From the NCBI RefSeq assembly GCF_000337735.1, contig NZ_AOHX01000037.1:1-64000 (forward strand): a stretch of 64,000 nt of DNA, given 5' to 3'. This document shows, piece by piece, positions 1-64,000 of this stretch. How positions within the stretch are numbered: position 1 is the first letter of the stretch; each line of letters starts with the position of its first letter. The DNA is from Natronorubrum sulfidifaciens JCM 14089 (lineage in GTDB: Archaea; Halobacteriota; Halobacteria; Halobacteriales; Natrialbaceae). The translations under genes and the position numbers were made by a program. The notes under the pieces were generated by a model. The model searched no databases and had not been told where the DNA came from. It saw only the letters and a list, made by a program, of their open reading frames with translations.

Positions 1-49
1 ACTGGAGTGCGCGAGCCTCTGGGAAATCCGTTTCGCCGCCTTCATTCAT
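1..49 (-). CDS. possible 5' end of a gene running off the window
   Basis: On the minus strand an ATG at 49 opens a frame reading MNEGGETDFPEARALQ to the window edge without a stop. Only 16 codons are visible, so neither function nor reality can be judged. The composition is plausible for a haloarchaeal protein. The inverted repeat at 60-85 would lie just upstream of it. Confidence 0.3.
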   Translation of the reverse strand, partial: MNEGGETDFPEARALQ

Positions 50-59
50 ACTTCACCCT

Positions 60-85
60 CAGTGAGCCACGGCTATGGCTCGCTG
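60..85. repeat. 10-bp inverted repeat, operator or terminator
   Basis: CAGTGAGCCA at 60-69 pairs with TGGCTCGCTG at 76-85 (one G-T pair) around a 6-base loop and is followed by GGGGTTTT. It could be a terminator for a plus-strand transcript or an operator upstream of the minus-strand frame that starts at 49. The sequence alone does not decide. Confidence 0.35.
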
Positions 86-174
86 GGGGTTTTCGTATTT
101 CAGTACGGCACATTGTCCCAACGTTCGTGCCGTACCGCTATGCTTAAACGAACGCAACAACAAGACTGAGATGC

Positions 175-250
175 GCCAAGGTGGCAGAGTCCGGCCGAAC
201 GCAGCGGCCTGCAGAGCCGCCCACCGCCGGTTCAAATCCGGCCCTTGGCT
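175..250 (+). tRNA. tRNA-Cys (GCA)
   Basis: The acceptor arms GCCAAGG (175-181) and CCTTGGC (243-249) pair fully, with U as discriminator at 250. The anticodon loop reads CTGCAGA with anticodon GCA, and the T-arm carries GGTTCAAATCC. CCA is not encoded. A TATA-like GCTTAAACG at about 141-149 lies about 28 bases upstream, and a T run follows the gene. Confidence 0.93.
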
Positions 251-305
251 TTTTAACGATAACTGGACAGTGTTGATATCTGTTGTTCAGTCAATTCTTT
301 GAGCC

Positions 306-393
306 TACAATAACAACTGAACTGAGACGGGTTACATACCGCTCGCACAACAGCTGTGCAAGCAGGGTGCACTGACGGCCAGTGGCTACGATA
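306..393. mobile_element. diverged copy of the TATAGTA palindromic repeat (MITE-like)
   Basis: Read on the plus strand, TAACAACTGAA, GGTTACATACCG, GTGCACTGAC and CAGTGGCTAC occur in the same order and spacing as in the reverse complement of the intact copies at 32303-32386 and 45726-45809. The termini are degenerate (TACAATA and CTACGATA), so this is the oldest-looking of the four copies. The rest of the gap 251-645 holds no gene I can support apart from the tRNA-like fragment at 526-553. Confidence 0.7.
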
Positions 394-525
394 ATTCCGT
401 GTGCGTAATTGGCCTGCGATTCGAAACCCCCAATCAGTTCCGGTGGCTGTTGCTTACGGATCGGCGTCCTATCTGTCCGTCTCAGTTTCAATACGCTTGA
501 CTCACGAATTTGTTTGCGATGAGAC

Positions 526-553
526 GCGGGTCGGGCGCGATTTGAACACACGA
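526..553. repeat. direct repeat of the tRNA-Lys 3' end (att-like)
   Basis: These 28 bases match 645-672, the 3' part of the tRNA-Lys gene (T arm and acceptor strand), at 26 positions. The mismatches are at 531 and 550. The copy lies 119 bp beyond the tRNA 3' end in the same orientation. Duplicated tRNA 3' ends are the usual footprint of tyrosine-recombinase integration, but the enclosed segment is far too short for an element and no integrase is present, so this would be a remnant. Confidence 0.6.
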
Positions 554-645
554 TCTGACGTGCTCGCTCCGCTGTGCTCGACCTCCCTGCGATTCAAATC
601 ACGCGCTAGCCGCTTTGCTCTTCGAGTAATTGTTCGGAGCAAAAG

Positions 646-719
<74 letters not shown>

Positions 720-832
720 TGTACTCAGTAGTTGAGTAGTGGTGTGGTTAAACGTTTCTTTCTTCGTCGATACCCCAGGTGTCTTGATGATCGAGCAAGC
801 GGCGGAATGCTGTTCCCCCAGCGATGAACTCG

Positions 833-1525
833 TCACTCGAAGTACTGCTCGAGGGCGTCACTGACGATGGTCCCGGGGTCGACGCCATCGATGGCGGCAC
901 GGCGACGAAGGTCCCGGTAGGTCGTCGGTGAGAGCGTCACCTCGAGGTGGCCGAGTCTGACGTTGTGGTCGGCGAGTGCGTGTTCGATTGGAACGTCGTC
1001 GTTGATGGCGCTTGCGACGCTGCGAACTTCGCGGACGGTTAGTTCGCCGTCGAGGGTTGCCCACGCAAGCAGGAGCCGTGCTTCACCGCCGACGCGGGCG
1101 ATGTGTTTTGCGGCCGTCGGCGCGATACGGCCGAGTGCGACCTGTTTTCGGACCGATCGGGGAAGATCGTGGACGCGAGCCCACTTTCGGATGAACGAGA
1201 CGGTCGTGTCGCCACCGGCTCGTTCTGCTGCGGCCTTGTATGAGCCTTCGCCGCGAACGAGGGCGGCACAGGCAGCAGCGCCACGAAGCATATAGAGGTG
1301 ATCATCGTTGGTTGCGCCGGCGGCGAACTGACGAACGGTTTCGGCGGCATCTGCGAGGCTATCGGGGTCGGTGGGATCGAACTGGACGGCTTCGCGGGCG
1401 CGAGTCCCGGTAACCGATTCGTCGCCCCGGATAACTGGCGCACCAACTGGTGATTCCCGGTCCGTCGGGATCGATCGACCATCGTCACGACGGCGGCGGT
1501 GGTTACCGGGTCGATTGTCGGTCAT
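833..1525 (-). CDS. DUF7119-like DNA-binding protein
   Basis: This is a conserved haloarchaeal protein of 230 residues that I match from memory to DUF7119. The first 40 residues are basic and disordered. Residues about 75-150 look like a helix-turn-helix domain that recognises a repeated exposure of substrates: KAAAERAGGD followed by VSFIRKWARVH resembles a ParB/Spo0J-type HTH. The C-terminal 45 residues (LEVTLSPTTYRDLRRRA, then DALEQYF) look like a ribbon-helix-helix-type fold. The start is the ATG 53 bases downstream of the small gene ending at 1579, with which it may be co-transcribed. A regulatory role is inferred; no target can be read from the sequence. Confidence 0.75.
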   Translation of the reverse strand: MTDNRPGNHRRRRDDGRSIPTDRESPVGAPVIRGDESVTGTRAREAVQFDPTDPDSLADAAETVRQFAAGATNDDHLYMLRGAAACAALVRGEGSYKAAAERAGGDTTVSFIRKWARVHDLPRSVRKQVALGRIAPTAAKHIARVGGEARLLLAWATLDGELTVREVRSVASAINDDVPIEHALADHNVRLGHLEVTLSPTTYRDLRRRAAIDGVDPGTIVSDALEQYFE

Positions 1526-1578
1526 TGAGAGTCAGTATGAGTTTCGAGGGCAAAAGTGTCGCTACCTGTACGAACGGG

Positions 1579-1725
1579 TTATTCGCCGCGTTTTTCGGCG
1601 AGGTGTTCCCAGATTTCTGTGCACCCAGCCCCCTCTTCGATGTCGGAGAGGTGAGCGTCATCCCGCTTCTCGGAATCTGGTTCGTGGTCAGTCGATGTCG
1701 GTTTGTATTCTGCCGCATCAGGCAT
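1579..1725 (-). CDS. 48-residue conserved haloarchaeal microprotein
   Basis: This short frame begins with MPDAAEYKPTSTD and ends in GAGCTEIWEHLAEKRGE. The acidic, probably disordered N-terminus is followed by a compact tail with one Cys and one Trp. I recall small haloarchaeal proteins with a very similar GCTEIWEHL tail, which supports a real gene. A TATA box on the same strand at 1749-1757 sits 28 bases before the ATG, fitting a leaderless transcript. It lies immediately upstream of the DUF7119-like gene, so the two may work together. Function is unknown. Confidence 0.75.
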   Translation of the reverse strand: MPDAAEYKPTSTDHEPDSEKRDDAHLSDIEEGAGCTEIWEHLAEKRGE

Positions 1726-1748
1726 GAATACCCCTTTGAACGGCGGAT

Positions 1749-1757
1749 GTATAAGTA
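1749..1757 (-). promoter_or_regulatory. TATA box of the 48-residue gene
   Basis: TACTTATAC on the minus strand, centred about 28 bases before the ATG at 1725, matches the usual haloarchaeal leaderless arrangement. Confidence 0.6.
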
Positions 1758-2216
1758 CGGCTTCGGCTGCAAAGGATACCCGTGCTTGGGCCTAGGGGTC
1801 AGTGCTGCCGCTATCACTGACACGAAGCGTGGTCGAGGTCGGCTGCTGTGAACTCGAGTGGCGATAAGTTGACGACCGTGTGTTGTCGTCCAGCTGTCAA
1901 CTGGCGATCCGATCAGCCGACGAAGCGGGCGGGTCGGGCTTCGTCGAAGGGGGCTGGTTGCTCGAACTCACGCGATGGGGCCGTGGTTGGTTCGATAGTG
2001 TCCAGTCGAGTTCACGTGGCCACTACGGACGGCTGCTACGGGAATCCGGCCACGTTCGGGCTGTCGTGGCCGACAACTGTTCGGGGTAGTCGTGTAGCGT
2101 CTGTTGCAATACTTGCCTCTATATGCTTCAAAAGAGGTCGATAACCGGAACGGTCCATCGAGCCAGTCGAGTCCGAAGACTCGAGTGTGGCCCCGTTCGG
2201 TCGGACGTCGCTACTT
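1758..2216. other. intergenic, no gene seen
   Basis: This is the gap between two divergent transcription units. The open frames here have no recognisable protein character. A weak stem (CCTCT at 2117-2121 with AGAGG at 2134-2138) is the only structure I noticed. Confidence 0.5.
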
Positions 2217-2224
2217 CTTTTATC
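2217..2224 (+). promoter_or_regulatory. TATA box of rimI
   Basis: CTTTTATC lies 27 bases before the GTG at 2247 and supports that start over the longer upstream extension. Confidence 0.6.
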
Positions 2225-2246
2225 GCTCGAGGCCGTACGCTCGGGC

Positions 2247-2732
2247 GTGACAACGCAGGCACCCGGAAGCGGTATCGGCGGTGATGAGTTCTCGATCCGA
2301 GCCGCGAGGCGGGCTGACCTGCTTGCGGTCGTCCGCATCGAGAACGAGTCGTTCACCCAGCCGTGGCCGCACGACGCGTTCGAGCGCTTTCTCGGTGAAC
2401 CGGGATTTCTCGTTGCACTCGAGGAACCGACGAACGTCGTCGGCTACATCGTCGCGGATATGACACAGAACTTCGGGCGGCAACTCGGACACGTCAAGGA
2501 CGTCGCTGTCCACCCGGACCACCGCGAGACGGGTGTCGGCACGGCGCTTCTCACGCATGCACTCGCCGTGCTCGCGGCCCACGGTGCCGACTCGGTGAAA
2601 CTCGAGGTTCGACGCTCGAACGACGATGCAAAGCGCCTGTATCGCGAGTTCGGCTTCGAACCGCTGCGGGTCGTTCCCGGCTACTACGAGGATGGCGAGG
2701 ACGCGATCGTGATGCTTCGAAAACTCGAGTGA
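2247..2732 (+). CDS. rimI: ribosomal-protein-alanine N-acetyltransferase RimI
   Basis: This GNAT-family acetyltransferase of 161 residues transfers acetyl from acetyl-CoA to protein N-termini. In archaea it is the NatA/RimI-type enzyme acting on ribosomal and other proteins. The acetyl-CoA loop is visible as VAVHPDHRETGVGTALL (87-103, Q/R-x-x-G-x-G/A pattern). RRSNDDAKRLYREFGF (122-137) is the typical motif B region, and the C-terminal GYYEDGEDAIVM is characteristic of RimI. I chose the GTG start because of its TATA box 27 bases upstream; the in-frame upstream extension has no homology-like character. It starts a run of plus-strand genes. Confidence 0.88.
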   Translation: MTTQAPGSGIGGDEFSIRAARRADLLAVVRIENESFTQPWPHDAFERFLGEPGFLVALEEPTNVVGYIVADMTQNFGRQLGHVKDVAVHPDHRETGVGTALLTHALAVLAAHGADSVKLEVRRSNDDAKRLYREFGFEPLRVVPGYYEDGEDAIVMLRKLE

Positions 2733-2780
2733 CGAGCCGACTCGGTGTGGACGGTGGCTGTGCGGCGTCGGACGTGGCCG

Positions 2781-2788
2781 TTTTATCG
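2781..2788 (+). promoter_or_regulatory. TATA box of the DUF5810 gene
   Basis: TTTTATCG lies about 26 bases before the ATG at 2810 and rejects the longer in-frame extension that would overlap the end of rimI. Confidence 0.6.
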
Positions 2789-2809
2789 CCGGCAGTCGTA
2801 CCCGTGCGT

Positions 2810-3220
2810 ATGGGATACGCTTGCCCCGTCTGTGAGAGCGAACAGGCCGACGCCGTCCACCTCGCAAATCACCTCGCGATTACTGCCTCGCTCGGTCGCC
2901 GTGATCACAGCGAGTGGCTCGAGGAGCATGCACCCGACTGGGCCGAGGCCACGCCTGAGGAGTTAGGCGAGACTGTGAGCCAGCACGCGCCCGAAATCGA
3001 GACGCCCGAGTTCGACGCGTCGGGCCACGGGCATTCTCACGGCCGTCCGGACGCACTCGAGGACGGACTCGCCCGGCAGCGCCGCCAGTCCGGTCGCGGG
3101 TCGTTGTCCGCCGAGGCCGAAGGGGTCTTACAGGAGGCCCGGGAGTTGACGCGACGGATGGAAGCCGACGGCGACGAGCAGGCGCTGGACGACAGTTCGA
3201 CGGGCGACTCGAAAGAGTGA
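2810..3220 (+). CDS. DUF5810 zinc-finger protein
   Basis: This haloarchaeal protein of 136 residues opens with a C2H2-like metal site: CPVC at residues 5-8, then HLANH with histidines at 17 and 21. A helical acidic middle and a His-rich stretch (GHGHSHG) follow, and the C-terminus is charged and probably disordered. It matches my memory of DUF5810, which commonly sits beside the DUF5809 gene, as it does here. The ATG is fixed by a TATA box. A nucleic-acid or metal-binding role is possible but not shown. Confidence 0.78.
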   Translation: MGYACPVCESEQADAVHLANHLAITASLGRRDHSEWLEEHAPDWAEATPEELGETVSQHAPEIETPEFDASGHGHSHGRPDALEDGLARQRRQSGRGSLSAEAEGVLQEARELTRRMEADGDEQALDDSSTGDSKE

Positions 3221-3265
3221 GCCAAACGCGTAACTGGTAACTGGTTCCTCCGAGCACGTCGACGT

Positions 3266-3676
3266 ATGCACACTGTTGGGACGGTTGCGCCGGCGTCGGT
3301 CGAGGAGGCACGCGAACAGTACGAAGACGTTGGGCCCGCGGCACAGACCGTTGTCCGCGAGGTTGCAAAGGCCATGGAGTTCGACCGCGAGGAGTACAAC
3401 GACCGCGTCACGGGCGAGGTCGTCGAAACTGCACGGGACGCGCTGTTTGCGAGTCTGCTCCGTGTCCACGTCGGGAGCCGCGAGGCGTTCGACGACTGGG
3501 AGGCGTCTTACGACGGCGAGGTCACGGTGGTCGGCCACGAGAGCGTCGATCGCGTGGTTTGGCATGCCGGACCCGAGGACGAAGCCGTCGCCGCGACGTT
3601 CCAGAACGAGGAGGAGGCGGCCGTTGCAACCCTTCGACGGCAGGCGTTCGGACGCCTGTATCGAGAGCTCGTTTGA
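3266..3676 (+). CDS. DUF5809 family protein
   Basis: This soluble acidic protein of 136 residues, mostly helical with a short beta segment in the middle (EVTVVGHESVDRVVWH), matches what I remember of the haloarchaeal DUF5809 family. It follows the DUF5810 gene by 45 bases on the same strand and probably shares its transcript. No catalytic motif is apparent. The residues HESVDRVVWH recall a small-ligand or metal site, but that is speculation. Confidence 0.75.
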   Translation: MHTVGTVAPASVEEAREQYEDVGPAAQTVVREVAKAMEFDREEYNDRVTGEVVETARDALFASLLRVHVGSREAFDDWEASYDGEVTVVGHESVDRVVWHAGPEDEAVAATFQNEEEAAVATLRRQAFGRLYRELV

Positions 3677-3742
3677 GGTGAGTCGGGTTCGAAACCGAAG
3701 AAACGGCAGCTATTACGGCCTCGAGACCAACAGTCCTCGCTA

Positions 3743-4321
3743 ATGACGACACCCGACGAGTGGGCCCTCCGCGAGGAAGTCACTGAGTACGAGACGCCGT
3801 GGTACGACGGTGGCTACGACCTGCTCGAGCAACCCGACGGCAGCGAGAAGCGCTACTACTGGGCATCGCTGCCACCGGCGGTCGTGGTGGTTGCCCGAAT
3901 CGATGCCAGCGTTCTCGAGTCTGTGACCAACGGCGAAACCAGCGGCGATCAGTTGCTGTTCGTCGAGCAGTATCGGCCGACGATCCGCGAAACGCATCTC
4001 GAACTCCCGGCCGGCATCGTCGAAGACGGCGAATCCTACACGCATGCTGCAGCCCGCGAACTCGAGGAAGAGACCGGGTTCAAACCCACGAGTACGGCGC
4101 TCTTACAGGAGTATGCGGTCGCAACCGGCGTGCTCCGACACGATCGAGGGGTCGTCTACGCCGAGGGGCTCGAACCCGGCGAACGGGAACTCGACAACAA
4201 CGAGTTCCTCGAGGTGAAAACGGTGCCGATAGAGACGGCAATCGAACGCGCTCGTGAGCAACCAGCCAACGACTCGACGCTGACATCGTTGCTGTTGGCG
4301 AAAGAAGACGGCCTGATCTGA
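3743..4321 (+). CDS. NUDIX hydrolase, ADP-ribose pyrophosphatase-like
   Basis: This protein of 192 residues hydrolyses a nucleoside-diphosphate-linked substrate. The perfect Nudix box lies at residues 91-113: G, five residues, E, seven residues, then RELEEETGF. The preceding LFVEQYRPTIRETHLELPA is typical of the ADP-ribose pyrophosphatase subgroup, in which the Arg and Glu residues shape the dimer active site. The N-terminal 45 residues are a beta-rich cap. It is the last gene of the plus-strand cluster. The exact substrate (ADP-ribose, NADH or a related dinucleotide) cannot be read from sequence. Confidence 0.88.
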   Translation: MTTPDEWALREEVTEYETPWYDGGYDLLEQPDGSEKRYYWASLPPAVVVVARIDASVLESVTNGETSGDQLLFVEQYRPTIRETHLELPAGIVEDGESYTHAAARELEEETGFKPTSTALLQEYAVATGVLRHDRGVVYAEGLEPGERELDNNEFLEVKTVPIETAIERAREQPANDSTLTSLLLAKEDGLI

Positions 4322-4567
4322 TTACTTCGAGCCGCGGCCCAGCATCGACCGGAGACGGCCACGGTATCCGGGCGTCCCAACCGGTCGATCAGACGGTTCG
4401 TCGACAACTGCCATGTATGCCAGCCCGACGATACAACACAGGATGATCGCGCCGCCGATGAACGTCAGCGTAGTGAGGCCGCCCAGAAACAGCCCACCCA
4501 CGAGGATGATCGAGCCGATGAGTTGGCCGGCGAACAGGAGTTCGAAGCGCAGTGATTCGTTGTTCAT
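4322..4567 (-). CDS. small two-helix membrane protein
   Basis: This protein of 81 residues has two predicted membrane helices (about 10-30 and 33-53) and a basic cytoplasmic tail rich in Arg and Gly. The ATG at 4567 was chosen over one nine codons upstream because a TATA-like GGTTATGTAT lies about 30 bases before it. It converges on the NUDIX gene, whose stop it abuts. Function is unknown. Confidence 0.65.
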   Translation of the reverse strand: MNNESLRFELLFAGQLIGSIILVGGLFLGGLTTLTFIGGAIILCCIVGLAYMAVVDEPSDRPVGTPGYRGRLRSMLGRGSK

Positions 4568-4668
4568 ACGGTACCAGACGACACGGACATACATAACCGG
4601 GAGCTGCGATCTGCTGGACTGTCAGCACCGCCTGACGCTTTTTCCCATCGAGATCCATACTGTCGGAC

Positions 4669-4950
4669 TATAGTAGTCACTGAACATCACTGCACACCTG
4701 CTCGCACGACGGGAGCGCGGTTTGGTGCGTGCGCGGTTCGGAGCGTGCGCGGGTCGAAGCGTGCGCGGGTCGAAGCGAACGACGTGAGCGAGACCGGCGG
4801 AAATGCGAACGGGGAGGAACGGCCCGTGAGCGAACGACGTGAGCGAGACCGGCGGAAATGCGAACGGGGAGAAACGATCCGTGAGCGAGGACTCGAGCGA
4901 GACCCGCGGACAGTGCGATCAGTGTATAAATTGTTTCAGTTGTTACTATA
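4669..4950. mobile_element. expanded copy of the TATAGTA palindromic repeat
   Basis: The left 45 bases and the right 40 bases match the intact 84-bp copies, including the TATAGTA and TACTATA ends. The centre holds about 200 extra bases of tandem repeats: three 16-base GTGCGCGG-type units (about 4729-4776), then 55-bp units at 4777-4886. The rest of the gap 4568-5017 contains only the promoter of the rhodanese gene. Confidence 0.75.
4777..4886. repeat. two 55-bp tandem repeats inside the palindromic element
   Basis: Unit one (4777-4831) and unit two (4832-4886) begin GAACGACGTGAGCGAGACCG and differ at only a few bases. A third, degraded start (GAGGACTCGAGCGAGACC) follows. The repeats recall GAACGACGTGAGCG-type haloarchaeal intergenic repeats and are not coding. 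Confidence 0.8.
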
Positions 4951-5017
4951 GCACTCGTTGAAGATCGGCCGGACTCGACCCGTGGTCTTATTCTGCCGGC
5001 GTCCCAAGCCGGATGTG

Positions 5018-5383
5018 ATGGACGGCGAAATCTCTCCCAACGAGGTCCACGAACTTCTCGAGGACGATGCCGACGTCTGTATCGTCGATATCCGTGATCC
5101 GCGAAGCTTTGCACACAGTCGGATTCCCAACAGCGAGAACGTGCCGTTTCACGAACTCTCGAGGCGGATCGAAGAACTCGAGGGCGAAGCCCACATCGTG
5201 ACTGTCTGCCCGCACGGAAAGTCGAGCGTACAGGCGGCTCGACTCATCAGTTCCTACGAAGGGACAGCAGACGCCCGCGTCGAGAGTATGGCAGGCGGAC
5301 TCGATAAGTACGGTATGCAGTTCGGACTCATCGGCGAGGAAGCCGAGGCCGACGACTCCGCGAACCCCGAATCACCGTTCTGA
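5018..5383 (+). CDS. rhodanese-like sulfurtransferase
   Basis: This single rhodanese domain has 121 residues. The active-site loop CPHGKSS carries the catalytic cysteine at residue 64, and the conserved DIRDPRSFAHSRIPNSENVP (24-43) is the usual substrate-side motif. It would carry a persulfide on Cys64 and pass sulfur to an acceptor that cannot be named here. The ATG at 5018 has TCTTATT at 4986-4992 about 28 bases upstream; the longer frame runs back towards the repeat element and is rejected. Confidence 0.88.
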   Translation: MDGEISPNEVHELLEDDADVCIVDIRDPRSFAHSRIPNSENVPFHELSRRIEELEGEAHIVTVCPHGKSSVQAARLISSYEGTADARVESMAGGLDKYGMQFGLIGEEAEADDSANPESPF

Positions 5384-5489
5384 ACTGGCCGGCGCTATCG
5401 CTTGTGGGTGGTGAAAACGGCGGGTCGGTGAAGAAGCGATACGCGAGACGGCCGTGCGGTTCGGAAGTCGTCTCAGATCATCGCGGGCA

Positions 5490-5783
5490 TCAGGCGACGT
5501 TGAAGCCGCGATCCCGAAGGAAATCTTCGATGCGGCCGGTGTGATTGCCCTGGAGTTCGATGTGGTCGTCTTCGACGGTCCCACCACAGGCGAACTTGGA
5601 CTTGAGATCCGACGAGAGACTATCCAAATCGACGTCCTTCGGATCGAATCCTTCGACGATCGTTACCTCTTTTCCGTATCTGCGCTCGTCAATGCGGATA
5701 TTGAGTTGCTGTTGTCCCTTGGCTACGTCTTCGCAGACGCAAAGTTCCTCGGGCAGCCCGCACGTCGAGCAGACTTCCGACAT
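5490..5783 (-). CDS. yciH: SUI1/eIF1-family translation initiation factor (YciH type)
   Basis: This protein of 97 residues has the SUI1 fold. It begins with a four-cysteine zinc motif (C5, C8, C15, C17), followed by the basic beta-sheet [10 protein letters not shown] and the conserved [20 protein letters not shown] stretch that contacts the 30S P site. Archaeal aIF1 helps start-codon selection and discards wrong initiator tRNA complexes. GTTTAATATGG about 30 bases before the ATG is a good TATA box. It lies downstream of, and on the same strand as, the transglutaminase operon but has its own promoter. Confidence 0.9.
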
Positions 5784-5865
5784 TACGTTCGGTGCTACGA
5801 AACGGCCATATTAAACACTATCGGGACCCGTACGCCGTCGCCCGGTTCTTTATGTGAGACATTAC

Positions 5866-8151
5866 CTACCGGTGTCTGCGACCGACGACGGGTATCGTCG
5901 CTCGAGTGAGGTCGTCGACGACTGCGACGGTTTCGTCGGCGGTTTCTCGATCGATGCCGCCACCGTATACGGCCTGTTCGTACCGCTTGACAACCGTTCT
6001 CGCTCGCGGGTCGATCGTGGCGTCCGAGTCCGAAGCGAGTGCGTCTAGATACTGTCGGGCCGACTCCGACCGTTCGCGCGGCCGGGACTCTCGAGCGAGC
6101 ACGTACTCGAGCCGCCGGTATGCGCGTTCGACGTCTCGGTCGGGGTCGCCTCGAGGCCGTTGCCAGTAGAGGCCGAGTTCCCGACGTGTCCGGTCGGTCA
6201 CGCCGGTTCGATAGGCACCGGCGACCAGTCCGACGAGGGTAACGAGCCCGAGTGCGGCGGTGTCTCGAGAGACGGTCAGTCGCTCTCGGAGCTGGGTCCA
6301 GAACCCGTCAGTGTCGTCGTCGCTCGAGTCGGCCGTCGGTCCGGGCTCGGTGTCGTCCGGTTCGGCGTCCGCTGGCTCCGTCTCGTTTTCGGCGTCGGTC
6401 CCGCTGTCGGCGGATGGTTCGTCGTTTTCGTCCGGCTCTGACACATCGGTGTCGGTCTCGTTTATCTCCGAGACGGGTTCGTCGGCGCTCGTCTCGGTGT
6501 CGACGTTTTCGCTGCCGTCCTCGCGGGCCTGTTCGACACGGTCACTGTGGACGGCATCGCGGGAGTCACCGGGTGTCGGCTCGAACGCGACCCAGCCGTG
6601 GTCGGGGAAGTAGACCTCGACCCACGCGTGGGCGTCCGTGCCACGGACGACGTATTCGTCGTCGGCGACCTGCTGGCCGCTCGTGTAGCCGGTGACGTAG
6701 CGCGCCGGGATGTCTTCGGTCCGAAGCAACTGGACCATCGTCGTCGCGAAGTAGACACAGTAGCCTGCATCCATCTCGAACAAAAACGCCTCAGCGACGT
6801 CGCCGTCGGGTCGCTCGACATCGAGCGAGTACCCTTTCGACGAGCGGAGATGGCGTTCGATTGCGACCGCTTTGTCGTACGGTGTGTCGGCGTCGGCGGT
6901 AATCTCCGCGGCGCGTGCCTCGAACTCGCTCGAGGAACCCGCGGGCGTCTGCAGGTAGTCGAAGTCGTCGGTGATCGCGTCGGGGTAGTCCGTGCCTGCA
7001 GCCCGGAGCTGGTCCGGGCTGGGATCGACGACCGCGCTCTCGACGGCGTACTGATCGCCCTCGAGAATCGGCGATTCGGGATGGACCTGCCCGTGTCGGG
7101 AGACCTCGGCGTGCTGGGTGAACTCGCCCTCGAGCGCGAGTGGCTGGGGTGCCGTTGGCAGTACGCCGAGAGCGGTTTCGGCGGTGACAACCTGTCGAAC
7201 CCGGTCGTACTCGCCCGGTGGACCCTGAATACGGCCGTCGTACGCGATGTTCTCGCCGGTTCTGATCCAGCCATCACCGGTGTAGCGGTCGTAGATACCC
7301 GTTCGCCAGTATGACTCCTGTTCGGACTCGACGGTAAAGCGTACTTCCGGCGAGAGGTCAACTGGGCCGCCGATACCGGACTGTTCGGAGGCGAAATCCA
7401 TCGTCCCCTCGAGCGTGCCGGGGTCGCTGCCGGCGAACTGCCCCGTCGTCTCGGGGCCGGCGGGGACGAACGTGGCCGACAGCGAGAGGACGACGATCAG
7501 CGCAAAGAGAACGGCGAGCAGATCCGCGTGGGCGACCGAACCGCCCCGGTGCTCGAGGTCGCCGAACGCGACCGCGCCGATGGCGGCCAGCGTTCCGAGC
7601 AGAGTCTCCACGGTGCCAGCGTCACCGGTTAGGACCAGAAAGACGAGCGCAACGCCGCCGGGAACGATGCTGAGTGCGTATCGCCCTCGAACGGCGAGAT
7701 ACCACGAGAGGAAGACGGGAGCGGGGACGAACGCGAGGACCCAGACATCCGCTGCGACCATCCGAAGCAGCGGCAACCCGGCCGCGAGCGCTGCCGTGTC
7801 GGCGAGTATCGTTCCACCCGCCGAACGGACGATACCGACACCGACGCCGGTGTACTCGAGGTAGTACGCAAAGCCGAACACACCGGCGGCGATGGCACCG
7901 ATCGTCGCCGTCCGCGGCCGAATCGCCCACGCGAGCACCGTCGCCGCCACGAACATCGCCCCGACGAGGGCGAGCAGCTCCCGTGTCCCGCCGACGATCC
8001 GTGTCACCTCATAGAGAACGCTCACGTACGATGCTGTCAACACCAGCACACACCCGATGGCAAGCAGCCGGAACGTCTTGGGACCGACCGCAGCGTCGAG
8101 ATCCAGACGAACCGTTCGATCGCCGGCGTGGGAGTCCGATGGCGAACTCAT
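5866..8151 (-). CDS. TgpA-like membrane transglutaminase with DUF3488 and DUF4129 regions
   Basis: The protein has 761 residues. Residues about 25-215 form a bundle of roughly eight membrane helices (DUF3488/TgpA N-terminal type). A large extracellular part follows, with a transglutaminase-like core at about 430-530. The catalytic triad is visible as Cys in GYCVYFATTMV (about 463), His in DAHAWVEVYF (about 509) and Asp/Glu in FEPTPGDS. An acidic Ser/Thr/Asp linker (about 550-620) leads to one more helix and a cytoplasmic DUF4129-like tail. Its start overlaps the DUF58 gene by four bases. Such trios are widespread, and protein cross-linking or proteolysis at the cell surface is a usual guess. 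Confidence 0.88.
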   Translation of the reverse strand: MSSPSDSHAGDRTVRLDLDAAVGPKTFRLLAIGCVLVLTASYVSVLYEVTRIVGGTRELLALVGAMFVAATVLAWAIRPRTATIGAIAAGVFGFAYYLEYTGVGVGIVRSAGGTILADTAALAAGLPLLRMVAADVWVLAFVPAPVFLSWYLAVRGRYALSIVPGGVALVFLVLTGDAGTVETLLGTLAAIGAVAFGDLEHRGGSVAHADLLAVLFALIVVLSLSATFVPAGPETTGQFAGSDPGTLEGTMDFASEQSGIGGPVDLSPEVRFTVESEQESYWRTGIYDRYTGDGWIRTGENIAYDGRIQGPPGEYDRVRQVVTAETALGVLPTAPQPLALEGEFTQHAEVSRHGQVHPESPILEGDQYAVESAVVDPSPDQLRAAGTDYPDAITDDFDYLQTPAGSSSEFEARAAEITADADTPYDKAVAIERHLRSSKGYSLDVERPDGDVAEAFLFEMDAGYCVYFATTMVQLLRTEDIPARYVTGYTSGQQVADDEYVVRGTDAHAWVEVYFPDHGWVAFEPTPGDSRDAVHSDRVEQAREDGSENVDTETSADEPVSEINETDTDVSEPDENDEPSADSGTDAENETEPADAEPDDTEPGPTADSSDDDTDGFWTQLRERLTVSRDTAALGLVTLVGLVAGAYRTGVTDRTRRELGLYWQRPRGDPDRDVERAYRRLEYVLARESRPRERSESARQYLDALASDSDATIDPRARTVVKRYEQAVYGGGIDRETADETVAVVDDLTRATIPVVGRRHR

Positions 8152-9239
8152 GTGGACACCCCCGGCTCGCTGCCACCGGAGCCGCCGGCGTGGTCCTGGG
8201 TCGAGTACTCAGCTCGCTCACCCTCGTTGTGGCCGGTGAGTCGGTCGAACGGGATCGTTCGGTCGTCGACACTGACCCGTGTTCCTGTCTCGTCGGCTCG
8301 AACCACGACGTCCGCCTGCCGTCGCTGGCTCTCCTTGAGGGAACCGGCCTCGAGGACGGCAAGCTGGGACAGGAGGTCGTGACGATGGCGGTCGCCGGCC
8401 CCCGGCGCGTAGTCGCCGCCAGGGACGGCCAACCCAACGCTGACCCGGCGCTCGAGCAGGGCTGTCGTAATGGTTGCGACGGCTGTCGCCAGCTCGTCGG
8501 CCCAGCCGGGTGGACAGTCGGCGGCGATGAGCACGGCACCGACGTCTTCTTCGGCGGCGTACTCCGTCACGACGAGGTCGTCGTCGGGCCGTTTGGCGGT
8601 GGCGTTCCAGTTGACGTCCCGGAGGGTGTCGCCGTGGTGGTACTGCCGTAGGTGTGCAAACGCCGTTCGATCTCGTCCGGTGATCGACTCGGCGAGTGTC
8701 CACAGCGCTTGGCCGGCACCGTCCCGGAGGTCATGAACGCGCGGATAGACGACCACCGACGGCTGCGTCTCGTACTCGAACCGCCGTTCGACGAGTCCGA
8801 GGACATCGGTGACGGTGATCGTGAGTGGGCCGAGTCGGTGCTCGCCGCGTTCGGCGAGTCGAATCTCGTAACTGAACCGTTCGTCGCCCTCGAGGACCGT
8901 CGCCAGGACGGGATCGGTGCCGTCGCTGGCCGTGACTGATCCCCCGCCATCGACCAGCGAGAGCCCGTCACCGACAGTATCACGAACAGTCGCCGAGACG
9001 GTGCTGTTGCTTTCGATGGCAATCTCGACCGACCGCTGCTCGCCGACGCTCCCCTCCGCGATGGGCGTGCGTTTCACCTCGGGCCGGTCGGCTCGAGCGG
9101 TCGTGACCAGCCCGGCAACGAGGACGACCAACAGGGGTGTGACGACGGCGTTCAACGCCCGTGGGCCGTACTGCCATGACAGCCCCATCGAGGCCAGCAC
9201 GACAGCGACGAGACTCCAGCCGCGGATGGTCAGCCGCAT
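8148..9239 (-). CDS. DUF58 domain protein, MoxR partner
   Basis: This protein of 363 residues has two N-terminal membrane helices (about 5-45), a beta-rich ectodomain-like segment, and the DUF58 core. The DUF58 signature RDVNWNATAKRPDDD lies near residue 205, followed by a von Willebrand A-like region with VLIAADCPPGW. DUF58 proteins pair with MoxR AAA ATPases as chaperone-like modules. The gene is two bases from moxR and overlaps the transglutaminase gene, so all three form one operon. Confidence 0.87.
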   Translation of the reverse strand: MRLTIRGWSLVAVVLASMGLSWQYGPRALNAVVTPLLVVLVAGLVTTARADRPEVKRTPIAEGSVGEQRSVEIAIESNSTVSATVRDTVGDGLSLVDGGGSVTASDGTDPVLATVLEGDERFSYEIRLAERGEHRLGPLTITVTDVLGLVERRFEYETQPSVVVYPRVHDLRDGAGQALWTLAESITGRDRTAFAHLRQYHHGDTLRDVNWNATAKRPDDDLVVTEYAAEEDVGAVLIAADCPPGWADELATAVATITTALLERRVSVGLAVPGGDYAPGAGDRHRHDLLSQLAVLEAGSLKESQRRQADVVVRADETGTRVSVDDRTIPFDRLTGHNEGERAEYSTQDHAGGSGGSEPGVST

Positions 9240-9241
9240 CG

Positions 9242-10213
9242 TTACTCGACGGGGACGCGCTCGAGGGCGTTTGCGACGATCGTCTCGCCGTCACGGGTGC
9301 GGTCGGTCGTCCTGATCCGGTGGGGTAACACGACGGGCGCTTCGGTCTGGATGTCGTCAGGAAGCACGTAGTCGCGGCCGTTGACGACGGCTCGAGCCTG
9401 AGCTGCACGCAGGAGGGCGATCGTTCCCCGAGGACTGACGCCGATATGGGCGTGGTCGCGGGTGTCGCCGACCAGCCGCGTGGCGTACTCCCGGACCGGC
9501 GATTCGACGCGGACGGTGGCAACGGTCTCGCGGGCGGCGACGAGCGTCTCGCGGTCGGTCACCGGCTCGAGTGACTCGATCGGATGGTGGCCGACCGTCC
9601 GACCGAGCAGTTCGGCTTCCGCCTCGGGGTCGGGATAGCCGAGTTCGAGTTTCTTCATGAACCGGTCGAGTTCGGCAAAAGGGAGGTCGTACGTTCGGTT
9701 CGGCTCGGTGGCGTTCTGCGTCGCGATGACGGTAAACGGATCGGGCAGGTTGCGGGTCTCGCCGTCGGCCGTCACCTGCCGTTCTTCCATGGCCTCGAGC
9801 AACGCCGACTGGGTTTTCGGCGGCGCACGGTTGATCTCATCGCCCAGTACGATGTTGCCGAAGACGGGGCCGGGCTGGAACTCGAACTCACGCGTCTGCT
9901 TGTTGAAGACGTTGACACCGGTGACATCGGCCGGGAGGAGGTCGGGCGTGAACTGAATCCGGCGAAACGTACAGTCGACGGAGGTCGCGATCGACCGCGC
10001 GAGCATCGTCTTCCCGACGCCGGGGACGTCCTCGAGTAAGACGTGACCGCGCCCGAGAATCGCAGTAACGACGTGTTCGATCGCGTCGTCGTGGCCGACG
10101 ATCACGTCGGCGACGTTCGCCTCGATATCGCCACAGAGGTCAGCGACCGCTGCAACATCGAGTGGCTCCGTCGCGGGCCGACTCTCGGCATGGTGGGTGT
10201 TGGAATCAGTCAT
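9242..10213 (-). CDS. MoxR family AAA ATPase
   Basis: This protein of 323 residues contains the whole MoxR AAA+ module. It has Walker A DVPGVGKT (62-69), Walker B IVLGDEINRAP (about 121-131), sensor 1 in FTVIATQN and the DRFMKKLELGYP segment. MoxR ATPases act as chaperones that activate vWA-domain partners, here presumably the DUF58 protein encoded next. It is the first gene of the three-gene minus-strand operon. Confidence 0.92.
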   Translation of the reverse strand: MTDSNTHHAESRPATEPLDVAAVADLCGDIEANVADVIVGHDDAIEHVVTAILGRGHVLLEDVPGVGKTMLARSIATSVDCTFRRIQFTPDLLPADVTGVNVFNKQTREFEFQPGPVFGNIVLGDEINRAPPKTQSALLEAMEERQVTADGETRNLPDPFTVIATQNATEPNRTYDLPFAELDRFMKKLELGYPDPEAEAELLGRTVGHHPIESLEPVTDRETLVAARETVATVRVESPVREYATRLVGDTRDHAHIGVSPRGTIALLRAAQARAVVNGRDYVLPDDIQTEAPVVLPHRIRTTDRTRDGETIVANALERVPVE

Positions 10214-10360
10214 GGCACGGGCACGGATCGCAGGGGAGGTCCGTCGAACCTCTCATCGGTACGTCAAAAGCGACTCTGAGACATATGTGTTGTGTCGAAC
10301 AGCGTTGCTGTCGCTGTTCGGACAACGATCGGAGAACGATACCACTACACTGTCGCCGTC

Positions 10361-10555
10361 TTACAGGCGTGTGACGTTCGTCGCGCGTGGGCCCTTGTCG
10401 GCCTGTTCGATATCGAACTCGACTTCCTGCCCCTCCTCGAGGTCAGGACCGCCGACGTCTTCCATGTGGAAGAACACGTCGTCGTCCGCGTCGTCAGTTT
10501 CGATGAAGCCATAGCCGCCAGTGTCGTTGAAGAAGTCGACCGTACCTTTCGCCAT
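10361..10555 (-). CDS. cspA: cold shock protein
   Basis: This CspA-type single-stranded nucleic-acid-binding protein has 64 residues. RNP1-like GGYGFIE and RNP2-like DVFFHM are both present, and the residue order is that of a five-stranded OB fold. The acidic surface fits a halophile. An 80-residue in-frame upstream extension is rejected because a strong TATA box (10581-10590) lies 30 bases before the internal ATG at 10555. Confidence 0.95.
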   Translation of the reverse strand: MAKGTVDFFNDTGGYGFIETDDADDDVFFHMEDVGGPDLEEGQEVEFDIEQADKGPRATNVTRL

Positions 10556-10580
10556 TGCATGTGTACAAACCCCTGACTGA

Positions 10581-10590
10581 GATATAAACC
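10581..10590 (-). promoter_or_regulatory. TATA box of cspA
   Basis: GGTTTATATC on the minus strand, 30 bases before the ATG at 10555, is one of the clearest archaeal core promoters in the window. Confidence 0.75.
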
Positions 10591-10643
10591 TTCGGGGGTG
10601 TCTTTCCCGTGAGCAGCCCCCTGTCTGGATCGTCGAAACGCGC

Positions 10644-10874
10644 TTACCAGCGCTTGCAGGCTGGACAGACGAGCTGTCCGTCTGCACGCCAGACGCGCTC
10701 CGTTTCAGCGTCACACTGCTGACAGCGATACGTTCCCCACGCGTACGTCGAGAGCCCGCTGTCGGGACCGTCCCGAGCATCCGCGTCGTCCCCACTCGAG
10801 GTCGATGTTTGCTCGACGGGATCGTCTGACTCCGCGGCTGAACCGAATTCCGAGAGTGTCGCGTCGTCGGTCAC
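10644..10874 (-). CDS. DUF7573-like zinc-ribbon protein
   Basis: This protein of 76 residues starts at a GTG (VTDDATLSEF). It has a disordered acidic half and then a C-terminal zinc ribbon: CQQC and CPAC cysteine pairs flanking ETERVWRADGQLV, ending in KRW. I match it from memory to the haloarchaeal DUF7573 family. The GTG is favoured over the ATG 27 codons upstream because GACTATACG lies about 28 bases before it. A role in translation or transcription is suspected for such ribbons but not shown. Confidence 0.72.
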   Translation of the reverse strand: MTDDATLSEFGSAAESDDPVEQTSTSSGDDADARDGPDSGLSTYAWGTYRCQQCDAETERVWRADGQLVCPACKRW

Positions 10875-11076
10875 GGTGGCGTCTACGAGCGTCGAGCGTA
10901 TAGTCGCTCCGACCGTGTGAGCCGCGTTGGTGGGTGTGCGTGGCGATATCGTCACCGATCATCCCGTCTGCCAGCCCGCATGACACACGGTGCGATCAGT
11001 GTCCGGTCGGGTCCGTTGGTTACTGCGACGACGCTGGACCGGCATCGCCAAGTAGCATCGGTGACAACCCCCGCAC

Positions 11077-11277
11077 ATGGATACCGTCACACCAATGAAC
11101 GTGATCGTGGATAACATCATCGAGATGAACGAGTATTTCGCCGATGTCGCGATGGGTGAGGGGCTTGCGCCGCTGCTCGTCCTGATCGGCACGATTCTCG
11201 TCGCTTTCACCCTCGGTGCCTTCGGGTTGCTCACGCTCGGTGCGATCGGCAGCCTCTTTTCCTCGAGTTCGAGTTAA
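11077..11277 (+). CDS. small single-pass membrane protein
   Basis: This protein of 66 residues has one long hydrophobic helix (about 31-58) and a Ser-rich tail. An alternative ATG at 11095 would remove six residues. It converges on the LLM oxidoreductase gene, and I do not recognise a family. Confidence 0.55.
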   Translation: MDTVTPMNVIVDNIIEMNEYFADVAMGEGLAPLLVLIGTILVAFTLGAFGLLTLGAIGSLFSSSSS

Positions 11278-11297
11278 CTCGACTGTCCAGCGGAGTG

Positions 11298-12317
11298 TTA
11301 TTCTTCTGTGCGCGCTGTCGCCTGTTCCAGCGCCTCGCTCGCGCGGACGACAGCGTCCTCGAGATCCGGCCCCAGCGGCGAGCCGACGACGATCCCATCG
11401 ACGTGCTCGAGTGCCGCCTCGAAGCGGTCGGCGACGGTCTCGGTCGTGCCGGCGATACAGAAGGCGTCGATCATGTCTGCGGTGACGTGGCCGAACGCCT
11501 CGTTCAGGTCGCCCCGTTCTAGGGCCTCGCTGACGTCGCTGGCGGCCTCGCGGTCGATATCGTGGCGTGCCAACACGGGGTCGGCTGCGCCGCCGACGAT
11601 GAACGCCACGGGTGGCCGGGCTGCCTCGCGCGCCTCAGTTTCGTCTGCAGCGACGCTGACGCTTGCGAACGCGAGCGCCTCGAACTCGCCATACTCGTCG
11701 GGTCGGTCCGCAAGTCCCTGCTCGAGTTGGCCGGCCGACCACTCGAGGTCTTTCGGATGGGCGGCGTTGATCAGAACACCATCGGCGTGTTTTGCACTCA
11801 TCCGGAGCATGTGTGGGCCCTGTGCGCCGACGTAGGTCGGAATCTCACAGGACTCGAGGTTGAGCGAGGCGTCGCGAGCGGTGAACGTCCCCTCGTGGGT
11901 GACGGTCTCGCCCGCCCAGAGGTCACGAGCGACGTCGAACGTCTCGAGGACGCGCCGCAGCGGGCTGTCGCGTTCGATGCCGAGGTTGGCAAGCGAAGAG
12001 CGGTCGCCGGCCCCGACGCCGAAGACGGCGCGGCCGTCGCTGATCTCGTCGATCGTCGCCGTCTGCGCGGCCAGTCGGACGGGGTGAGTCTCGTAGGGGT
12101 TCACGATCCCCGGCCCGAGCCGAATCTCGTCCGTGGCGTCGACCATTCGCGAGAGCGTCACGAACGGGTCGCGGTTGAAGTAGTGGCTGCTCGTGAAGGC
12201 GACGTCGTAGCCCTCGGTTTCGGCCAGTGCCGCCAGCTCGGCGATTCGTTCCGGCGGATGTTCCGGCGTCAGTTCGATACCCCAGGTCGGCTCGTCGGTC
12301 GTCGTGTTGTCTGTCAT
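11298..12317 (-). CDS. LLM-class F420-dependent oxidoreductase (TIGR04024-like)
   Basis: This luciferase-like (beta/alpha)8 protein of 339 residues belongs to the 5,10-methylene-H4MPT reductase-like group and uses coenzyme F420. Visible family segments are WGIELTPEHPPERIAELA, TSSHYFNRDPFVTLS, GIVNPYETHPVRLAAQ, the cofactor loop GAGDRSSLANLGIERDSPLR and PTYVGAQGPHMLRM. The ATG at 12317 is 20 bases beyond the cofE stop, so both genes share a transcript. That pairs an F420-using enzyme with an F420-making one. The substrate is unknown. Confidence 0.85.
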   Translation of the reverse strand: MTDNTTTDEPTWGIELTPEHPPERIAELAALAETEGYDVAFTSSHYFNRDPFVTLSRMVDATDEIRLGPGIVNPYETHPVRLAAQTATIDEISDGRAVFGVGAGDRSSLANLGIERDSPLRRVLETFDVARDLWAGETVTHEGTFTARDASLNLESCEIPTYVGAQGPHMLRMSAKHADGVLINAAHPKDLEWSAGQLEQGLADRPDEYGEFEALAFASVSVAADETEAREAARPPVAFIVGGAADPVLARHDIDREAASDVSEALERGDLNEAFGHVTADMIDAFCIAGTTETVADRFEAALEHVDGIVVGSPLGPDLEDAVVRASEALEQATARTEE

Positions 12318-12337
12318 AAGTACAGTCGAAATCGTGC

Positions 12338-13108
12338 TCAGTCGTCGATACTCCACTCCCGCAGCGCCTGTCGAACGAGGTCGTCTTCGACCGATCGGAA
12401 CAGTTCGTCGCTGCCCGCGTGGTCGCCGAACGCCCAGTCGCGGACGACGACCGCGGGCGTCCCGCCGGCACCCTCCCCAGTGACGAGGTTCGCCGCCGAG
12501 GCGAGTTCGTCGACCACGGACTGGACGGTGACGCCGAGTTCGTGGCCGTCACGGTCGAGTTCGCCGCGCCAATCTCGGCTCGCGGGTATCCCCGCCCAAC
12601 CGAGCGCGACGCCGCGCTGGCCGTGGCGGAACGGTCGGCCGCAGGTGTCGGTGACGATCACGGCGACGTCCTCGATCCCGCGGGCCGCGAGTCCCGACCG
12701 AATCCGCTCGGCGCTCTCGGTCGGCTTCTTCGGCAGGAGCAAGATATCGTGGTCCGGCACGTTCGAGCGATCGATGCCCGCGTTGACGCTGATGTGTCCG
12801 AACCGCGTCTCGGTCAGCAGGAAGGGGGCGTCGATCAGTAACTCCATGCTCTCCTCCAAGACCGCCTGTGCGAACCGCGGGTCTTTCTCTTCGCCGGTGA
12901 TCCCCTCGAGTCGGTCGGCAATCTCCCGTGCCCGGCCGCTGACGGGGTACTCCTCGAGATTCGCCATCCGCCCCTCGGCTTTCGAGACGATCGTGCTCGC
13001 CACGGTGAGGACGTCACCAGCCTCGAGATCGGCCCGATCCGCGACGAGGGCTGCGATGTCGTCGCCGGGACGGATCTCGGGCAGATCCGTCACTGGGGTG
13101 AGTTCCAT
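12338..13108 (-). CDS. cofE: coenzyme F420-0:L-glutamate ligase
   Basis: This protein of 256 residues adds L-glutamates to F420-0 with GTP, making F420-1 and then F420-2. Characteristic segments include VASTIVSKAEGRM, HDILLLPKKPTESAERIR, VAVIVTDTCGRPFRHGQRGV and ALGWAGIP. The ATG at 13108 is used; the 49-residue upstream extension has no family character and GCTTTTGGC lies about 30 bases before the ATG. It begins an F420 transcription unit 82 bases downstream of the racemase gene. Confidence 0.92.
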   Translation of the reverse strand: MELTPVTDLPEIRPGDDIAALVADRADLEAGDVLTVASTIVSKAEGRMANLEEYPVSGRAREIADRLEGITGEEKDPRFAQAVLEESMELLIDAPFLLTETRFGHISVNAGIDRSNVPDHDILLLPKKPTESAERIRSGLAARGIEDVAVIVTDTCGRPFRHGQRGVALGWAGIPASRDWRGELDRDGHELGVTVQSVVDELASAANLVTGEGAGGTPAVVVRDWAFGDHAGSDELFRSVEDDLVRQALREWSIDD

Positions 13109-13190
13109 ACTCGATGGGTAGCACAGCGTCGCCAAAAGCGCACCGTCACCGGAGAATGGAGTCACTGTTTCGGGACGGCGTGTGCCGAGC

Positions 13191-13934
13191 TTACGGTTCG
13201 CGGTCGAACAGCACACCCGGCCCGTCGCAGTCGACGCCGGCGACCCCACAGACATCCCACAGCGTCGCCCCGTTGCTCGTGATTACCGGCACCTCGAGCG
13301 TCGCCTCGAGGCCCGAAACGGCGGCGAGCGAACGGTAGTTCGTACAGGAGACGAAGACGGCGTCGACGTCGTCGCCGATGGCCGCGTCTCCGAGGCTCGT
13401 TTCCACCTGTCGGGTCGCGTCCGCTGGTGTCAACGCGCCGATCTCGGTGTTCGCCTCGATTCCACGACCCTCGATCGTCGCCACTTCGAACCCGGCGGCC
13501 TCGAGGAACGCGCGTTCTTTCTCGTCGAGGTCAGCGGTGTACGGCGTCAGCACCGCGATCCGGTCGGCGTCGAGTGCCTCGAGGGCCCGCACGACCGAGC
13601 GAGCCGTCGCGACCGCCGGCACGCCGGCCGCCTCCTGCAGTCGGGTCTCGAGTTCGGCGTCGAACCCCGGCCCGTGGAGCAGGCTGCCGGTGGTACAGGC
13701 GTAGGCGACCGCGTCGACGTCGGCGTGACCCAGCAACTCGGCTGCCCGCGCCGCGTCGTCGCTCATCGCGTCGAGTGCGTCGACGGTCACGGACTCGAGT
13801 GCCATTCGCGCGCCGTGGACGGTGATGTCGTCGGGCAAGGCGTGGCGAAACTCCGGTTCAGCCGTCGTGTTCGAGGAGGGGACAACCAGCCCCAGTCGGC
13901 CGCTCGCGTCGGCGTCGGGGTCCATCGTGGTCAC
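13191..13934 (-). CDS. maleate isomerase / Asp-Glu-hydantoin racemase family protein
   Basis: This protein of 247 residues has the Asp/Glu racemase double-domain fold. The N-terminal catalytic cysteine lies in AVAYACTTGSLLHGPG and the second in AVFVSCTNYRSL, each in the expected Cys-Thr-x-Ser/Tyr context. LGLVVPSSNTTAEPEF is the maleate isomerase/arylmalonate decarboxylase opening. The GTG at 13934 overlaps the hyuB stop by four bases; an ATG at 13925 is an alternative. Its position after hyuAB suggests it racemises or isomerises the substrate or product of the hydantoinase-like enzyme. That is inference. Confidence 0.83.
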   Translation of the reverse strand: MTTMDPDADASGRLGLVVPSSNTTAEPEFRHALPDDITVHGARMALESVTVDALDAMSDDAARAAELLGHADVDAVAYACTTGSLLHGPGFDAELETRLQEAAGVPAVATARSVVRALEALDADRIAVLTPYTADLDEKERAFLEAAGFEVATIEGRGIEANTEIGALTPADATRQVETSLGDAAIGDDVDAVFVSCTNYRSLAAVSGLEATLEVPVITSNGATLWDVCGVAGVDCDGPGVLFDREP

Positions 13935-15583
13935 GCCTCCTCGTCGGACTCGGTTCGCTTGCCGGCAGCGCGGTCGGCCTCGAGCGCGTCGGGGTCGCGC
14001 TCGTCGGGGTCGCCGTGGCCGCCGCCGCCGGGCGTTCGCACCGTCACCGTGGTCCCGGCGTCGACGTCGACAGTGGTCTTCGCCGCGACAGGCTCGCCGT
14101 CGATCAGATTCTCCCCGGTGGCACCGTTCTCGCCGCCGGCGACACCCCGTGGCGCGTGGCGACGGCGTTCGGTCAGCAGCGAGACCGTCGCATCCGTCTC
14201 GACGGTGACGGTGCGCTCGAGGCCGAGGCCGCCGCGGAACTGGCCGCGACCGCCGCTGTCGGCCCGGAACGCGTAGCGATCGATGCGAAGCGGGTACTCG
14301 GTCTCGAGTGACTCGATGGGCGTGTTGAGCGTGTTCGTCATCCCGACCTGCACGCCGTCCATCCCGTCGCGGTCCGCGCGCGCGCCGAAGCCGCCGGCGA
14401 TCGTCTCGTAGTACGTAAAGGAACTATCCCGGCCGCCGATGGTCAGGTTGTTCATCGTCCCCTGACTCTGGGCGGGGACACGCTCGGGCGTGGCCTCGGC
14501 GAGCGCGGTGAAGACGACGTCCGTGACTCGCTGGCTGGTCTCGACGTTGCCGCCGACGACCGCCGCGGGCACCTCCGGGTTCAGCAGTGAGCCCTCGGGT
14601 GCGTGGACGCTCACCGGTTCGTAACAGCCGTGATTCGGCGGAATCTCCGGGTCGGTCACACAGCGCACGACGAAGTAGGTCGCGCTCTTGGCGACCGCCA
14701 GCGGCGCGTTCAGGTTCCCCTCGAGTTGGCCGTCGGTGCCCGTAAAGTCGACGTCGATCGACGCGCCGTCGACGGTCACCGTCACGCGGATTTCGATGTC
14801 GTCGTCGGAGATGCCGTCGCCCTCGAGAACGTCGCTCGCCTGATAGCTGCCGTCGGGCAGGGCGTCGATCTCGTCGGCGATCCGCTCGTGGGAGTAGTCG
14901 ATGACGGCGTCGAAGCCGGCGAGGACGGTCTCACGGCCGTGTTCGTTGAACAGCGCGGCGAGTCGATCCTCAGCGCGTTCGTTGGCCGCGAGCTGGGCGC
15001 GAAGGTCGGCGCGGCGTTCGGTAGCGTTGCGGACGTTCGCAAGAATCAGCGCACGGACGTCTTCGCGGGGTTCGCCGCCGTCGACGAGCCGCGTTGGTGG
15101 GAGTCGAAGCCCCTCCTGATAAATCTCCCGTGCACCCGCGGGCATGCTTCCGGGCGTCATCCCACCGACGTCGGCGTGGTGGGCTCGAGAGACGGCGTAG
15201 CCGACGATTTCGCCCTCGCCGTCGCCGTTGGGCGGCGCAAGCGGCGAGACCATCGTCACGTCAGGGAGGTGTGTCCCACCCCTGAACGGGTCGTTGAGCA
15301 CGAAGACGTCGCCCGGCTTGGGGTCGTACTCGCGGACGGCGTCGACGGACGCAGGCATCGCGCCGAGGTGGACCGGGATGTGTTCGGCCTGAGCGATCAT
15401 TCGCCCCTCGGCGTCGAACAGCGCCGTCGAGCAATCACGGCGTTCCTTGATGTTCGGCGAGTACGCGCCGCGAATCAGGGTCTGGCCCATCTCCTCGGCG
15501 ACGCTCTCGAGTTGGTTGCGCAGGACCTCGAGGGTCACAGGGTCGATACTGTCGGCGGTCTGTTGCGGTTGATTCGTCGTCAT
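13931..15583 (-). CDS. hyuB: HyuB, hydantoinase/5-oxoprolinase B subunit
   Basis: This B subunit of 550 residues is of the N-methylhydantoinase/acetone carboxylase/oxoprolinase superfamily. The opening [63 protein letters not shown] and the C-terminal [10 protein letters not shown] are all diagnostic. With HyuA it performs ATP-dependent opening of a cyclic amide. The histidines of [10 protein letters not shown] and THLPD are probable metal ligands. It overlaps hyuA and the racemase gene by a few bases at each end. Confidence 0.93.
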
Positions 15584-17661
15584 CAGTTGTCCACCCCCTC
15601 TCGAGTCAGCACGAGGGTTCCATCCGCTTCGATCTCGCCCGCCCAGGTCGGCGGGACGACGGTCGTACTTTCGGCCTGTTCGAGAACCGCTGGCCCGGAA
15701 ATCGTCGTGCCCGCCTCGAGGCGGTCGCGCGCGTAGACGGTCGCCGTTCGTGGCTCGGTGCCGATCCCGGGGAAGTGCGCCTCTCGGGTGCCGACGAGCG
15801 CGTCGCCCGCGCCGTCGTGGCGAACGACGGGGTCGGTGCCGGGAACGGTCGCCGTCGCCCGGAGGTTGACGATCTCGATCGATTCCGCCATCGCGTAGCC
15901 GTAGGCCTGTTTGTGGGCCTCGTGGAACCGCGTCGCGACCGCCTCAGGGTCGAACGACTCGTCGACGGGGACGGTCAACTCGAAGCTCTGACCCGCATAC
16001 CGACAGTCGGCCGCACGTTCGACGCGTGCCGCTTCGCGGTCGGAGGCGTCCGCGAGCACGTCCCCGACGAGGTCGTCGTAGACGTCCTCGAGTCGGCTCT
16101 TTTTCGCGTCCTTGAGCCCGACGCCCACCGTCCGCACGGCGTCGTAGCTCTCGTCAGCCGCCAGTAGGCCGAACGCCGAGAGCACCCCACCCGGTCGCGG
16201 GACGACGACGCGGTCGACCTCGAGCGAGTCGGCGAGCGCCGTCGCATGCATCGGGCCCGCGCCGCCGAAGGCGACGAGTGCGAACTCGCGGGGGTCGTGG
16301 CCGCGTTCGACCGTCACCGACCGGATCGTCCGGGTCATCGTCGCGTTGGCCACGCGGTAGACGCCCCGAGCCGCCTCGAGCGCGCTCTCGAGGCCGGCTT
16401 CCTCGGCCAGTCGCTCGAGGGCGTCGTGGGCTGCCTCGACGTCTAAGGTCATCTCGCCGCCGAGTGCGGTCTCGGGGCCGATGTAGCCCAGGACGACGTT
16501 GGCGTCCGTGACGGTTGGTTCGGTTCCGCCGCGGCCGTAGCAGGCGGGGCCGGGGTCGGCACCCGATGACCGTGGACCGACGCGAAGCGCGCCGCCGGCG
16601 TCGACCCACGCAATCGACCCGCCGCCCGCACCGACGGTGTTAACGTCGACCATCGGCGTCCGGATCGGGAGGCCGGCGATCTCGGCGTCGGTGGTCCGGG
16701 CCGCCTGTCCGTCCCGAACGAGGCTCACGTCGCTCGAGGTGCCGCCCATGTCGAAGGTGACGAGCCCTTCGGTGTCGTCGTCGTCGACGGTCGCTGCAGC
16801 GCCCACGACACCCGCAGCGGGGCCGGACATCGTCGTCGTGACGGCGTGTTCACGCACCGTCTCGGGGTCGGCGATCCCACCGTTTGCTTGCATGATCTGT
16901 GGTGCCGGCACCCCGGCGTCTTCGGCTTCCTCGACCAGTCGACCCACATAGGTGTCGATCGCGGGCCGGACGTAGGCGTCGACGGCCGTCGTCGACGTGC
17001 GCTCGAACTCACGGAACTCCGCGAGCACTTCGTTCGAAGCCGAGACGGGGACCTCGAGTTCCTCGCGCAGCGTCTCCGCGACGATGCGTTCGTTCTCGGG
17101 GTCGGCGTAGGCATGGAGCAGACAGATCGCGACCGCCTCGACGTCGCGCTCGCGCAGCGTCGCCGCGAGGTCACGAACGTCGTCGGGGTCGACCGGGGTC
17201 TCGACGCCCGCTGGCGTCGTCCGCTCGTTGAGCTCGAAGCGTCGTTCGCGTGGGACGACGGGTTCGGGTTTCTCAGCCTCGAGGTCGTAGAGATCAGGCC
17301 GATCCTGACGGCCGATCTCGAGCACGTCCCGGAACCCTTCGGTCGTCACGAGGGCAGTCTTCGCGCCGCCGCGTTCGAGGAGGGCGTTGACCGAGACGGT
17401 CATCGCGTGGGCGAACTCGTCGATCTCGCTTGGGTCGATGTTCGCGCGTTCGCAGGCTTTGTACAGGCCCTCGAGGACGCCCAGATGCTGGGGGTCGGTC
17501 GAGGGGACCTTCGCGGTGACGAGTCGGTCGTCGACCGAGAGCGCGACGTCGGTGAACGTCCCGCCAACGTCGACGCCGATTCGCGTGGCCTCGTCGCTGG
17601 TCGTTGCGGTGCTGTCGTTCGATACGTCCGTCGCCGTGTCGTGTGTCTCTGAATCTGCCAT
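15583..17661 (-). CDS. hyuA: HyuA, hydantoinase/5-oxoprolinase A subunit
   Basis: This A subunit of 692 residues has an actin-like ATPase fold. The first phosphate loop reads GVDVGGTFTDVAL (29-41). NALLERGGAKTALVTTEGF, then DVLEIGRQDRPDLYDL, are typical of the family, as are TTTMSGPAAGVVGAA, FDMGGTSSDVSLV and the late FGGAGPMHATALA. ATP activates the carbonyl and HyuB completes hydrolysis. The first 25 residues are a Thr/Asp-rich tail without family character. Its start is four bases beyond the transporter stop. Whether the substrate is hydantoin, 5-oxoproline or another lactam is not decidable. Confidence 0.93.
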   Translation of the reverse strand: MADSETHDTATDVSNDSTATTSDEATRIGVDVGGTFTDVALSVDDRLVTAKVPSTDPQHLGVLEGLYKACERANIDPSEIDEFAHAMTVSVNALLERGGAKTALVTTEGFRDVLEIGRQDRPDLYDLEAEKPEPVVPRERRFELNERTTPAGVETPVDPDDVRDLAATLRERDVEAVAICLLHAYADPENERIVAETLREELEVPVSASNEVLAEFREFERTSTTAVDAYVRPAIDTYVGRLVEEAEDAGVPAPQIMQANGGIADPETVREHAVTTTMSGPAAGVVGAAATVDDDDTEGLVTFDMGGTSSDVSLVRDGQAARTTDAEIAGLPIRTPMVDVNTVGAGGGSIAWVDAGGALRVGPRSSGADPGPACYGRGGTEPTVTDANVVLGYIGPETALGGEMTLDVEAAHDALERLAEEAGLESALEAARGVYRVANATMTRTIRSVTVERGHDPREFALVAFGGAGPMHATALADSLEVDRVVVPRPGGVLSAFGLLAADESYDAVRTVGVGLKDAKKSRLEDVYDDLVGDVLADASDREAARVERAADCRYAGQSFELTVPVDESFDPEAVATRFHEAHKQAYGYAMAESIEIVNLRATATVPGTDPVVRHDGAGDALVGTREAHFPGIGTEPRTATVYARDRLEAGTTISGPAVLEQAESTTVVPPTWAGEIEADGTLVLTREGVDN

Positions 17662-17665
17662 GTCC

Positions 17666-18871
17666 TTAGAGAATCAAAACGTCGTAGAGCGTTCGGAGGC
17701 CGATACCGACGACGACCAGCGTCACGATGCCGCCGAGGACGTTCTGGAGCGTCGTGTTAGTGTGCTCACCAAGCAGGTCGTCGTTGTTCATCGCGTAGAT
17801 GAGGAAAACGGCCAGGATTGGCAAGAGGAGTCCGTTTGCGACCTGTGCGAAGACGATCACCTCGACGGGATTGTAATCCAGCGCCGAGAAGACGATCCCG
17901 GTGCCGAGTATCGTCATCCAGATCGCACGGAAGCGCGTCGATTTCAGGTCCCGCTCCCAGCCGAGTGCTCCTGCGGTGGCGTAGGCTCCCGCGAGCGGGG
18001 CGCTCATCGCGCTGGTAAAGCCGGCCGCAAAGAGACCGATCGCGAAGAACGTGAGCGCGTAGCCGCCGAAGACGGGCTCGAGTTGGTCGGCCATCGCGCC
18101 GACGTCGGCGATCTGAGTCCCCTCGGGGAACACGGATGCGGCCGTAACGACGATCGACGTCGTGATGAGGCCGCCAATGATGACCATCCCGATCGTGTCC
18201 GTCCGACATTCTGCAAGATCGCTCGCGCCGTCCCAGCGCTCTTGGACGGTACTCGCGTGCAGGAACAGGTTGTAGCCGACGACGGTCGTCCCGATGAGGC
18301 CGGCGATCAGGTACGCCGAGCCGTCGGGGATCGTCGGCACGAGTCCGCCGCCGAGTGCGCCGAGGTCCGGTCGGACGACTGCAGCGTTGACGAGGAACGC
18401 GAGGCCCATGACGACCACGAGACCGATGAAGACGCGTTCGATCAGCTTGTAGTTGCCAGTCCACAGCAGGCCGGCGGCGATCAGGCCGATCACCGGACCC
18501 CAGATGTTCTCGCTGATACCCGTAATCGTCGACAGCCCGGCAGCACCGCCGACGATGTTCCCCGTCTGGAACGCCGCCGTTCCGACCCCAATCGCGCTCA
18601 CGACGAGTACGATAGTCACACCCTTCACCAGCGGGTTCGAGAACTCGTTTCGGAACGCTTCGCCGAGTCCTTCCTTTGAGATCAATCCGAGACGCGCACT
18701 CATCTCCTGAAGCACGATCGTCGCCAGAATCGAGAACGCGATCGTCCATACGAGCAGGTACGCGTACTCCGCGCCGATTACGCTTGCCGTCGTCACTGTT
18801 CCCGGACCGACGAACGCCGCTGCAACCAATGCGCCCGGTCCGATCGCTTTGAGCCGGTCAATAACACCCAT
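17666..18871 (-). CDS. Nramp-family transporter without the metal-binding motifs
   Basis: This LeuT-fold membrane protein has 401 residues and about eleven helices. Overall it follows Nramp, for example GPGALVAAAF at the start of helix 1 and LFLHASTVQERW after helix 6. The helix-1 motif DPGN of true metal carriers reads GPGT here (22-25), and the helix-6 MPHN reads VGYN (198-201). The Asp, Asn, Met and His ligands are therefore all missing. It is transcribed with hyuA, hyuB and a racemase-type gene, so an organic substrate is more likely than Mn or Fe. The ATG at 18871 is preferred over upstream starts because it begins the conserved region. Confidence 0.85.
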   Translation of the reverse strand: MGVIDRLKAIGPGALVAAAFVGPGTVTTASVIGAEYAYLLVWTIAFSILATIVLQEMSARLGLISKEGLGEAFRNEFSNPLVKGVTIVLVVSAIGVGTAAFQTGNIVGGAAGLSTITGISENIWGPVIGLIAAGLLWTGNYKLIERVFIGLVVVMGLAFLVNAAVVRPDLGALGGGLVPTIPDGSAYLIAGLIGTTVVGYNLFLHASTVQERWDGASDLAECRTDTIGMVIIGGLITTSIVVTAASVFPEGTQIADVGAMADQLEPVFGGYALTFFAIGLFAAGFTSAMSAPLAGAYATAGALGWERDLKSTRFRAIWMTILGTGIVFSALDYNPVEVIVFAQVANGLLLPILAVFLIYAMNNDDLLGEHTNTTLQNVLGGIVTLVVVGIGLRTLYDVLIL

Positions 18872-19011
18872 GATATGTGTCCACATGAACCCCTTTCCGA
18901 GAGGAACAAAAGGGTTGTTAAGCGGTGTACATACCACACGCATCGTCCGCTGAATCGGGACGTTCGTCGTATGAAAACGTATGAAACGATATGAAGGCCA
19001 CACTCGAGCGC

Positions 19012-19569
19012 TCAGCGCGTTCGTTCGTCGGGTTCGCTCTCAGTGATGATTACCTTCGAAACGCCCTGATCGATCGTGATCTCCGTCGGCAGGTCGACCG
19101 TGCTCCGTTCGATAAATCGCGTCATAAACCAGCGGATCGCCTCCGACGGAAAGACGATGTGATAGACGCCGTCTCCCTCACAGCGGACGTCGAGAAAGCC
19201 ACAAAAGGAGAGCCACTCGAGTAGTTCGCCGACTTCCTCGAACCGACTTGCGTACTCGCGGGCGTGATAGTCAGAGACGCGATCCGCCGCCTCGACGAAC
19301 GCCGGGTCGGGGTCCCCGCCCGCATGACAGTGCTCGAGAAAGGCGTGTAAGAAATCGACATCGAGGAGGACGTGCTCGCCCGACGTGAGCATCTGATAGT
19401 ACTGTTCTAGGTTGTCGCTTGGCCGTCCGCTCGCGGCCTCGAAGTTCGCCGCGTAGAAGGCAAGCGCCTGCCGAACGATCTCGCTTTGGCCGTTGCCCGT
19501 CTCGGCGAGCAGCCGCTCGAGTGCCGCACTCGAGTCGTCGTCGAGCGATACAGTGACACGCTGTGTCAT
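19012..19569 (-). CDS. ribbon-helix-helix (CopG-type) regulator
   Basis: This protein of 185 residues starts with a ribbon-helix-helix domain (TQRVTVSLDDDSSAALERLL, then SEIVRQALAFYAANF). The C-terminal 130-residue domain is mixed alpha/beta and contains two cysteines and the phrase EGDGVYHIVFPSEAIRWFM. Similar haloarchaeal proteins exist, but the ligand is unknown to me. The gene lies 140 bases upstream of the transporter-hyuAB operon on the same strand, making it the obvious candidate regulator. The ATG at 19569 is used because the RHH strand starts there. Confidence 0.82.
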   Translation of the reverse strand: MTQRVTVSLDDDSSAALERLLAETGNGQSEIVRQALAFYAANFEAASGRPSDNLEQYYQMLTSGEHVLLDVDFLHAFLEHCHAGGDPDPAFVEAADRVSDYHAREYASRFEEVGELLEWLSFCGFLDVRCEGDGVYHIVFPSEAIRWFMTRFIERSTVDLPTEITIDQGVSKVIITESEPDERTR

Positions 19570-19653
19570 GTGCGTAGGTAGGAGCCGAGACGGGTATAGT
19601 TCACGCACTCGCGGCGGCTGTACGGGGATTCATCACGCCGTGTGTTCGTTTCG

Positions 19654-20343
19654 TTACTTGAGGTCGTCCCAGGTAACGCTGCCATCCTCGAGGATGGTTT
19701 CGGGCTCGAGCGCGTCGTTGTCGTACGTCGCAGCGAGTTGGTCTTCGGGCGGGAGCGACTCGCCGGGTTCGTACACCATCTCGCCTGCGGGTTCGGTTGC
19801 CGGGCCGGTTGCCTCGTCGACGACGATTCGCATCCCCATTCCCATCGATTCGTGGGGCGGGCAGTACAGGTCCCAGACGCCTGCTGCTTCAAACTCGGCC
19901 AGCCAGCTCGTGCCGACGGCCATCATCGGCGAGGACAGCGCCTCGGCGTCTTCCGGCGCGCGGTGGCTCCGACCGAACGCCTCGTGGAACGTCGTGACCG
20001 CGTGGTCGGGCGAGTTGAAATTGAACTGAACGACGTCACCGGATTCGACCGCGAGCCCAGCCGGTTCGAAGTAAAACTCGGGTGGCCCCTGTTCGGGTTG
20101 GTCCATCAACAGATCGACCTCGTGGTCCGGTTCAACTGGTGGCTCTTCGCCTTCCGTCGTCGGATAGCCGTACCGTTCGTGGAGTTCGGCTGTCGGCTCG
20201 CTGTCATCGTCACCGTTGTCCGCCTCGCCCTCGTCGTCACTGCTGAGACACCCAGCGAGGAGGGCGCTGCCGACCGCCGTCGCCGCCAGAAACGTTCGTC
20301 GATTCGATCCAGTGTTGTCGGACTTATTTGTATTCTTCGTCAT
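19654..20343 (-). CDS. Tat-exported lipoprotein cupredoxin (halocyanin-like)
   Basis: This blue-copper-type protein of 229 residues is exported by Tat. The twin arginine NRRTFLAATAVG begins at residue 14, and the lipobox LAGC puts the lipidated Cys at 32. An acidic linker follows. Probable copper ligands are His in PDHAVTTFHEAFG and Cys, His and Met in YCPPHESMGMGM, in the usual order. It would sit on the outer face of the membrane and carry electrons. AT-rich DNA upstream includes a GCTTTTATG TATA box about 33 bases before the ATG. Confidence 0.82.
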   Translation of the reverse strand: MTKNTNKSDNTGSNRRTFLAATAVGSALLAGCLSSDDEGEADNGDDDSEPTAELHERYGYPTTEGEEPPVEPDHEVDLLMDQPEQGPPEFYFEPAGLAVESGDVVQFNFNSPDHAVTTFHEAFGRSHRAPEDAEALSSPMMAVGTSWLAEFEAAGVWDLYCPPHESMGMGMRIVVDEATGPATEPAGEMVYEPGESLPPEDQLAATYDNDALEPETILEDGSVTWDDLK

Positions 20344-20560
20344 TGATGTATATTCCTGCAATAGCACCTCATAAAAGCACTATTGATGACATTATTGATG
20401 GTCATGGGTAAAGGTAATAGTCTTTATTGCCGAACAGTTTAATGAATATCTATCTACTTATACACCTTGAACATGTTCGCTTGTTTTTTACAGACTGTGC
20501 CGGCCGGAATGGCTCGAGTGGTCCGAAACGGCCACCCCATCGGGACTCGTTGGGTCGCGT

Positions 20561-21880
20561 ATGCACGATTCGAGTGGTGACGGGCAGGCACACGTCGTAA
20601 CCGCATTCCTCCGCAACCGTGGAGAGATACTGTTGCTCCGCCGCAGCGACGCTGTCGGCACTTATACCGGCCAGTGGGGCGGCGTCTCCGGCTTCGCAGC
20701 AGGCGATCCAGACACACAGGTTCGCACCGAGATCCGCGAGGAAACCGGCCTCGAGGCCGGCGACGACGTCTCGCTCACCCGGAGCGGACAGCCTGTCCGA
20801 TTCGAGGACGCCACCCTCGAGCGCGAGTGGGTCGTCCATCCGTATCTGTTCGACTGCGAGACGCGCGATATCGACCTGAGCGCAGAACACGACGCCTTCG
20901 AGTGGGCCTCGCCGACGGTAGCCCTCGACCCCGACGACGATCGTGAGACGGTGCCGAAACTGTGGACGGCGTACGAGCGTGTGGCTCCGACGGTTCGCTC
21001 GATCACGGCCGACAGCGAGCACGGCGCGGCATATCTATCAATCCGAGCGCTCGAGGTCCTTCGTGATCGAGCGGCGGTCTCGACGGCCGAGCGAGCCGAG
21101 TTCGGCACCGACCCCGACGGCGAGTGGGACGAACTCGCCGAACTCGCCGGCCGGCTGCTCGAGGCTCGGCCCTCGATGGCCGTCCTTCGCAACCGGATTA
21201 ACCGGGCAATGGCCGAGGCAGTCGACGAGGCTGGCGCACCGGCTGTCCTCGAGGCAACCCTCGCCGGGCTCGAGCGTGCGCTTGCGGCCGACGCCGACGC
21301 CGCAGCGACCGCGAGCGAGCACATCGACGGGGTCGTCGCAACCCTCTCGCGGTCGGCTACCGTTCTCGAGGCGATCCGCGGCGGCGATCCAGCGCGCGTG
21401 TTCGTCGCCGAATCCCGGCCCGCACGGGAGGGGGTCGCCGTCGCCGAGGAACTGGCCGCAGCCGACGACTTCGACTGTCCCGTGACGGTCCACACCGACG
21501 CGGCCGTGGCGCACGTCCTCTCGAGCGAGGCTATCGACCGGGTCGTCGTCGGCGCGGATACGATCCGCCCCGACGGCTCGGTCGTGAACAAGACCGGCAC
21601 ACGGGTGCTGGCGCTCGCCGCCGCCCACGAGGGGGTGCCCGTTTCGGTCGTCGCCGCCACGGACAAGGTCTCGACACGCGAGGGCGTCAACCTCGAGTCC
21701 GGCGACCGATCGGCGGTGTACGACGGGGACGCCGACCTCGACGTGGTGAACCCGACGTTCGACGTGACGCCAGCCGACTGCATCGACGGCTTTGTGACCG
21801 AACGCGGGGTGCTCGAACCCGCCGGAATCGACGACGTCGTCGCCGAGTTGCGGGCATTCGAGAAGTGGCACGGTCGGTAG
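20561..21880 (+). CDS. fusion of a NUDIX domain and an eIF2B-alpha/ribose-1,5-bisphosphate isomerase-like domain
   Basis: The protein has 439 residues. Residues 1-150 form a NUDIX domain whose box keeps the acidic half (RTEIREETGLEAG) but has Pro where the first box Glu is expected. Residues about 165-439 form an IF2B-fold domain with AESRPAREG, VVVGADTIRPDGSVVNKTGT and ALAAAHEGVPVSVVA. The Asp of GADT is kept. The motif that usually reads T-x-C-x-S reads TLSRS here, so the catalytic Cys of ribose-1,5-bisphosphate isomerase is replaced. A nucleotide-salvage role is likely; the precise reaction is open. Confidence 0.85.
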   Translation: MHDSSGDGQAHVVTAFLRNRGEILLLRRSDAVGTYTGQWGGVSGFAAGDPDTQVRTEIREETGLEAGDDVSLTRSGQPVRFEDATLEREWVVHPYLFDCETRDIDLSAEHDAFEWASPTVALDPDDDRETVPKLWTAYERVAPTVRSITADSEHGAAYLSIRALEVLRDRAAVSTAERAEFGTDPDGEWDELAELAGRLLEARPSMAVLRNRINRAMAEAVDEAGAPAVLEATLAGLERALAADADAAATASEHIDGVVATLSRSATVLEAIRGGDPARVFVAESRPAREGVAVAEELAAADDFDCPVTVHTDAAVAHVLSSEAIDRVVVGADTIRPDGSVVNKTGTRVLALAAAHEGVPVSVVAATDKVSTREGVNLESGDRSAVYDGDADLDVVNPTFDVTPADCIDGFVTERGVLEPAGIDDVVAELRAFEKWHGR

Positions 21881-22092
21881 CGAAGCGACAGACCGAAACC
21901 CCTCGAGCGAGTACCGTCGACTGGCGGCCGTGACGAACTGTTACCCCCTCCGAGCCCCTTGTGACGAGGCCTTTTCCCGAGCCGCCTTCTGACAGCCCGA
22001 CAGCGCATGCGCTGGTGCTCGAACGGAATAGCTGTCGATTTTCGACACGGACGGGGCAAAGCTTGAACCCCCCATCGTTCGTACCGAGGGCC

Positions 22093-23022
22093 ATGCAGTT
22101 CGAACTCGAACGACTCGGCGTCCACGACTCGGTCAGCGCGGTGTTTCCGCCGTCTGAACTCGAAACGTTCCTCGCCGACCTTCCGGTCTCCGTCGAGGTG
22201 GTCGACGACGACGGGATCGACGCCTGCGACGCTGTCGTCACTCGCGACTACCACGAGGCGATGCTCGAGTGTGCGTGGGTCCACTCCATTCAGGCGGGAA
22301 TCGACCGCTTTCCACTCGATGATTTCGAGGCCAACGACGTCGCGCTGACCAACAGCACGGGCATCCACGACCGAACGATCGGCGAGACCGTCGCGGGCTA
22401 TCTGCTTGCGTTCTCCCGGCGGCTCCACGAACACGTCGCCAACCAACAAAAGCGCCGCTGGGACCGACCCGAGTGGGACGAGGCGTTTACGCTTCCCGGC
22501 ACGACGGCCTGTGTCGTCGGCACCGGCACCCTCGGTCGCGGCGTCGCCGAGACCCTCGGCGCGCTCGGCGTTCGAGTAACCGGCGTCCGTCGCTCGACCG
22601 ACCCCGTCCCCGGCTTCGAGGAGATTTATGCCACCGACGACCTCCACGCCGCAATCGGCGAGGCCGACTTCGTCGTCGTCACCGTGCCGTTGACCGACGA
22701 CACCGAGGGACTGTTCGACGCCGCAGCGTTCGACGCCATGCGCGAGGACGCCTACTTCGTCAACGTCGCCCGCGGCGCGGTCGTCGACGAGCCGGCGTTG
22801 ATCGACGCCCTCGAGTCGGACGCCATCGAGGGCGCGGCACTCGATGTTTTCGAGACCGAACCGCTGCCCGAGGAGTCCCCGCTGTGGGATCTCGAGGACG
22901 TCATCGTCACACCACACTGCGGGGCCTTCACGCGTGACTACTTCCGGGACGTCGGCGGAATCGTCCGCGAGAACGTCGGTCGACTCGAGGCAGGCGAGCC
23001 ACTGCACAACCGCGTCGTCTGA
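22093..23022 (+). CDS. D-2-hydroxyacid dehydrogenase
   Basis: This NAD(P)-dependent dehydrogenase of the phosphoglycerate/glyoxylate reductase family has 309 residues. It has the dinucleotide loop VVGTGTLGRGVAETL, catalytic Arg in FVNVARGAVVDEPAL, Glu in LDVFETEPLPEESPL and His in VTPHCGAF. The substrate half (1-95 and the C-terminal helix) starts at the ATG at 22093; the 44-residue upstream extension lacks family character. It would reduce a 2-keto acid to its D-hydroxy acid. The physiological substrate cannot be read. Confidence 0.9.
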   Translation: MQFELERLGVHDSVSAVFPPSELETFLADLPVSVEVVDDDGIDACDAVVTRDYHEAMLECAWVHSIQAGIDRFPLDDFEANDVALTNSTGIHDRTIGETVAGYLLAFSRRLHEHVANQQKRRWDRPEWDEAFTLPGTTACVVGTGTLGRGVAETLGALGVRVTGVRRSTDPVPGFEEIYATDDLHAAIGEADFVVVTVPLTDDTEGLFDAAAFDAMREDAYFVNVARGAVVDEPALIDALESDAIEGAALDVFETEPLPEESPLWDLEDVIVTPHCGAFTRDYFRDVGGIVRENVGRLEAGEPLHNRVV

Positions 23023-23085
23023 GCGATCCGACGCGACCAAGTGTGCTACGATAACAGTTATCGCCCATCGGCGTTTTCGAACGAT

Positions 23086-23667
23086 ATGCAAGAAAATCGG
23101 CCCGAAGTCGACTCGAGTTCTATCCGATATCAGGGCAAGGCGGTCGACGACTCGGAGTGGATCGTCGAGTTCTTAGCCGAGCGAGAAACCGGCGTTCTCG
23201 GTCTCATCGATCAGGACCAGAATGAACCCCACCTCCTAACGCAGCTGTTCGTCTACGACGATGCGGCGGGTGCACTCTTCGTCCACGGGGCTCGAGCGGG
23301 TCGAGCGCACGACCTCGTCGAGGACAGCGACGGCGCTCGAGCCTGCTTCACGACGAGTGAGATGGGGCGGTACATCCCCGCCGACGAGCCCGTGAACTTC
23401 ACCGTCGAGTACGCCAGCGTGGTCGCCTACGGCGAGATCGAGTTGCTCGAGGAGCGTGCCGAAAAACGCCGGGTTCTCGAAACGTTCATGGCGAAGTTCG
23501 CACCGCATCTCTCCGTCGGCGAGGACTACGAGGAGATGACCACAGAGTCGATCGACCGGACGGCAGTGTATCGCCTCGAGGTTGAGCGCTGGAGCGCCAA
23601 ACAGGGGGAAAAGCCACCAGCGTACCCCGGCGCGTACGAACTCGACGGCGTTCGTGACTCGAGGTGA
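23086..23667 (+). CDS. pyridoxamine 5'-phosphate oxidase-like flavoprotein
   Basis: This FMN-binding split-barrel protein of 193 residues belongs to the PNPOx-like/NimA group. IRYQGKAVDDSEWIVEFLAE, then LGLIDQDQNEPHLLTQLFVYD, FVHGARAGRAHD and the NFTVEYASVVAYGEIELLE strand form the barrel. The ATG at 23086 has CAGTTATCG about 30 bases upstream. Many such haloarchaeal proteins are of unknown activity; flavin- or F420-dependent reduction is a reasonable class-level guess. Confidence 0.8.
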   Translation: MQENRPEVDSSSIRYQGKAVDDSEWIVEFLAERETGVLGLIDQDQNEPHLLTQLFVYDDAAGALFVHGARAGRAHDLVEDSDGARACFTTSEMGRYIPADEPVNFTVEYASVVAYGEIELLEERAEKRRVLETFMAKFAPHLSVGEDYEEMTTESIDRTAVYRLEVERWSAKQGEKPPAYPGAYELDGVRDSR

Positions 23668-23680
23668 CTGGTGGCGACGA

Positions 23681-24298
23681 TCAGAAGAACTTGAACAGGT
23701 CGTCCCGGTTCTGTTCGTGGAGGTGTTCGCGGACGGCCTCGTTCAGCGGGTCGATCTGGCCGCGTTTGGCCGTGATCGGCGCGATCGTCTCCTGCCACTG
23801 TTTCCACGGCGGGAGCAGGCCGAGTCGATCACAGAGGTCGTCGAGGCGTTCGTCTTTGTCGTCGACTTTGTCCATCTTGTTGACCGCGACCACTGTGGGG
23901 ATGTCGAGTTCCCGCAGGAAGTGGAACATCTCGACGTCGTAGGGGATCTCGTCCGGCCCCGAGTGGCGGTCGATGATGTCGATGACGCTCTTGCCGTCGA
24001 CGACGAGCACCGCGACGAGGATGTTGTCGGCGTACTCCTCGAGGTAGTGAACGATGTTCGTCTTGATCTGTTCGCGGTGGTCCTCGTGGACGCCGCTCAT
24101 AAAGCCGAAGCCGGGTAGGTCGGTGATGACGAAGTCCTCGGGGGCCCAGTCGTAGTGATTCGGTTCGCGGGTGACACCGGGACTGCCGCCGGTGTCGAAG
24201 CTGTGGCCGGTCAACTCGCGCATCAGCGTCGATTTGCCGACGTTCGAGCGACCGACGAGGGCGACTTCGGCCTCGCGGCCCGGGCGTGTTTCGAACAT
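23681..24298 (-). CDS. engB: GTP-binding protein EngB (YihA)
   Basis: This TrmE-Era-EngA-EngB-type GTPase has 205 residues. G1 is GRSNVGKST (16-24), the G2 threonine is in [11 protein letters not shown]3 is DLPGFGF and G4 is NKMDKVDD. The G5-like region is ITAKRGQ. The bacterial relative acts in ribosome assembly, and archaeal copies are probably similar. It converges on the flavoprotein gene with only 13 bases between. Confidence 0.92.
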
Positions 24299-24392
24299 AC
24301 GCCGTCATAGGCGCGTCTCGGGTTTATACTCGGTGAATGGGGACGGCTTGGCGGACCTCAAGCGGTCGTCTCGAAAGGACGGCGGTAAAGTA

Positions 24393-24725
24393 CCACGGGT
24401 CGGGTGACCCGTGGCGTTCGTCTCTGGCCAACACCACCAGAAACGGTGGTGAAGGCGGCATCGAACTGTAATCCCCTTCGCGCTCGCCTGATGGCTCGCG
24501 TGGAACCAGTAACACCCGAACACGCCGTTTGCATCCGTGAAGGTCAGCCCCTTTACGTGGGCTCGACACCACCAGTCTCACCACGTCTTACCATGTTTCA
24601 GTGCGTGGATTTTGAGAGGTTGTTAACGGTGAGTTCCTACCTGATTCAACGGGATAATATATAATAAAACAGTGGGCTGTGACGAGGTGCGTACGCGATT
24701 CACCCACGGGTCATCTGACCCGTGG
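24393..24725. repeat. 333-bp segment bounded by two near-identical hairpins
   Basis: Hairpins with stem CCACGGGTC/GACCCGTGG lie at 24393-24414 and 24704-24725 and differ only in the 4-base loop. A third stem (ACCACC/GGTGGT) follows the first, and the right side is very AT-rich (24650-24670). There is no credible gene between 24299 and 24742. Such paired hairpins suit a non-autonomous IS200/IS605-type remnant, but no TnpA or TnpB fragment can be recognised. Confidence 0.5.
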
Positions 24726-24742
24726 AACTCTCGCTGTACCCT

Positions 24743-25213
24743 TTAGATGACGGTCACGAGGAGACTCCCGACGACCATCGAGCCGATCGCGAGGGCGGTG
24801 ATCGCGACGAGTCGCGCTCGAGACGGCTCGGCCTCGAGGTCGACGTATCGGCTGCCGCGGGCGGTCTGGAGCCCCATCCAGACGAGCGACCCTGCGCCAA
24901 CGGTTGCCGCTGTCGCAAACAGCAGGGCGTCGATACCGCCGGTTTGGAGGGTGTGAACGCTCGAGAGAACGAGCACGAGTGCGAGGATGATGTCGGCGAT
25001 GCCGAGAAAGACGTTCCACGAGAGGCGCCGCGAGCCGACCGGAATCGAGTCGACGGTGCCGCCGATGATCGACAGCGTCGCCGCGGCGGCAAGGCCCGAG
25101 AGCAGCGCGGCTGTTATCGGGTCTGAGAACGCGTCGTGTCCGAAGACGGCGAGAAAGCCCGCAGTCAGCACGAGCAAGCCGCCTCCGAACCACGGCTCGA
25201 ATCGTCGACGCAT
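24743..25213 (-). CDS. integral membrane protein, unknown
   Basis: This protein of 156 residues has about five hydrophobic helices and a short basic N-terminus (MRRRFEPW). The ATG at 25213 is favoured over one five codons upstream. The compact design, without charged pockets in the helices, suggests a structural or stress-related protein. I do not recognise a family. Confidence 0.65.
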   Translation of the reverse strand: MRRRFEPWFGGGLLVLTAGFLAVFGHDAFSDPITAALLSGLAAAATLSIIGGTVDSIPVGSRRLSWNVFLGIADIILALVLVLSSVHTLQTGGIDALLFATAATVGAGSLVWMGLQTARGSRYVDLEAEPSRARLVAITALAIGSMVVGSLLVTVI

Positions 25214-25345
25214 GTTTGAACCACCCACATGTCAGTACAAAACTGAACCGGTAGATTCAGTCGGCAGCGCCCGTTCGCCGAGAACGTGCCGAGAAGCTGG
25301 CGAAAGCGTCCCAAGTTATGACCCCGGGGGTTCTCATCGGCACAC

Positions 25346-26638
25346 GTGCGGCTCGTACAGCTGACGATTCCGACGGGTAAGCGCCAGACGATTCTCGAGA
25401 CGCTCGACGAGCGCGGGATCGATTACGTCGTGACTGACGAGGACAGCGACCGGAAGTACACTGCGGTCGTCTACTTCCCGCTCCCGGCGTCTGCAGTCGA
25501 GCCGGTCCTCGACGAGATTCAGGAGACGGGGATCGACGACGACGCCTACACGGTCGTTGTCGATGCGGAGACGGTCGTCTCTCGGCGCTTCGAGGCGTTG
25601 CGCGAGGAATACGAGAACGGCGACGTCGGGACGGATCGGATCTCGAGACAGGAGCTCCAGGCCGAAGCCGACTCGCTCACGCCGACGTTTAGTGTCTACT
25701 CGGTGATGACGATCATCAGTGCCGTCGTCGCAACGGCGGGGCTGTTGCTCGACTCGCCGGCTGTCGTCGTCGGCTCGATGGTGATCGCGCCACTGATCGG
25801 GCCGGCACTCGGCGCGAGCGTCGGCTCGGTGATCGACGACGAGGAACTGTTCAGACACAGCGTGAGCTATCAGGTGATCGGCGTCGTCCTCGCCATCGTG
25901 GCGGCGGCCATTTTCGCGTGGTCGGTCAGGACGATGAACATCGTCCCGCCCGGACTCGATATCGCCGGCGTCGACGAGATTGCCGAACGCCTCGCACCCG
26001 ACTTACTGTCGCTTGCGATCGCGCTTGGTGCCGGCGTTGCAGGAATCATCAGCATCGCGACCGGAACCTCCGTCGCGCTCGTCGGCGTCATGATCGCGGC
26101 GGCGTTGATTCCACCCGCCGCAGCCGCCGGGATCGCGATCGCATGGGGTCAGCCCTCGGCCGCGATCGGGTCGACTGCGCTCGTGTTGGTCAACGTTCTC
26201 TCGGTGAACCTCGCTGGTCTCCTGACGTTGTGGTACGTCGGCTACCGACCGGAGAACCTGTTTTCGCTCGATAAAACACAACAACGCGTTCGGCGACGGG
26301 TGCTTGGACTGGCCGTGATCGTCCTCGTCTTCGCGGTCTTTCTGGGGGCCATTACCTACTCCTCGTTCGTCGTCTCGAACTTCGAGGAGAACGCCCGCGG
26401 TGAGGTCGAGATGACGCTCTCGGAGGACGAGTTTTCGGAGTACCAGCTCCTCGAGTTCGAGGTCGTCATGGACGATAACTATCCGTTCGTCAGCCCGGAG
26501 CAGGTGACCGCCACCATTGGCGGGCCACAAGGAGAGATCCCACCGGAGCTAGCCGATCAGTTACACGAGCGAATCAATCAACACACGGATGAGACGGTCA
26601 CCGTCGAGATCAGAACCGTCGGACTCGTCGAGCGCTGA
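25346..26638 (+). CDS. DUF389 membrane protein (TIGR00341)
   Basis: The protein has 430 residues. Residues 1-90 form a small ferredoxin-like cytoplasmic domain (MRLVQLTIPTGKRQTIL). About six membrane helices follow (115-345), with the DUF389 signature AVVVGSMVIAPLIGP, then GTSVALVGVMIAAALIPP. The C-terminal 85 residues form another soluble domain. The start is GTG. Function is unknown in the family; transport of a small solute is a common suggestion. Confidence 0.88.
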   Translation: MRLVQLTIPTGKRQTILETLDERGIDYVVTDEDSDRKYTAVVYFPLPASAVEPVLDEIQETGIDDDAYTVVVDAETVVSRRFEALREEYENGDVGTDRISRQELQAEADSLTPTFSVYSVMTIISAVVATAGLLLDSPAVVVGSMVIAPLIGPALGASVGSVIDDEELFRHSVSYQVIGVVLAIVAAAIFAWSVRTMNIVPPGLDIAGVDEIAERLAPDLLSLAIALGAGVAGIISIATGTSVALVGVMIAAALIPPAAAAGIAIAWGQPSAAIGSTALVLVNVLSVNLAGLLTLWYVGYRPENLFSLDKTQQRVRRRVLGLAVIVLVFAVFLGAITYSSFVVSNFEENARGEVEMTLSEDEFSEYQLLEFEVVMDDNYPFVSPEQVTATIGGPQGEIPPELADQLHERINQHTDETVTVEIRTVGLVER

Positions 26639-26771
26639 GCGGTCGACAGCGTCGACCCGCTCGTCTCGTGTCCAACACTGCTTGCACCGTCTCTCGAGTC
26701 CGTGAGACGGTCTGCTGGTCCGACCACGGAGCGGCGTCGGTGATCGGCGGGCAGTAACTCCAGGAGACCGT

Positions 26772-27080
26772 CTATCGCCGAAACCGATCGAGAAGCGTCG
26801 CCTGTCCACTGGTATCGTCGACCTCGCCTGTGGCCTCCGTGTCGCCGTTGGCTGTCGACTCATCGCGGCCGAGCCGCCGGCGAAGCCACGCTCGTGGCCC
26901 GCCGATCCGGTTGATCAGATACGTGGGGAAGTACAGTGCGACAGCGCCGAGTGCGAGGAAGCCAACGCCAGCGATGGGCCGACCAGTCCGAAGGAACTCG
27001 ATTCCCACGACGAACATCGGCCCGGCCATCGACATGCCGGCGGCGGTCTGGAGCATCCAGAGGATTCCGGGGCCTTTCAT
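26772..27080 (-). CDS. small two-helix membrane protein downstream of NOG1
   Basis: This protein of 102 residues has two hydrophobic helices (about 5-27 and 35-57), a basic stop-transfer stretch (RAWLRRRLGR) and an acidic disordered tail. It starts 52 bases after the NOG1 stop on the same strand and may be co-transcribed. It resembles short conserved haloarchaeal membrane proteins that I cannot name securely. Confidence 0.65.
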   Translation of the reverse strand: MKGPGILWMLQTAAGMSMAGPMFVVGIEFLRTGRPIAGVGFLALGAVALYFPTYLINRIGGPRAWLRRRLGRDESTANGDTEATGEVDDTSGQATLLDRFRR

Positions 27081-27132
27081 CGTCGTTCCGAACGTGGCTG
27101 TCGCGTGCGATCTCGGTCGGTCGCCGTCACTG

Positions 27133-28128
27133 TCACCCCTCGAACGGGAGTTCCGGCTCGTAGCCCACCGCGTCGACGGCTGCCTCGAGCACCGTCTCGA
27201 CGTCCTCGCCGGTTTCGACGCTCATCGTGTAGTCGGCGTTCAGTTCGTCTGCAAGCGACTCGTCCCAGACGTCTTTCCGGTCAACTTTGTTCGCGACCGT
27301 GAGGACCGGCACCTCCTCGAACTGGGCGGCGATCGAGTCACGAAGCTCGAGTTGGGACGCGAGCGGATAGCCGCATTCGGCGCTCGGGTCGACCATGACG
27401 AGCATGCAGTCGGCGAGGTGCTCGATGGCGCTGACGGCCTGTGACTCGATCTCGTTGCGCTCTGCCGGCGGTCGGTCGAGCAGTCCGGGCGTGTCGACAA
27501 TCTGATACCGAATGTGGTCGTGTTCGAAGTGGCCGAGACCGATCCCTTTGGTCGTAAAGGGGTACGATGCCGTCTCTCCGCGAGCGTTGGTAATGTCGTT
27601 GACGAACGAGGATTTGCCGACGTTGGGGTAGCCGGCGACGACGATTGTCGGCTCGTCGGGGTTGATCTCGGGCAGGTCCCGCAGGTCGTTGCGGGATTTG
27701 TTGATGTAGAGCAGTTCGTCGTCGATCTGCTCGACGATGTCCGCAAGCCGTGCGAAGGCCTGTTTTCGGTGCTTTCGGGCCGTATCGACGTCGGTTTTGC
27801 GGAGTTTTGGCTGGTACTCCTCGTGGATCTCGCGGGCTTTCCGGCTGGCCCACATCACTTCTGAAAGGCTCTGTCGGAGCTCATCGACGTCGACGATCGC
27901 ATCCGCGAGTTCGTAGTAGAACGGATGGACGTCGTCTTCGTACGCGAAATCCGGCCACGCCGTGACCACGTTCTCTAAGTTGTCCGAGATGATGTTCGCC
28001 GCGGTCTGGAGCATCGACTGCTGGGCCTCGAGGCCGCCTTTGGCCTTGCCGGCTCGCGCTGCCCGCGAAAACGCCTTGTCGATCAGCTCTTCCGACGTGG
28101 GCGTCGTCGGAAGGTCTTCGAAAATCAT
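27133..28128 (-). CDS. NOG1-family GTPase
   Basis: This archaeal NOG1/Obg-like GTPase has 331 residues. The N-terminal helical domain begins MIFEDLPTTPTSEELIDKAF. The G domain has G1 AGYPNVGKSSF, G3 DTPGLLDRP and G4 NKVDRKD. NOG1 acts in 50S/60S ribosome assembly in eukaryotes, and archaeal versions probably do too. The ATG at 28128 is fixed by a TATA box; the 81-codon upstream extension runs antisense into the DUF5518 gene and is rejected. Confidence 0.92.
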   Translation of the reverse strand: MIFEDLPTTPTSEELIDKAFSRAARAGKAKGGLEAQQSMLQTAANIISDNLENVVTAWPDFAYEDDVHPFYYELADAIVDVDELRQSLSEVMWASRKAREIHEEYQPKLRKTDVDTARKHRKQAFARLADIVEQIDDELLYINKSRNDLRDLPEINPDEPTIVVAGYPNVGKSSFVNDITNARGETASYPFTTKGIGLGHFEHDHIRYQIVDTPGLLDRPPAERNEIESQAVSAIEHLADCMLVMVDPSAECGYPLASQLELRDSIAAQFEEVPVLTVANKVDRKDVWDESLADELNADYTMSVETGEDVETVLEAAVDAVGYEPELPFEG

Positions 28129-28150
28129 ATCCACTGCTAAGAGATGCGGT

Positions 28151-28190
28151 CTTAAAAGGTCGTTCGTTATGCGGCGAGGGCTTATTTCTG
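28151..28190. promoter_or_regulatory. divergent TATA boxes for NOG1 and the DUF5518 gene
   Basis: ACCTTTTAAG on the minus strand (28151-28160) is about 27 bases before the NOG1 ATG. CTTATTTC on the plus strand (28181-28188) is about 27 bases before the ATG at 28210. The two core promoters are only about 20 bases apart. Confidence 0.6.
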
Positions 28191-28209
28191 CCCGGCACCT
28201 ATACATCCT

Positions 28210-28614
28210 ATGACGAACTGGCGTGCCGTACTCATCGGCTTTCTCGTGGCGACCGTGCTCGGACTGTTCGGCCTCGTCCTGCCGGGCGTCGGCCAGCTCG
28301 CAGCAGGTCTGATCGGCGGCTTCGTCGCCGGCTACCTCGCCGGCGGCGGCCTCGGCCGTGGCTTTTGGCACGGACTGCTCGCGGGCGCACTCGGCGGGAT
28401 CATCGGCGGGCTCTTCATCGCCGTCTTCGTGGGACTCGCCGGCTGGGTGGCCGGCCCTGCAGGCGGCATGCTTACCGGGGTCGCGGGGATTGGCATCTTC
28501 GCCGTGGCAGTGCTCGTCGCGTTCGTGATGGCACTCGAGAGCGCGATCGCTGGCGCTGTCGGCGGTGTCCTCAACCCCGACCGGCCGGACTACAGCCGGC
28601 GCGGTCCGTACTGA
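28210..28614 (+). CDS. DUF5518 membrane protein
   Basis: This Gly/Ala-rich membrane protein of 134 residues has four hydrophobic helices and repeated GxxxG packing, including AAGLIGGFVAGYLAGGGLGR. It matches the haloarchaeal DUF5518 pattern. The tail PDRPDYSRRGPY is soluble. No function is known. Confidence 0.8.
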   Translation: MTNWRAVLIGFLVATVLGLFGLVLPGVGQLAAGLIGGFVAGYLAGGGLGRGFWHGLLAGALGGIIGGLFIAVFVGLAGWVAGPAGGMLTGVAGIGIFAVAVLVAFVMALESAIAGAVGGVLNPDRPDYSRRGPY

Positions 28615-28649
28615 TACTGTCGGACCGTCTGAAAATCAGCCGATGCGTG

Positions 28650-28934
28650 TCAGCGCCGGGCCTCGAGTTCCGCCTCGAGGTCCTCGAGGCGCATCTCTTT
28701 CATCGAGAGCAAGACGAGCAGATGGTAGACGATGTCGGCGGCTTCGTAGGCGATTTCGTCGTGGTCGTCGTCTTTGGCCGCGAGTACGAGTTCGGTCGAT
28801 TCTTCGCCGAGTTTCTCTAACACTGCGTTCTCGCCTTTCTCGTGGGTGAACAGCGAGGCAGTATAGGAACCCTCAGGCAGTGTTTCCTTTCGGTCTTCGA
28901 TCACAGCGAACAGTTCTTCGAGCGTCTCCTCCAT
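28650..28934 (-). CDS. hisE: phosphoribosyl-ATP pyrophosphatase
   Basis: This HisE has 94 residues and converts phosphoribosyl-ATP to phosphoribosyl-AMP, the second step of histidine synthesis. The all-alpha MazG-like fold shows the metal-binding EESTELVLAAK and DEIAYEAADIVYHLLVLL motifs. Its ATG directly abuts the stop of the nuclease gene, so the two are translated from one message. Confidence 0.93.
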   Translation of the reverse strand: MEETLEELFAVIEDRKETLPEGSYTASLFTHEKGENAVLEKLGEESTELVLAAKDDDHDEIAYEAADIVYHLLVLLSMKEMRLEDLEAELEARR

Positions 28935-29408
28935 TCACAGGTCACCCGCCATAGTGCGAATGTCTTCGAGTTGCTCGAACTTTTCGGTGTCGTCTCGGCC
29001 GTCCTCGAAGACGGCCTCCGTGATCTCGATCGGCACGTTTGTCCGCGCCGCAAGCGCCAGCGAATCGCTCGGTCGGGCATCGATGACCGTCTCTCCGCGC
29101 GGCGTCTGGACGTGCAAATCCGCGATGTAGGTGCCGCCCTGTCCATCGTCACGGTCCTCGATTTCGCTGACGACGACGCGATCGACCCGGCCTCCTAGCT
29201 CTTCCATCACGTCGAGCAACAGATCGTGTGTCAGCGGCCGACCGATGTCTTCGGCCTCTAAGCCGCGAGCGATGCTCGTCGCCTCCTCGAACCCGATGAA
29301 GATCGGGACCACGTCGTCTTCGTCGTCGACGCTGAGGACGACCACTGGCACTGGGCCCTGTGGCGTCCCCGCGACACGGACCGCGTCGATAGCAGCCTGC
29401 ATATCCAT
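28935..29408 (-). CDS. bifunctional nuclease family protein (BFN/DUF151)
   Basis: This protein of 157 residues has a BFN/DUF151 fold. Typical segments are VVVLSVDDEDDVVPIFIG, EATSIARGLEAEDIGRPLTHDLL and TYIADLHVQTPRGETVIDARPSD. Plant members cut RNA and DNA; archaeal activity is untested as far as I know. The ATG at 29408 (or 29402) begins the conserved region; an 83-codon upstream extension is rejected. It lies between pdxT and hisE on the same strand. Confidence 0.87.
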   Translation of the reverse strand: MDMQAAIDAVRVAGTPQGPVPVVVLSVDDEDDVVPIFIGFEEATSIARGLEAEDIGRPLTHDLLLDVMEELGGRVDRVVVSEIEDRDDGQGGTYIADLHVQTPRGETVIDARPSDSLALAARTNVPIEITEAVFEDGRDDTEKFEQLEDIRTMAGDL

Positions 29409-29512
29409 TCCCTCGCGTGCCACGGAGAAAACACGTCCGGTCGCGAATGCATGCACCAGGCATCGAGGGCATTCGCCAGCACACAAACTGGCCAACAGCA
29501 GCCGTTCCGTCG

Positions 29513-30127
29513 TTACGGCTCCTCGAGCGCCGGTATCGTCGCGTCGTCGTTTTCGAAGAAGGCCAGTCCGTGGATGCGGCTGTCGGGGGTCAGTTCGGGA
29601 TGGAACGCGGTGCCGACGACCGGCCCCTGTTTCACCGCGACCGGGCGGTCGTCCCACGAGGCGAGCACCGTCGCCTCACCCACGTCGTCGATCGCTGGCG
29701 CGCGGATGAACACCGCCGGATACGGCTCGTCGAGGCCCGCGACGTCGAGTGGAGCCTCGAAGCTGTCTTTCTGCCGCCCGAAGGCGTTTCGCTCGACCGT
29801 GACGTCGAGCACGCCGAGTTCCTCGACCCGGTCGTCGGCCGCGTCGCTCGAGGCGACGATCAACCCGGCACAGGTCGCAAGCAGCGGTTTGCCGGCGGCG
29901 ACGTGGGCCTGAATTTCGGCGGCGATCCCTTCGTTGTGGAGCAGTCGGGAGATGGTCGTCGACTCGCCGCCGGGCATCGCGAGCAGGTCACAGTCGGGGG
30001 CGAGCCCCGAGTCACCGATCTCGTGGACGGTGACCTCGCGGTCGTGGGCCCGTGCGGCCCGTTCGATAGCGGCGGCGTGCTCTTCGACGTCGCCCTGAAC
30101 GGCGACGACGCCAGCGGTCAGAGACAT
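29513..30127 (-). CDS. pdxT: pyridoxal 5'-phosphate synthase glutaminase subunit
   Basis: This class I glutaminase of 204 residues supplies ammonia to PdxS for pyridoxal phosphate. The opening TAGVVAVQGDVEEHAAA, oxyanion loop MPGGESTTISRLL, nucleophile Cys in LLATCAGLIV and His-Glu pair in TAFHPELT are all present. PdxS is not in this window. The ATG at 30127 begins the conserved strand. Confidence 0.94.
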   Translation of the reverse strand: MSLTAGVVAVQGDVEEHAAAIERAARAHDREVTVHEIGDSGLAPDCDLLAMPGGESTTISRLLHNEGIAAEIQAHVAAGKPLLATCAGLIVASSDAADDRVEELGVLDVTVERNAFGRQKDSFEAPLDVAGLDEPYPAVFIRAPAIDDVGEATVLASWDDRPVAVKQGPVVGTAFHPELTPDSRIHGLAFFENDDATIPALEEP

Positions 30128-30288
30128 GCGCTGGGCTAGGGAAGAGGGGTTCAAAAAGGTCGCGTCCGGGACGGACGCTGTCGGATTCGAACGCACGACG
30201 GCCACTCACAGCGTGTTCGGTGGGACTGGTTCGACCGAGAACCGCGCTGCTGGTCGGCTGCTGATCGCCGTGGCGGTGAAACCGCCGT

Positions 30289-30450
30289 CTACGAGACGAA
30301 CGTCAGGAGCTGTACGAGAACGCCGATCATGACGCCGGTCGCAATAACCGTTTTCGGGTCGATCTGGATCGCTCTCGAGTCCTCCGAATCGAAGTACCGA
30401 ACGAGTCCGGCACTTGACATCAAGCCGCCGGAATTTTGTCCTTTGTCCAT
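30289..30450 (-). CDS. secG: preprotein translocase subunit Sec61-beta (SecG)
   Basis: This short gene encodes 53 residues. It opens [20 protein letters not shown], then [19 protein letters not shown] and one C-terminal membrane helix (about 36-52). That is the standard archaeal Sec61-beta layout: Gly/Ser-rich cytosolic tail, amphipathic FDSEDS segment and tail anchor. It associates with SecY and SecE in the membrane. GCTTTAG about 30 bases before the ATG is a likely TATA box. pdxT follows 161 bases downstream. Confidence 0.92.
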
Positions 30451-30695
30451 ACCGGCCACTACGTCCAAGCGAAACTAAAGCTTTCGTCCCTGTCCGCAAC
30501 GTGACGTCGTGATGGCTGTCGGACGACGCTGAGACACGAACACCGGACAGACGACCGAATCCCGAAGCGCGTTTTCGACCGCCACCTCCGTTATATCGTC
30601 CGTACAGCCTCTCTCTCCCGCTCTCGCTCTCGCTGCCAGTCGATCCGCAGTGGGAAACCCTTATGCGCGCTGCGTGGCAACTAGCACTGGACCGT

Positions 30696-30965
30696 ATGAC
30701 TGTCACACTTAAGGACTTCTACGCTGACTGGTGTGGCCCCTGCAAGACCCAGGACCCGATCCTCGAGGAGCTCGAGGACGACTGGGAGGGCCGATTCGAG
30801 GTCGAGAAAGTAAACGTCGACGAACAACAGGATATCGCCAACGAGTATCAGGTACGCTCGCTGCCGACGCTGGTCATCGAGAACGACGACGGCATCGTCG
30901 AGCGGTTCGTCGGTGTCACCCAGCGTGAGGACATCGAGGACGCCCTCGAGTCGGCCGGCGCGTAA
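30696..30965 (+). CDS. trxA: thioredoxin
   Basis: This thioredoxin of 89 residues has the active site WCGPCK (Cys 13 and 16) and the cis-Pro loop RSLPTLVIE. It is shorter than the usual 105 residues because the first beta strand and helix are missing; the ATG at 30696 leads almost directly into the active-site strand. CCCTTATG at 30658-30665 is about 34 bases upstream. It reduces protein disulfides; the reductase partner is not here. Confidence 0.9.
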   Translation: MTVTLKDFYADWCGPCKTQDPILEELEDDWEGRFEVEKVNVDEQQDIANEYQVRSLPTLVIENDDGIVERFVGVTQREDIEDALESAGA

Positions 30966-31062
30966 GCGACGAACGGAGACTCGGGCCGGTATCGTTTTTA
31001 TCGACGCGTTCGCCGGTGAGCGCTAGCACCCGTACTCCAGCGAGCACCGCGACCGACTGTCG

Positions 31063-31572
31063 TCACGGCTCGTCTGGATCGAACTCGTCGGCTGCTGGTT
31101 CCTCGCTGGCACCGAAGGTGTCGGTTGCGGATTCGTCGTCGATGTCGAACGCGTCGGTCTCGAGTTCCTGCCCGTCGACCCCAATGTTGCCGTCTTGAAT
31201 TTCGATAACGACCCCGTCGGTGGTCTGTTCGCGACCGATCAGCTGGTTCGTCGCCGACTCGACTTCCCGATTGACCGACCAGACGAACCGGAGGACGGCC
31301 TCGAGTTCCGTGCCGGCTCCCCGGAGCCCGCGTTCGGGCGAACCGTCGCCGAGACTCTGAGCACCTTCGGGATGCAGATACTGGATCGGGTGGTCGGTCG
31401 GCACTTCCCGTAAGTCGACGTCGAACGACCAGAGATACGGCAGTGCCTGCAGTGCGTACCCGTTCGGTTTCGGTGCCGTGCGGCCCGCAGCCGTCAGTGC
31501 CACGCCGATCGCCGTCGTCCCGGAATCGGTGTCGTAGTAGACGCCAGGAACGCCTGGAATGGAGAGTCGCAT
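31063..31572 (-). CDS. conserved haloarchaeal protein, unknown
   Basis: This protein of 169 residues opens with a beta-rich segment (MRLSIPGVPGVYYDTDSG). An Ala-rich stretch with helix character follows, and the C-terminus is acidic and disordered from about residue 130. I do not recognise the family. It lies in minus orientation between thioredoxin and the broken SDR gene. Confidence 0.6.
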   Translation of the reverse strand: MRLSIPGVPGVYYDTDSGTTAIGVALTAAGRTAPKPNGYALQALPYLWSFDVDLREVPTDHPIQYLHPEGAQSLGDGSPERGLRGAGTELEAVLRFVWSVNREVESATNQLIGREQTTDGVVIEIQDGNIGVDGQELETDAFDIDDESATDTFGASEEPAADEFDPDEP

Positions 31573-31920
31573 ACACGAGCGATAACGCCCATTACGGGTG
31601 AGTGCACACCCGGCACCTTCACGGTCGTTTTATCTGGAGAACAGCGATCGTCAGAAGCTGTCTGCGAACTTGTTGCGCCGATTGACGTCGATCTCGCTCA
31701 CGCTCGAGCCCTCACGCGTAGCGGCGAAGACGATTGCCTCGGCGACCTCCTCGGGTTCGCTGGCTTCGCCTTCCTCGAAGTGTTCTTCGAAGGTCGTCCC
31801 GTCGGTCGTCTCGAACTCGGAACGGACTTCGGCCGGGTTGATAATCGAGACGCCGACGCCGTCGTCGCCCACCTGTGCGGCGACGCTTTTCGCGAACCCA
31901 CGGACCCACCACTTCGAGGC

Positions 31921-31966
31921 CGTTCACGAGAGCAAATCTCGTGAGCCCGCCAGAACCGGCGGTTCT
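31921..31966. repeat. 46-bp double-hairpin insertion in the SDR pseudogene
   Basis: The insert holds two palindromes: TTCACGAGAG..CTCTCGTGA-type arms around AGCAAATCT, and AGAACC..GGTTCT arms. It separates the catalytic Tyr codon from SKWWVRG and is 1 modulo 3 long, causing the frameshift. I suspect a small hairpin mobile repeat common in haloarchaea, but only this copy is in the window. Confidence 0.65.
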
Positions 31967-32302
31967 GGCGACGGCATAGACGGGGTTGAACGACCGGGGG
32001 TACTGGCCCGCAAAACTCCCGACGAAAAGCAGGTGGCCGTTACGCTCGCGGACGTGGGGGATCGCCGCCCGTGTCGCGTAGAAAACGCCGTCGACGTTCG
32101 TTTCCTGCATCGTCTCATACTCGTCGGTCGACAGCGCTTCGACGTCGCTGCCCCGCGAGAGCCCCGCGTTGTTCACCAGTACGTCGAGGCTGCCGAACGT
32201 CTCGACGGTGGTGTCGATCAGGGCGTCGACGGCGGCCTCCTCGCGAACGTCCGTCGGCACGACCAGCGTCTCGGCGCCGTGAGTCGACTCGAGATCGGCT
32301 GC

Positions 32303-32386
32303 TATAGTAGCCACTGAAAGTCAGTGCACACCCGATCGCACGATGGCTGTGCGATCGGTGTGTAAACCGTTTCAGTTGTTACTATA
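32303..32386. mobile_element. 84-bp TATAGTA palindromic repeat inside the SDR gene
   Basis: The ends TATAGTAGCCACTG and CAGTTGTTACTATA form terminal inverted repeats, and the centre CGATCGCACGATGG/CTGTGCGATCG is a further palindrome. The copy at 45726-45809 has the same length and differs at very few bases. No clear target duplication is visible. It has no coding capacity; transposition would need an enzyme from elsewhere. Confidence 0.85.
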
Positions 32387-32674
32387 ACGCAGTCAGTCGA
32401 TCCTCGCTTCTGGCTGCGAGGACGACGTTCGAACCCTCGGCCGCGAGCGCCCGTCAGGTCGCCGCGCCGATACCCGTGCTTGCGCCCGTGACGATCGCTG
32501 TCTGTCCCTCGAGTGGACGGCCTGTCATAGCCATATCCACGGCCATTGTGCCCTAAAAATCGCGCTTTCCGGAACCTGTGACGGGCCGTAACCGTCTCCA
32601 CGAACACTCCATCGCCCGTGGAAATCATCGATCCTTGATATAGGTATTTATGTTACATCGTGCTACGTCGACCC

Positions 32675-32863
32675 ATGAATCCGGAGGCCGAACGCCGGTG
32701 TCACCTGCTGATCGGCAGCTCGTTAGTTTTGTTGACAATCGGGATCGGCTACGACTTCCTCGTCGGAACGAAACTGGCCGACTTTCTGGTGATCATCGCC
32801 GGCCTGTTCATCGGCTGGGTGGCCTTCCTGTACTGTTTGGGCAACGCCGCGTTCTGGCAGTAG
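32675..32863 (+). CDS. small two-helix membrane protein
   Basis: This protein of 62 residues begins MNPEAERRCHLLIG and has two hydrophobic helices (about 11-29 and 34-57). GGTATTTATG at 32642-32651 lies about 28 bases before the ATG, supporting expression. Function is unknown. Confidence 0.6.
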   Translation: MNPEAERRCHLLIGSSLVLLTIGIGYDFLVGTKLADFLVIIAGLFIGWVAFLYCLGNAAFWQ

Positions 32864-32885
32864 TCAGCGTCGAAGTGACCCCTGC

Positions 32886-34415
32886 TTACGCCTCGAGGTC
32901 GTACAACTCGCCGTACTTCGTCTCGACGTACTCGAGGAAGTGGTCCGCGGTCAGTTCCTCGCCAGTTGCGCGCTCGATCAGCGCTTGTGTCGTGTACTGC
33001 TTGCCGTGCTGGTGGATCTGTTCGCGAAGCCAGCCGTTCAGGTCGTCGAGGTTGCCCTCGCGGATGTCGCTGTCGAGGTCGCCGAGGTCGGCTTCGGCGG
33101 CCGCGTACAGTTGGGCCGCGAGCACGGAGCCAAGCGAGTACGTCGGGAAGTAGCCAAAGGAGCCGTGGGACCAGTGGATGTCCTGCAGACAGCCCTCCGC
33201 GTCGGTTTCTGGCCGGACGCCGAGATACTCCTCGTACTTGTCGTTCCAGACCTCGGGGACGTCCTCGACCGCGAGGTCGCCCGAAATCAGGTCGCGCTCG
33301 ATCTCGAAGCGGATCACGATGTGCAGGTGGTAGGTGAGTTCGTCCGCCTCGACGCGAATGAGGTTGTCGTCGTGGACCTGATTTGCGGCTTCGTAGGCGG
33401 CTTCGGGCGTGACGCCCTCGAGACTCGGGAACCGTTCGCGGGCGACCGGGAGGAACTGCTCCCAAAACGGCCGAGAGCGGCCGATGTGGTTCTCCCAGAG
33501 CCGCGATTGGGATTCGTGAACCGAGAGGTCTCGAGCCTCACCCAGCGGCGTGCCATAGCCCTCGTCGGGTAGGCCGAGCGTGTAGTTCGCGTGCCCGAAC
33601 TCGTGGATCGTCGAGGTAATCGAGCCGAGCAGATCGTCTTCCTCGAAGCGGGTCGTCACACGCGCGTCGAACTGCGTGCCGGAGGAGAACGGATGCGGGG
33701 CGGTGTCCAGTCGGCCGCGATTCCAGTTGTACCCCAGCGAGTCGAGGACGTCACGCGCGAGCGCTTCCTGATCGTCGTCTTCGAACGTGCCCGCGAAGGC
33801 GTCGGTCTCGAGGGCGGCGTCACTGTCTCCGATTGCGTCGATCAGCGGGACGAGTTCGTCGCGCAGGCGCTCGAGCACCCCTTCGGCCGTCTCGAGGTCG
33901 ATGTACGGCTCGTAGTCCGAAAACAGCACCTCGTAGGGGTCGGCGTCGGGGTCGATGTGGGTGGCGTACTCCCGTTTGAGTTCGACCAGTTTCTCGAGGG
34001 TGGGCGCAAACGCCTCGAAGTCGTCGTTCTCCTTGGCCTGTTTCCATTTGGGGTGGGCGTTGGCGGTCGTCTCGGAGATTTCCTCGACGAGTTCCTGTGG
34101 AACGCTGGTCTCGCGGTCGTAGCGTCGACGGACCTCGCGGACGACCGCGGCCTGCTCGTCAGAGAGCGTCGCTGATTCGAGCTCCTCGAGCAATGCCCCG
34201 GTCTCGTCGGCCGTCAGCAGTTCGTGGCTGATCGACGACAGCGTCGAGAGCTGCTGGGCGCGGGCGGGCGTTCCTTCGTCGGGCATTACGACTTCTTGAT
34301 CCCACTGGAGGATGCCGGCCGCGTTCGACACGTTCGCGATTCGTTTGACGCGCGTTTCGAACTCGCTGTAGGTCTCGGATGGAGCCCCGTCGCTCTGGGG
34401 CTGATCGGTCGTCAT
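32886..34415 (-). CDS. M32 family metallocarboxypeptidase
   Basis: This thermostable carboxypeptidase 1-type enzyme of 509 residues removes C-terminal amino acids. The zinc motif HEFGH lies near residue 272 in STIHEFGHANYT. Other M32 signatures are HPFSSG, DARVTTR, SVHESQSRLWEN, IRVEADELTYHLH and YFPTYSLGSVLAAQL. It is entirely helical and cytosolic. No operon partner is evident; the gene converges on the small membrane gene. Confidence 0.94.
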   Translation of the reverse strand: MTTDQPQSDGAPSETYSEFETRVKRIANVSNAAGILQWDQEVVMPDEGTPARAQQLSTLSSISHELLTADETGALLEELESATLSDEQAAVVREVRRRYDRETSVPQELVEEISETTANAHPKWKQAKENDDFEAFAPTLEKLVELKREYATHIDPDADPYEVLFSDYEPYIDLETAEGVLERLRDELVPLIDAIGDSDAALETDAFAGTFEDDDQEALARDVLDSLGYNWNRGRLDTAPHPFSSGTQFDARVTTRFEEDDLLGSITSTIHEFGHANYTLGLPDEGYGTPLGEARDLSVHESQSRLWENHIGRSRPFWEQFLPVARERFPSLEGVTPEAAYEAANQVHDDNLIRVEADELTYHLHIVIRFEIERDLISGDLAVEDVPEVWNDKYEEYLGVRPETDAEGCLQDIHWSHGSFGYFPTYSLGSVLAAQLYAAAEADLGDLDSDIREGNLDDLNGWLREQIHQHGKQYTTQALIERATGEELTADHFLEYVETKYGELYDLEA

Positions 34416-34628
34416 GGGCGTATCCTAGCGGAGACGCGGTATCAACGTCGTGGTTCCGGCACCCTCGAGTGCCGTCTCACCGAGGAACTCATTGGAACGA
34501 TGACTGTGTCAGCTGATGAATAATGTACGCCGTGAGTGGTGAATCCAGGCGGATAGCGGTTCTGTAATATCGGTGTGGAACACGCAAGCAAGTGACTGTT
34601 CGGGCTCCTTGACCAGTCTGTTAGTACA

Positions 34629-34985
34629 ATGGTAGTCGCTTCGATAATCGTATTCATCGCGAGCCTGTTGATCGGTGCACTAGGTATCTACGTCGGCGCA
34701 CGCGTTATCGTCGGCGCTGGCAACTTCGACCACGCAATCGTCACCGCGATAATCGGGGCGGTGGTCTGGGCCCTCGTCGGTTTCTTCGTCGGCTGGATAC
34801 CGCTGCTTGGACCGCTGCTGGCCCTACTCGCGTATATCGCGGTGATCAACTTCCGATATCCCGGCGAGTGGACTGCCGCGGCGATGATCGGTATCCTCGC
34901 GTGGGTGACCGTCCTGATCGTCCTGTACGCGCTCGCCGCGCTCGGTGTTACCAGCTTCGGTGCCGTCGGCGTCCCCGGCGTCTGA
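34629..34985 (+). CDS. conserved membrane protein, unknown
   Basis: This protein of 118 residues has four hydrophobic helices and a C-terminus rich in Gly and Val. The central GWIPLLGPLLALLAYIAVIN and the FRYPGEW loop resemble small haloarchaeal membrane proteins of unknown role. It converges on the M20 peptidase gene. Confidence 0.65.
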   Translation: MVVASIIVFIASLLIGALGIYVGARVIVGAGNFDHAIVTAIIGAVVWALVGFFVGWIPLLGPLLALLAYIAVINFRYPGEWTAAAMIGILAWVTVLIVLYALAALGVTSFGAVGVPGV

Positions 34986-35013
34986 GAGTCGCTATTCGCT
35001 CCAACTCTCGCAA

Positions 35014-36114
35014 CTATAGCCACGACGCCGCGACCCGTCGGTAGGTCTCCCGACACCGCTCGAGCACCGCGAGCGAGACGCTTTCGGTGTCAGTGTGGGC
35101 CTCGCCGGGCTCGGACGGCCCGTAGATCACGCACTCGCAGCCGGCCTGTGCGAGCCATCCGGCGTCGGTTGCGTGTGGTTTCGTCACGAGCGCCGGCGTC
35201 CCCGATTGGGCGGCGTCGGCCGCCTTGCGGACCGCCTCGGCGAACGCCTCGTCCGTGCAGCGCATCGGCGGCAGGTCCTGCTCGACGGTCCACGTGACGC
35301 CCTCGAGGGTTTCGACGCGCTCGAGGGCGGCGCGTTCGCCCGGCACCGTTCGCTCGTCGACGGTCAGCGTACAGCGGTCGGGGATGACGTTCATCGCCGA
35401 CCCACCTTCGATCTCGGTGACGGCGAGACTGCCCGACAGCGTCTCGCCCGCCACGTCGATCGCCGGGGTCTCGAGGGTGCGAACGAGGTCGACGGCGTCG
35501 GCCGCGCGGTAGATGGCGTTCTCGCCGGCGTCGACTTCGCTCGCGTGGGCGGCCGTGCCGCGAGCGGTGATCGTACTCCCGCGCCGGCCCTTGTGGGCGA
35601 CGGCGACGTCCGTCACGCCGGGACTCGAGTAGCCCGTCGATCCCTCGCCGACGATGGCGTAGTCGGGAGAAAAGCCGTGCTCGATGGCGTGTTGTGCGCC
35701 GACCCCACCGACTTCCTCGCCGACGAAACTCGCGAAAACGAGTTCCCCGGCTGGCGACGGGTCGCTGTCGCGAAACGCGAGCATTGCGGCGGCGACTGCC
35801 CCTTTCATATCCGCCGCGCCACGGCCGTAGAGGCGACCGTCTCGCTGCTCGACGACGTACTCGAAGTCCCCCGTTGGCGTCTCGGACGCCGTCTCAACCT
35901 GCGACGCCGCGGGCTCGACGACGTCGTGGTGGCCGACGAGCGCGAGCGTCCGGTCGCCAGTTCCCTTCCGTGCGATCACGTTCCCGGCCATATCGCGGGT
36001 GACGGCGGCGTCGGTCTCGCGTCGAAGCCACGCCTCGATGACGTCTCCAGCGGCCGTCTCGTCGTCGTGGCTCGGAATCGACACCAGTTCGCGCGTCAAC
36101 TCACGGACGGTCAT
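35014..36114 (-). CDS. M20 family metallopeptidase (DapE/ArgE-like)
   Basis: This di-zinc amidohydrolase has 366 residues. Ligands and catalytic residues appear as His in LVGHHDVVEP, Asp in YGRGAADMKGAV, Glu-Glu in FVGEEVGGVGAQH and His near the C-terminus in EPGEAHTDTESV. The dimerisation insert runs from about 170 to 285. The family removes acyl groups from amino acids; succinyl-diaminopimelate or acetyl-ornithine/lysine substrates are possible. It follows hemAT by 61 bases on the same strand. Confidence 0.87.
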   Translation of the reverse strand: MTVRELTRELVSIPSHDDETAAGDVIEAWLRRETDAAVTRDMAGNVIARKGTGDRTLALVGHHDVVEPAASQVETASETPTGDFEYVVEQRDGRLYGRGAADMKGAVAAAMLAFRDSDPSPAGELVFASFVGEEVGGVGAQHAIEHGFSPDYAIVGEGSTGYSSPGVTDVAVAHKGRRGSTITARGTAAHASEVDAGENAIYRAADAVDLVRTLETPAIDVAGETLSGSLAVTEIEGGSAMNVIPDRCTLTVDERTVPGERAALERVETLEGVTWTVEQDLPPMRCTDEAFAEAVRKAADAAQSGTPALVTKPHATDAGWLAQAGCECVIYGPSEPGEAHTDTESVSLAVLERCRETYRRVAASWL

Positions 36115-36175
36115 GTCGACTCCTACAACGCGGTGGGTGTTGTGTCCATCGAGCGAGCACGTCCGGCCGAGGGAG

Positions 36176-37810
36176 TTACTGCACCTGCTCGTACACCGGC
36201 CGGTCGTCCTCGTCGTCCTCGTCGGTCAGCCTCGAGACCGTCTCGCCGACGCTCTGGAGGCTGGCGGTCTGTTCTTCGCTGGCTGCAGCGACCGATTCGG
36301 TTGCGTCGGCGACCTGAGTCGCCGTCTGCGAGATGTCCTCGACGGTCGTCGCCGCCGTCTCGACGTTGCGCGCCTGCTGGTCGGTCGCCGCCGCGATGTC
36401 TTCCATCTTCGACGCCGTCTGGTCGACCGCGCCGTGGATCTCCTCGAGCGAGTCCATCGTTTCACGGACCCGGTCGGTGCCGTCGTCGATTCGCTCGGCC
36501 GTCTCCTCGGTCGTTTCGACCGTCTTCATCGCGTCCTTGCGAACGCCTTCGACGGCGTCTTCGATCGCCGCGAGGTCGCGTTTGGTCTGCTCGGCGAACG
36601 ACTCGACTTCGTTTGCGATCACGCCCATCGTCCCCGCGTTCGCGCCCTCCGAGCGCGACGCCTCGATCTTGGCGTTTTTCGCCAGTACGGTCGTCCGCTC
36701 GGCGACGTCGTCGAGTCGCTCGAGGACCGCGTCGATCTCTTCCGTTCTGCTCTCGAGGTCGGCGGCGGATTTGGTCACGTCTTCGGTCGCGTCCTCGATG
36801 GCCTCGAGTTCGTCCAAGGCGTCGTCGGCCGCCTCGACGCCGTCAGCGGTGAGCTGTTCGGCTCGTTCGCTCTCCGAGTGGACCTCGTCGGCGACGCTGG
36901 CGACCTCTTCGATCGCGGCGCTGAGCTCGCCGAGTTCGGTCGCGGCCTGATTCGTGTTTCTCGCCTGTGCGTTCGTGTGGCTGCTGATCGTCTGAGCGCG
37001 ACCGGCGATCACCTCGCTTGCGTTGTGCAACTCTTCGATCGGCCCCTGCACGTCCTCTTCGACTTCCTGTGCCAACCGCTGGCGGCGCTCGATCGAGTCC
37101 TCGAGGCGCTTCGCGTAGGAGTCGACGTACGTGTCGGTCGCGATCTGCATGTCGAGGTTGATGATGCGCAACAGCGAGAGCACGTCCATCATCCCGTCGT
37201 CGACCGCGTCTCTGACGGTTTCCTCGAAGGATTCCTCGAGGCCGTCATCGTCGTCGTCGCCACCGAAACCGAGCGCGCTGACGAAGCCGCCGATACCGCT
37301 GCCTTCGGATTCCTGTTCTTCGACCCACTCCTCGATCGCGTCGACGACCTGCTGCTGGGCGCGCTCGTTGAGCCGATCGAGCAACAGCGTGTAGTAGACG
37401 CCGTACTGACCCACGTAGTGTTTCAACGGCATGTCGAGAATCTCGTGGAGCTTGCCGACTCGAGCCCGGTTCGCAAAGAACGACTGGTCGTAGTCGCCCG
37501 TCGACAGCGAGACGAGATACGCTCGCTGGGTCTGTTTCAGCGCCGGAACGTCCTTCGGCGAGCGGTTGATGACCGCTCTGGTCTGTTTGTACTGTAGAAT
37601 CTTGTCGTAGAAGTCGTCTGCAATCTCGTCTTGGTTCTCGCGCAACAGCGTCTCGAGATCCTCGAGTCGGGCCTCGTCTTCCTCGTCGAAGCCGACGAAC
37701 TGCTTTCGCCACGCGATCTCGTCGTCATCGAGTCCGATTCGGTCTACGAGGTTGTCAACGGCCAGAAACTGGTTGAGTCCCCCCTCTCCAAACGTTTGCT
37801 CAGGGTCCAT
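36176..37810 (-). CDS. hemAT: globin-coupled aerotaxis transducer HemAT
   Basis: This soluble chemoreceptor has 544 residues and no membrane helices. The N-terminal protoglobin domain (about 20-190) contains the probable proximal histidine in RVGKLHEILDMPLKHYVGQY. A long coiled-coil MCP signalling domain follows (about 280-530); its hairpin tip includes AKNAKIEASRSEG and GVIANEVESFAEQT. It senses oxygen through heme and signals to CheA. The ATG at 37810 has GGTTATTAC about 30 bases upstream; the 50-codon extension is rejected. Confidence 0.92.
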   Translation of the reverse strand: MDPEQTFGEGGLNQFLAVDNLVDRIGLDDDEIAWRKQFVGFDEEDEARLEDLETLLRENQDEIADDFYDKILQYKQTRAVINRSPKDVPALKQTQRAYLVSLSTGDYDQSFFANRARVGKLHEILDMPLKHYVGQYGVYYTLLLDRLNERAQQQVVDAIEEWVEEQESEGSGIGGFVSALGFGGDDDDDGLEESFEETVRDAVDDGMMDVLSLLRIINLDMQIATDTYVDSYAKRLEDSIERRQRLAQEVEEDVQGPIEELHNASEVIAGRAQTISSHTNAQARNTNQAATELGELSAAIEEVASVADEVHSESERAEQLTADGVEAADDALDELEAIEDATEDVTKSAADLESRTEEIDAVLERLDDVAERTTVLAKNAKIEASRSEGANAGTMGVIANEVESFAEQTKRDLAAIEDAVEGVRKDAMKTVETTEETAERIDDGTDRVRETMDSLEEIHGAVDQTASKMEDIAAATDQQARNVETAATTVEDISQTATQVADATESVAAASEEQTASLQSVGETVSRLTDEDDEDDRPVYEQVQ

Positions 37811-37923
37811 TACCCATCCCTCTGCTATGTATGGTGTAATAACCAACGAATGTTCCCGCTGTATAGGACATCGTGTGCCGTGCCCAGTCGTGTCGTGACA
37901 CGCGTGTCGTTGCCGGTGGAACA

Positions 37924-37931
37924 CCCTTATA
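37924..37931 (+). promoter_or_regulatory. TATA box of the PIN-ATPase gene
   Basis: CCTTATAG lies about 28 bases before the ATG at 37955 and rejects the 108-codon upstream extension that runs antisense into hemAT. Confidence 0.65.
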
Positions 37932-37954
37932 GGGGTCCGTCGACCAGTTACAGT

Positions 37955-39835
37955 ATGCACGTCGTGCCGGATACGAGCGTGGTCATCGATGGCCGCGTTT
38001 CGGCGACGATCGATGATGGGCAGTTCGAGGGAGCGACGATTTCGGTGCCGGAGGCCGTCGTCGCGGAACTCGAGGCGCAGGCAAACGACGGGATCGACAG
38101 TGGCTGGGACGGCTTAGAGGAACTCCAGCGACTCGCCGACCTCGCCGACGAGGGCGTGATCGACCTCGAGTATATCGGCGAGCGGCCCGACGCCATCGAA
38201 CGGGGCCACGCCGCCGAAGGCGAGATCGACGCGCTGATCCGCGACCTCGCTGAGGACCTTGAGGCGACGTTCTTGACGAGCGACGTCGTCCAGGCCGAAG
38301 TCGCGAAAGCGAAAGGCCTTGACGTCGAGCACGTCTCACCGGAGGTCCGCACAGTAGGGACGCTGACCGTCGAGAACTACTTCGACGACCAGACGATGAG
38401 CGTGCACCTCAAGACGGATACGGTTCCGATGGCCAAGCGGGGCGAACTCGGTGAGATGCGCTACGAACAGATCGCCGACGACCGGCTCGATGAGGCGACG
38501 ATGGACGAGTACGCCCGCGAGGTCGTCGACGGCGCAAAGGAGTCGCCAGAGGGGTTCATCGAACTCTCCGAACCGGGCATGAAGATCGTCCAGTTTCGGG
38601 ATTATCGAATCGCCATCGGCCGCCCGCCGTTCGCCGACGGGATCGAAATTACGGCCGTCCGCCCGATCGCCCAGACCGACATCGAAGACTACGAGAAGGC
38701 CGACGAACTGAAAGACCGACTGCTCGAGCGCCAGCGTGGCGTCCTCATCTCGGGGGCACCAGGGGCCGGGAAGTCGACGTTCGCACAGGCAGTCGCTCGC
38801 TACATCTCCGAGCACGATTACGCCGTCAAGACGATGGAGAAACCGCGGGACCTGCAGGTCGGCCCCGAGATTACCCAGTACACCGAACTGGGCGGCGAGA
38901 TGGCCAAAACCGCGGATGCGCTCTTGATGGTCCGACCCGACTACACCATCTACGACGAGGTCCGCAAGACCGACGACTTCGAGGTCTTCGCGGACATGCG
39001 ACTGGCCGGCGTCGGGATGATCGGTGTCGTCCACGCGACGCGACCGATCGACGCCCTCCAGCGCCTCGTCGGCCGGGTCGAACTCGGGATGATTCCACAG
39101 GTCGTCGACACCGTCGTCTACATCGAAGCTGGTGAAGTCAACACGGTCTACGACGTCAAAACGGAGGTCAAAGTCCCGGCCGGGCTGACCGAGGAGGACC
39201 TCGCTCGACCCGTGATCCAGGTGACGAACTTCGAGACGGACGAGCCCGAGTACGAGATCTACACCTTCAACCGACAGGTCGTTACCGTCCCGCTCAAAGA
39301 CGAGGAGGGCGGCCCCGGGACCGAGTCCGGCGTCGACCGAATCGCCAAAAGCGAGATCGAACGAGAGATCCGCTCGATCGCCCGCGGCTACGTCGATGTC
39401 GAACTCAAAAGTCAGAACAAAGCCGTCGTCTACGTCGAAGAGAACGATATCTCGAGCGTGATCGGCAAGGGTGGCGGCCGGATCACCGACGTCGAGAACC
39501 GACTGGGGATCGATATCGACGTCCGGACCCACGACGAGAACCCCAACTACGGCGCGGGTGCCGGGGCTGGCGGCAGTGGCGGAGCCAATCAAAGCGGTGG
39601 TGGCGGACAGGCAGCGGGCCAGATGGTCACCCCCGAGATCACCTCGAGACACGTCGTCGTCCCCGTCGACGGCAACCACGGCGAAACCGTCGAAGTGCAA
39701 GCCGGCGGCGAGTATCTGTTCACCGCGACGGTCAGCCGCGGCGGCGAGATTCAGGTCTCTCGAGGGAGTGCGATTGCCGACGAGCTAGAGCAGGCGATCG
39801 ATCGCAAAGAGCCGATCACGGTTGTCCCGTCGTAG
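37955..39835 (+). CDS. PIN domain / PilT-type ATPase / KH domain protein
   Basis: This archaeal protein of 626 residues has three modules. The PIN nuclease-like domain (1-140) has the acidic residues of VVPDTSVVIDGR, EGEIDALI and LTSDVVQ. The ATPase (about 215-430) has Walker A SGAPGAGKSTF, Walker B-like DEVRKTDDFEVF and GVVHATRPIDALQR, as in secretion and retraction ATPases. The KH domain (about 495-545) has VIGKGGGRITDVE, after which a Gly-rich linker leads to a short beta domain. It probably binds and processes RNA using ATP. Confidence 0.93.
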   Translation: MHVVPDTSVVIDGRVSATIDDGQFEGATISVPEAVVAELEAQANDGIDSGWDGLEELQRLADLADEGVIDLEYIGERPDAIERGHAAEGEIDALIRDLAEDLEATFLTSDVVQAEVAKAKGLDVEHVSPEVRTVGTLTVENYFDDQTMSVHLKTDTVPMAKRGELGEMRYEQIADDRLDEATMDEYAREVVDGAKESPEGFIELSEPGMKIVQFRDYRIAIGRPPFADGIEITAVRPIAQTDIEDYEKADELKDRLLERQRGVLISGAPGAGKSTFAQAVARYISEHDYAVKTMEKPRDLQVGPEITQYTELGGEMAKTADALLMVRPDYTIYDEVRKTDDFEVFADMRLAGVGMIGVVHATRPIDALQRLVGRVELGMIPQVVDTVVYIEAGEVNTVYDVKTEVKVPAGLTEEDLARPVIQVTNFETDEPEYEIYTFNRQVVTVPLKDEEGGPGTESGVDRIAKSEIEREIRSIARGYVDVELKSQNKAVVYVEENDISSVIGKGGGRITDVENRLGIDIDVRTHDENPNYGAGAGAGGSGGANQSGGGGQAAGQMVTPEITSRHVVVPVDGNHGETVEVQAGGEYLFTATVSRGGEIQVSRGSAIADELEQAIDRKEPITVVPS

Positions 39836-40015
39836 AGCCCACACAGCGAGCGAATGGTCTTCCTCGTGGCCGAAATGAACGAGGGCCCAGAAGACCCCTC
39901 ACTTCCAGTATCTTTGACGTAGATTTTTCGAGGAGCGATGAGTGAGCACTGTGAGCGAACCCGACGAAAACGTACGTATACAAGAGTCAGATCTCAAGGG
40001 AGCGAGCGCTGACCC

Positions 40016-41077
40016 CTATGGCGACCAGATTCGCTGTTCTCGATCAAGCAACGTGACGACGACGACGTGCGGGAGCGTCAACACCGCGATCGTCACTAGA
40101 TAGACCGCGAGGACGTCGGCGACGGACGCGGGTGTCTGTGGGACGGAGAGCCAGATGCCCACGAGGACGATCAGCCCGCCAACGGTCAGTGGGGCCGCAT
40201 CACGGGCGAACCGCCGCCACGCGGTCCCGATCGCCCCTCGATCGAGCGCTGTGCTGGCGACGGAGTCGACGAGCATCGTCCGAATGATGTGCCGGAGCGA
40301 GTGCCAGAAACAGAAGTAGAGACCGATCGCGAGGATCGGTGGGACGACTGCGAAGTAGACGACGAGTCCGAGTGTTTCGGTCGCATCGACCAGCCACGGA
40401 CCACGGCCGTCCGGCCCTGTCCGGAAAAAGCCACGGAGCAACGCGAACGCGACCAGCCCACCGAAACCGATTGCGATGGCCGTCCGGATAGCCGGCGAGA
40501 ACATCGGCTCGAGCGCTGCCACCGCATCGGGGTCGAACAACCCGACGATCGTCTCGGCGACGAAGGCGTACTGCGCTGGGAACGCGATCAGCGGGACGAG
40601 CATCGGAAGCCCGCCTCGGACGACGAGGGCGAGCAATCGGCTGGTCCGCGTCTTGAGGTGGTCGGCGCGGACGAGCGCGAGCAGAGCGTAGACGTCGCCC
40701 TGGCCCCAGTGGACGAGCGTGACGAGAATAAACAGGGCGAACGCATGGACGGGGGCGAGAAGCCACAGAACAGCGTAGGCAGTGCCGACAAACAGATACA
40801 GAAGACCGACGAGCAACAGCGAGCGACGGGTGACGGGATCACCTCGAGCCCGCGGCAACACGAGGTGGTCGACGGCCCCGTGAGGGAGTCCGAGGACAAC
40901 GACGCTGAGCGCCAACGGAACGTATTGATACGAAAGCGGTGGCGAGCCGACGAGAGCCGTTACCGAGACGGCGACAGCGAGGGAGAGCAGGCCGACGCCG
41001 AGACTTAGGCGAGCCGCCCGCTGTCGACTCTTCTCGCCATCCGAGACGACGCAACGAAGGGGCGTCTCACGGCTCAT
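40016..41077 (-). CDS. blh: Brp/Blh-type beta-carotene 15,15'-dioxygenase
   Basis: This integral membrane iron enzyme of 353 residues cleaves beta-carotene into two retinals. About ten helices carry the conserved histidines: VVLGLPHGAVDHLV, LVHWGQGDVY, CFWHSLRHI and LTLPHVVVV. It lies directly downstream of, and overlaps by 11 bases, the lycopene cyclase gene, so the two final steps to retinal are co-expressed. Confidence 0.93.
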   Translation of the reverse strand: MSRETPLRCVVSDGEKSRQRAARLSLGVGLLSLAVAVSVTALVGSPPLSYQYVPLALSVVVLGLPHGAVDHLVLPRARGDPVTRRSLLLVGLLYLFVGTAYAVLWLLAPVHAFALFILVTLVHWGQGDVYALLALVRADHLKTRTSRLLALVVRGGLPMLVPLIAFPAQYAFVAETIVGLFDPDAVAALEPMFSPAIRTAIAIGFGGLVAFALLRGFFRTGPDGRGPWLVDATETLGLVVYFAVVPPILAIGLYFCFWHSLRHIIRTMLVDSVASTALDRGAIGTAWRRFARDAAPLTVGGLIVLVGIWLSVPQTPASVADVLAVYLVTIAVLTLPHVVVVTLLDREQRIWSP

Positions 41078-41849
41078 TGGAACTCGTACTGAACCGAGTC
41101 AACGCTCGAGAGAGCGTCGGGACTTCGTGGATTCGATCGAGCAGCCACAGATACATGACGATTCCCTGAACGATGAAGATATTAGTTACGAGAAAAAACA
41201 GCGCTTCCTCGATGGGGAGTCCCAGCAGCGTGTACCCAGTCGTGTACGTGTCCGAGATGACCCAGATACCGAGTTCGATCGCGACCCGATCGACGATCCA
41301 GAGGTAGACCGTCGGGACGGCGATAGCAACCAGTAGCGGTCGACGGACAGCCCAGAGGTACGTAAGGCCGAACCCCCATTGAATAGCGAGGATCGGGCCG
41401 GTCCAAAGCAACAACCAGCCGAGATAGTACGTTGAGGTGCCGCCAGTCAGGAGCCAGCCGATGCTGGCGACCGACAGACCACCTCCGACGCCGATCAACC
41501 GGTGTGTGTGTGGGATTGCGAGCGATCGGTCGGCGGTCGCCGGGATCTGGAACAACCAGAACGCGGTCAGTATCGGCTGGAGGACGAAGAAGAGGTACTC
41601 TTCGATCGGCGTGTGCCAGACGGTCGCGACGACCGCACCTTCGCCATACCACCAGACCTCACCGGGGATGAGATGATTCGTAAACGGCGTCGTGTAGACG
41701 ACGGCGAGGCAGATCATGATTCCGAGTCCGGAGAGCGGTCGAACGCCCCACCAGGCCTGATCGCGCCGGAACGCGAGCCAGCCTAAAATCAAAAGCGGCG
41801 GGAGAATAAACGCTAGATGAACACCGAAGTACGTGAGTGGGACGGTCAT
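41067..41849 (-). CDS. crtY: lycopene beta-cyclase, fused CrtYc-CrtYd type
   Basis: This membrane protein of 260 residues has two homologous halves. Each carries a membrane-embedded P-x-E-E motif: TPIEEYLFFVLQ (about 79-90) and GLPIEEALFFLVTN (about 210-223). Such archaeal enzymes correspond to fused heterodimeric actinobacterial cyclases and convert lycopene to beta-carotene. It sits between hop and blh in the light-energy cluster. Confidence 0.9.
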   Translation of the reverse strand: MTVPLTYFGVHLAFILPPLLILGWLAFRRDQAWWGVRPLSGLGIMICLAVVYTTPFTNHLIPGEVWWYGEGAVVATVWHTPIEEYLFFVLQPILTAFWLFQIPATADRSLAIPHTHRLIGVGGGLSVASIGWLLTGGTSTYYLGWLLLWTGPILAIQWGFGLTYLWAVRRPLLVAIAVPTVYLWIVDRVAIELGIWVISDTYTTGYTLLGLPIEEALFFLVTNIFIVQGIVMYLWLLDRIHEVPTLSRALTRFSTSSNEP

Positions 41850-42016
41850 GAGTATGTTGGCGTCTGTCGCAGGCTCCCCTGTACAGGGTGGCGGTTCTGT
41901 GGCCAGACTAGGGCCGGCGTCGGCAAGGCCCTGAATCCAAACTGGTTAGGCCCGATCAGGGCGCGAGTCGGCGTGTCGGTACCGATGTGGACGCTGGGTC
42001 GACGAGCTCGGTTCGG

Positions 42017-42892
42017 TCAGTCGTCTGCTGGGCTGGACTCGGAGAGGGTGGAGCCGTAGTCCGCACCGCCAGTGATCGACGCCGGTTCGTTAGCAACGTA
42101 GAAAATGGCAACGAATGTCACGATGTACTTCGTGATGATGTCAAGGATGCTGTATCCCCATGAGGTAATCGCGACATCTAAGAGTGCGAACCCTTCGACG
42201 CCGAGCGCCCAGAGGATCGGATAGCCGAACCAGCCGACGACGGTAAGAATCTTCAGTGTCGTGAACAGGTCCGCGGTGCCGGTTCGTTCGGCCTCGCGGG
42301 TCCAGTCGACGAGGATGACGTACACGATCACGAGGAAGAAAGTAGAGCTCAGCACGAACCACCACCAGCGCAGCGCCAGTGAGGACGTCGTCAGGGCCGC
42401 TGCCAGGCCGGTGACACACATCGCGATCGTAAACGCGCAGGTCGTCAGGATCTTCGTCCAGTTCGACCCGGCGATCATCCCGAGCGCAATCAGAATGAAC
42501 GGTGTGGAGAACGTCCACGTGAGGTATCGACCCCACATTACCAACACGCCGTCCTCGCCGGCCGTCGTCGAACCCGCGGCGGGGTGGTCCGCCGGCATCT
42601 CGATGATACTCAGCGTCAGCCCCGACGTGAGTCCGGTGTAACTCGAGATCGAGACGACCGAAATCAACATGAGCGCGATCGCGATCGCCTTCGAACGCGG
42701 ATCGGTGAGGGACCGTCCCAGGTAGACGATGCCGAGAATGGTGAGTCCGGCGAGGACGATGTTGACGACGAACGACAGCGCGAGCAGCGTGTTGCCGCCA
42801 CCGAAAATGTACTCAAACAGTTCCGCGTCGGTCAGGCCATTCTGGAGGATGTGATGTCGCACGTCGAACGCGAACGCGGTTAGTGACTGCAT
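42017..42892 (-). CDS. hop: halorhodopsin, light-driven chloride pump
   Basis: This seven-helix retinal protein has 291 residues. Helix C reads WGRYLTWTFSTP (120-131). Thr125 stands where bacteriorhodopsin has the Asp proton acceptor, and Ser129 is kept, as in chloride pumps. The helix-G Schiff-base lysine is Lys255 in LDIITKYIVTF, with Asp251. The B-C loop is long, as in alkaliphile-type halorhodopsins. It has its own strong TATA box, so it can be transcribed independently of bop. Confidence 0.96.
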   Translation of the reverse strand: MQSLTAFAFDVRHHILQNGLTDAELFEYIFGGGNTLLALSFVVNIVLAGLTILGIVYLGRSLTDPRSKAIAIALMLISVVSISSYTGLTSGLTLSIIEMPADHPAAGSTTAGEDGVLVMWGRYLTWTFSTPFILIALGMIAGSNWTKILTTCAFTIAMCVTGLAAALTTSSLALRWWWFVLSSTFFLVIVYVILVDWTREAERTGTADLFTTLKILTVVGWFGYPILWALGVEGFALLDVAITSWGYSILDIITKYIVTFVAIFYVANEPASITGGADYGSTLSESSPADD

Positions 42893-42918
42893 GCGTGTCG
42901 ATTACTTCAACGCCACGA

Positions 42919-42929
42919 CATATAAACGG
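42919..42929 (-). promoter_or_regulatory. TATA box of hop
   Basis: CCGTTTATATG on the minus strand, centred about 30 bases before the ATG at 42892. Confidence 0.7.
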
Positions 42930-43057
42930 ATGTCCGCCCCGAGACGGATATTTACGGGTGTTGAACGGTCACAGCGCGGTGAGGGCCGAGGCAAAGACGA
43001 GCGATGAGCGGGACGTGGTCTCGCACTCAGTCGGACTCGAGCGGTAACTCCGAGTCG

Positions 43058-43783
43058 TCACGCAGCTGCGACAGATGGTGTGACGGCCCGTTCGAGGACG
43101 GAGCGGCTTCGGAGCAGGATCACTCCGAAGCCGACCTTCGCCGAGAGGTCGAGGATCATGAATGCGGCCGTCTCCCAGTAGAGCGGGAGAATGCCGAACG
43201 TTCCTTCAGTTCCGAGGATCCAGACGACGGGGTAGAGCAGCCACAGCACGATGAGCAGGTTACGTAGCGTGCTGAACAGCGACGCCACCTCTGGCGACTG
43301 GTTCCGGGCACTCTTCGAAAGCGTCCCGACGAGGACGTACAACAACACGAGCAGGGCACCGGTGCTGATACCCCACCACGCAATCCGAGTGCCGGGGGTC
43401 GCCGCGAACGCCGCGATCGTGCCGGTTCCAATCATGAAGACGTCGAGACCGATCAGCGTCGCGATCGTGTTGCGGTTCGCGCCGGCGAGCAGCGCGAGGT
43501 CGAGCAACAGCAGCGGTGTCGTGAAGATCCAGTCTGCGTACCGCGCCCAGTAGATCGTAAGCGCCTGGTCGCCGACCATCACTTCGGTGACGCCAAAGCC
43601 TGTCGCCATCGCGAAGTACATCACCGCCGCGATCGCCGTTATGAAGATCGTGATGATGTAAAACTCCTGCATCTTCGGGTCTCGAACGCCGCGTCCACGA
43701 CCGATGAAGTAGAGCGTTCCGAGCGTCATTCCAATCGTTCCGATCCACAGCCACAGGGATTCTGGACCAACTAGTGTGGTCAT
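43058..43783 (-). CDS. bop: bacteriorhodopsin, light-driven proton pump
   Basis: This seven-helix opsin has 241 residues. Helix [19 protein letters not shown] contains the proton acceptor Asp84 and donor Asp95, with Arg81. Helix [11 protein letters not shown] has the retinal lysine Lys216 and counter-ion Asp212. Glu193 and Glu204 match the proton-release pair. The donor Asp and the lack of a transducer gene beside it indicate an ion pump, not a sensory rhodopsin. It lies 165 bases upstream of hop on the same strand. Confidence 0.96.
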
Positions 43784-43802
43784 ATTTGCGAATAGAACTT
43801 CG

Positions 43803-43813
43803 TAAAATATACC
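43803..43813 (-). promoter_or_regulatory. TATA box of bop
   Basis: GGTATATTTTA on the minus strand lies about 25 bases before the ATG at 43783. Just upstream is TTAGGGCTTA, which could belong to a Bat-type activator site, though I cannot verify this from memory of the consensus. Confidence 0.6.
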
Positions 43814-43949
43814 AGTAAGCCCTAACGGAGATAACAGCTAGCCGCGAGTGTATGTCCGGTGTTTTGACTCTGGGTTTGAAATCGGAGTGTATATTTCGAC
43901 GCTCCGTGTTCGGCCACCTGAACCGGCGGCCAGTCACACTCTCGAACTG

Positions 43950-44558
43950 ATGACTTCAACTGATCCAAACGATCCGATTGCGGACGCACTCCTCGGTGAG
44001 TCGACGTACGAGCGGCTTCGAGTGGAGCGATACGCGCTGATCAAACGACGAATTCCGCAGAAACTCGTCTATCAGAGCGGGCTGTTGCTCGTGCTCGCAC
44101 TTGTCGTGCCGATTGCAGCCACCTATCCGTCCTCGGTCCGGGCAGCCTTCCCGGGAGGCGAGCCCCTGTGGGCGTCGCCGCTCGTTCTCTGGGTCGGCGT
44201 CTGCGCCGGCGCGATCCAGCTTGGAACTGCGTCGTGTCTCATCGCGGTATCGATTGTGCGTCGCAGCCGTGAACCGGAGTTATCGGAGGCAGCGGCACAC
44301 ACATTATTGAACGTTGAAGACGTCGCGTCGATGTTCGGATTGGCGACCGGTGGGTTCGCTATTCTGCTCACGGTCGGATTCTTCTTGCTCGGCCACGCGG
44401 GAGGAGAGACGTTTCAGTCGGTTATCACCGCTGCGCCGCAAAACCCGTACGAACAGACTGGCGTCTCGGTCCCTGTGATCGCAGTTGGTACGGCAGCGGC
44501 GATCAGTTCCGCCGTCGTCTACCTCTGCAGTCGGTATCTCCGGTCGACGGCGGCGTAA
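43950..44558 (+). CDS. four-helix membrane protein divergent from bop
   Basis: The protein has 202 residues. An N-terminal cytoplasmic stretch (SDPNDPIADALL-like, then ESTYERLRVERYALIKRRIP) leads to four hydrophobic helices at about 57-75, 88-112, 135-155 and 175-197. I do not recognise a family. It shares the 166-base intergenic region with bop and could be regulated with it. The ATG at 43950 begins the protein-like part; the upstream 34 codons overlap the bop promoter region. Confidence 0.7.
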   Translation: MTSTDPNDPIADALLGESTYERLRVERYALIKRRIPQKLVYQSGLLLVLALVVPIAATYPSSVRAAFPGGEPLWASPLVLWVGVCAGAIQLGTASCLIAVSIVRRSREPELSEAAAHTLLNVEDVASMFGLATGGFAILLTVGFFLLGHAGGETFQSVITAAPQNPYEQTGVSVPVIAVGTAAAISSAVVYLCSRYLRSTAA

Positions 44559-44825
44559 ACACCTGGACTGGGTGGGAGACGTTGCTCGACTGAACTGTGT
44601 GTAAGGGGGTCTGACAGCCGCTCCGAACGAATAGCGCTCTTTCACACAATGAAGAGAACATTCGTGGCACCTTTTTACGGAAACTATTGGATTACTTTCT
44701 CGAACTCTCTATCTGCTGCCTGTTTGTTTATCAATATCACACGGATCTACTAGCTGTTTAAGGATCAGGCATTTATACAAGACGAATGTTTGAATCGAGT
44801 ATGGATACAATGGTGTTTGATCGCT

Positions 44826-45740
44826 ATGGGCGCTGATAGACAGACGGTCGGGTACTCGAATGCCGGAACGACGATGGGATCGTTCATTACGGACCCCGAC
44901 GGCCTCGAGCGAATCCGTTCGCTGATCGTCGACGATATCCGAACGGTCGTCGACAATGCAGGCGCACAGGGGGCCGTCGTCGCGATGAGTGGCGGGATCG
45001 ACTCCACCGTGACGGCGGCGTTGGCTGTCGAAGCGCTCGGTAGCGACCGCGTGCTCGGACTGGGACTGCCCTGTCACAAGGCCGAACACACCGGCGTCAG
45101 CGAGGCGCGGACCATCGCGGAAGGGTTGGGCATCGAGTTCACAGAGATCCAGCTTCGGCCGCTGCTCGAGGCGTTCGACGAGACAGTCGTGAGCGCCCTC
45201 GAGGCCGACACCGAAGCGGAGAACGGTGAGCGACCACACGAGCGCAACTACGCCGTCGGGAACGTGATCGCCCGACTGCGTATGTGCTGTGCGTACTATA
45301 CGGCGAACCGAGAGCAGCGACTCGTGCTCGGAACGGCCAACCGCTCGGAGTGGTTGCTGGGCTACTTCACGAAGTACGGCGATGGGGCGGCCGACACGTA
45401 TCCGCTCGGCGACCTCTATAAGACGGAGGTACGGGCGCTTGCAACACGGATCGGCGTGCCACGTCGGATCGTCAGCAAGGAGCCGACGGCGGGGTTCTGG
45501 GCGGACCAGACCGATGCCGGTGAACTCGGTGCACCCTACGCCGTGATCGACCCGCTGTTACAGCGCCTCGTCGACGACGGTGACTCGATCCGTGACGCTG
45601 CGGCCGCGGTCGGTATCGACCGCGAGACGGCACACTCGCTTGCGTGGTTGTGTGCCGAAACCCAACACAAACGGGCCATGCCGCCCACGCCGGGAATCGG
45701 CGACCGGGACGACAGCGCCGGCCGGTATAGTAGCCACTGA
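44826..45740 (+). CDS. nadE: NAD+ synthase
   Basis: This ammonia-dependent NAD synthetase of 304 residues adenylates and amidates nicotinate adenine dinucleotide. The P-loop MSGGIDSTVTAAL, the substrate segments RMCCAYYTANREQRLVLGTA and RSEWLLGYFTKYGDGAADTY, and KEPTAGFWADQTD are all present. The start is uncertain: ATG at 44826 or 44874, with a TATA-like TTTATAC near 44772. The last four codons (Tyr-Ser-Ser-His) and the stop lie in the inserted repeat at 45726, so the native C-terminus has been replaced. The core is intact. Confidence 0.9.
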   Translation: MGADRQTVGYSNAGTTMGSFITDPDGLERIRSLIVDDIRTVVDNAGAQGAVVAMSGGIDSTVTAALAVEALGSDRVLGLGLPCHKAEHTGVSEARTIAEGLGIEFTEIQLRPLLEAFDETVVSALEADTEAENGERPHERNYAVGNVIARLRMCCAYYTANREQRLVLGTANRSEWLLGYFTKYGDGAADTYPLGDLYKTEVRALATRIGVPRRIVSKEPTAGFWADQTDAGELGAPYAVIDPLLQRLVDDGDSIRDAAAAVGIDRETAHSLAWLCAETQHKRAMPPTPGIGDRDDSAGRYSSH

Positions 45741-45809
45741 ACGTCAGTGCACACCCGATCGCACGATGGCTGTGCGATCGGTGTGTAAACCGTTTCAGTT
45801 GTTACTATA
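45726..45809. mobile_element. 84-bp TATAGTA palindromic repeat at the nadE 3' end
   Basis: This copy is nearly identical to that at 32303-32386. Its left end TATAGTAGCCACTGA is read in the nadE frame and supplies the TGA stop. The element is a long imperfect palindrome and could also act as a transcription terminator. Confidence 0.85.
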
Positions 45810-45879
45810 GCCCTCGCAGACAGCATCTCGCTCACGTCCTCGAGCGACGAAAACGGGGTTGTGGCGGCTCCGTGTCGGA

Positions 45880-46293
45880 TCAGCGACTGGCCTCACGGCC
45901 GTACAGGGTTGGATTCCGCCACCAGAACAGTCCCCACGAGAGCATGAAGCCGACGGCCATCGCAGCGATGTCCTGGAGGAACTGCGGAAGCCCGACGTCG
46001 ATGATCGCGACGAGTGCGATCGCCGAGCCGACTGCTGCGCCGATGATGACGAACACCAGATCGCCGACGATATGTTCCCGGCTTTGCTCCCAGTACGGCT
46101 GTCGATCTTCGTCGTACCAGACGCCGATGTAGATCAACACCGGTGCCATCGACGTGATTACGGTAATCACGTGATACTCTTCAGGAACGCCTGCGGGTCT
46201 GAGAACGGCCATGTTGAAGGCGTTCGCAACGAGAACCATCGCGAACAGGCCAACTAGGAGCCATCCCCATCGCGGTAACGTCTGTTTGTCCAT
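45880..46293 (-). CDS. four-helix membrane protein, unknown
   Basis: This protein of 137 residues has four hydrophobic helices and a polar loop DEDRQPYWEQSREHIVGD. The second and third helices are connected by a charged cytoplasmic segment. I cannot name the family. It lies 48 bases downstream of the wHTH gene on the same strand and could share its message. Confidence 0.65.
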   Translation of the reverse strand: MDKQTLPRWGWLLVGLFAMVLVANAFNMAVLRPAGVPEEYHVITVITSMAPVLIYIGVWYDEDRQPYWEQSREHIVGDLVFVIIGAAVGSAIALVAIIDVGLPQFLQDIAAMAVGFMLSWGLFWWRNPTLYGREASR

Positions 46294-46341
46294 GCCGAGA
46301 GACTGTTCCCCCCACCAGAATAGTCTGCCGTTCGCGCTCGA

Positions 46342-46635
46342 TTACTCCGCGCAGCAGGCGTCTTTTTTCGGGGACTCGTCGACGCCGTTACCGTCGGCCG
46401 CGACCGGTTCCTCGAGTCGATAGAGACTCTGTCGAGCGTCCGCAAAGTAGATGTCCTCGTCGACCATTCCGATCCCTTCGAGGCGCTCGAGTGCGTATCG
46501 GACGGTCCGAGCCGACAGCATCGATTCTTCGACGATCTGCTTCTGGGTCAACGGCCCATCGTACTCGAGAACCTTGAAGACGAGTTTGGCGCTCGGTGGC
46601 AAGTCTTCGATGTCCTCCCCGTCGGTCTCTGCCAT
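46342..46635 (-). CDS. winged helix-turn-helix regulator with C-terminal Cys pair
   Basis: The protein has 97 residues. A MarR/TrmB-like wing-helix domain (about 10-70) includes LTQKQIVEESMLSARTVRYA as recognition helices and LERLEGIGMVDEDIYF. The tail ends in KKDACCAE, a Cys-Cys pair that could sense metal or redox state. The ATG at 46635 has CTTTTATG at 46661-46668 about 30 bases upstream; the 54-codon extension is rejected. Targets are unknown. Confidence 0.8.
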   Translation of the reverse strand: MAETDGEDIEDLPPSAKLVFKVLEYDGPLTQKQIVEESMLSARTVRYALERLEGIGMVDEDIYFADARQSLYRLEEPVAADGNGVDESPKKDACCAE

Positions 46636-46936
46636 ACTACTGATCGAACAGTCCCAGCGGCATAAAAGTTGAGCCTTACGAGGGAACGTCGACATGATAC
46701 ATTCCAAGAGAATATGGATAGAAAATTGGTGAGAGATCGTGTATCTGTGGGCATATCGGAACCTGACTTGGTAGTCAGGTACTGGAAGATTCTGCATCGA
46801 TCGAGATGGAGTATACGGTCTGTTGCAGTCACTGCCCGCGGTTCACCGACGCCACCGCCCGTGTTCGGCGGCGGCGATCGAACCGCTGACTCAAAGCGGT
46901 TTGAAACGGCGGTGACGGACTCGCAGCGCCCGGCGT
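46636..46936. other. intergenic with one strong hairpin (46761-46780)
   Basis: There is no gene here. The 8-bp stem ACCTGACT/AGTCAGGT around TGGT at 46761-46780 could be a terminator or operator for the DUF5305 unit or the wHTH gene. The wHTH TATA box lies at 46661-46668. Confidence 0.5.
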
Positions 46937-48115
46937 CTAGAGCTGTTTCCAGACGTCTTCGTCGTCTTCGAACCCGTCTTCGGCGGGGTCCGCGAACTCG
47001 TCTTCACCGTCGAACTCGAGTTCGTCTGGCGAAAAGGCCGGCGTATCGTCCGGCGGCTGTGACTGCTTTGTGAGGTTCAGTTCCGGCCAGGCGGTCTCTT
47101 CCCAGAGCCCACGGTCGCTGTAGTAGTAGACCACGTCGTCGGTGACGACGGCAAACAGGCCGCGCTGGCGGTCGTTGACGACCCGTTCGTTCGTGTCGAT
47201 CGCGACGTCGACGACGTCCTCTAAGGTGTCGAGCGAGATGTGGTAGTCGCCGACCCACATCGGAATGGAGCCACGCGAAATCCACTCGGCGTACCGTTTT
47301 TCGTGGACGGCACGCCGGGCAGCGTCCTCATCGACCGGCGCTCGTCGAGCGACGAACGCGGCACCCACAATAGAGAGCGTTCCCAGCAGGGAGAGCCCAG
47401 CGATGGTCCCGAGACTCCGCGATTCGGTCGTCTGTGCCGTCCCCACCTGATAGGTGTGTTCGTCCGCCGTTGCCAGTGACTCTGCAAGCCAGTATGCGTC
47501 GTCGGTTACGTGAAACGCCGTCGACGCCTGCTGTGTGCCCTGTGTTCTGCTGGTGTCGTACTCGGCTCGGAACTCTACCTCGAGGTCGACGGAGCCGATG
47601 CCGGACAGTTCACGCTCTAACTGGCGCTGGCGGTCGCGGTAGGATTCGACATCGATGGTCGCCGTCGACGCCGCGATACCGTTCTCGACGGCCGGCGACT
47701 CGTCGATCACGGTGTGGGTCTCGTTCCAGAACGGGTCGCCGTCTCTGACCGCTTCGAACCGGAACACCAGTTCGTGGCTCACGGCCGCGTCGTCGATCGG
47801 TGTGTTGGTCTCTTCGTTTACCAGCCTCGTCTCGGGCTCGAGCGTCAACTCCGGGGTGGCGTTGAGCGCGTAGACACGGCTGTTCTCGAGGCGCTCTCCC
47901 TCGCTCCAGAGTTCACCGTCTCGAACGACGACGGCACTCGTCTGGACATCGCTCTCGACGCGGTCGTCGCCGTACTGGGTGGTCGTCTCCGTGGTCGGAT
48001 TCGCGACGGCCCACCCCGTCGCGACGAGTGCGAGGGCACCGATGACGACCAGCGCGATCGCCACCAGACGACCGTACTGGGCGAGCACTAACTCGAGACG
48101 CGGATTATCGATCAC
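46937..48115 (-). CDS. DUF5305 membrane protein
   Basis: The protein has 392 residues. One N-terminal membrane helix (about 15-38) leads to a beta-rich outer domain (40-235), with a second helix at about 238-260. A basic and then acidic cytoplasmic tail ends in DEDVWKQL. The beta domain includes TTQYGDDRVESDVQTSAVV and a FHVTDDAYWLAE segment. I match it from memory to DUF5305, often encoded beside signal peptidases in haloarchaea, as here. A role in assembling or anchoring surface proteins is inferred. Confidence 0.82.
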   Translation of the reverse strand: MIDNPRLELVLAQYGRLVAIALVVIGALALVATGWAVANPTTETTTQYGDDRVESDVQTSAVVVRDGELWSEGERLENSRVYALNATPELTLEPETRLVNEETNTPIDDAAVSHELVFRFEAVRDGDPFWNETHTVIDESPAVENGIAASTATIDVESYRDRQRQLERELSGIGSVDLEVEFRAEYDTSRTQGTQQASTAFHVTDDAYWLAESLATADEHTYQVGTAQTTESRSLGTIAGLSLLGTLSIVGAAFVARRAPVDEDAARRAVHEKRYAEWISRGSIPMWVGDYHISLDTLEDVVDVAIDTNERVVNDRQRGLFAVVTDDVVYYYSDRGLWEETAWPELNLTKQSQPPDDTPAFSPDELEFDGEDEFADPAEDGFEDDEDVWKQL

Positions 48116-48268
48116 AGTTTGAACACCCTTCAGGACCGGATATCACAGTTCTCTCCCCACCGTTTTCTCCCCGACCCGCCCCAACGGATCGGCTGGCGGA
48201 CGCGCATGCGTACATTCACTTTTTGCAACCACTATAACGATGTCGGCCACCGCGACTCGACCCGACAG

Positions 48269-49438
48269 TCACAGCCACTTCCGGAGCTTTCGCTTGAGGC
48301 GAGTCGACAGCGGGACGTGCCTGCCAGCGGACCGCAGTCGCAAGTCACCGCGACCGAACACGACGAGGACGATCGTGACAGCAACCCCGACGATAACGCC
48401 GTTGACGGCGGCGATCGCGACAAGCGGGTGGAGTCCGTGCAGCCAGACCAGAAGCGACGGCGGTAACACCGCGAGATAGCGGTGCTCACTGACGTGGCGG
48501 GTGTACTCGCCGGTCGTCTCGGGAGCCGTCAGTGAGACCGTCGTCTCCCCGCTCGAGCGAAGCCCGACTGTCTGCCAGGGCGGGTCCGTCTCAACGTTGT
48601 TACTTCTGGCTTCGTGGACGACCACGATGGGGAGATAGCCCGCGTTGTCGATCGTCCGGGTGAGTTCGCCCGTCTCGCCGGGGGCGAGTATCTGCGGGTT
48701 GTCCTCGGGCGTCTCGGTACTCACGACTTCGTACTCGGTGGTCCCCGACGGGACGACCATCGCCGCGGTCGCAAACGTCACGAACACGAGCAAGACGAGC
48801 CCGAGCGTCGTCCAGAACGCGAGGACGTTCTCTCGAGAGCGCGAGCGTTTCTTTTCGCGTCGTGCAGGGCCGATTCGCTCGAGGAGCACGCCGAAGCCGA
48901 GCAGGGCAACGCCGACGGCGACCAGCAGCGAGCCGATCCCCTCCGAGTCGGGCGACGTTGTCAGCCCGAGAACCGAGCCGATCGTCCCAGCGGCTGCCGC
49001 CGCAGTGTTTTGGACGCCCATGATCGCCGTCCCGAGGTGGGGAATCGTGACGACCTCGCCGTTTACCTGCCACGCTTTGGCGACGATCTGGCCGTCCGTG
49101 ACGTGGGGCTCGCCGCCGTCCTGATCGGTAAACGGGTTGGCGTCGCCTTTCGTGACGTACCCCTCACTGGTTTCCCCGACAACCCGATGGGTCGTCAGCC
49201 CGCCGCCATGAAGCTCTCGCGCCTCGAAGACGACCACGTCGCCGTCTGTGACCGACCCCGTGACGGCGCTCGGAATCGCGACGAAGCCGTCGCCGGCGTC
49301 CATCGTCGGCTCCATACTGCCCGTCGCGACGTAGCCCAGCAAAATCGGCTGTCCCAGTAGCTGGCCGACCAACAACAACACGATCGCGAGTGCGACGACG
49401 ACACCGAGCGCTCGCTTGAGGAGCGTCGTCGACGTCAT
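48269..49438 (-). CDS. SipW-like (ER-type) signal peptidase I
   Basis: This membrane serine protease has 389 residues. Ser41 lies in GYVATGSMEPTM and His84 in GLTTHRVVGE, with Asp99 in TKGDANPF, the Ser-His-Asp set of ER-type signal peptidases. Two further helices and a C-terminal beta-rich region (about 235-330) with a last helix are extra to the core. Its position among DUF1102 and DUF5305 genes suggests a dedicated peptidase for the proteins encoded around it, as SipW is for TasA in Bacillus. Confidence 0.88.
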   Translation of the reverse strand: MTSTTLLKRALGVVVALAIVLLLVGQLLGQPILLGYVATGSMEPTMDAGDGFVAIPSAVTGSVTDGDVVVFEARELHGGGLTTHRVVGETSEGYVTKGDANPFTDQDGGEPHVTDGQIVAKAWQVNGEVVTIPHLGTAIMGVQNTAAAAAGTIGSVLGLTTSPDSEGIGSLLVAVGVALLGFGVLLERIGPARREKKRSRSRENVLAFWTTLGLVLLVFVTFATAAMVVPSGTTEYEVVSTETPEDNPQILAPGETGELTRTIDNAGYLPIVVVHEARSNNVETDPPWQTVGLRSSGETTVSLTAPETTGEYTRHVSEHRYLAVLPPSLLVWLHGLHPLVAIAAVNGVIVGVAVTIVLVVFGRGDLRLRSAGRHVPLSTRLKRKLRKWL

Positions 49439-49544
49439 TGGCTCGTCTTGCGGACGTTCATGAACACCAGACTATTCAATCAGACAGATATTCGGGATCG
49501 AACACCTTAAACGCCCCGTGGAGCCCTCGAGTCGCTGCGCCGTC

Positions 49545-50687
49545 TTAGCTCGAGACGAACGCCCAGCGGCGGTTCGCCGCGGCCGCCAAGAACAGGAACC
49601 CGGCCGCCATCGGCGGGGCGAGCGCTGCCGTCGTCGCCGCCGAAAGTTCGCGGTCCTGAATCGAGGTCGCCGTCGCCTCCGAGACGGTGACCGTTCCCGA
49701 ATCGACGCCACTGACGGCGATCGAATACGTTCCCGGCTCATCGAACCGGTGGTCGAACGTCACCGTCCGCTCTGAGTTCGGCTCGATCGTCACCGTTCGC
49801 GTGTCGACGACGATTCCGTCGACGGCAAGCTCGAGGGTGCGCTCGACTTGACTCTCCGTCGGGTTCGACACCGTCGCCTCGACCGTCGTCGTCTCGCCCG
49901 CGGTGAGTTCGCTGTCGGCAACCGAGACATCGAGCACGTCGATCGGCGGCCCCTCGACGCTGACCGCGGTGGTCTGTCCGTCGACGCCGATCTCGTACGT
50001 GCCGGGCCACTGGAGCTCCCGTTCGAAGATCACCGAGGTCGTCTCGCCGGGACCGATTTCGAACTGCGTGGTGTCGACGACGACGCCGTCGACGGTCAGC
50101 GTGGCCGTCCGCTGTCTCGGCAACACGGCATCGTTCCGATAGGTCGCGTTCACCGTCACCGAGTCGCCCGTCTCGACGGTCGTCGCATCGAGTTCGACGG
50201 ACTCGAGTTCGACATCGGTCGGCTCGTCGTCTTCGTCGTCATCCTCCTCGTCGGCCTCGTACCGGACGTGAACCGTGAACGTCTCGGTGCCGCTTTCGGC
50301 GAGATGCGTATCGACCGCCACACCGATGCTCGTCGTTTGGCCGGCCGTTGGCTCGAGTGGGTTCGACGCCGAGACAGTCGCTGAACGGTCGCCATCCGCG
50401 TAGAACTCGAGGCCGTCGACCTCGTTTTCGATCCAGATGTCTTCGACGGCGTTGTCGTTGACAGCGATCGTGAAGACCTCATCTGCGTGTGTGATCGCAC
50501 GGTCGTTGAGTTTCTCGAGATCGAGTCGGAGCTCGCCGTCTTCGATTGTGGTGTAGGAAGAGGTTGGCTCGAGGACGACGTCGTCGGCTGCCGTGTCTTC
50601 ACCCACCGTGATCGCGACTGTTGGGACTGCCAACGCGAGGAGAAAGCAGGCTGCGGCGGCAGTGAGCAGGATCTTGGTGGATGGCAT
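49545..50687 (-). CDS. secreted protein with DUF1102-like domain and two CARDB-type domains
   Basis: This exported protein of 380 residues has a Sec-type signal peptide (about 1-25, ending in VPTVA). A DUF1102-like beta domain (30-145) contains FTIAVNDNAVEDIWIENEVD and GLEFYADGDRSATVS. Two repeated Ig-like CARDB units follow (about 155-245 and 250-335), each with TVEATVSNPTES-type strands. A C-terminal hydrophobic segment near 355-375 may anchor it. It is encoded between the DUF1102 gene and the signal peptidase gene. Confidence 0.8.
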   Translation of the reverse strand: MPSTKILLTAAAACFLLALAVPTVAITVGEDTAADDVVLEPTSSYTTIEDGELRLDLEKLNDRAITHADEVFTIAVNDNAVEDIWIENEVDGLEFYADGDRSATVSASNPLEPTAGQTTSIGVAVDTHLAESGTETFTVHVRYEADEEDDDEDDEPTDVELESVELDATTVETGDSVTVNATYRNDAVLPRQRTATLTVDGVVVDTTQFEIGPGETTSVIFERELQWPGTYEIGVDGQTTAVSVEGPPIDVLDVSVADSELTAGETTTVEATVSNPTESQVERTLELAVDGIVVDTRTVTIEPNSERTVTFDHRFDEPGTYSIAVSGVDSGTVTVSEATATSIQDRELSAATTAALAPPMAAGFLFLAAAANRRWAFVSS

Positions 50688-50749
50688 TCCATATTTTGAT
50701 ACGTGATATTCTCGTCTATACCGACCTATCGTCGGGAGAATCCGACGAT

Positions 50750-51343
50750 CTATGCTTCGACTTCGTTAGCCTCGATAGTAATGTCCTCACTGACACTCTC
50801 TCCATCACTGATATCGCCGTCAGTCGTAATAGTAACATCGTACACGACTGACTCTTCCGCTCCCGAAGCTAGGTTGTTATCATCTCCACTGAGGTCTTCG
50901 CCGCTAATGTTTGTATGGGCAGGCCCCCCATCTTCGAAATTGCTCTCATCAATTTCCGCGTGGTTGTCGTTCACCGTGAAATCGAGAGTCACGTCGTTTC
51001 CGTCATCACTGATCGTAATTTCACTATCAGAGAGACCAGTGATACCGACATTATTCGTGCCCTGGTTTGTGATTGCCACCATCCCATCGAAGGTGGTTGT
51101 TGCGTTGATGTTCAGCCCCTCTGCCTCAGTAAATTCCGTCAGATCGATCTCTGCCACGTCGTTGTCGCCGGCATAGTTTTCATTAACTTCGATCGCGAGC
51201 AGTGCGTCAGTGTCGTCAGACACTTGAATACTCACCGTCCGATCCGCACTCACACTACTGAACGCACCCGTCCCCAGCGCAGCTCCGCCGCCCGCGACGA
51301 TCGTTCCCAGTCCAACTAACACATTTCGTCGGTTCATGCTCAT
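50750..51343 (-). CDS. Tat-exported DUF1102 protein
   Basis: The protein has 197 residues. The Tat signal MSMNRRNVLVGLGTIVAGGG includes the RR pair, and mature sequence begins around FSSVSADRTVSIQ. The remainder is a beta-rich DUF1102 domain, very acidic and Asn/Gly-rich. ADRTVSIQVSDDTDALLAIE is the strand shared with two other proteins here. DNA is richer in AT than its neighbours. It could be a major fibre or surface-layer accessory subunit processed by the signal peptidase encoded two genes downstream. Confidence 0.82.
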   Translation of the reverse strand: MSMNRRNVLVGLGTIVAGGGAALGTGAFSSVSADRTVSIQVSDDTDALLAIEVNENYAGDNDVAEIDLTEFTEAEGLNINATTTFDGMVAITNQGTNNVGITGLSDSEITISDDGNDVTLDFTVNDNHAEIDESNFEDGGPAHTNISGEDLSGDDNNLASGAEESVVYDVTITTDGDISDGESVSEDITIEANEVEA

Positions 51344-51828
51344 GATTGTAGTCTCCATGTAGCCACGTCGCCTCCAACGGCGAGGGGCGGAACGCGGCTC
51401 TTACTCATCCCTTGGAACCCCACCCACTTTGTATTGAGTATCGAGACTCTGTTCAGGCTTGATAATACCTGCTGCAGCGACACCGCAATCCGCTTCAAGC
51501 CCGGCCTGAACGCCCGAAATCGGCCGTCTCGAGCATTTGGATTGCTGCCAGTTCACACAACCTCGAGTGACACGACACCTCGAGACACCCGAAAACTGTC
51601 GACACCTGTCGTGTCTGGGGTAGTCGCCGACACTCGAGACAGCGAATCGACGCCGATCTCACCGCACAGCGATTCGAGGGCAATTGACAGATGATATTCC
51701 ATGACAGTACAGTGTACTTATGTATTCTCGACCCGTAGCTATCATACGGATACAGGTGCTCGAGACGGCGAAATTGTGCCAATTCGTAACATCTGTGTCG
51801 GGGTTGTCACAGTACACAGTATTCCAAT
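51344..51828. other. 485-bp divergent intergenic region
   Basis: This gap separates the minus-strand DUF1102 gene from the plus-strand solenoid gene. It holds the palindrome at 51706-51718 and a TATA-like TTATG directly after it. A second CAGTACACAGTAT at about 51810-51822 lies just before the ATG at 51829. The short open frames here lack protein character. Confidence 0.5.
51706..51718. promoter_or_regulatory. palindromic operator AGTACA-G-TGTACT
   Basis: This perfect 13-bp inverted repeat is followed by TTATG. A near copy overlaps the TATA box of the wHTH gene at 52740-52752. One DNA-binding protein, probably encoded in the cluster, may control both. Confidence 0.5.
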
Positions 51829-52662
51829 ATGACACGTCCATTCACGGGTCTCGCGATCGTGTTCATCCTCCTCGGCGTGGTGGTCATGGCCGGGCCGACG
51901 TTCGGCTTCGCCACGATCGCCGCCGACCGTGGTGTGAGCGTCGCGACGGCCGACGACTCGAGTGCCTATCTCGGCCTCGAGGATCGCTCGGCGTCGGCGG
52001 CGATCGACTCGCCCGCGGAGTCGACGGTCGTCTACACCGTGACGGACAACTTTGGCGGGGCTGATCCGACTGCCGTCGATGCCTCGGTGGTTCGAATTAC
52101 CGACGACAACAGCGACCCGGTCACGTCGACGACGCTGTCGGCGACGGTCCAGCCCGGCAGCGAAGCCAATACGTTCGATGTTCACCTCGCGTGTACCGAC
52201 GCGACGTCGCTCGAGGGATCTTACCGCGTCCTGTTACAGTTCGTCGCGTCGGGCGACGGCTCGAGCGTGGACGCGACTCGAGAGACGGCCGCCCTCGTAC
52301 CCGTGGACTGTACTGCGGAGCCGGTCGTGATCACGGTCGATGAAGACGGCGATGTCACTGCCGGGGGCGACGTGACGGTCGACAATAACGTCGATGTCGG
52401 CGGCAGCATCAACAGCGGCGGATCGGTGACGGTCGACAACAACGCGAAGATCGGCGGCAACATCGTCGCACAAGGCGACATCACGATCCGGAACAACGCT
52501 GTCAGCGGCGATCTCATCGCTGGCGGGAACGTCGACATTCGGAACAACGCCGAAATCGACGGTGACGTCATGGCTTGCGGGACCGTCACTGTCGGAAACA
52601 ACGCGGTCGTCACCGGGACGATCCTCGAGAATCAGACTGACCTGCCCGGCATCCAGTGTTGA
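51829..52662 (+). CDS. exported protein: DUF1102-like N-terminus fused to a beta-solenoid
   Basis: The protein has 277 residues. A signal anchor (MTRPFTGLAIVFILLG, then VVVMAGPTFGF) is followed by AADRGVSVATADDSSAYLGL, the motif shared with the DUF1102 gene. The C-terminal part (about 178-266) is five repeats of roughly 18 residues with pattern G-x-V-T-V-x-N-N-A-x-I-G-G-x-I, like bactofilin or polymer-forming cytoskeletal solenoids. Outside the membrane this could form a stiff polymer. Confidence 0.78.
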   Translation: MTRPFTGLAIVFILLGVVVMAGPTFGFATIAADRGVSVATADDSSAYLGLEDRSASAAIDSPAESTVVYTVTDNFGGADPTAVDASVVRITDDNSDPVTSTTLSATVQPGSEANTFDVHLACTDATSLEGSYRVLLQFVASGDGSSVDATRETAALVPVDCTAEPVVITVDEDGDVTAGGDVTVDNNVDVGGSINSGGSVTVDNNAKIGGNIVAQGDITIRNNAVSGDLIAGGNVDIRNNAEIDGDVMACGTVTVGNNAVVTGTILENQTDLPGIQC

Positions 52663-52739
52663 CGCTGTTATCCGTATGTTGGGTGGCTGTCGAACCGATC
52701 CCGTGCCGTGCTTAAGTACGATTCCCACGAGTTCGTGAT

Positions 52740-52752
52740 AGTACAGTATACT
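52740..52752. promoter_or_regulatory. operator-like palindrome over the wHTH promoter
   Basis: AGTACA-G-TATACT has one mismatch to the palindrome at 51706-51718. It overlaps the TATA box (TATACTTAT, 52748-52756) of the gene starting at 52792. Binding would block TBP, suggesting repression, perhaps self-repression. Confidence 0.5.
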
Positions 52753-52791
52753 TATTGGTTGTGAGTCCCTTAGTTCTAGACAGACACTGAA

Positions 52792-53334
52792 ATGGCGACA
52801 CAGGTAGCAACTCGGTCAGATCCTGATCAAGGGGAAATCTTCGATCTGCTGAGCAATCACCGTCGTCGCTATGCGATCCACTACTGCAAACGTGAGGGCG
52901 AGCCCGTCGAACTCGGCGACCTCGCCGAACACGTCGCTGCGTGGGAACTCGACAAAGAGATCGACGAGTTGACCTCGGCCGAACGCAAGCGCGTCTACAC
53001 GTCGTTACAACAGACGCACCTGCCGACGCTCGAGCGCGCCGACATGATCGAGTTCGACAATCGAACGATTGCGCTGACCGACCACGCCGCGGAGTTAGAC
53101 GTCTATCTCGACGTCGTGCCGGCGAACTCGATTCCGTGGGGACTGTACTATCTCGGGCTGGCTGTGCTAGGTTCGGTCGTGATGGCTGGGTTGTGGCTCG
53201 AGTGGGTGCCGACGGGGACGGTCCCCGAACTCGGCTGGGCAACGCTGGTGTTCGCGCTGTTTGCGGTCTCGGCAGTCGTCCACGTCGCACAGAGCCGACG
53301 GATGCGATTGGGGGAAATGGAGAAACCACCGTAA
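52792..53334 (+). CDS. winged-helix DUF7344-type protein with two membrane helices
   Basis: The protein has 180 residues. The N-terminal winged helix has FDLLSNHRRRYAIHYC, LGDLAEHVAAWELDKEID and KRVYTSLQQTHLPTLERADM, like the haloarchaeal DUF7344 domain. Two membrane helices follow (about 112-132 and 142-162), then a short basic tail. A membrane-tethered transcription regulator would link surface state to gene expression. It lies between two exported-protein genes and ends two bases before the next one. Confidence 0.8.
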   Translation: MATQVATRSDPDQGEIFDLLSNHRRRYAIHYCKREGEPVELGDLAEHVAAWELDKEIDELTSAERKRVYTSLQQTHLPTLERADMIEFDNRTIALTDHAAELDVYLDVVPANSIPWGLYYLGLAVLGSVVMAGLWLEWVPTGTVPELGWATLVFALFAVSAVVHVAQSRRMRLGEMEKPP

Positions 53335-53336
53335 AC

Positions 53337-53897
53337 ATGGATACACTTGGCAAAATCGCGGTAGTGTTTATTATTTTGGGAGCCGTGCTTCTCGCCGGGC
53401 CAGTATACGGATTCACGTCGATAGCATCTGAACGAGGAGTGCAAGTGAGTACTGCCGAGGGAACAAGTGCGTACCTTGGAATGGAATCTACGGATAATAG
53501 TGTCAACGGCGTAGATGGAACTGCAGTCGCGATTCTACACAATAATCTTGAGTCGGATATGACTTTCACTGACATCAGTATTGATATCACCGGAGACAAT
53601 AATCTACTTGACGAGTCCAATACCCCCACCGAGATTGGAGCGGGAAATAACAAGACAGTTGATGTTGTATGTGAAGAAACAGTGGGTGGGCCACCAGATG
53701 GTGCCAGTGGGGTGGCAAATATCCACATCACTGTTGAACAGGCAGACGCTAACGGAGTAACAATTACAGATGCTTCTCTTAAGTTCGACTCTGGTTACGA
53801 CTGTCACCAAAGTGCTGATGACGAAAACCAAGACGAAAGTGGGGAGGAATGTGATGGCCCACCATGGGGACAAGGTGGGAAGCCGGATAACTGCTAA
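53337..53897 (+). CDS. exported DUF1102-like protein, AT-rich gene
   Basis: This protein of 186 residues is a paralogue of the solenoid protein's N-terminus. Its signal anchor MDTLGKIAVVFIILGAVLLA is followed by GFTSIASERGVQVSTAEGTS, then AYLGME. The rest is a beta-rich Asn/Asp domain with a Cys-containing tail (GYDCHQ, and CDGPPWGQGGKPDNC at the end). It starts three bases after the wHTH gene and is co-transcribed with it. The gene is clearly AT-richer than its neighbours, which suggests exchange or rapid change. Confidence 0.75.
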   Translation: MDTLGKIAVVFIILGAVLLAGPVYGFTSIASERGVQVSTAEGTSAYLGMESTDNSVNGVDGTAVAILHNNLESDMTFTDISIDITGDNNLLDESNTPTEIGAGNNKTVDVVCEETVGGPPDGASGVANIHITVEQADANGVTITDASLKFDSGYDCHQSADDENQDESGEECDGPPWGQGGKPDNC

Positions 53898-53919
53898 AAT
53901 TTCAAAAACACATAGCGAT

Positions 53920-53935
53920 CATCCCTACAGGGATG
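53920..53935 (+). terminator. short hairpin after the DUF1102-like gene
   Basis: CATCCCT/AGGGATG form a tight inverted repeat 22 bases after the stop, followed by CCAC/GTGG. There is no long T run, so this is tentative. Confidence 0.4.
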
Positions 53936-54032
53936 ACACCACGAATGTGGTTTGTCAACAGAACCTGTTTTGGACTCAAATGCTGTCGATCAATGCGAAC
54001 GCCTTTTTAGGCCCGAACGCGGACATCGAGCC

Positions 54033-54356
54033 ATGTCGACCGAATCGATCAGCGACCGACGCGAGCATATCCGCTCGATCAGCGTGACGGCGCTGTCCGC
54101 GCTGCTCGGCGTCGCCGCGGCCTTCGCCTCGATGTCCATTACGGGCGATCTCAGCCCGGCGGACGCTGCAGGGGATACACGAGCGCTCATGCTCGTGGCC
54201 GGGGCGATCCTCGCGCAGTTTATCCTCTATGACTTCACCGGCATCTACGGTGAAGACGAGTTCGGCATCAAACACTACCTGTTCATCACGTTCATGACGT
54301 TCTCGCTGTGGTTCGTGACGTGGGGAATCTTGCTCACCACGGGGGTAACAGTATAG
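54033..54356 (+). CDS. EMC6-like membrane protein
   Basis: This protein of 107 residues has three hydrophobic helices (about 15-35, 47-65 and 80-105). SISVTALSALLGVAAAFASM and YGEDEFGIKHYLFITFMTFS fit the archaeal EMC6-like family. EMC6 is a subunit of the eukaryotic ER membrane-protein insertase. The ATG at 54033 has CCTTTTTAG about 28 bases upstream; the longer frame is rejected. The ABCE1 gene starts one base after its stop. Confidence 0.82.
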   Translation: MSTESISDRREHIRSISVTALSALLGVAAAFASMSITGDLSPADAAGDTRALMLVAGAILAQFILYDFTGIYGEDEFGIKHYLFITFMTFSLWFVTWGILLTTGVTV

Positions 54357-54357
54357 A

Positions 54358-56172
54358 ATGGCAGACGACAGTATCGCCGTGGTCGACTTGGATCGCTGTC
54401 AGCCCGACCGCTGTAGCTACGAGTGTAAGAACTACTGCCCGCCGAACCGGACCGGCAAGGAGTGTATTACGCTCCGCGGCGAGGAGACCACTGAGGGCCA
54501 ACCCGAGCAGATCCACATCTCCGAGGAGATCTGTCTCGGCGAGACCTGCGGGATCTGCGTCGAGAAGTGTCCGTTCGATGCGATCGAGATCATCAACCTC
54601 CCGAAGGAGTTGCAGGACGATCCAGCCCACCGCTACGGCGAGAACGCGTTCTCACTGTACGGACTCCCCGCGCCACAGGACGGGCAGGTCACGGGGATTC
54701 TCGGGCCAAACGGGATCGGGAAGACGACCGCCGTTCGCATTCTCGCGGGCGAACTCGAGCCCAATCTGGGCCGCCACGACGAGTCACCCGGCTGGGACGA
54801 AGTGCTCGAAGCCTATCGGGGGACGGAACTGCAAGACTACATCGCGGACGTTCGGGACGGCGAAGTGACCGTCGCCCGAAAGCCACAGTACGTCGATCAG
54901 ATTCCGAACAGCTTCGACGGCAACACCCGCGAGTTGCTCGAGCGCACGAACGAGCGTGACGCTTTGGAGTACCTCGTCGAGCGCCTCGAGATCGGCCCCG
55001 TCATGGACCAGGCGATCGACGACCTCTCGGGCGGTGAACTCCAGCGGGTCGCCCTCGCGGCGACGCTGGCTCGAGACACGGACTTCTACTTCTTAGACGA
55101 GATCACGCCGTATCTCGACATGAGCCAGCGGGTCACGGCCGCACGACTGATCCGCGAACTCGCGGAGGAAGAACAGAAGTCGATGCTCGTCGTCGAACAC
55201 GACCTCGCGATCCTCGATCTGCTCGCGGACACGCTCCACGTCGCCTACGGTGAGCCGGGAGCCTACGGTGTCATCACGTCGCCGAAATCGGTCCGAAACG
55301 GGATCAACGAGTATCTCTCGGGCTATCTCGACAACGAGAATATGCGGATTCGACCGAACCCGATCGAGTTCGAAGAACACGCACCCCGAAGCGAATCCCG
55401 CGGCGATACGCTCGTCGAGTACCCCGATCTCACCAAGAGCTACGGCGACGGCGAGTTCACCCTCGAGGTCGAAAGCGGCGAGATCCGCCAGAACGAAGTG
55501 CTCGGCATCGTCGGCCCGAACGGAATCGGGAAATCGACGTTCGCGAAGCTGTTGACTGGCAACCTCGAGTCGGATGCCGGCGACACGGACCTGAATCTGG
55601 ACATCTCCTACAAGCCCCAGTACGTCACCATCGACCAGCCGATGCGGGTCGACGCCTTCCTCTCGTCGATCACCGACCAGTTCGGCTCATCGTACTGGAA
55701 CACAGAAATCGCCCAGCCGCTCCAACTCGAGCGGATCATGGAGCAGAACCTCTCTGATCTCTCCGGTGGTGAACGCCAGCGGGTCGCCATTGCGGCCTGT
55801 CTCTCCGACTCCGCCGACCTCTACTTGCTCGACGAGCCGTCCGCCCACCTCGACGTCGAACAGCGTGTACAGGCGACGAGCGCGATTCGGCGGTACGCCG
55901 AACAGCAGGACGCGACCGTGATGGTCATCGACCACGACATCTACACGATCGACCTGCTCGCCGACCGGCTGATGGTCTTCGACGGCGAACCGGCCGTGTC
56001 CGGTCGTGCTGGCCAGCCACAGGCGATGCGTGACGGAATGAACGAGTTCCTGGCAAACCTCGACGTGACGTTCCGCCGGGACGAACGAACCTCGCGCCCG
56101 CGGATCAACAAACCCGACTCGCAGCTGGACCGCCAGCAAAAAAGCGAAGGCGAGTACTACTACGCACCCTGA
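54358..56172 (+). CDS. rli1: ABCE1 / RLI ribosome recycling ATPase
   Basis: The protein has 604 residues. The N-terminal domain binds two 4Fe-4S clusters: Cys at 14, 19, 23 and 27, plus a CGICVEKCPF motif. Two ABC domains follow, with Walker A GPNGIGKTT and GPNGIGKST, signatures LSGGELQR and LSGGERQR, and Walker B FYFLDEIT and LYLLDEPS. The hinge between them is intact. It splits 70S ribosomes after termination. It is co-transcribed with the EMC6-like gene. Confidence 0.97.
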   Translation: MADDSIAVVDLDRCQPDRCSYECKNYCPPNRTGKECITLRGEETTEGQPEQIHISEEICLGETCGICVEKCPFDAIEIINLPKELQDDPAHRYGENAFSLYGLPAPQDGQVTGILGPNGIGKTTAVRILAGELEPNLGRHDESPGWDEVLEAYRGTELQDYIADVRDGEVTVARKPQYVDQIPNSFDGNTRELLERTNERDALEYLVERLEIGPVMDQAIDDLSGGELQRVALAATLARDTDFYFLDEITPYLDMSQRVTAARLIRELAEEEQKSMLVVEHDLAILDLLADTLHVAYGEPGAYGVITSPKSVRNGINEYLSGYLDNENMRIRPNPIEFEEHAPRSESRGDTLVEYPDLTKSYGDGEFTLEVESGEIRQNEVLGIVGPNGIGKSTFAKLLTGNLESDAGDTDLNLDISYKPQYVTIDQPMRVDAFLSSITDQFGSSYWNTEIAQPLQLERIMEQNLSDLSGGERQRVAIAACLSDSADLYLLDEPSAHLDVEQRVQATSAIRRYAEQQDATVMVIDHDIYTIDLLADRLMVFDGEPAVSGRAGQPQAMRDGMNEFLANLDVTFRRDERTSRPRINKPDSQLDRQQKSEGEYYYAP

Positions 56173-56237
56173 TCGAACGGTCGATTCGGAATTCAACGGC
56201 GAATGCGCGTTAGCTGATCGGTTTCTGCAATCTCAAA

Positions 56238-57023
56238 CTACGACTCATCGAGGAGGATCGCGAGTCCGAACCACGCGAGCACGAGCCCCGGCAGCGCATA
56301 CCCGAGCACGGCACTCGAGACGACGAGCCCACCCGTCGCCCCGAAGACGGCACCCGCCGCGGCGACGAGGCTGCCGAGGACGATCAGTCCGGCGGCGACG
56401 ACGCGCGTCGCAGCCGCTGTGGTGTCGTCGTCCCCAGTCGAGGGACGCTCGAGCGGGTCGACCAGCCGCCACTCGGGGGAGTGGGGTTCCTCGAGTCGGT
56501 ACCGATCGCCCATCAGCGAGGCGACGACGGCGTCGCCGGCGCGTCGAGTCAGCGGTGTCCACCACGCATCCTCGCCGGCCCGTGTATCACGGTCTATCCG
56601 GGCCAGATAGATCGACTCCCCGACGAGATGGCCGATCGATGCGGCGTCGTAGCCGACGTCCTCGACGATTCGTGCGAGGAGATACTGCTCGGACCAAGGG
56701 ATCGGCTTCTCGAGCGTGAAGACGGCGACCTCGTCGTGGGGCAGGGTGACCTCGAGTCGGACCGTTCGGTCGTCCACCGATTCGAGGCCCGTCACGCGTC
56801 CCTCGACGTAGCCGTCCGGCGTCGTCAGCAGGTCGATTCGACCGAGTTCGTCCTCGAGGGCTCGCTCGGGAGCAGTGGCGTCGACCGCGTCCGACGGAGG
56901 TGGTCGCTCATCAGTACGGGCCGATCGGTCCGCCGTCGGCGACCGTGTCTCGCGTTCGATTTCGATCTCGATTTCGTCGTCGTCGGTCGAGTCGGTCACT
57001 GGCTCCACCTCCAGCATCGACAT
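56238..57023 (-). CDS. conserved haloarchaeal protein with two C-terminal membrane helices
   Basis: The protein has 261 residues. The first 65 residues are acidic and disordered, and residues about 70-185 form a beta-rich soluble domain (GRVTGLESVDDRTVRLEVTL, EQYLLARIVEDVG). Two hydrophobic helices close to the C-terminus follow. The ATG at 57023 replaces a TTG five codons upstream. The family is unknown to me. Confidence 0.65.
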   Translation of the reverse strand: MSMLEVEPVTDSTDDDEIEIEIERETRSPTADRSARTDERPPPSDAVDATAPERALEDELGRIDLLTTPDGYVEGRVTGLESVDDRTVRLEVTLPHDEVAVFTLEKPIPWSEQYLLARIVEDVGYDAASIGHLVGESIYLARIDRDTRAGEDAWWTPLTRRAGDAVVASLMGDRYRLEEPHSPEWRLVDPLERPSTGDDDTTAAATRVVAAGLIVLGSLVAAAGAVFGATGGLVVSSAVLGYALPGLVLAWFGLAILLDES

Positions 57024-57338
57024 CGCCGACGGCGACAAGCATCGTGACTGGTCGAGGGTCGCGCGTCGGTCGACAAGGACTGGGTGTGCGGTGACACGGT
57101 GATTCGGATAACCGTGTTAGACGGTCGAGAAATAAATCGTTGTTCCGCGATCGGTCGAACCGGCGACCGCGTCGTGACACGTCGACCGCGCTCGAGCGCA
57201 CAGCGGGGTCCACTCACCACGAAACGGGACTGGTCGCGAGTCGGTCATCGTCGTCAGGTCCCGTGTCGAACAGGCAGGCGGCTAGCCGTTGCCCACACTG
57301 CAGGGGACACCGAGACGGTTCGAGAACGCCCCCGAGTG
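57024..57338. other. intergenic, no gene seen
   Basis: This gap lies between two minus-strand genes. No promoter-quality TATA box or hairpin stands out, and the open frames are antisense-type without protein character. Confidence 0.45.
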
Positions 57339-57860
57339 TTAGCTAATCAGTCGTTGACAGCTTCCACAGAGGTTCTCCTCTTTGATGTCGACTTCGCGGA
57401 CGGTCGGCGAGAAGTTCATGACACAGCGGTTGTTGTCGCAGTGTTCGAGGCCGTAGGTGTGGCCGATCTCGTGGACGATCTCCTTGCGGACGCGGTCCTC
57501 GAAGATGTCGGCCGCGCTCTGGTTCGAGAAGCCGCCGTCGCTCGAGGTCTGGAGTCGGTAGGTCGAGACGACGCTGCCGCTGCCATCGAGATAGGCCAGT
57601 CCGAAGACGTAGTTTCGGCGACGGTAGAAGAGGTCGTGTGGCGTGATCGCGATGTTTTTATCACCACGACCGACACGTTCGGCGAGTTGAATGAACGTCT
57701 CGGCGGTGTACTGGTTCCGGTCGGCGTCGTAGGCACCGTTCGGAACCGACTGGGCGTCATGGATCGTGACGTCGCAGTCGTAGACCGATCGCAACGCGGC
57801 GGAGGCCGACCGCTTGACGTTCGCGGAGACGTTGCCGACCGGCACGATATCGACGAGCAT
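57339..57860 (-). CDS. amzA: archaemetzincin
   Basis: This zinc metalloprotease has 173 residues. The signature HEIGHTYGLEHC supplies three His ligands and a Cys, and DNNRCVMNF and CGSC complete the second, cysteine-bound zinc site. The region before it (RRNYVFGLAYLDGSGSVVS) is typical. The ATG at 57860 has GTTTATGCC at about 57883-57891, 27 bases upstream. Substrates in archaea are not known. Confidence 0.94.
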   Translation of the reverse strand: MLVDIVPVGNVSANVKRSASAALRSVYDCDVTIHDAQSVPNGAYDADRNQYTAETFIQLAERVGRGDKNIAITPHDLFYRRRNYVFGLAYLDGSGSVVSTYRLQTSSDGGFSNQSAADIFEDRVRKEIVHEIGHTYGLEHCDNNRCVMNFSPTVREVDIKEENLCGSCQRLIS

Positions 57861-57899
57861 GGCAACTGCTATGGCCGCGGGTGGCATAAACGTCCCGCC

Positions 57900-58304
57900 G
57901 TGGCCCACTCTCGCCGGAACGTGACGACGTTGCTCGATGCCCTGACAGCTTACGACCGCGTCGTGGAGGTCGGAATCGGTCGTCGAACCGACGTGGCGGC
58001 GGCGCTCGCCGAACGCGGCGTCTCCGTTACCGCAACCGACGTTCACGACCGCGATGTGCCTGACGGCGTTCGATTCGCTCGCGACGATATCGTTGCTCCC
58101 GAGCCGTCGGTCTACGCCGACGCGGACGCGATCTACGCGCGCAATCTGCCGCCCGAACTCCACCGCCCGACACTCGAGGTCGCCCGCGCGGTCGATGCCG
58201 AGTTCCTGTTTACGACGTTGGGTGGCGACCAGCCCACGATTCCTGTCGAACGCCGGACCATCGAGACGGGGACGCTGTACGTGGCTCGAGCGATGGACTC
58301 ATAG
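57900..58304 (+). CDS. UPF0146 family protein
   Basis: This small Rossmann-like protein of 134 residues has DRVVEVGIGRRTDVAAALAE as the SAM-binding-like loop. VTATDVHDRDVPDGVRFARD and YARNLPPELHRPTLEVAR are family segments. It resembles a minimal methyltransferase fold of unproven activity. The start is GTG at 57900, 39 bases from the divergent amzA start; its own promoter must overlap that of amzA. Confidence 0.83.
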   Translation: MAHSRRNVTTLLDALTAYDRVVEVGIGRRTDVAAALAERGVSVTATDVHDRDVPDGVRFARDDIVAPEPSVYADADAIYARNLPPELHRPTLEVARAVDAEFLFTTLGGDQPTIPVERRTIETGTLYVARAMDS

Positions 58305-58388
58305 CTCGTCCCAGCAGGCACACGACGGGGCGCTGTTCGTTTCCAAGAGGTAACGGTATTAGGAACAGTCACCATAGCTGTATCATCG

Positions 58389-59048
58389 ATGCCCGCTGAC
58401 ACCGCCCTCGTCATCGTCGCGCTCGCGCTCGCGCTTGCCGTGCTCGCGCTCGCGGTGATCGGGATCGGGTCGCTGTGCTGGCTCGCCCTTCAACTCCTCG
58501 TGCTCCCGGGCGTTGTCGTCCACGAGTTCGCCCACAAGCAGGCCTGCGACCTCGTCGGTGTCCCCGTCCTCGAGGTCGCGTACTTCAGATTCGGCGATCC
58601 GTCGGGCTACGTGCGTCATGCCCAGCCGGATCGGTACCGCAAGTCGTTCGTGATCAGTGTTGCGCCGTTTCTGGTCAACACGGTCGTTTCACTGGCGGCG
58701 TTTCTCGGTGTCGCCATCCTCGTGACCACCGTCGTCGAGAGTCCGCTCTCACTCGAGTCGCTCGCCGACTTTCGGACGGCCTCGAGCGAGTGGGTCGTCC
58801 TCACAGCCGTGCTGGGCTGGCTGGGCGTTGCCGTCGGGATGCAGGCGTTTCCGAGCACTGGCGATGCGAACACGCTCTGGGTTCGGTCGCGGGCAGAGTG
58901 GCGGCGCTCGCCGGTCGTGTTGCTCGGTGTTCCCGTCGTCTTCGTGATCTACGTCGTCAATCTGCTGTCGTGGCTGTGGGCCGATGTGGTGTACGCGCTG
59001 GCACTCGGTTTGCTCGCGTTCTATGCGGTCGGTGTGGTGGCCCTCTGA
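58389..59048 (+). CDS. membrane metalloprotease-like protein (HEFAH)
   Basis: This integral membrane protein has 219 residues and about five helices. Helix 1 is followed by VVVHEFAHKQACDL, an HExxH zinc site in a membrane segment, and YFRFGDPSGYVRH could supply the third ligand. The layout resembles M50 or DUF3267 proteases. It may cleave membrane-embedded substrates; none is indicated by the neighbours. Confidence 0.8.
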   Translation: MPADTALVIVALALALAVLALAVIGIGSLCWLALQLLVLPGVVVHEFAHKQACDLVGVPVLEVAYFRFGDPSGYVRHAQPDRYRKSFVISVAPFLVNTVVSLAAFLGVAILVTTVVESPLSLESLADFRTASSEWVVLTAVLGWLGVAVGMQAFPSTGDANTLWVRSRAEWRRSPVVLLGVPVVFVIYVVNLLSWLWADVVYALALGLLAFYAVGVVAL

Positions 59049-59180
59049 GATCTGACTCCTGTCCGTAGATCGTCTACGTTCGAACCCAACTCGTCGCAAG
59101 CGGACGGGCGGTCTCGAGTGCGGCCGCTGCTCGCTTCGCGATTCGTCGCCCTTTATTCCCAGCGGTTCGTTAGCTCGCGT

Positions 59181-60059
59181 ATGACCATCCGTGCCGATGC
59201 CGTCGTCCTCGATATCGACGGCGTGCTCGTCGACGTCGCCGACTCCTATCGCCGCGCAATCGTCGAGTCCATCGACCGCGTCTACGACCGAACGATCCGC
59301 AAAGCCGACATCCAGCTGTTCAAAGACGCCGGTGGCTTCAACAACGACTGGGAGCTGACGTATGCGGCTGCGTTGTACATCCTCGCGACGGCCGAGGGGT
59401 ACGACGAGTCGATCGAGACCTTTACCGACGCCATCGCCGAGAACGGCGGCGGCCTCGAGGCAGCCGAAGCCGCGGTTCGCGACGAACTCGGCGCACGGGC
59501 GACCCAGCGTGTGACCGATCGCCTTGATTGTGAGCGGCTCCGTGACGTCTTCCAGCAGCTGTATCTCGGTGCCGAACTCTATCGCGGCCTCGAGGGCGAC
59601 GAACCCGACATCGAGAGTCGAGGCTTCATCCACGACGAACCCCTGTTGCTCGACGACGAGACGCGCACGGCGTTGCTCGAGGGCTACGACGTCGGCGTCG
59701 TGACCGGCCGGCCGGAGGCCGAAGCCGAGATCGCCCTCGAGCGCGTCGGCCTCGAGGCCGCGATCCCGGTCGACCGTCGGTTCACGATGGACGACTGGGA
59801 GGAGGGCAAGCCACACCCAAAGGCGCTGGTGACACTCGCCGAGCGATTCGACGCTGAGACCGTCGTGTTCGTCGGCGACACCTTAGACGACATCCGAACG
59901 GCTACCAACGCCGACGAGACCGACCCCGACCGCTCTTATTACGGGGTCGGTGTGCTCACCGGCGGGCTCACGGGCGAGGCGGGACGACGGAAGTACGACG
60001 ATGCGAACGCCGCGGCCGTCCTCGAGTCGATCACCGAGTTGCCGGCACTGCTCGAGTAA
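59181..60059 (+). CDS. HAD-superfamily hydrolase (TIGR01548-like)
   Basis: The protein has 292 residues. Motif I is [12 protein letters not shown] with the nucleophile Asp, motif II is GVVTGRPE, motif III Lys is in EGKPHPKAL and motif IV is FVGDTLDDI. The large helical cap insert (about 30-150) is typical. TTTATTCC at 59152-59159 sits about 28 bases before the ATG. It is a phosphatase of unknown small substrate. Confidence 0.86.
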
Positions 60060-60236
60060 CACCGTCAACGCCCCGGACCACTCGAGTCACGGTCGACACA
60101 GCCGGTCTGTGAGACGGATTGCTGTCCCGATGCCGGGATATGGGGTCGCCGGAACTGACGGACGGCGATCCGTCTCGGCCGTCGACGGCTGCCCAGCCCT
60201 TTTTGCCGGCTGCTGGTGTAGCTCGCTGCAGTTCCC

Positions 60237-61802
60237 ATGGCCGACCGCTCTGCAAGCAGCGACCTTCCCGGCGAACCGACGTCGATCTGGCTCGCGAGCA
60301 CGCTCGAGGACGGTCGCGGCGACACGGACCGTCGATCACGGACGGCTCCACCCGACACGCGGCTCACGACGAATCGGTCGGTTGACGTCTGCGTCGTCGG
60401 GGCTGGCATCGCCGGGCTCTCGACGGCGCTTGAACTCTCCGATCGGGGGGAGTCGGTCGCCGTCCTCGAACGTGATCGCGTGGCAACGGGGATGACGGGC
60501 AAGTCGACGGCGAAGCTGACCAGCCAACACGGGATGATCTACGACCACCTGCGCCGGGAGTTCGGCCGCCGGCAGGCACGTCAGTACGCGCAGGCACAAG
60601 AGGACGCGATCGACGAGGTCGAACGCCGAATCGACGAGTTGGGGATCGAGTGCGGGTTCGAACGCCAGCCGTCGTATCTCTACGGGAACGAACCCGACGG
60701 GATTCAGCGCGAAACCGATGCTGCACAGGCTGCCGGACTCGAGGCGACATACGTGACCTCGGTGCCGCCGTTCGAACGGGCGCAGGCGGCCGTCAGATTC
60801 GACGAACAGGCGTGGTTTCATCCCCGACGCTATCTGCTCGGAATCGCCGACGAACTCCGACGCAACGAGGACGCGGCCGTCTACGAACACACTCGAGTGA
60901 CGGATATCGAGCCGGGGCGGCCGTGTCGCGTCCACACGCGTGCAGCGACGGTGGTGGCCCGACGGGTCGTCCTCGCGACGGGGTTTCCGTTCCTCGATCG
61001 GGCGGGCTACTTCGCCCGGATGCATCCGACACGCTCTTACGTGCTCGCGCTTCGCCTCGACGGCGTGCCGCCCGAGGGGATGTACTACCGGCCGGGGGAC
61101 ACCTCTCGGTCGGTTCGAACCCATCGCGGCTCCGACGGCACGCTCGTGCTCGTCGGCGGCGAGAGCCACAAGACGGGACAAGGTGGCTCGACCGCAGAAC
61201 GGTATCGTCGCCTCGAGCGCTGGGCACGCGACCGGTTTCCCGTCGACACGATCGCCTACCGATGGTCGAATCAGGATTACGAACCGGCCGACAAGGTGCC
61301 GTTCGTCGGCCGTGCCGGCCCGGGCACCGAGAACGTCTTCGTCGCCACCGGCTTTCGCGGCTGGGGGATGACAAACGGTGTCGCCGCTGGCCGCCTCCTC
61401 GCTGACCTCATCACGGACATGGACCCGCCCGAACGCGACCTGTTCTCTCCGTTGCGAGTTACGCCGAAACCCTCACTCGACACGACCCTGACTGAGAACG
61501 CCGACGCCGCGAGTCAGTTCGCGACCGACTGGGCGCGAACCCTCTTGACGCCCGCTTCCGGGCCGCTCGAGCCCGGTGAGGGACGGGTCGTCCGCCGCGG
61601 CGGGAAGCCAATCGCCTGTGCCCGCGACGCCGATGGTGTCCTCCACACCGCGTCGGCGGTCTGTCCCCATCTCTCCTGTCTCGTCACGTGGAACGACGCC
61701 GAACAGAGCTGGGACTGTCCCTGCCATGGCTCACGCTTTGACCTCGACGGCACGGTGCTCGAGGGACCAGCGACGGAGGACTTGCCGACGCGACGGCCGT
61801 AG
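60237..61802 (+). CDS. FAD-dependent oxidoreductase with C-terminal Rieske domain
   Basis: The protein has 521 residues. The DAO-type FAD domain has VCVVGAGIAGLSTALELSDR near 50-70 and ATGFRGWGMTNGVAAGRLLA near 375. The C-terminal Rieske 2Fe-2S domain (about 430-515) has ligands in VCPHLSCLV and WDCPCHGSRFDLDG. The N-terminal 40 residues are hydrophilic. Such fusions oxidise an amine or similar substrate with electron transfer to the Rieske centre; the substrate is unknown. Confidence 0.9.
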   Translation: MADRSASSDLPGEPTSIWLASTLEDGRGDTDRRSRTAPPDTRLTTNRSVDVCVVGAGIAGLSTALELSDRGESVAVLERDRVATGMTGKSTAKLTSQHGMIYDHLRREFGRRQARQYAQAQEDAIDEVERRIDELGIECGFERQPSYLYGNEPDGIQRETDAAQAAGLEATYVTSVPPFERAQAAVRFDEQAWFHPRRYLLGIADELRRNEDAAVYEHTRVTDIEPGRPCRVHTRAATVVARRVVLATGFPFLDRAGYFARMHPTRSYVLALRLDGVPPEGMYYRPGDTSRSVRTHRGSDGTLVLVGGESHKTGQGGSTAERYRRLERWARDRFPVDTIAYRWSNQDYEPADKVPFVGRAGPGTENVFVATGFRGWGMTNGVAAGRLLADLITDMDPPERDLFSPLRVTPKPSLDTTLTENADAASQFATDWARTLLTPASGPLEPGEGRVVRRGGKPIACARDADGVLHTASAVCPHLSCLVTWNDAEQSWDCPCHGSRFDLDGTVLEGPATEDLPTRRP

Positions 61803-61831
61803 TTCGAGTCGCACCCGGACTCCGAGTGAGT

Positions 61832-62665
61832 TCAGTCCCCACTCGAGACCGCACCCAATCCCGGATAGTCGGCGATGATCCCGTCGACACCTGCGGCCGC
61901 CAGCTGCTCGAACTGGTGCCAGTTGGTGACCGTCCAGACGTTGACCGCCCGCCCCTCGTCGTGGGCGACCTCGAGGACGTCGATGTCGGGCTCCGCGTCG
62001 GAGAACCCGGCGTACGACGTCGTTGCCAGTCCCGTCCCAGCGATCGCGTTTCGCGGTGGGTGGATCGCCTCACAGTCGTAGCGGCGAGCGATCTCGAGGC
62101 CCGCCTCGAGGTCGTTCCAGACGAGCGTTGCGGCCGCGTATGCGGGTGCGACAGCACGGAGGGCTGCGAGTGCGCCCTCACAGAACGACGAGAAGAGGAG
62201 TTCGCCGTCGAAGCTCGCACACGCGTCGACGACGCGCTCGACGAACGGCAGCCAGACCGCACGCCGGTCGTCGCGGTCAGCCTCGGGAAGCGATTCGCCG
62301 ACCCGCAACTCGCTCGTTCCGGGGGTTTTCAACTCGATGTTGACACCGACCGTCTCGGGAATCGCCTCGAGGAACTCGGTGAGTGTCGGGATCGGTTCCG
62401 CGGTGTCGAGCACTCGAGCCGTCCGAAGGTCCTCGAGGCTCGTCTCCCGGACAAGACCCGACGCGTCGGTCAGGGGGCGGCCGTTGCGACGGCCCTCGAG
62501 GCGCTCGTCGTGGATCACGACGGGTGTACCACAGGCAGCCGGCTGAACGTCGATCTCGAGCATCGCCGTCTCGTCGACCGCGGCGGCGTTGACGGCCGCG
62601 GCGACGGTGTTTTCGGGGGCGACGCCGGCGTAGCCGCGGTGGGCGATCACGATGGGTGAAACCAT
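61832..62665 (-). CDS. glycerophosphodiester phosphodiesterase
   Basis: This TIM-barrel GDPD has 277 residues. IVIAHRGYAGVAPENTVAAA carries the two catalytic His/Glu residues, with EIDVQPAA, VVIHDERLEG and VGVNIELKTPG as metal and catalytic strands. The C-terminal VNVWTVTNWHQFEQL, then GVDGIIADYPG, closes the barrel. It cleaves deacylated phospholipid head groups to glycerol phosphate. Archaeal ether-lipid products may be the natural substrates. Confidence 0.92.
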   Translation of the reverse strand: MVSPIVIAHRGYAGVAPENTVAAAVNAAAVDETAMLEIDVQPAACGTPVVIHDERLEGRRNGRPLTDASGLVRETSLEDLRTARVLDTAEPIPTLTEFLEAIPETVGVNIELKTPGTSELRVGESLPEADRDDRRAVWLPFVERVVDACASFDGELLFSSFCEGALAALRAVAPAYAAATLVWNDLEAGLEIARRYDCEAIHPPRNAIAGTGLATTSYAGFSDAEPDIDVLEVAHDEGRAVNVWTVTNWHQFEQLAAAGVDGIIADYPGLGAVSSGD

Positions 62666-62779
62666 TGTCGAGTGAGATAGTTACAAACAGCCGGCTGTAA
62701 CTGTTCCCCCGACCGTTCGGCCGCGTACACGGCAGCGTCCGTGACCCACGTTTAAGTGTCAGCACAGTGTATGATCCCC

Positions 62780-63673
62780 ATGTCAGCCATTCGGATCGCC
62801 GACCTCACCAAGCGATACGGCGAGATCGCCGCGAACGACGGCATCTCCTTCGAGGTCGGGCGGGGCGAAATCTTCGGCTATCTCGGCCCGAACGGGGCCG
62901 GCAAGACGACGACGATCCGGCTCCTGCTTGGGCTCATCAAGCCGACGTCGGGAACGGCGGAGCTGCTCGGTGCAGATATCCGTGACCGACGGGCACTCAC
63001 TGCGGCGAAAGCCGATCTCGGCTATCTGCCGGATACGCTCGGCTTCGAGGAGCGACTCACCGGGCGGGAGGCACTCGATTACTTCGCCCGGATGCGCGGC
63101 GACGACCGGCGCGACGAACTGCTTGACCTCTTTGAACCGCCGCTCGAGAAGCGGATCGAGACGTACTCGGCGGGGAACCGACGAATGCTCGGGATCGTTC
63201 AGGCGTTCATGCACGACCCGGCAGTCGCGATTCTGGACGAACCAACGGCCGGACTGGACCCGCTCAAACAGGACCGAATGCACGCCTTTCTCGAGGCCGA
63301 ACGCGACGCTGGGAAGACCATCTTCTTCTCCTCACACGTCTTGAGCGAGGTCCAACGCGTCTGTGACCGCGTCGGCATCATTCGGGAGGGTGAGTTGGTC
63401 GCACTCGAGGAGATCGACGACTTGCTCGAGCGGGGCGGCAAGGAGGTTCGGGTCCAGTTGGCCGAGCCAGTCGACGAGGCGGCGTTTATCACGCCGGAGA
63501 TGATCGATGTCGAGGCCGTCGACAACACGGTCCGGTTCACCTACACTGGTGAGGCCGCAGCGCTGTTGGCGCATCTCGTTCGGTTCGAGATCGACGATGT
63601 CGGTATCGGGGACCCACAGCTCGACGATATCTTCAAACACTACTACGGGGACGACGGTGCCACGGAGGACTGA
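62780..63673 (+). CDS. ABC transporter ATP-binding protein
   Basis: This ABC-2-type ATPase has 297 residues. It has Walker A GPNGAGKTTT, Walker B AVAILDEPTAGLDP and a signature YSAGNRRMLGI that departs from the usual LSGGQ. The last 90 residues form the extra domain of exporter ATPases. TTTAAGTG at 62751-62758 is about 28 bases before the ATG at 62780. The permease gene overlaps its stop. Confidence 0.92.
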   Translation: MSAIRIADLTKRYGEIAANDGISFEVGRGEIFGYLGPNGAGKTTTIRLLLGLIKPTSGTAELLGADIRDRRALTAAKADLGYLPDTLGFEERLTGREALDYFARMRGDDRRDELLDLFEPPLEKRIETYSAGNRRMLGIVQAFMHDPAVAILDEPTAGLDPLKQDRMHAFLEAERDAGKTIFFSSHVLSEVQRVCDRVGIIREGELVALEEIDDLLERGGKEVRVQLAEPVDEAAFITPEMIDVEAVDNTVRFTYTGEAAALLAHLVRFEIDDVGIGDPQLDDIFKHYYGDDGATED

Positions 63674-64000
63674 TGACGGCCATCCTTCGCAACGAGTCGA
63701 GAACGCTCCTCCGTGGGACGATCACCCTGACCGGGCTGCTCGTCTTGCTCTCGGCGTTTCTCCTCGTCGTGTTCCCGAGCATTCAGGAAGAGGCGGCGCT
63801 GTTCGAGGCGGTGTATCCGGAGTATCTCCTCTTGATGCTCGGGGTCGAAGAGTTGCACACGATCGAGGGGTTCGTCGGCGGCTACATCTTCCCGTTTATC
63901 TGGATCCTGCTAGCCGGACTCTACTTTGCGTACGTCAGCGCGGGCATGATCTCGAGAGACGTTCGGACGCGACAGTTGGATCTTACGCTCGCAGGGCCGG
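63673..64000 (+). CDS. ABC transporter permease, 5' part
   Basis: The gene begins at the ATG overlapping the ATPase stop by one base and continues past the window edge. The first 109 residues show MTAILRNESRTLLRGTITLT, then an N-terminal helix (about 16-35), an extracellular loop with VYPEYLLLMLGVEELH, and a second helix (about 74-93). The layout is that of an ABC-2 exporter permease that would pair with the ATPase. The cargo cannot be told. Confidence 0.85.
   Translation, partial: MTAILRNESRTLLRGTITLTGLLVLLSAFLLVVFPSIQEEAALFEAVYPEYLLLMLGVEELHTIEGFVGGYIFPFIWILLAGLYFAYVSAGMISRDVRTRQLDLTLAGP

Follow-up and report, generated by a model that had tools for sequence, protein, structure and literature searches.

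The question raised by this locus is whether three exported proteins with a common N-terminal motif, encoded close to a signal peptidase, form a surface fibre and which part each of them would play in it. According to the original prediction, the locus builds a haloarchaeal fibre or coat that is processed by a SipW-like peptidase. This proved largely right, as the Tat-exported protein is orthologous to the subunit of a solved fibre and the peptidase is of the S26B type with a Ser-His pair. We conclude with high confidence that the locus as a whole is best explained as a tafi (Tat-fimbriae) gene cluster of a Natronorubrum-like archaeon. This kind of system has been described before under the name tafi and is not new; the gene layout suggests which proteins serve as shaft, membrane anchor and tip.

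Within the window, the whole stretch of 64,000 nucleotides that was analysed, four genes form a run on the minus strand. They encode a DUF5305 membrane protein (46937..48115; Pfam 4e-44), a signal peptidase of the S26B (ER/SipW) type whose additional C-terminal region is flanked by TM-like stretches (48269..49438; TIGR02228), a TafF-like CARDB protein (49545..50687; Pfam CARDB 4e-10) and the TafE-like Tat protein, the candidate fibre subunit (50750..51358, mature part 50750-51265; NCBIfam, PDB 9p0a). On the plus strand a TafC-like solenoid protein (51829..52662) and a second, short TafC-like protein with an acidic tail, the AT-rich protein (53337..53897), are encoded, and the gene of a winged-helix DUF7344 protein that has two TM-like stretches at its C-terminal end (52792..53334; Pfam 1.2e-29, TM scan) is located between them. 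The gene at 53337 begins 2 bp past the DUF7344 gene. All gene positions first given were accurate, and the region at 53 kb, described as AT-rich, indeed has the highest AT content of the window (GC 0.522). The peptidase and the DUF5305 protein, which had been placed between the three motif proteins, instead belong to the minus-strand run with the CARDB and the Tat protein.

The common motif was searched with the regular expression [FV][SATN][ST][VI]..[..]R across the six reading frames of the window, and it matched exactly the three exported proteins for which it had been described and nothing else. The motif reads AFSSVSADRTVSIQV followed by ALLAIE in the Tat protein, FATIAADRGVSVA followed by AYLGLE in the solenoid protein (51907..51945, plus strand; low pLDDT) and FTSIASERGVQVS followed by AYLGME in the AT-rich protein (53412..53450, plus strand; also recovered by the genome profile search). 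In 26 orthologues of the Tat protein the motif positions A1, F2, A7 and R9 are invariant. When the whole genome was searched with a profile built from the mature Tat proteins, just four places matched, each of them in this locus: the three motif proteins and the N-domain of the CARDB protein, where the match omits the first nine profile positions. The common stretch extends about 28 residues beyond the cut site, and the alignment between the pilin and TafC profiles is limited to this 28-residue motif. Head similarity to the pilin is slight in both the solenoid and the AT-rich protein, so that, judged from their sequences, the three motif proteins are not three equal subunits. A twin-arginine signal is present in the Tat protein only; the signals of the others suggest export by Sec.

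The identity of the Tat protein could be established by comparison with a solved structure. It carries the twin-arginine signal MNRRNVLVGLGTIVAGGGAALGTG followed by the AF(S/T)(S/T)V..DR motif typical of a Tafi subunit, and it matches the 'Pilin' chain of PDB 9p0a ('Structure of Natrinema sp. J7-2 Tafi pilus') with 2.7e-20 in phmmer and 2.6e-33 in a profile search. The same entry is the best fold match of its model (Foldseek E 2.5e-4, Z 8.4). Through an ORF that matches residues 1-170 of 9p0a with 100% identity, we found the two genes to be syntenic: the J7-2 locus has the arrangement of the window, with NadE, small membrane protein, HTH, DUF5305, peptidase, CARDB, pilin, DUF7344, TafC-like, EMC6 and RLI. 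The J7-2-like genome differs in the gene of a 902-residue DUF7289 protein between pilin and DUF7344, where the window has the solenoid gene. The Tat signals of the two pilins agree almost letter for letter and both have the mature motif, whereas the mature proteins are just 27% identical. By its position, the Tat protein is thus orthologous to the Natrinema sp. J7-2 Tafi pilin whose structure was solved. The filament has been observed for this homologue; in the window organism it is predicted from the genes. A literature search for a paper on the J7-2 Tafi structure found none. In the 9p0a chain 188 of the 215 residues are modelled and the chain ends at 215, and from these lengths the model should start near residue 28, the F of AFSSV (residues 27-41 read AFSSVEADRTVSVAV). 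Such a start would mean that the signal is removed and that the motif is the N-terminus of the fibre subunit.

Among the NCBIfam families the pilin matches TafE best (4.8e-24, 85 of 155 bits, below the cut-off), followed by TafA (1.1e-13). After removal of the shared N-terminus it is still nearest to TafE (E 0.0046), whereas the TafA match vanishes (E 3.7), and an assignment as TafA was rejected for this reason; TafA is absent from the window. The equivalog cut-offs NF052520, NF052521 and NF052522 (TafA, TafC and TafE) were all missed, with 51.7/190, 42.7/410 and 85/155 bits. As the solved J7-2 Tafi pilin also stays below the TafE cut-off (77.3/155), this bars the label of a TafA, TafC or TafE equivalog, not that of a tafi subunit. 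The pilin had no match in Pfam, DUF1102 included, and none of 26 pilins matched the TasA/camelysin Pfam families at E 0.05. The marks of type IV pili (archaeal Pilin_N of Pfam, class III prepilin signal) are missing: none of the motif proteins matched Pilin_N, and the signal of the pilin is Tat-type.

The peptidase matches TIGR02228 (archaeal signal peptidase I; 3.3e-15, 56.3 bits over the 51.85 cut-off), and Ser41, His84, Asp99 and Asp105 are present in 50 of 50 orthologues; the Ser-His pair, with no Lys, together with TIGR02228 places it in the S26B class. With 33.6 of the 190 bits needed for SipW (NCBIfam NF046067; 2.7e-8) it is SipW-like and no SipW equivalog. Pilin and peptidase occur together in 78 of 146 Halobacteriales genomes, each alone in 6, and neither in 56 (Fisher p 2e-26, phylogeny ignored). 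They lie at most 15 kb apart in 61 of the 73 genomes compared, so that homologous loci do not routinely lack the signal peptidase, an outcome that would have spoken against the original prediction. A general Sec11-type peptidase is also encoded in the genome; from the linkage we infer that the peptidase of the window probably cuts these signals. Profile comparison of its C-terminal region with the pilin or TafF domains gave nothing over background.

The CARDB protein consists of a signal, an N-domain, two CARDB stretches and a C-terminal TM-like stretch at 353-371. A DUF1102-like domain had been claimed for it; the Pfam match to DUF1102 (PF06510) stays below the gathering score (E 0.027, 15.1 vs 22.2 bits), but profile comparison does reveal a pilin-like N-domain. 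In hhalign this domain matched the pilin core with Prob 95.6 and E 1.3e-8 (four control comparisons below 1%) and the TafF N-domain with Prob 94 and E 1.2e-7. The donor motif was found in none of 18 CARDB orthologues. The same comparison of the DUF5305 ectodomain with the pilin or TafF domains gave nothing over background, so that a pilin-like anchor role of DUF5305 is unsupported. We propose the CARDB protein, as acceptor only, as the likelier membrane anchor. The DUF7344 protein is probably a local regulator.

The N-terminal parts of the solenoid and AT-rich proteins match NCBIfam TafC with 3.1e-8 and 3.8e-11, and in most loci pilin and TafC-like genes are found together. In the solenoid protein a signal without RR and the motif are followed by an Ig-like domain and a C-terminal beta-solenoid, which matches Pfam Bactofilin (PF04519; 3.3e-7, 30.9 bits over the 27.9 gathering score). 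Its model (pLDDT 79.5, residues 1-14 and 16-18 below 50) and the weaker monomer model of the pilin (pLDDT 63.7, mean of 46 for residues 1-10) are both beta-sandwiches, not the unrelated folds past the signal peptide that would have contradicted the original prediction. In both the motif is unplaced, with low confidence, beside the sandwich, which by itself is no proof of donor-strand exchange. A fold search with the solenoid protein was uninformative, as all its matches, with Z values of at most 8.0, were to Ig/cadherin sandwiches of the common kind.

To our knowledge, little is known about tafi assembly. We infer an assembly by donor-strand complementation with a polar fibre. The pilin would leave the cell through Tat, and the dedicated S26B peptidase would cleave it directly ahead of the AF motif. 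Its freed N-terminal strand AFSSVSADRTVSI (51227..51265, minus strand; proposed from the motif search, orthologue conservation and pLDDT) would enter the beta-sandwich of the next subunit, so that the pilin would be both donor and acceptor. The CARDB protein would take the strand of the last pilin and hold the fibre at the membrane; this acceptor-only role is assigned because its sandwich has no donor strand and is combined with a C-terminal membrane helix. The two TafC-like proteins would plug the free acceptor at the opposite end, as tip or nucleator, and show a variable module, here the bactofilin-like solenoid. They are taken as donor-only because the donor strand is present in them, while their head is of another kind and a C-terminal membrane helix is missing. 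For the solenoid protein this is uncertain, since the whole-genome profile search aligned its head, weakly but over a longer stretch, with the pilin profile (E 8.8e-8 over 2-133).

In a tafi cluster the TafC-like proteins might instead be basal nucleators that give the first donor strand, as TapA does for TasA, with the CARDB protein capping or regulating and DUF5305 as the anchor. TapA has a TasA donor strand and has been proposed as the giver of the first one (PMC9674648), and DUF5305 has two TM-like stretches, and in 18 of the 20 loci sampled its gene lies close to the peptidase gene. However, it is the CARDB protein that combines a pilin-like domain with a C-terminal TM, and the C-ends of the TafC-like proteins are variable display modules (LamG in the Haloarcula-type, the solenoid here), which fits an outward-facing end; we regard the basal arrangement as rather unlikely. 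A role of the Tat protein as minor adapter (NCBIfam 'TafE family fimbrial adapter protein') in a fibre with another main subunit is improbable: TafE is its best family match even without the shared N-terminus, but TafE also matches the solved subunit of the J7-2 pilus (1.1e-21), which is encoded at the same genomic place, and no additional pilin-like gene was found in the genome. That the three proteins form a coat or matrix instead of a pilus, with solenoid and AT-rich proteins that self-polymerise outside the cell and the motif as nothing but a signal-peptidase recognition site, is very improbable. In favour of it, bactofilin domains polymerise in other organisms (PMC12364344), the motif lies directly at the cut site and the two TafC-like genes form a separate plus-strand unit. 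Against it, 9p0a shows the orthologous Tat protein building a pilus, the common stretch is longer than cleavage requires and pilin and TafC-like genes are linked in most loci.

The tafi reading also agrees with known systems. The Tat-fimbriae (taf) of Haloarcula were described in 2025 (Galeva et al., iScience 28:111793, as cited in PMC12687288), and the claim of a TafA core is taken from PMC12687288. Our Haloarcula-type set comprised the genomes that pass the NCBIfam Taf cut-offs; their clusters pass those for TafA, C, E and F and have the same peptidase as the window (43-45% identity) and a DUF7344 copy about 57% identical. Both types share the S26B peptidase, DUF7344, a TafE-like Tat protein, a TafC-like N-domain and a TafF-like protein, and the linkage of these genes in the window is as in the clusters above cut-off. 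The window differs in that TafA is missing, the CARDB protein fills the position of TafF, and a solenoid or an acidic tail replaces LamG at the end of the TafC-like proteins, which have no RR in their signals. In the TasA-TapA-SipW system of Bacillus subtilis the fibre genes likewise adjoin a Ser-His S26B peptidase, and the donor strand at the mature N-terminus of TasA makes contacts through F29 and I32 (PMC9674648), a spacing F-x-x-(I/V) identical to that of AFSSV; TasA has a Sec signal, in contrast to the Tat export of the pilin. The pilin model, with its unplaced N-terminus, matched the TasA structure 8aur with Z 4.9, within the range that the tool rates common. The Pyrobaculum bundling pili (7ueg; second-best Foldseek match, E 0.042) and the Sulfolobus threads (7pnb) are donor-strand beta-sandwich fibres of other sequence families, and their Z values of 6.1 and 5.6 are not above what the tool rates common; the thread subunit carries a Sec signal (PMC9715654).

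Taken together, it is possible, although short of probable, that three kinds of pieces split the donor-strand reaction, with the pilin doing both, the TafF/CARDB protein as acceptor and the TafC-type tip as donor with an exchangeable module, among them an extracellular bactofilin-like solenoid, and that a single dedicated S26B peptidase serves both the Tat- and the Sec-exported pieces, releasing the strand and thereby licensing assembly. Testable roles as shaft, anchor and tip follow from the presence or absence of the donor strand. In the Natrinema type the pilus subunit is a TafE-like protein, although the name of adapter was given to such proteins after the Haloarcula-type clusters. The survey shows a nearly constant co-inheritance of the pilin and a dedicated SipW-like peptidase across Halobacteriales, covering about three quarters of the sampled genera.

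The locus lies in a haloarchaeal genome of about 3.46 Mb, and its closest counterparts are found in Natronorubrum (peptidase identity 91-92%). Four genes form a run on the minus strand. The first to be transcribed encodes a Tat-exported protein (50750-51358); genes for a CARDB protein (49545-50687), a signal peptidase of the S26B type (48269-49438) and, last, a DUF5305 protein (46937-48115) follow. Divergent from this run, the plus strand carries the genes of a solenoid protein (51829-52662) and of a winged-helix protein of the DUF7344 family (52792-53334); a third gene, for a secreted AT-rich protein (53337-53897), begins 2 bases after the DUF7344 gene. Another winged-helix protein gene (46342-46797) adjoins the cluster and is kept alongside it across Natrialbaceae; its product may regulate the cluster genes.

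A phmmer search of the PDB with the Tat protein revealed 9p0a ('Pilin', 2.7e-20), entitled 'Structure of Natrinema sp. J7-2 Tafi pilus'. An ORF in a genome of the same family is 100% identical to 9p0a residues 1-170 and is located in the same locus, consisting of NadE, a small membrane protein, HTH, DUF5305, peptidase, CARDB, pilin, DUF7344, TafC-like, EMC6 and RLI. Matches that score below the cut-offs were obtained with the NCBIfam models TafE and TafC for the Tat protein and for the solenoid and AT-rich proteins on the plus strand. Homologous clusters of other genomes pass the cut-offs for TafA, TafC, TafE and TafF and also contain this peptidase (43-45% identity) together with a DUF7344 gene; we infer that these two are the remaining taf genes. 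The locus is a tafi (Tat-fimbriae) cluster of the Natrinema type; tafi were named by Galeva et al. (iScience 2025), according to the summary in PMC12687288. Both the motif observation and the core of the original prediction, a fibre system with a SipW-like peptidase, are upheld. In the J7-2-like genome a gene for a 902-residue DUF7289 protein (L063:9978-12686), with a weak match to a type IV pilin N-terminus, lies between the pilin and DUF7344 genes.

A regular expression for the mature N-terminal motif (AF(S/T)(S/T)V..DR in the pilin) matched, in six frames of the 64 kb, exactly the three proteins for which it had been described: the Tat, solenoid and AT-rich proteins. A profile built on the mature Tat protein and its family matched four places in the whole genome, all within this locus: the Tat protein (profile positions 1-149, E 1.2e-31), the solenoid protein (2-133, E 8.8e-8), the AT-rich protein (2-37, E 6.6e-4) and, without the motif start, the CARDB protein (10-148, E 4.9e-5). 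Among 26 pilin orthologues A1, F2, A7, R9, D18, N52 and A55 are invariant. In three orthologous pilins (L020:8039-8575, L022:8034-8579 and L029:8065-8610) N-R-K replaces the twin arginine, and these may therefore be exported by Sec or through a relaxed Tat motif. Some haloarchaeal genomes (G010, G100) contain 12-13 pilin-like matches, several in tandem.

With the mature N-terminus trimmed by 25 residues, a resemblance to TafE but not to TafA remains, both for the Tat protein (E 0.0046) and for the J7-2 pilin (E 0.00036). Since, in addition, Natronorubrum thiooxidans was the only one of the Natrialbaceae loci fetched with a TafA-like gene, the shaft is most likely formed by the one Tat protein encoded here. 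Profile comparison related the N-domain of the CARDB protein to the N-domain of TafF (Prob 94, E 1.2e-7) and to the pilin core, the latter with Prob 95.6 and E 1.3e-8 against less than 1% in four control comparisons. The motif was absent from all 18 CARDB orthologues, and the C-terminal end is a TM-like stretch; these features slightly favor a function as anchor.

The two TafC-like proteins (solenoid and AT-rich) share with the pilin only a 28-residue N-terminus (profile comparison, Prob 94.5), and a search for a C-terminal TM in them found none. From these features they are tentatively assigned as tip or nucleator. The C-terminal ends of TafC-like proteins differ: LamG in the Haloarcula type, a bactofilin-like solenoid in the window and longer solenoids elsewhere. 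The signal of Haloarcula-type TafC contains RR, whereas only one of about 12 Natrialbaceae TafC-like proteins does, which suggests that Sec has taken over their export in this group. A second TafC-like gene of the same genome (L046:7949-9682, G000:C51:15949-17682; about five bactofilin repeats, 1.6e-26) is surrounded by genes for lipoproteins and large membrane proteins, possibly a mobile element; neither a pilin gene nor an S26B gene lies close to it.

In the structural models of the Tat protein (residues 1-10, mean pLDDT 46) and the solenoid protein (residues 1-18, nearly all below 50) the motif is unplaced alongside a beta-sandwich. The modelled chain of 9p0a (188 of 215 residues, end at 215) begins at about residue 28, which corresponds to the F of AFSSV. 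In TasA, residues 28-38 form the donor strand, and its key contacts include F29 and I32 (PMC9674648), which show the F-x-x-(I/V) spacing that is also seen in AFSSV. Taken together, these observations argue with good confidence for donor-strand exchange as the likeliest assembly mode, in which the motif strand would act as donor to join the subunits.

Ser41, His84, Asp99 and Asp105 of the peptidase are invariant in 50 of 50 sequences, and the histidine occupies the position of the lysine in bacterial type I enzymes; by these sequence features it is an ER/SipW-type enzyme. A general Sec11-type peptidase is encoded separately in the same genome. The window peptidase extends past the 189 positions of the SipW model, with about 200 further C-terminal residues that lie between TM-like stretches. 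This region (residues 190-389 of the 48269-49438 product) is present in all these peptidases, with conserved Tyr321, Pro326, Pro338 and Arg367. Across 146 Halobacteriales genomes, 78 have both peptidase and pilin, 6 the peptidase alone, 6 the pilin alone and 56 neither (Fisher p 2e-26, phylogeny ignored); the distance is below 15 kb in 61 of the 73 genomes compared (median gap 2.5 kb). Of 20 loci sampled across many families, about 16 contained a pilin-like gene, 18 DUF5305 and 13 DUF7344 near the peptidase. A second peptidase locus, diverged from the first (49% identity), occurs in Natronorubrum halalkaliphilum (L031:8642-13559) and includes DUF7344, DUF5305 and pilin-like genes of its own, so tafi clusters exist as paralogous copies. 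The fibre system is already known and not new, and the informative variation is in its TafC-like and TafF-like parts.
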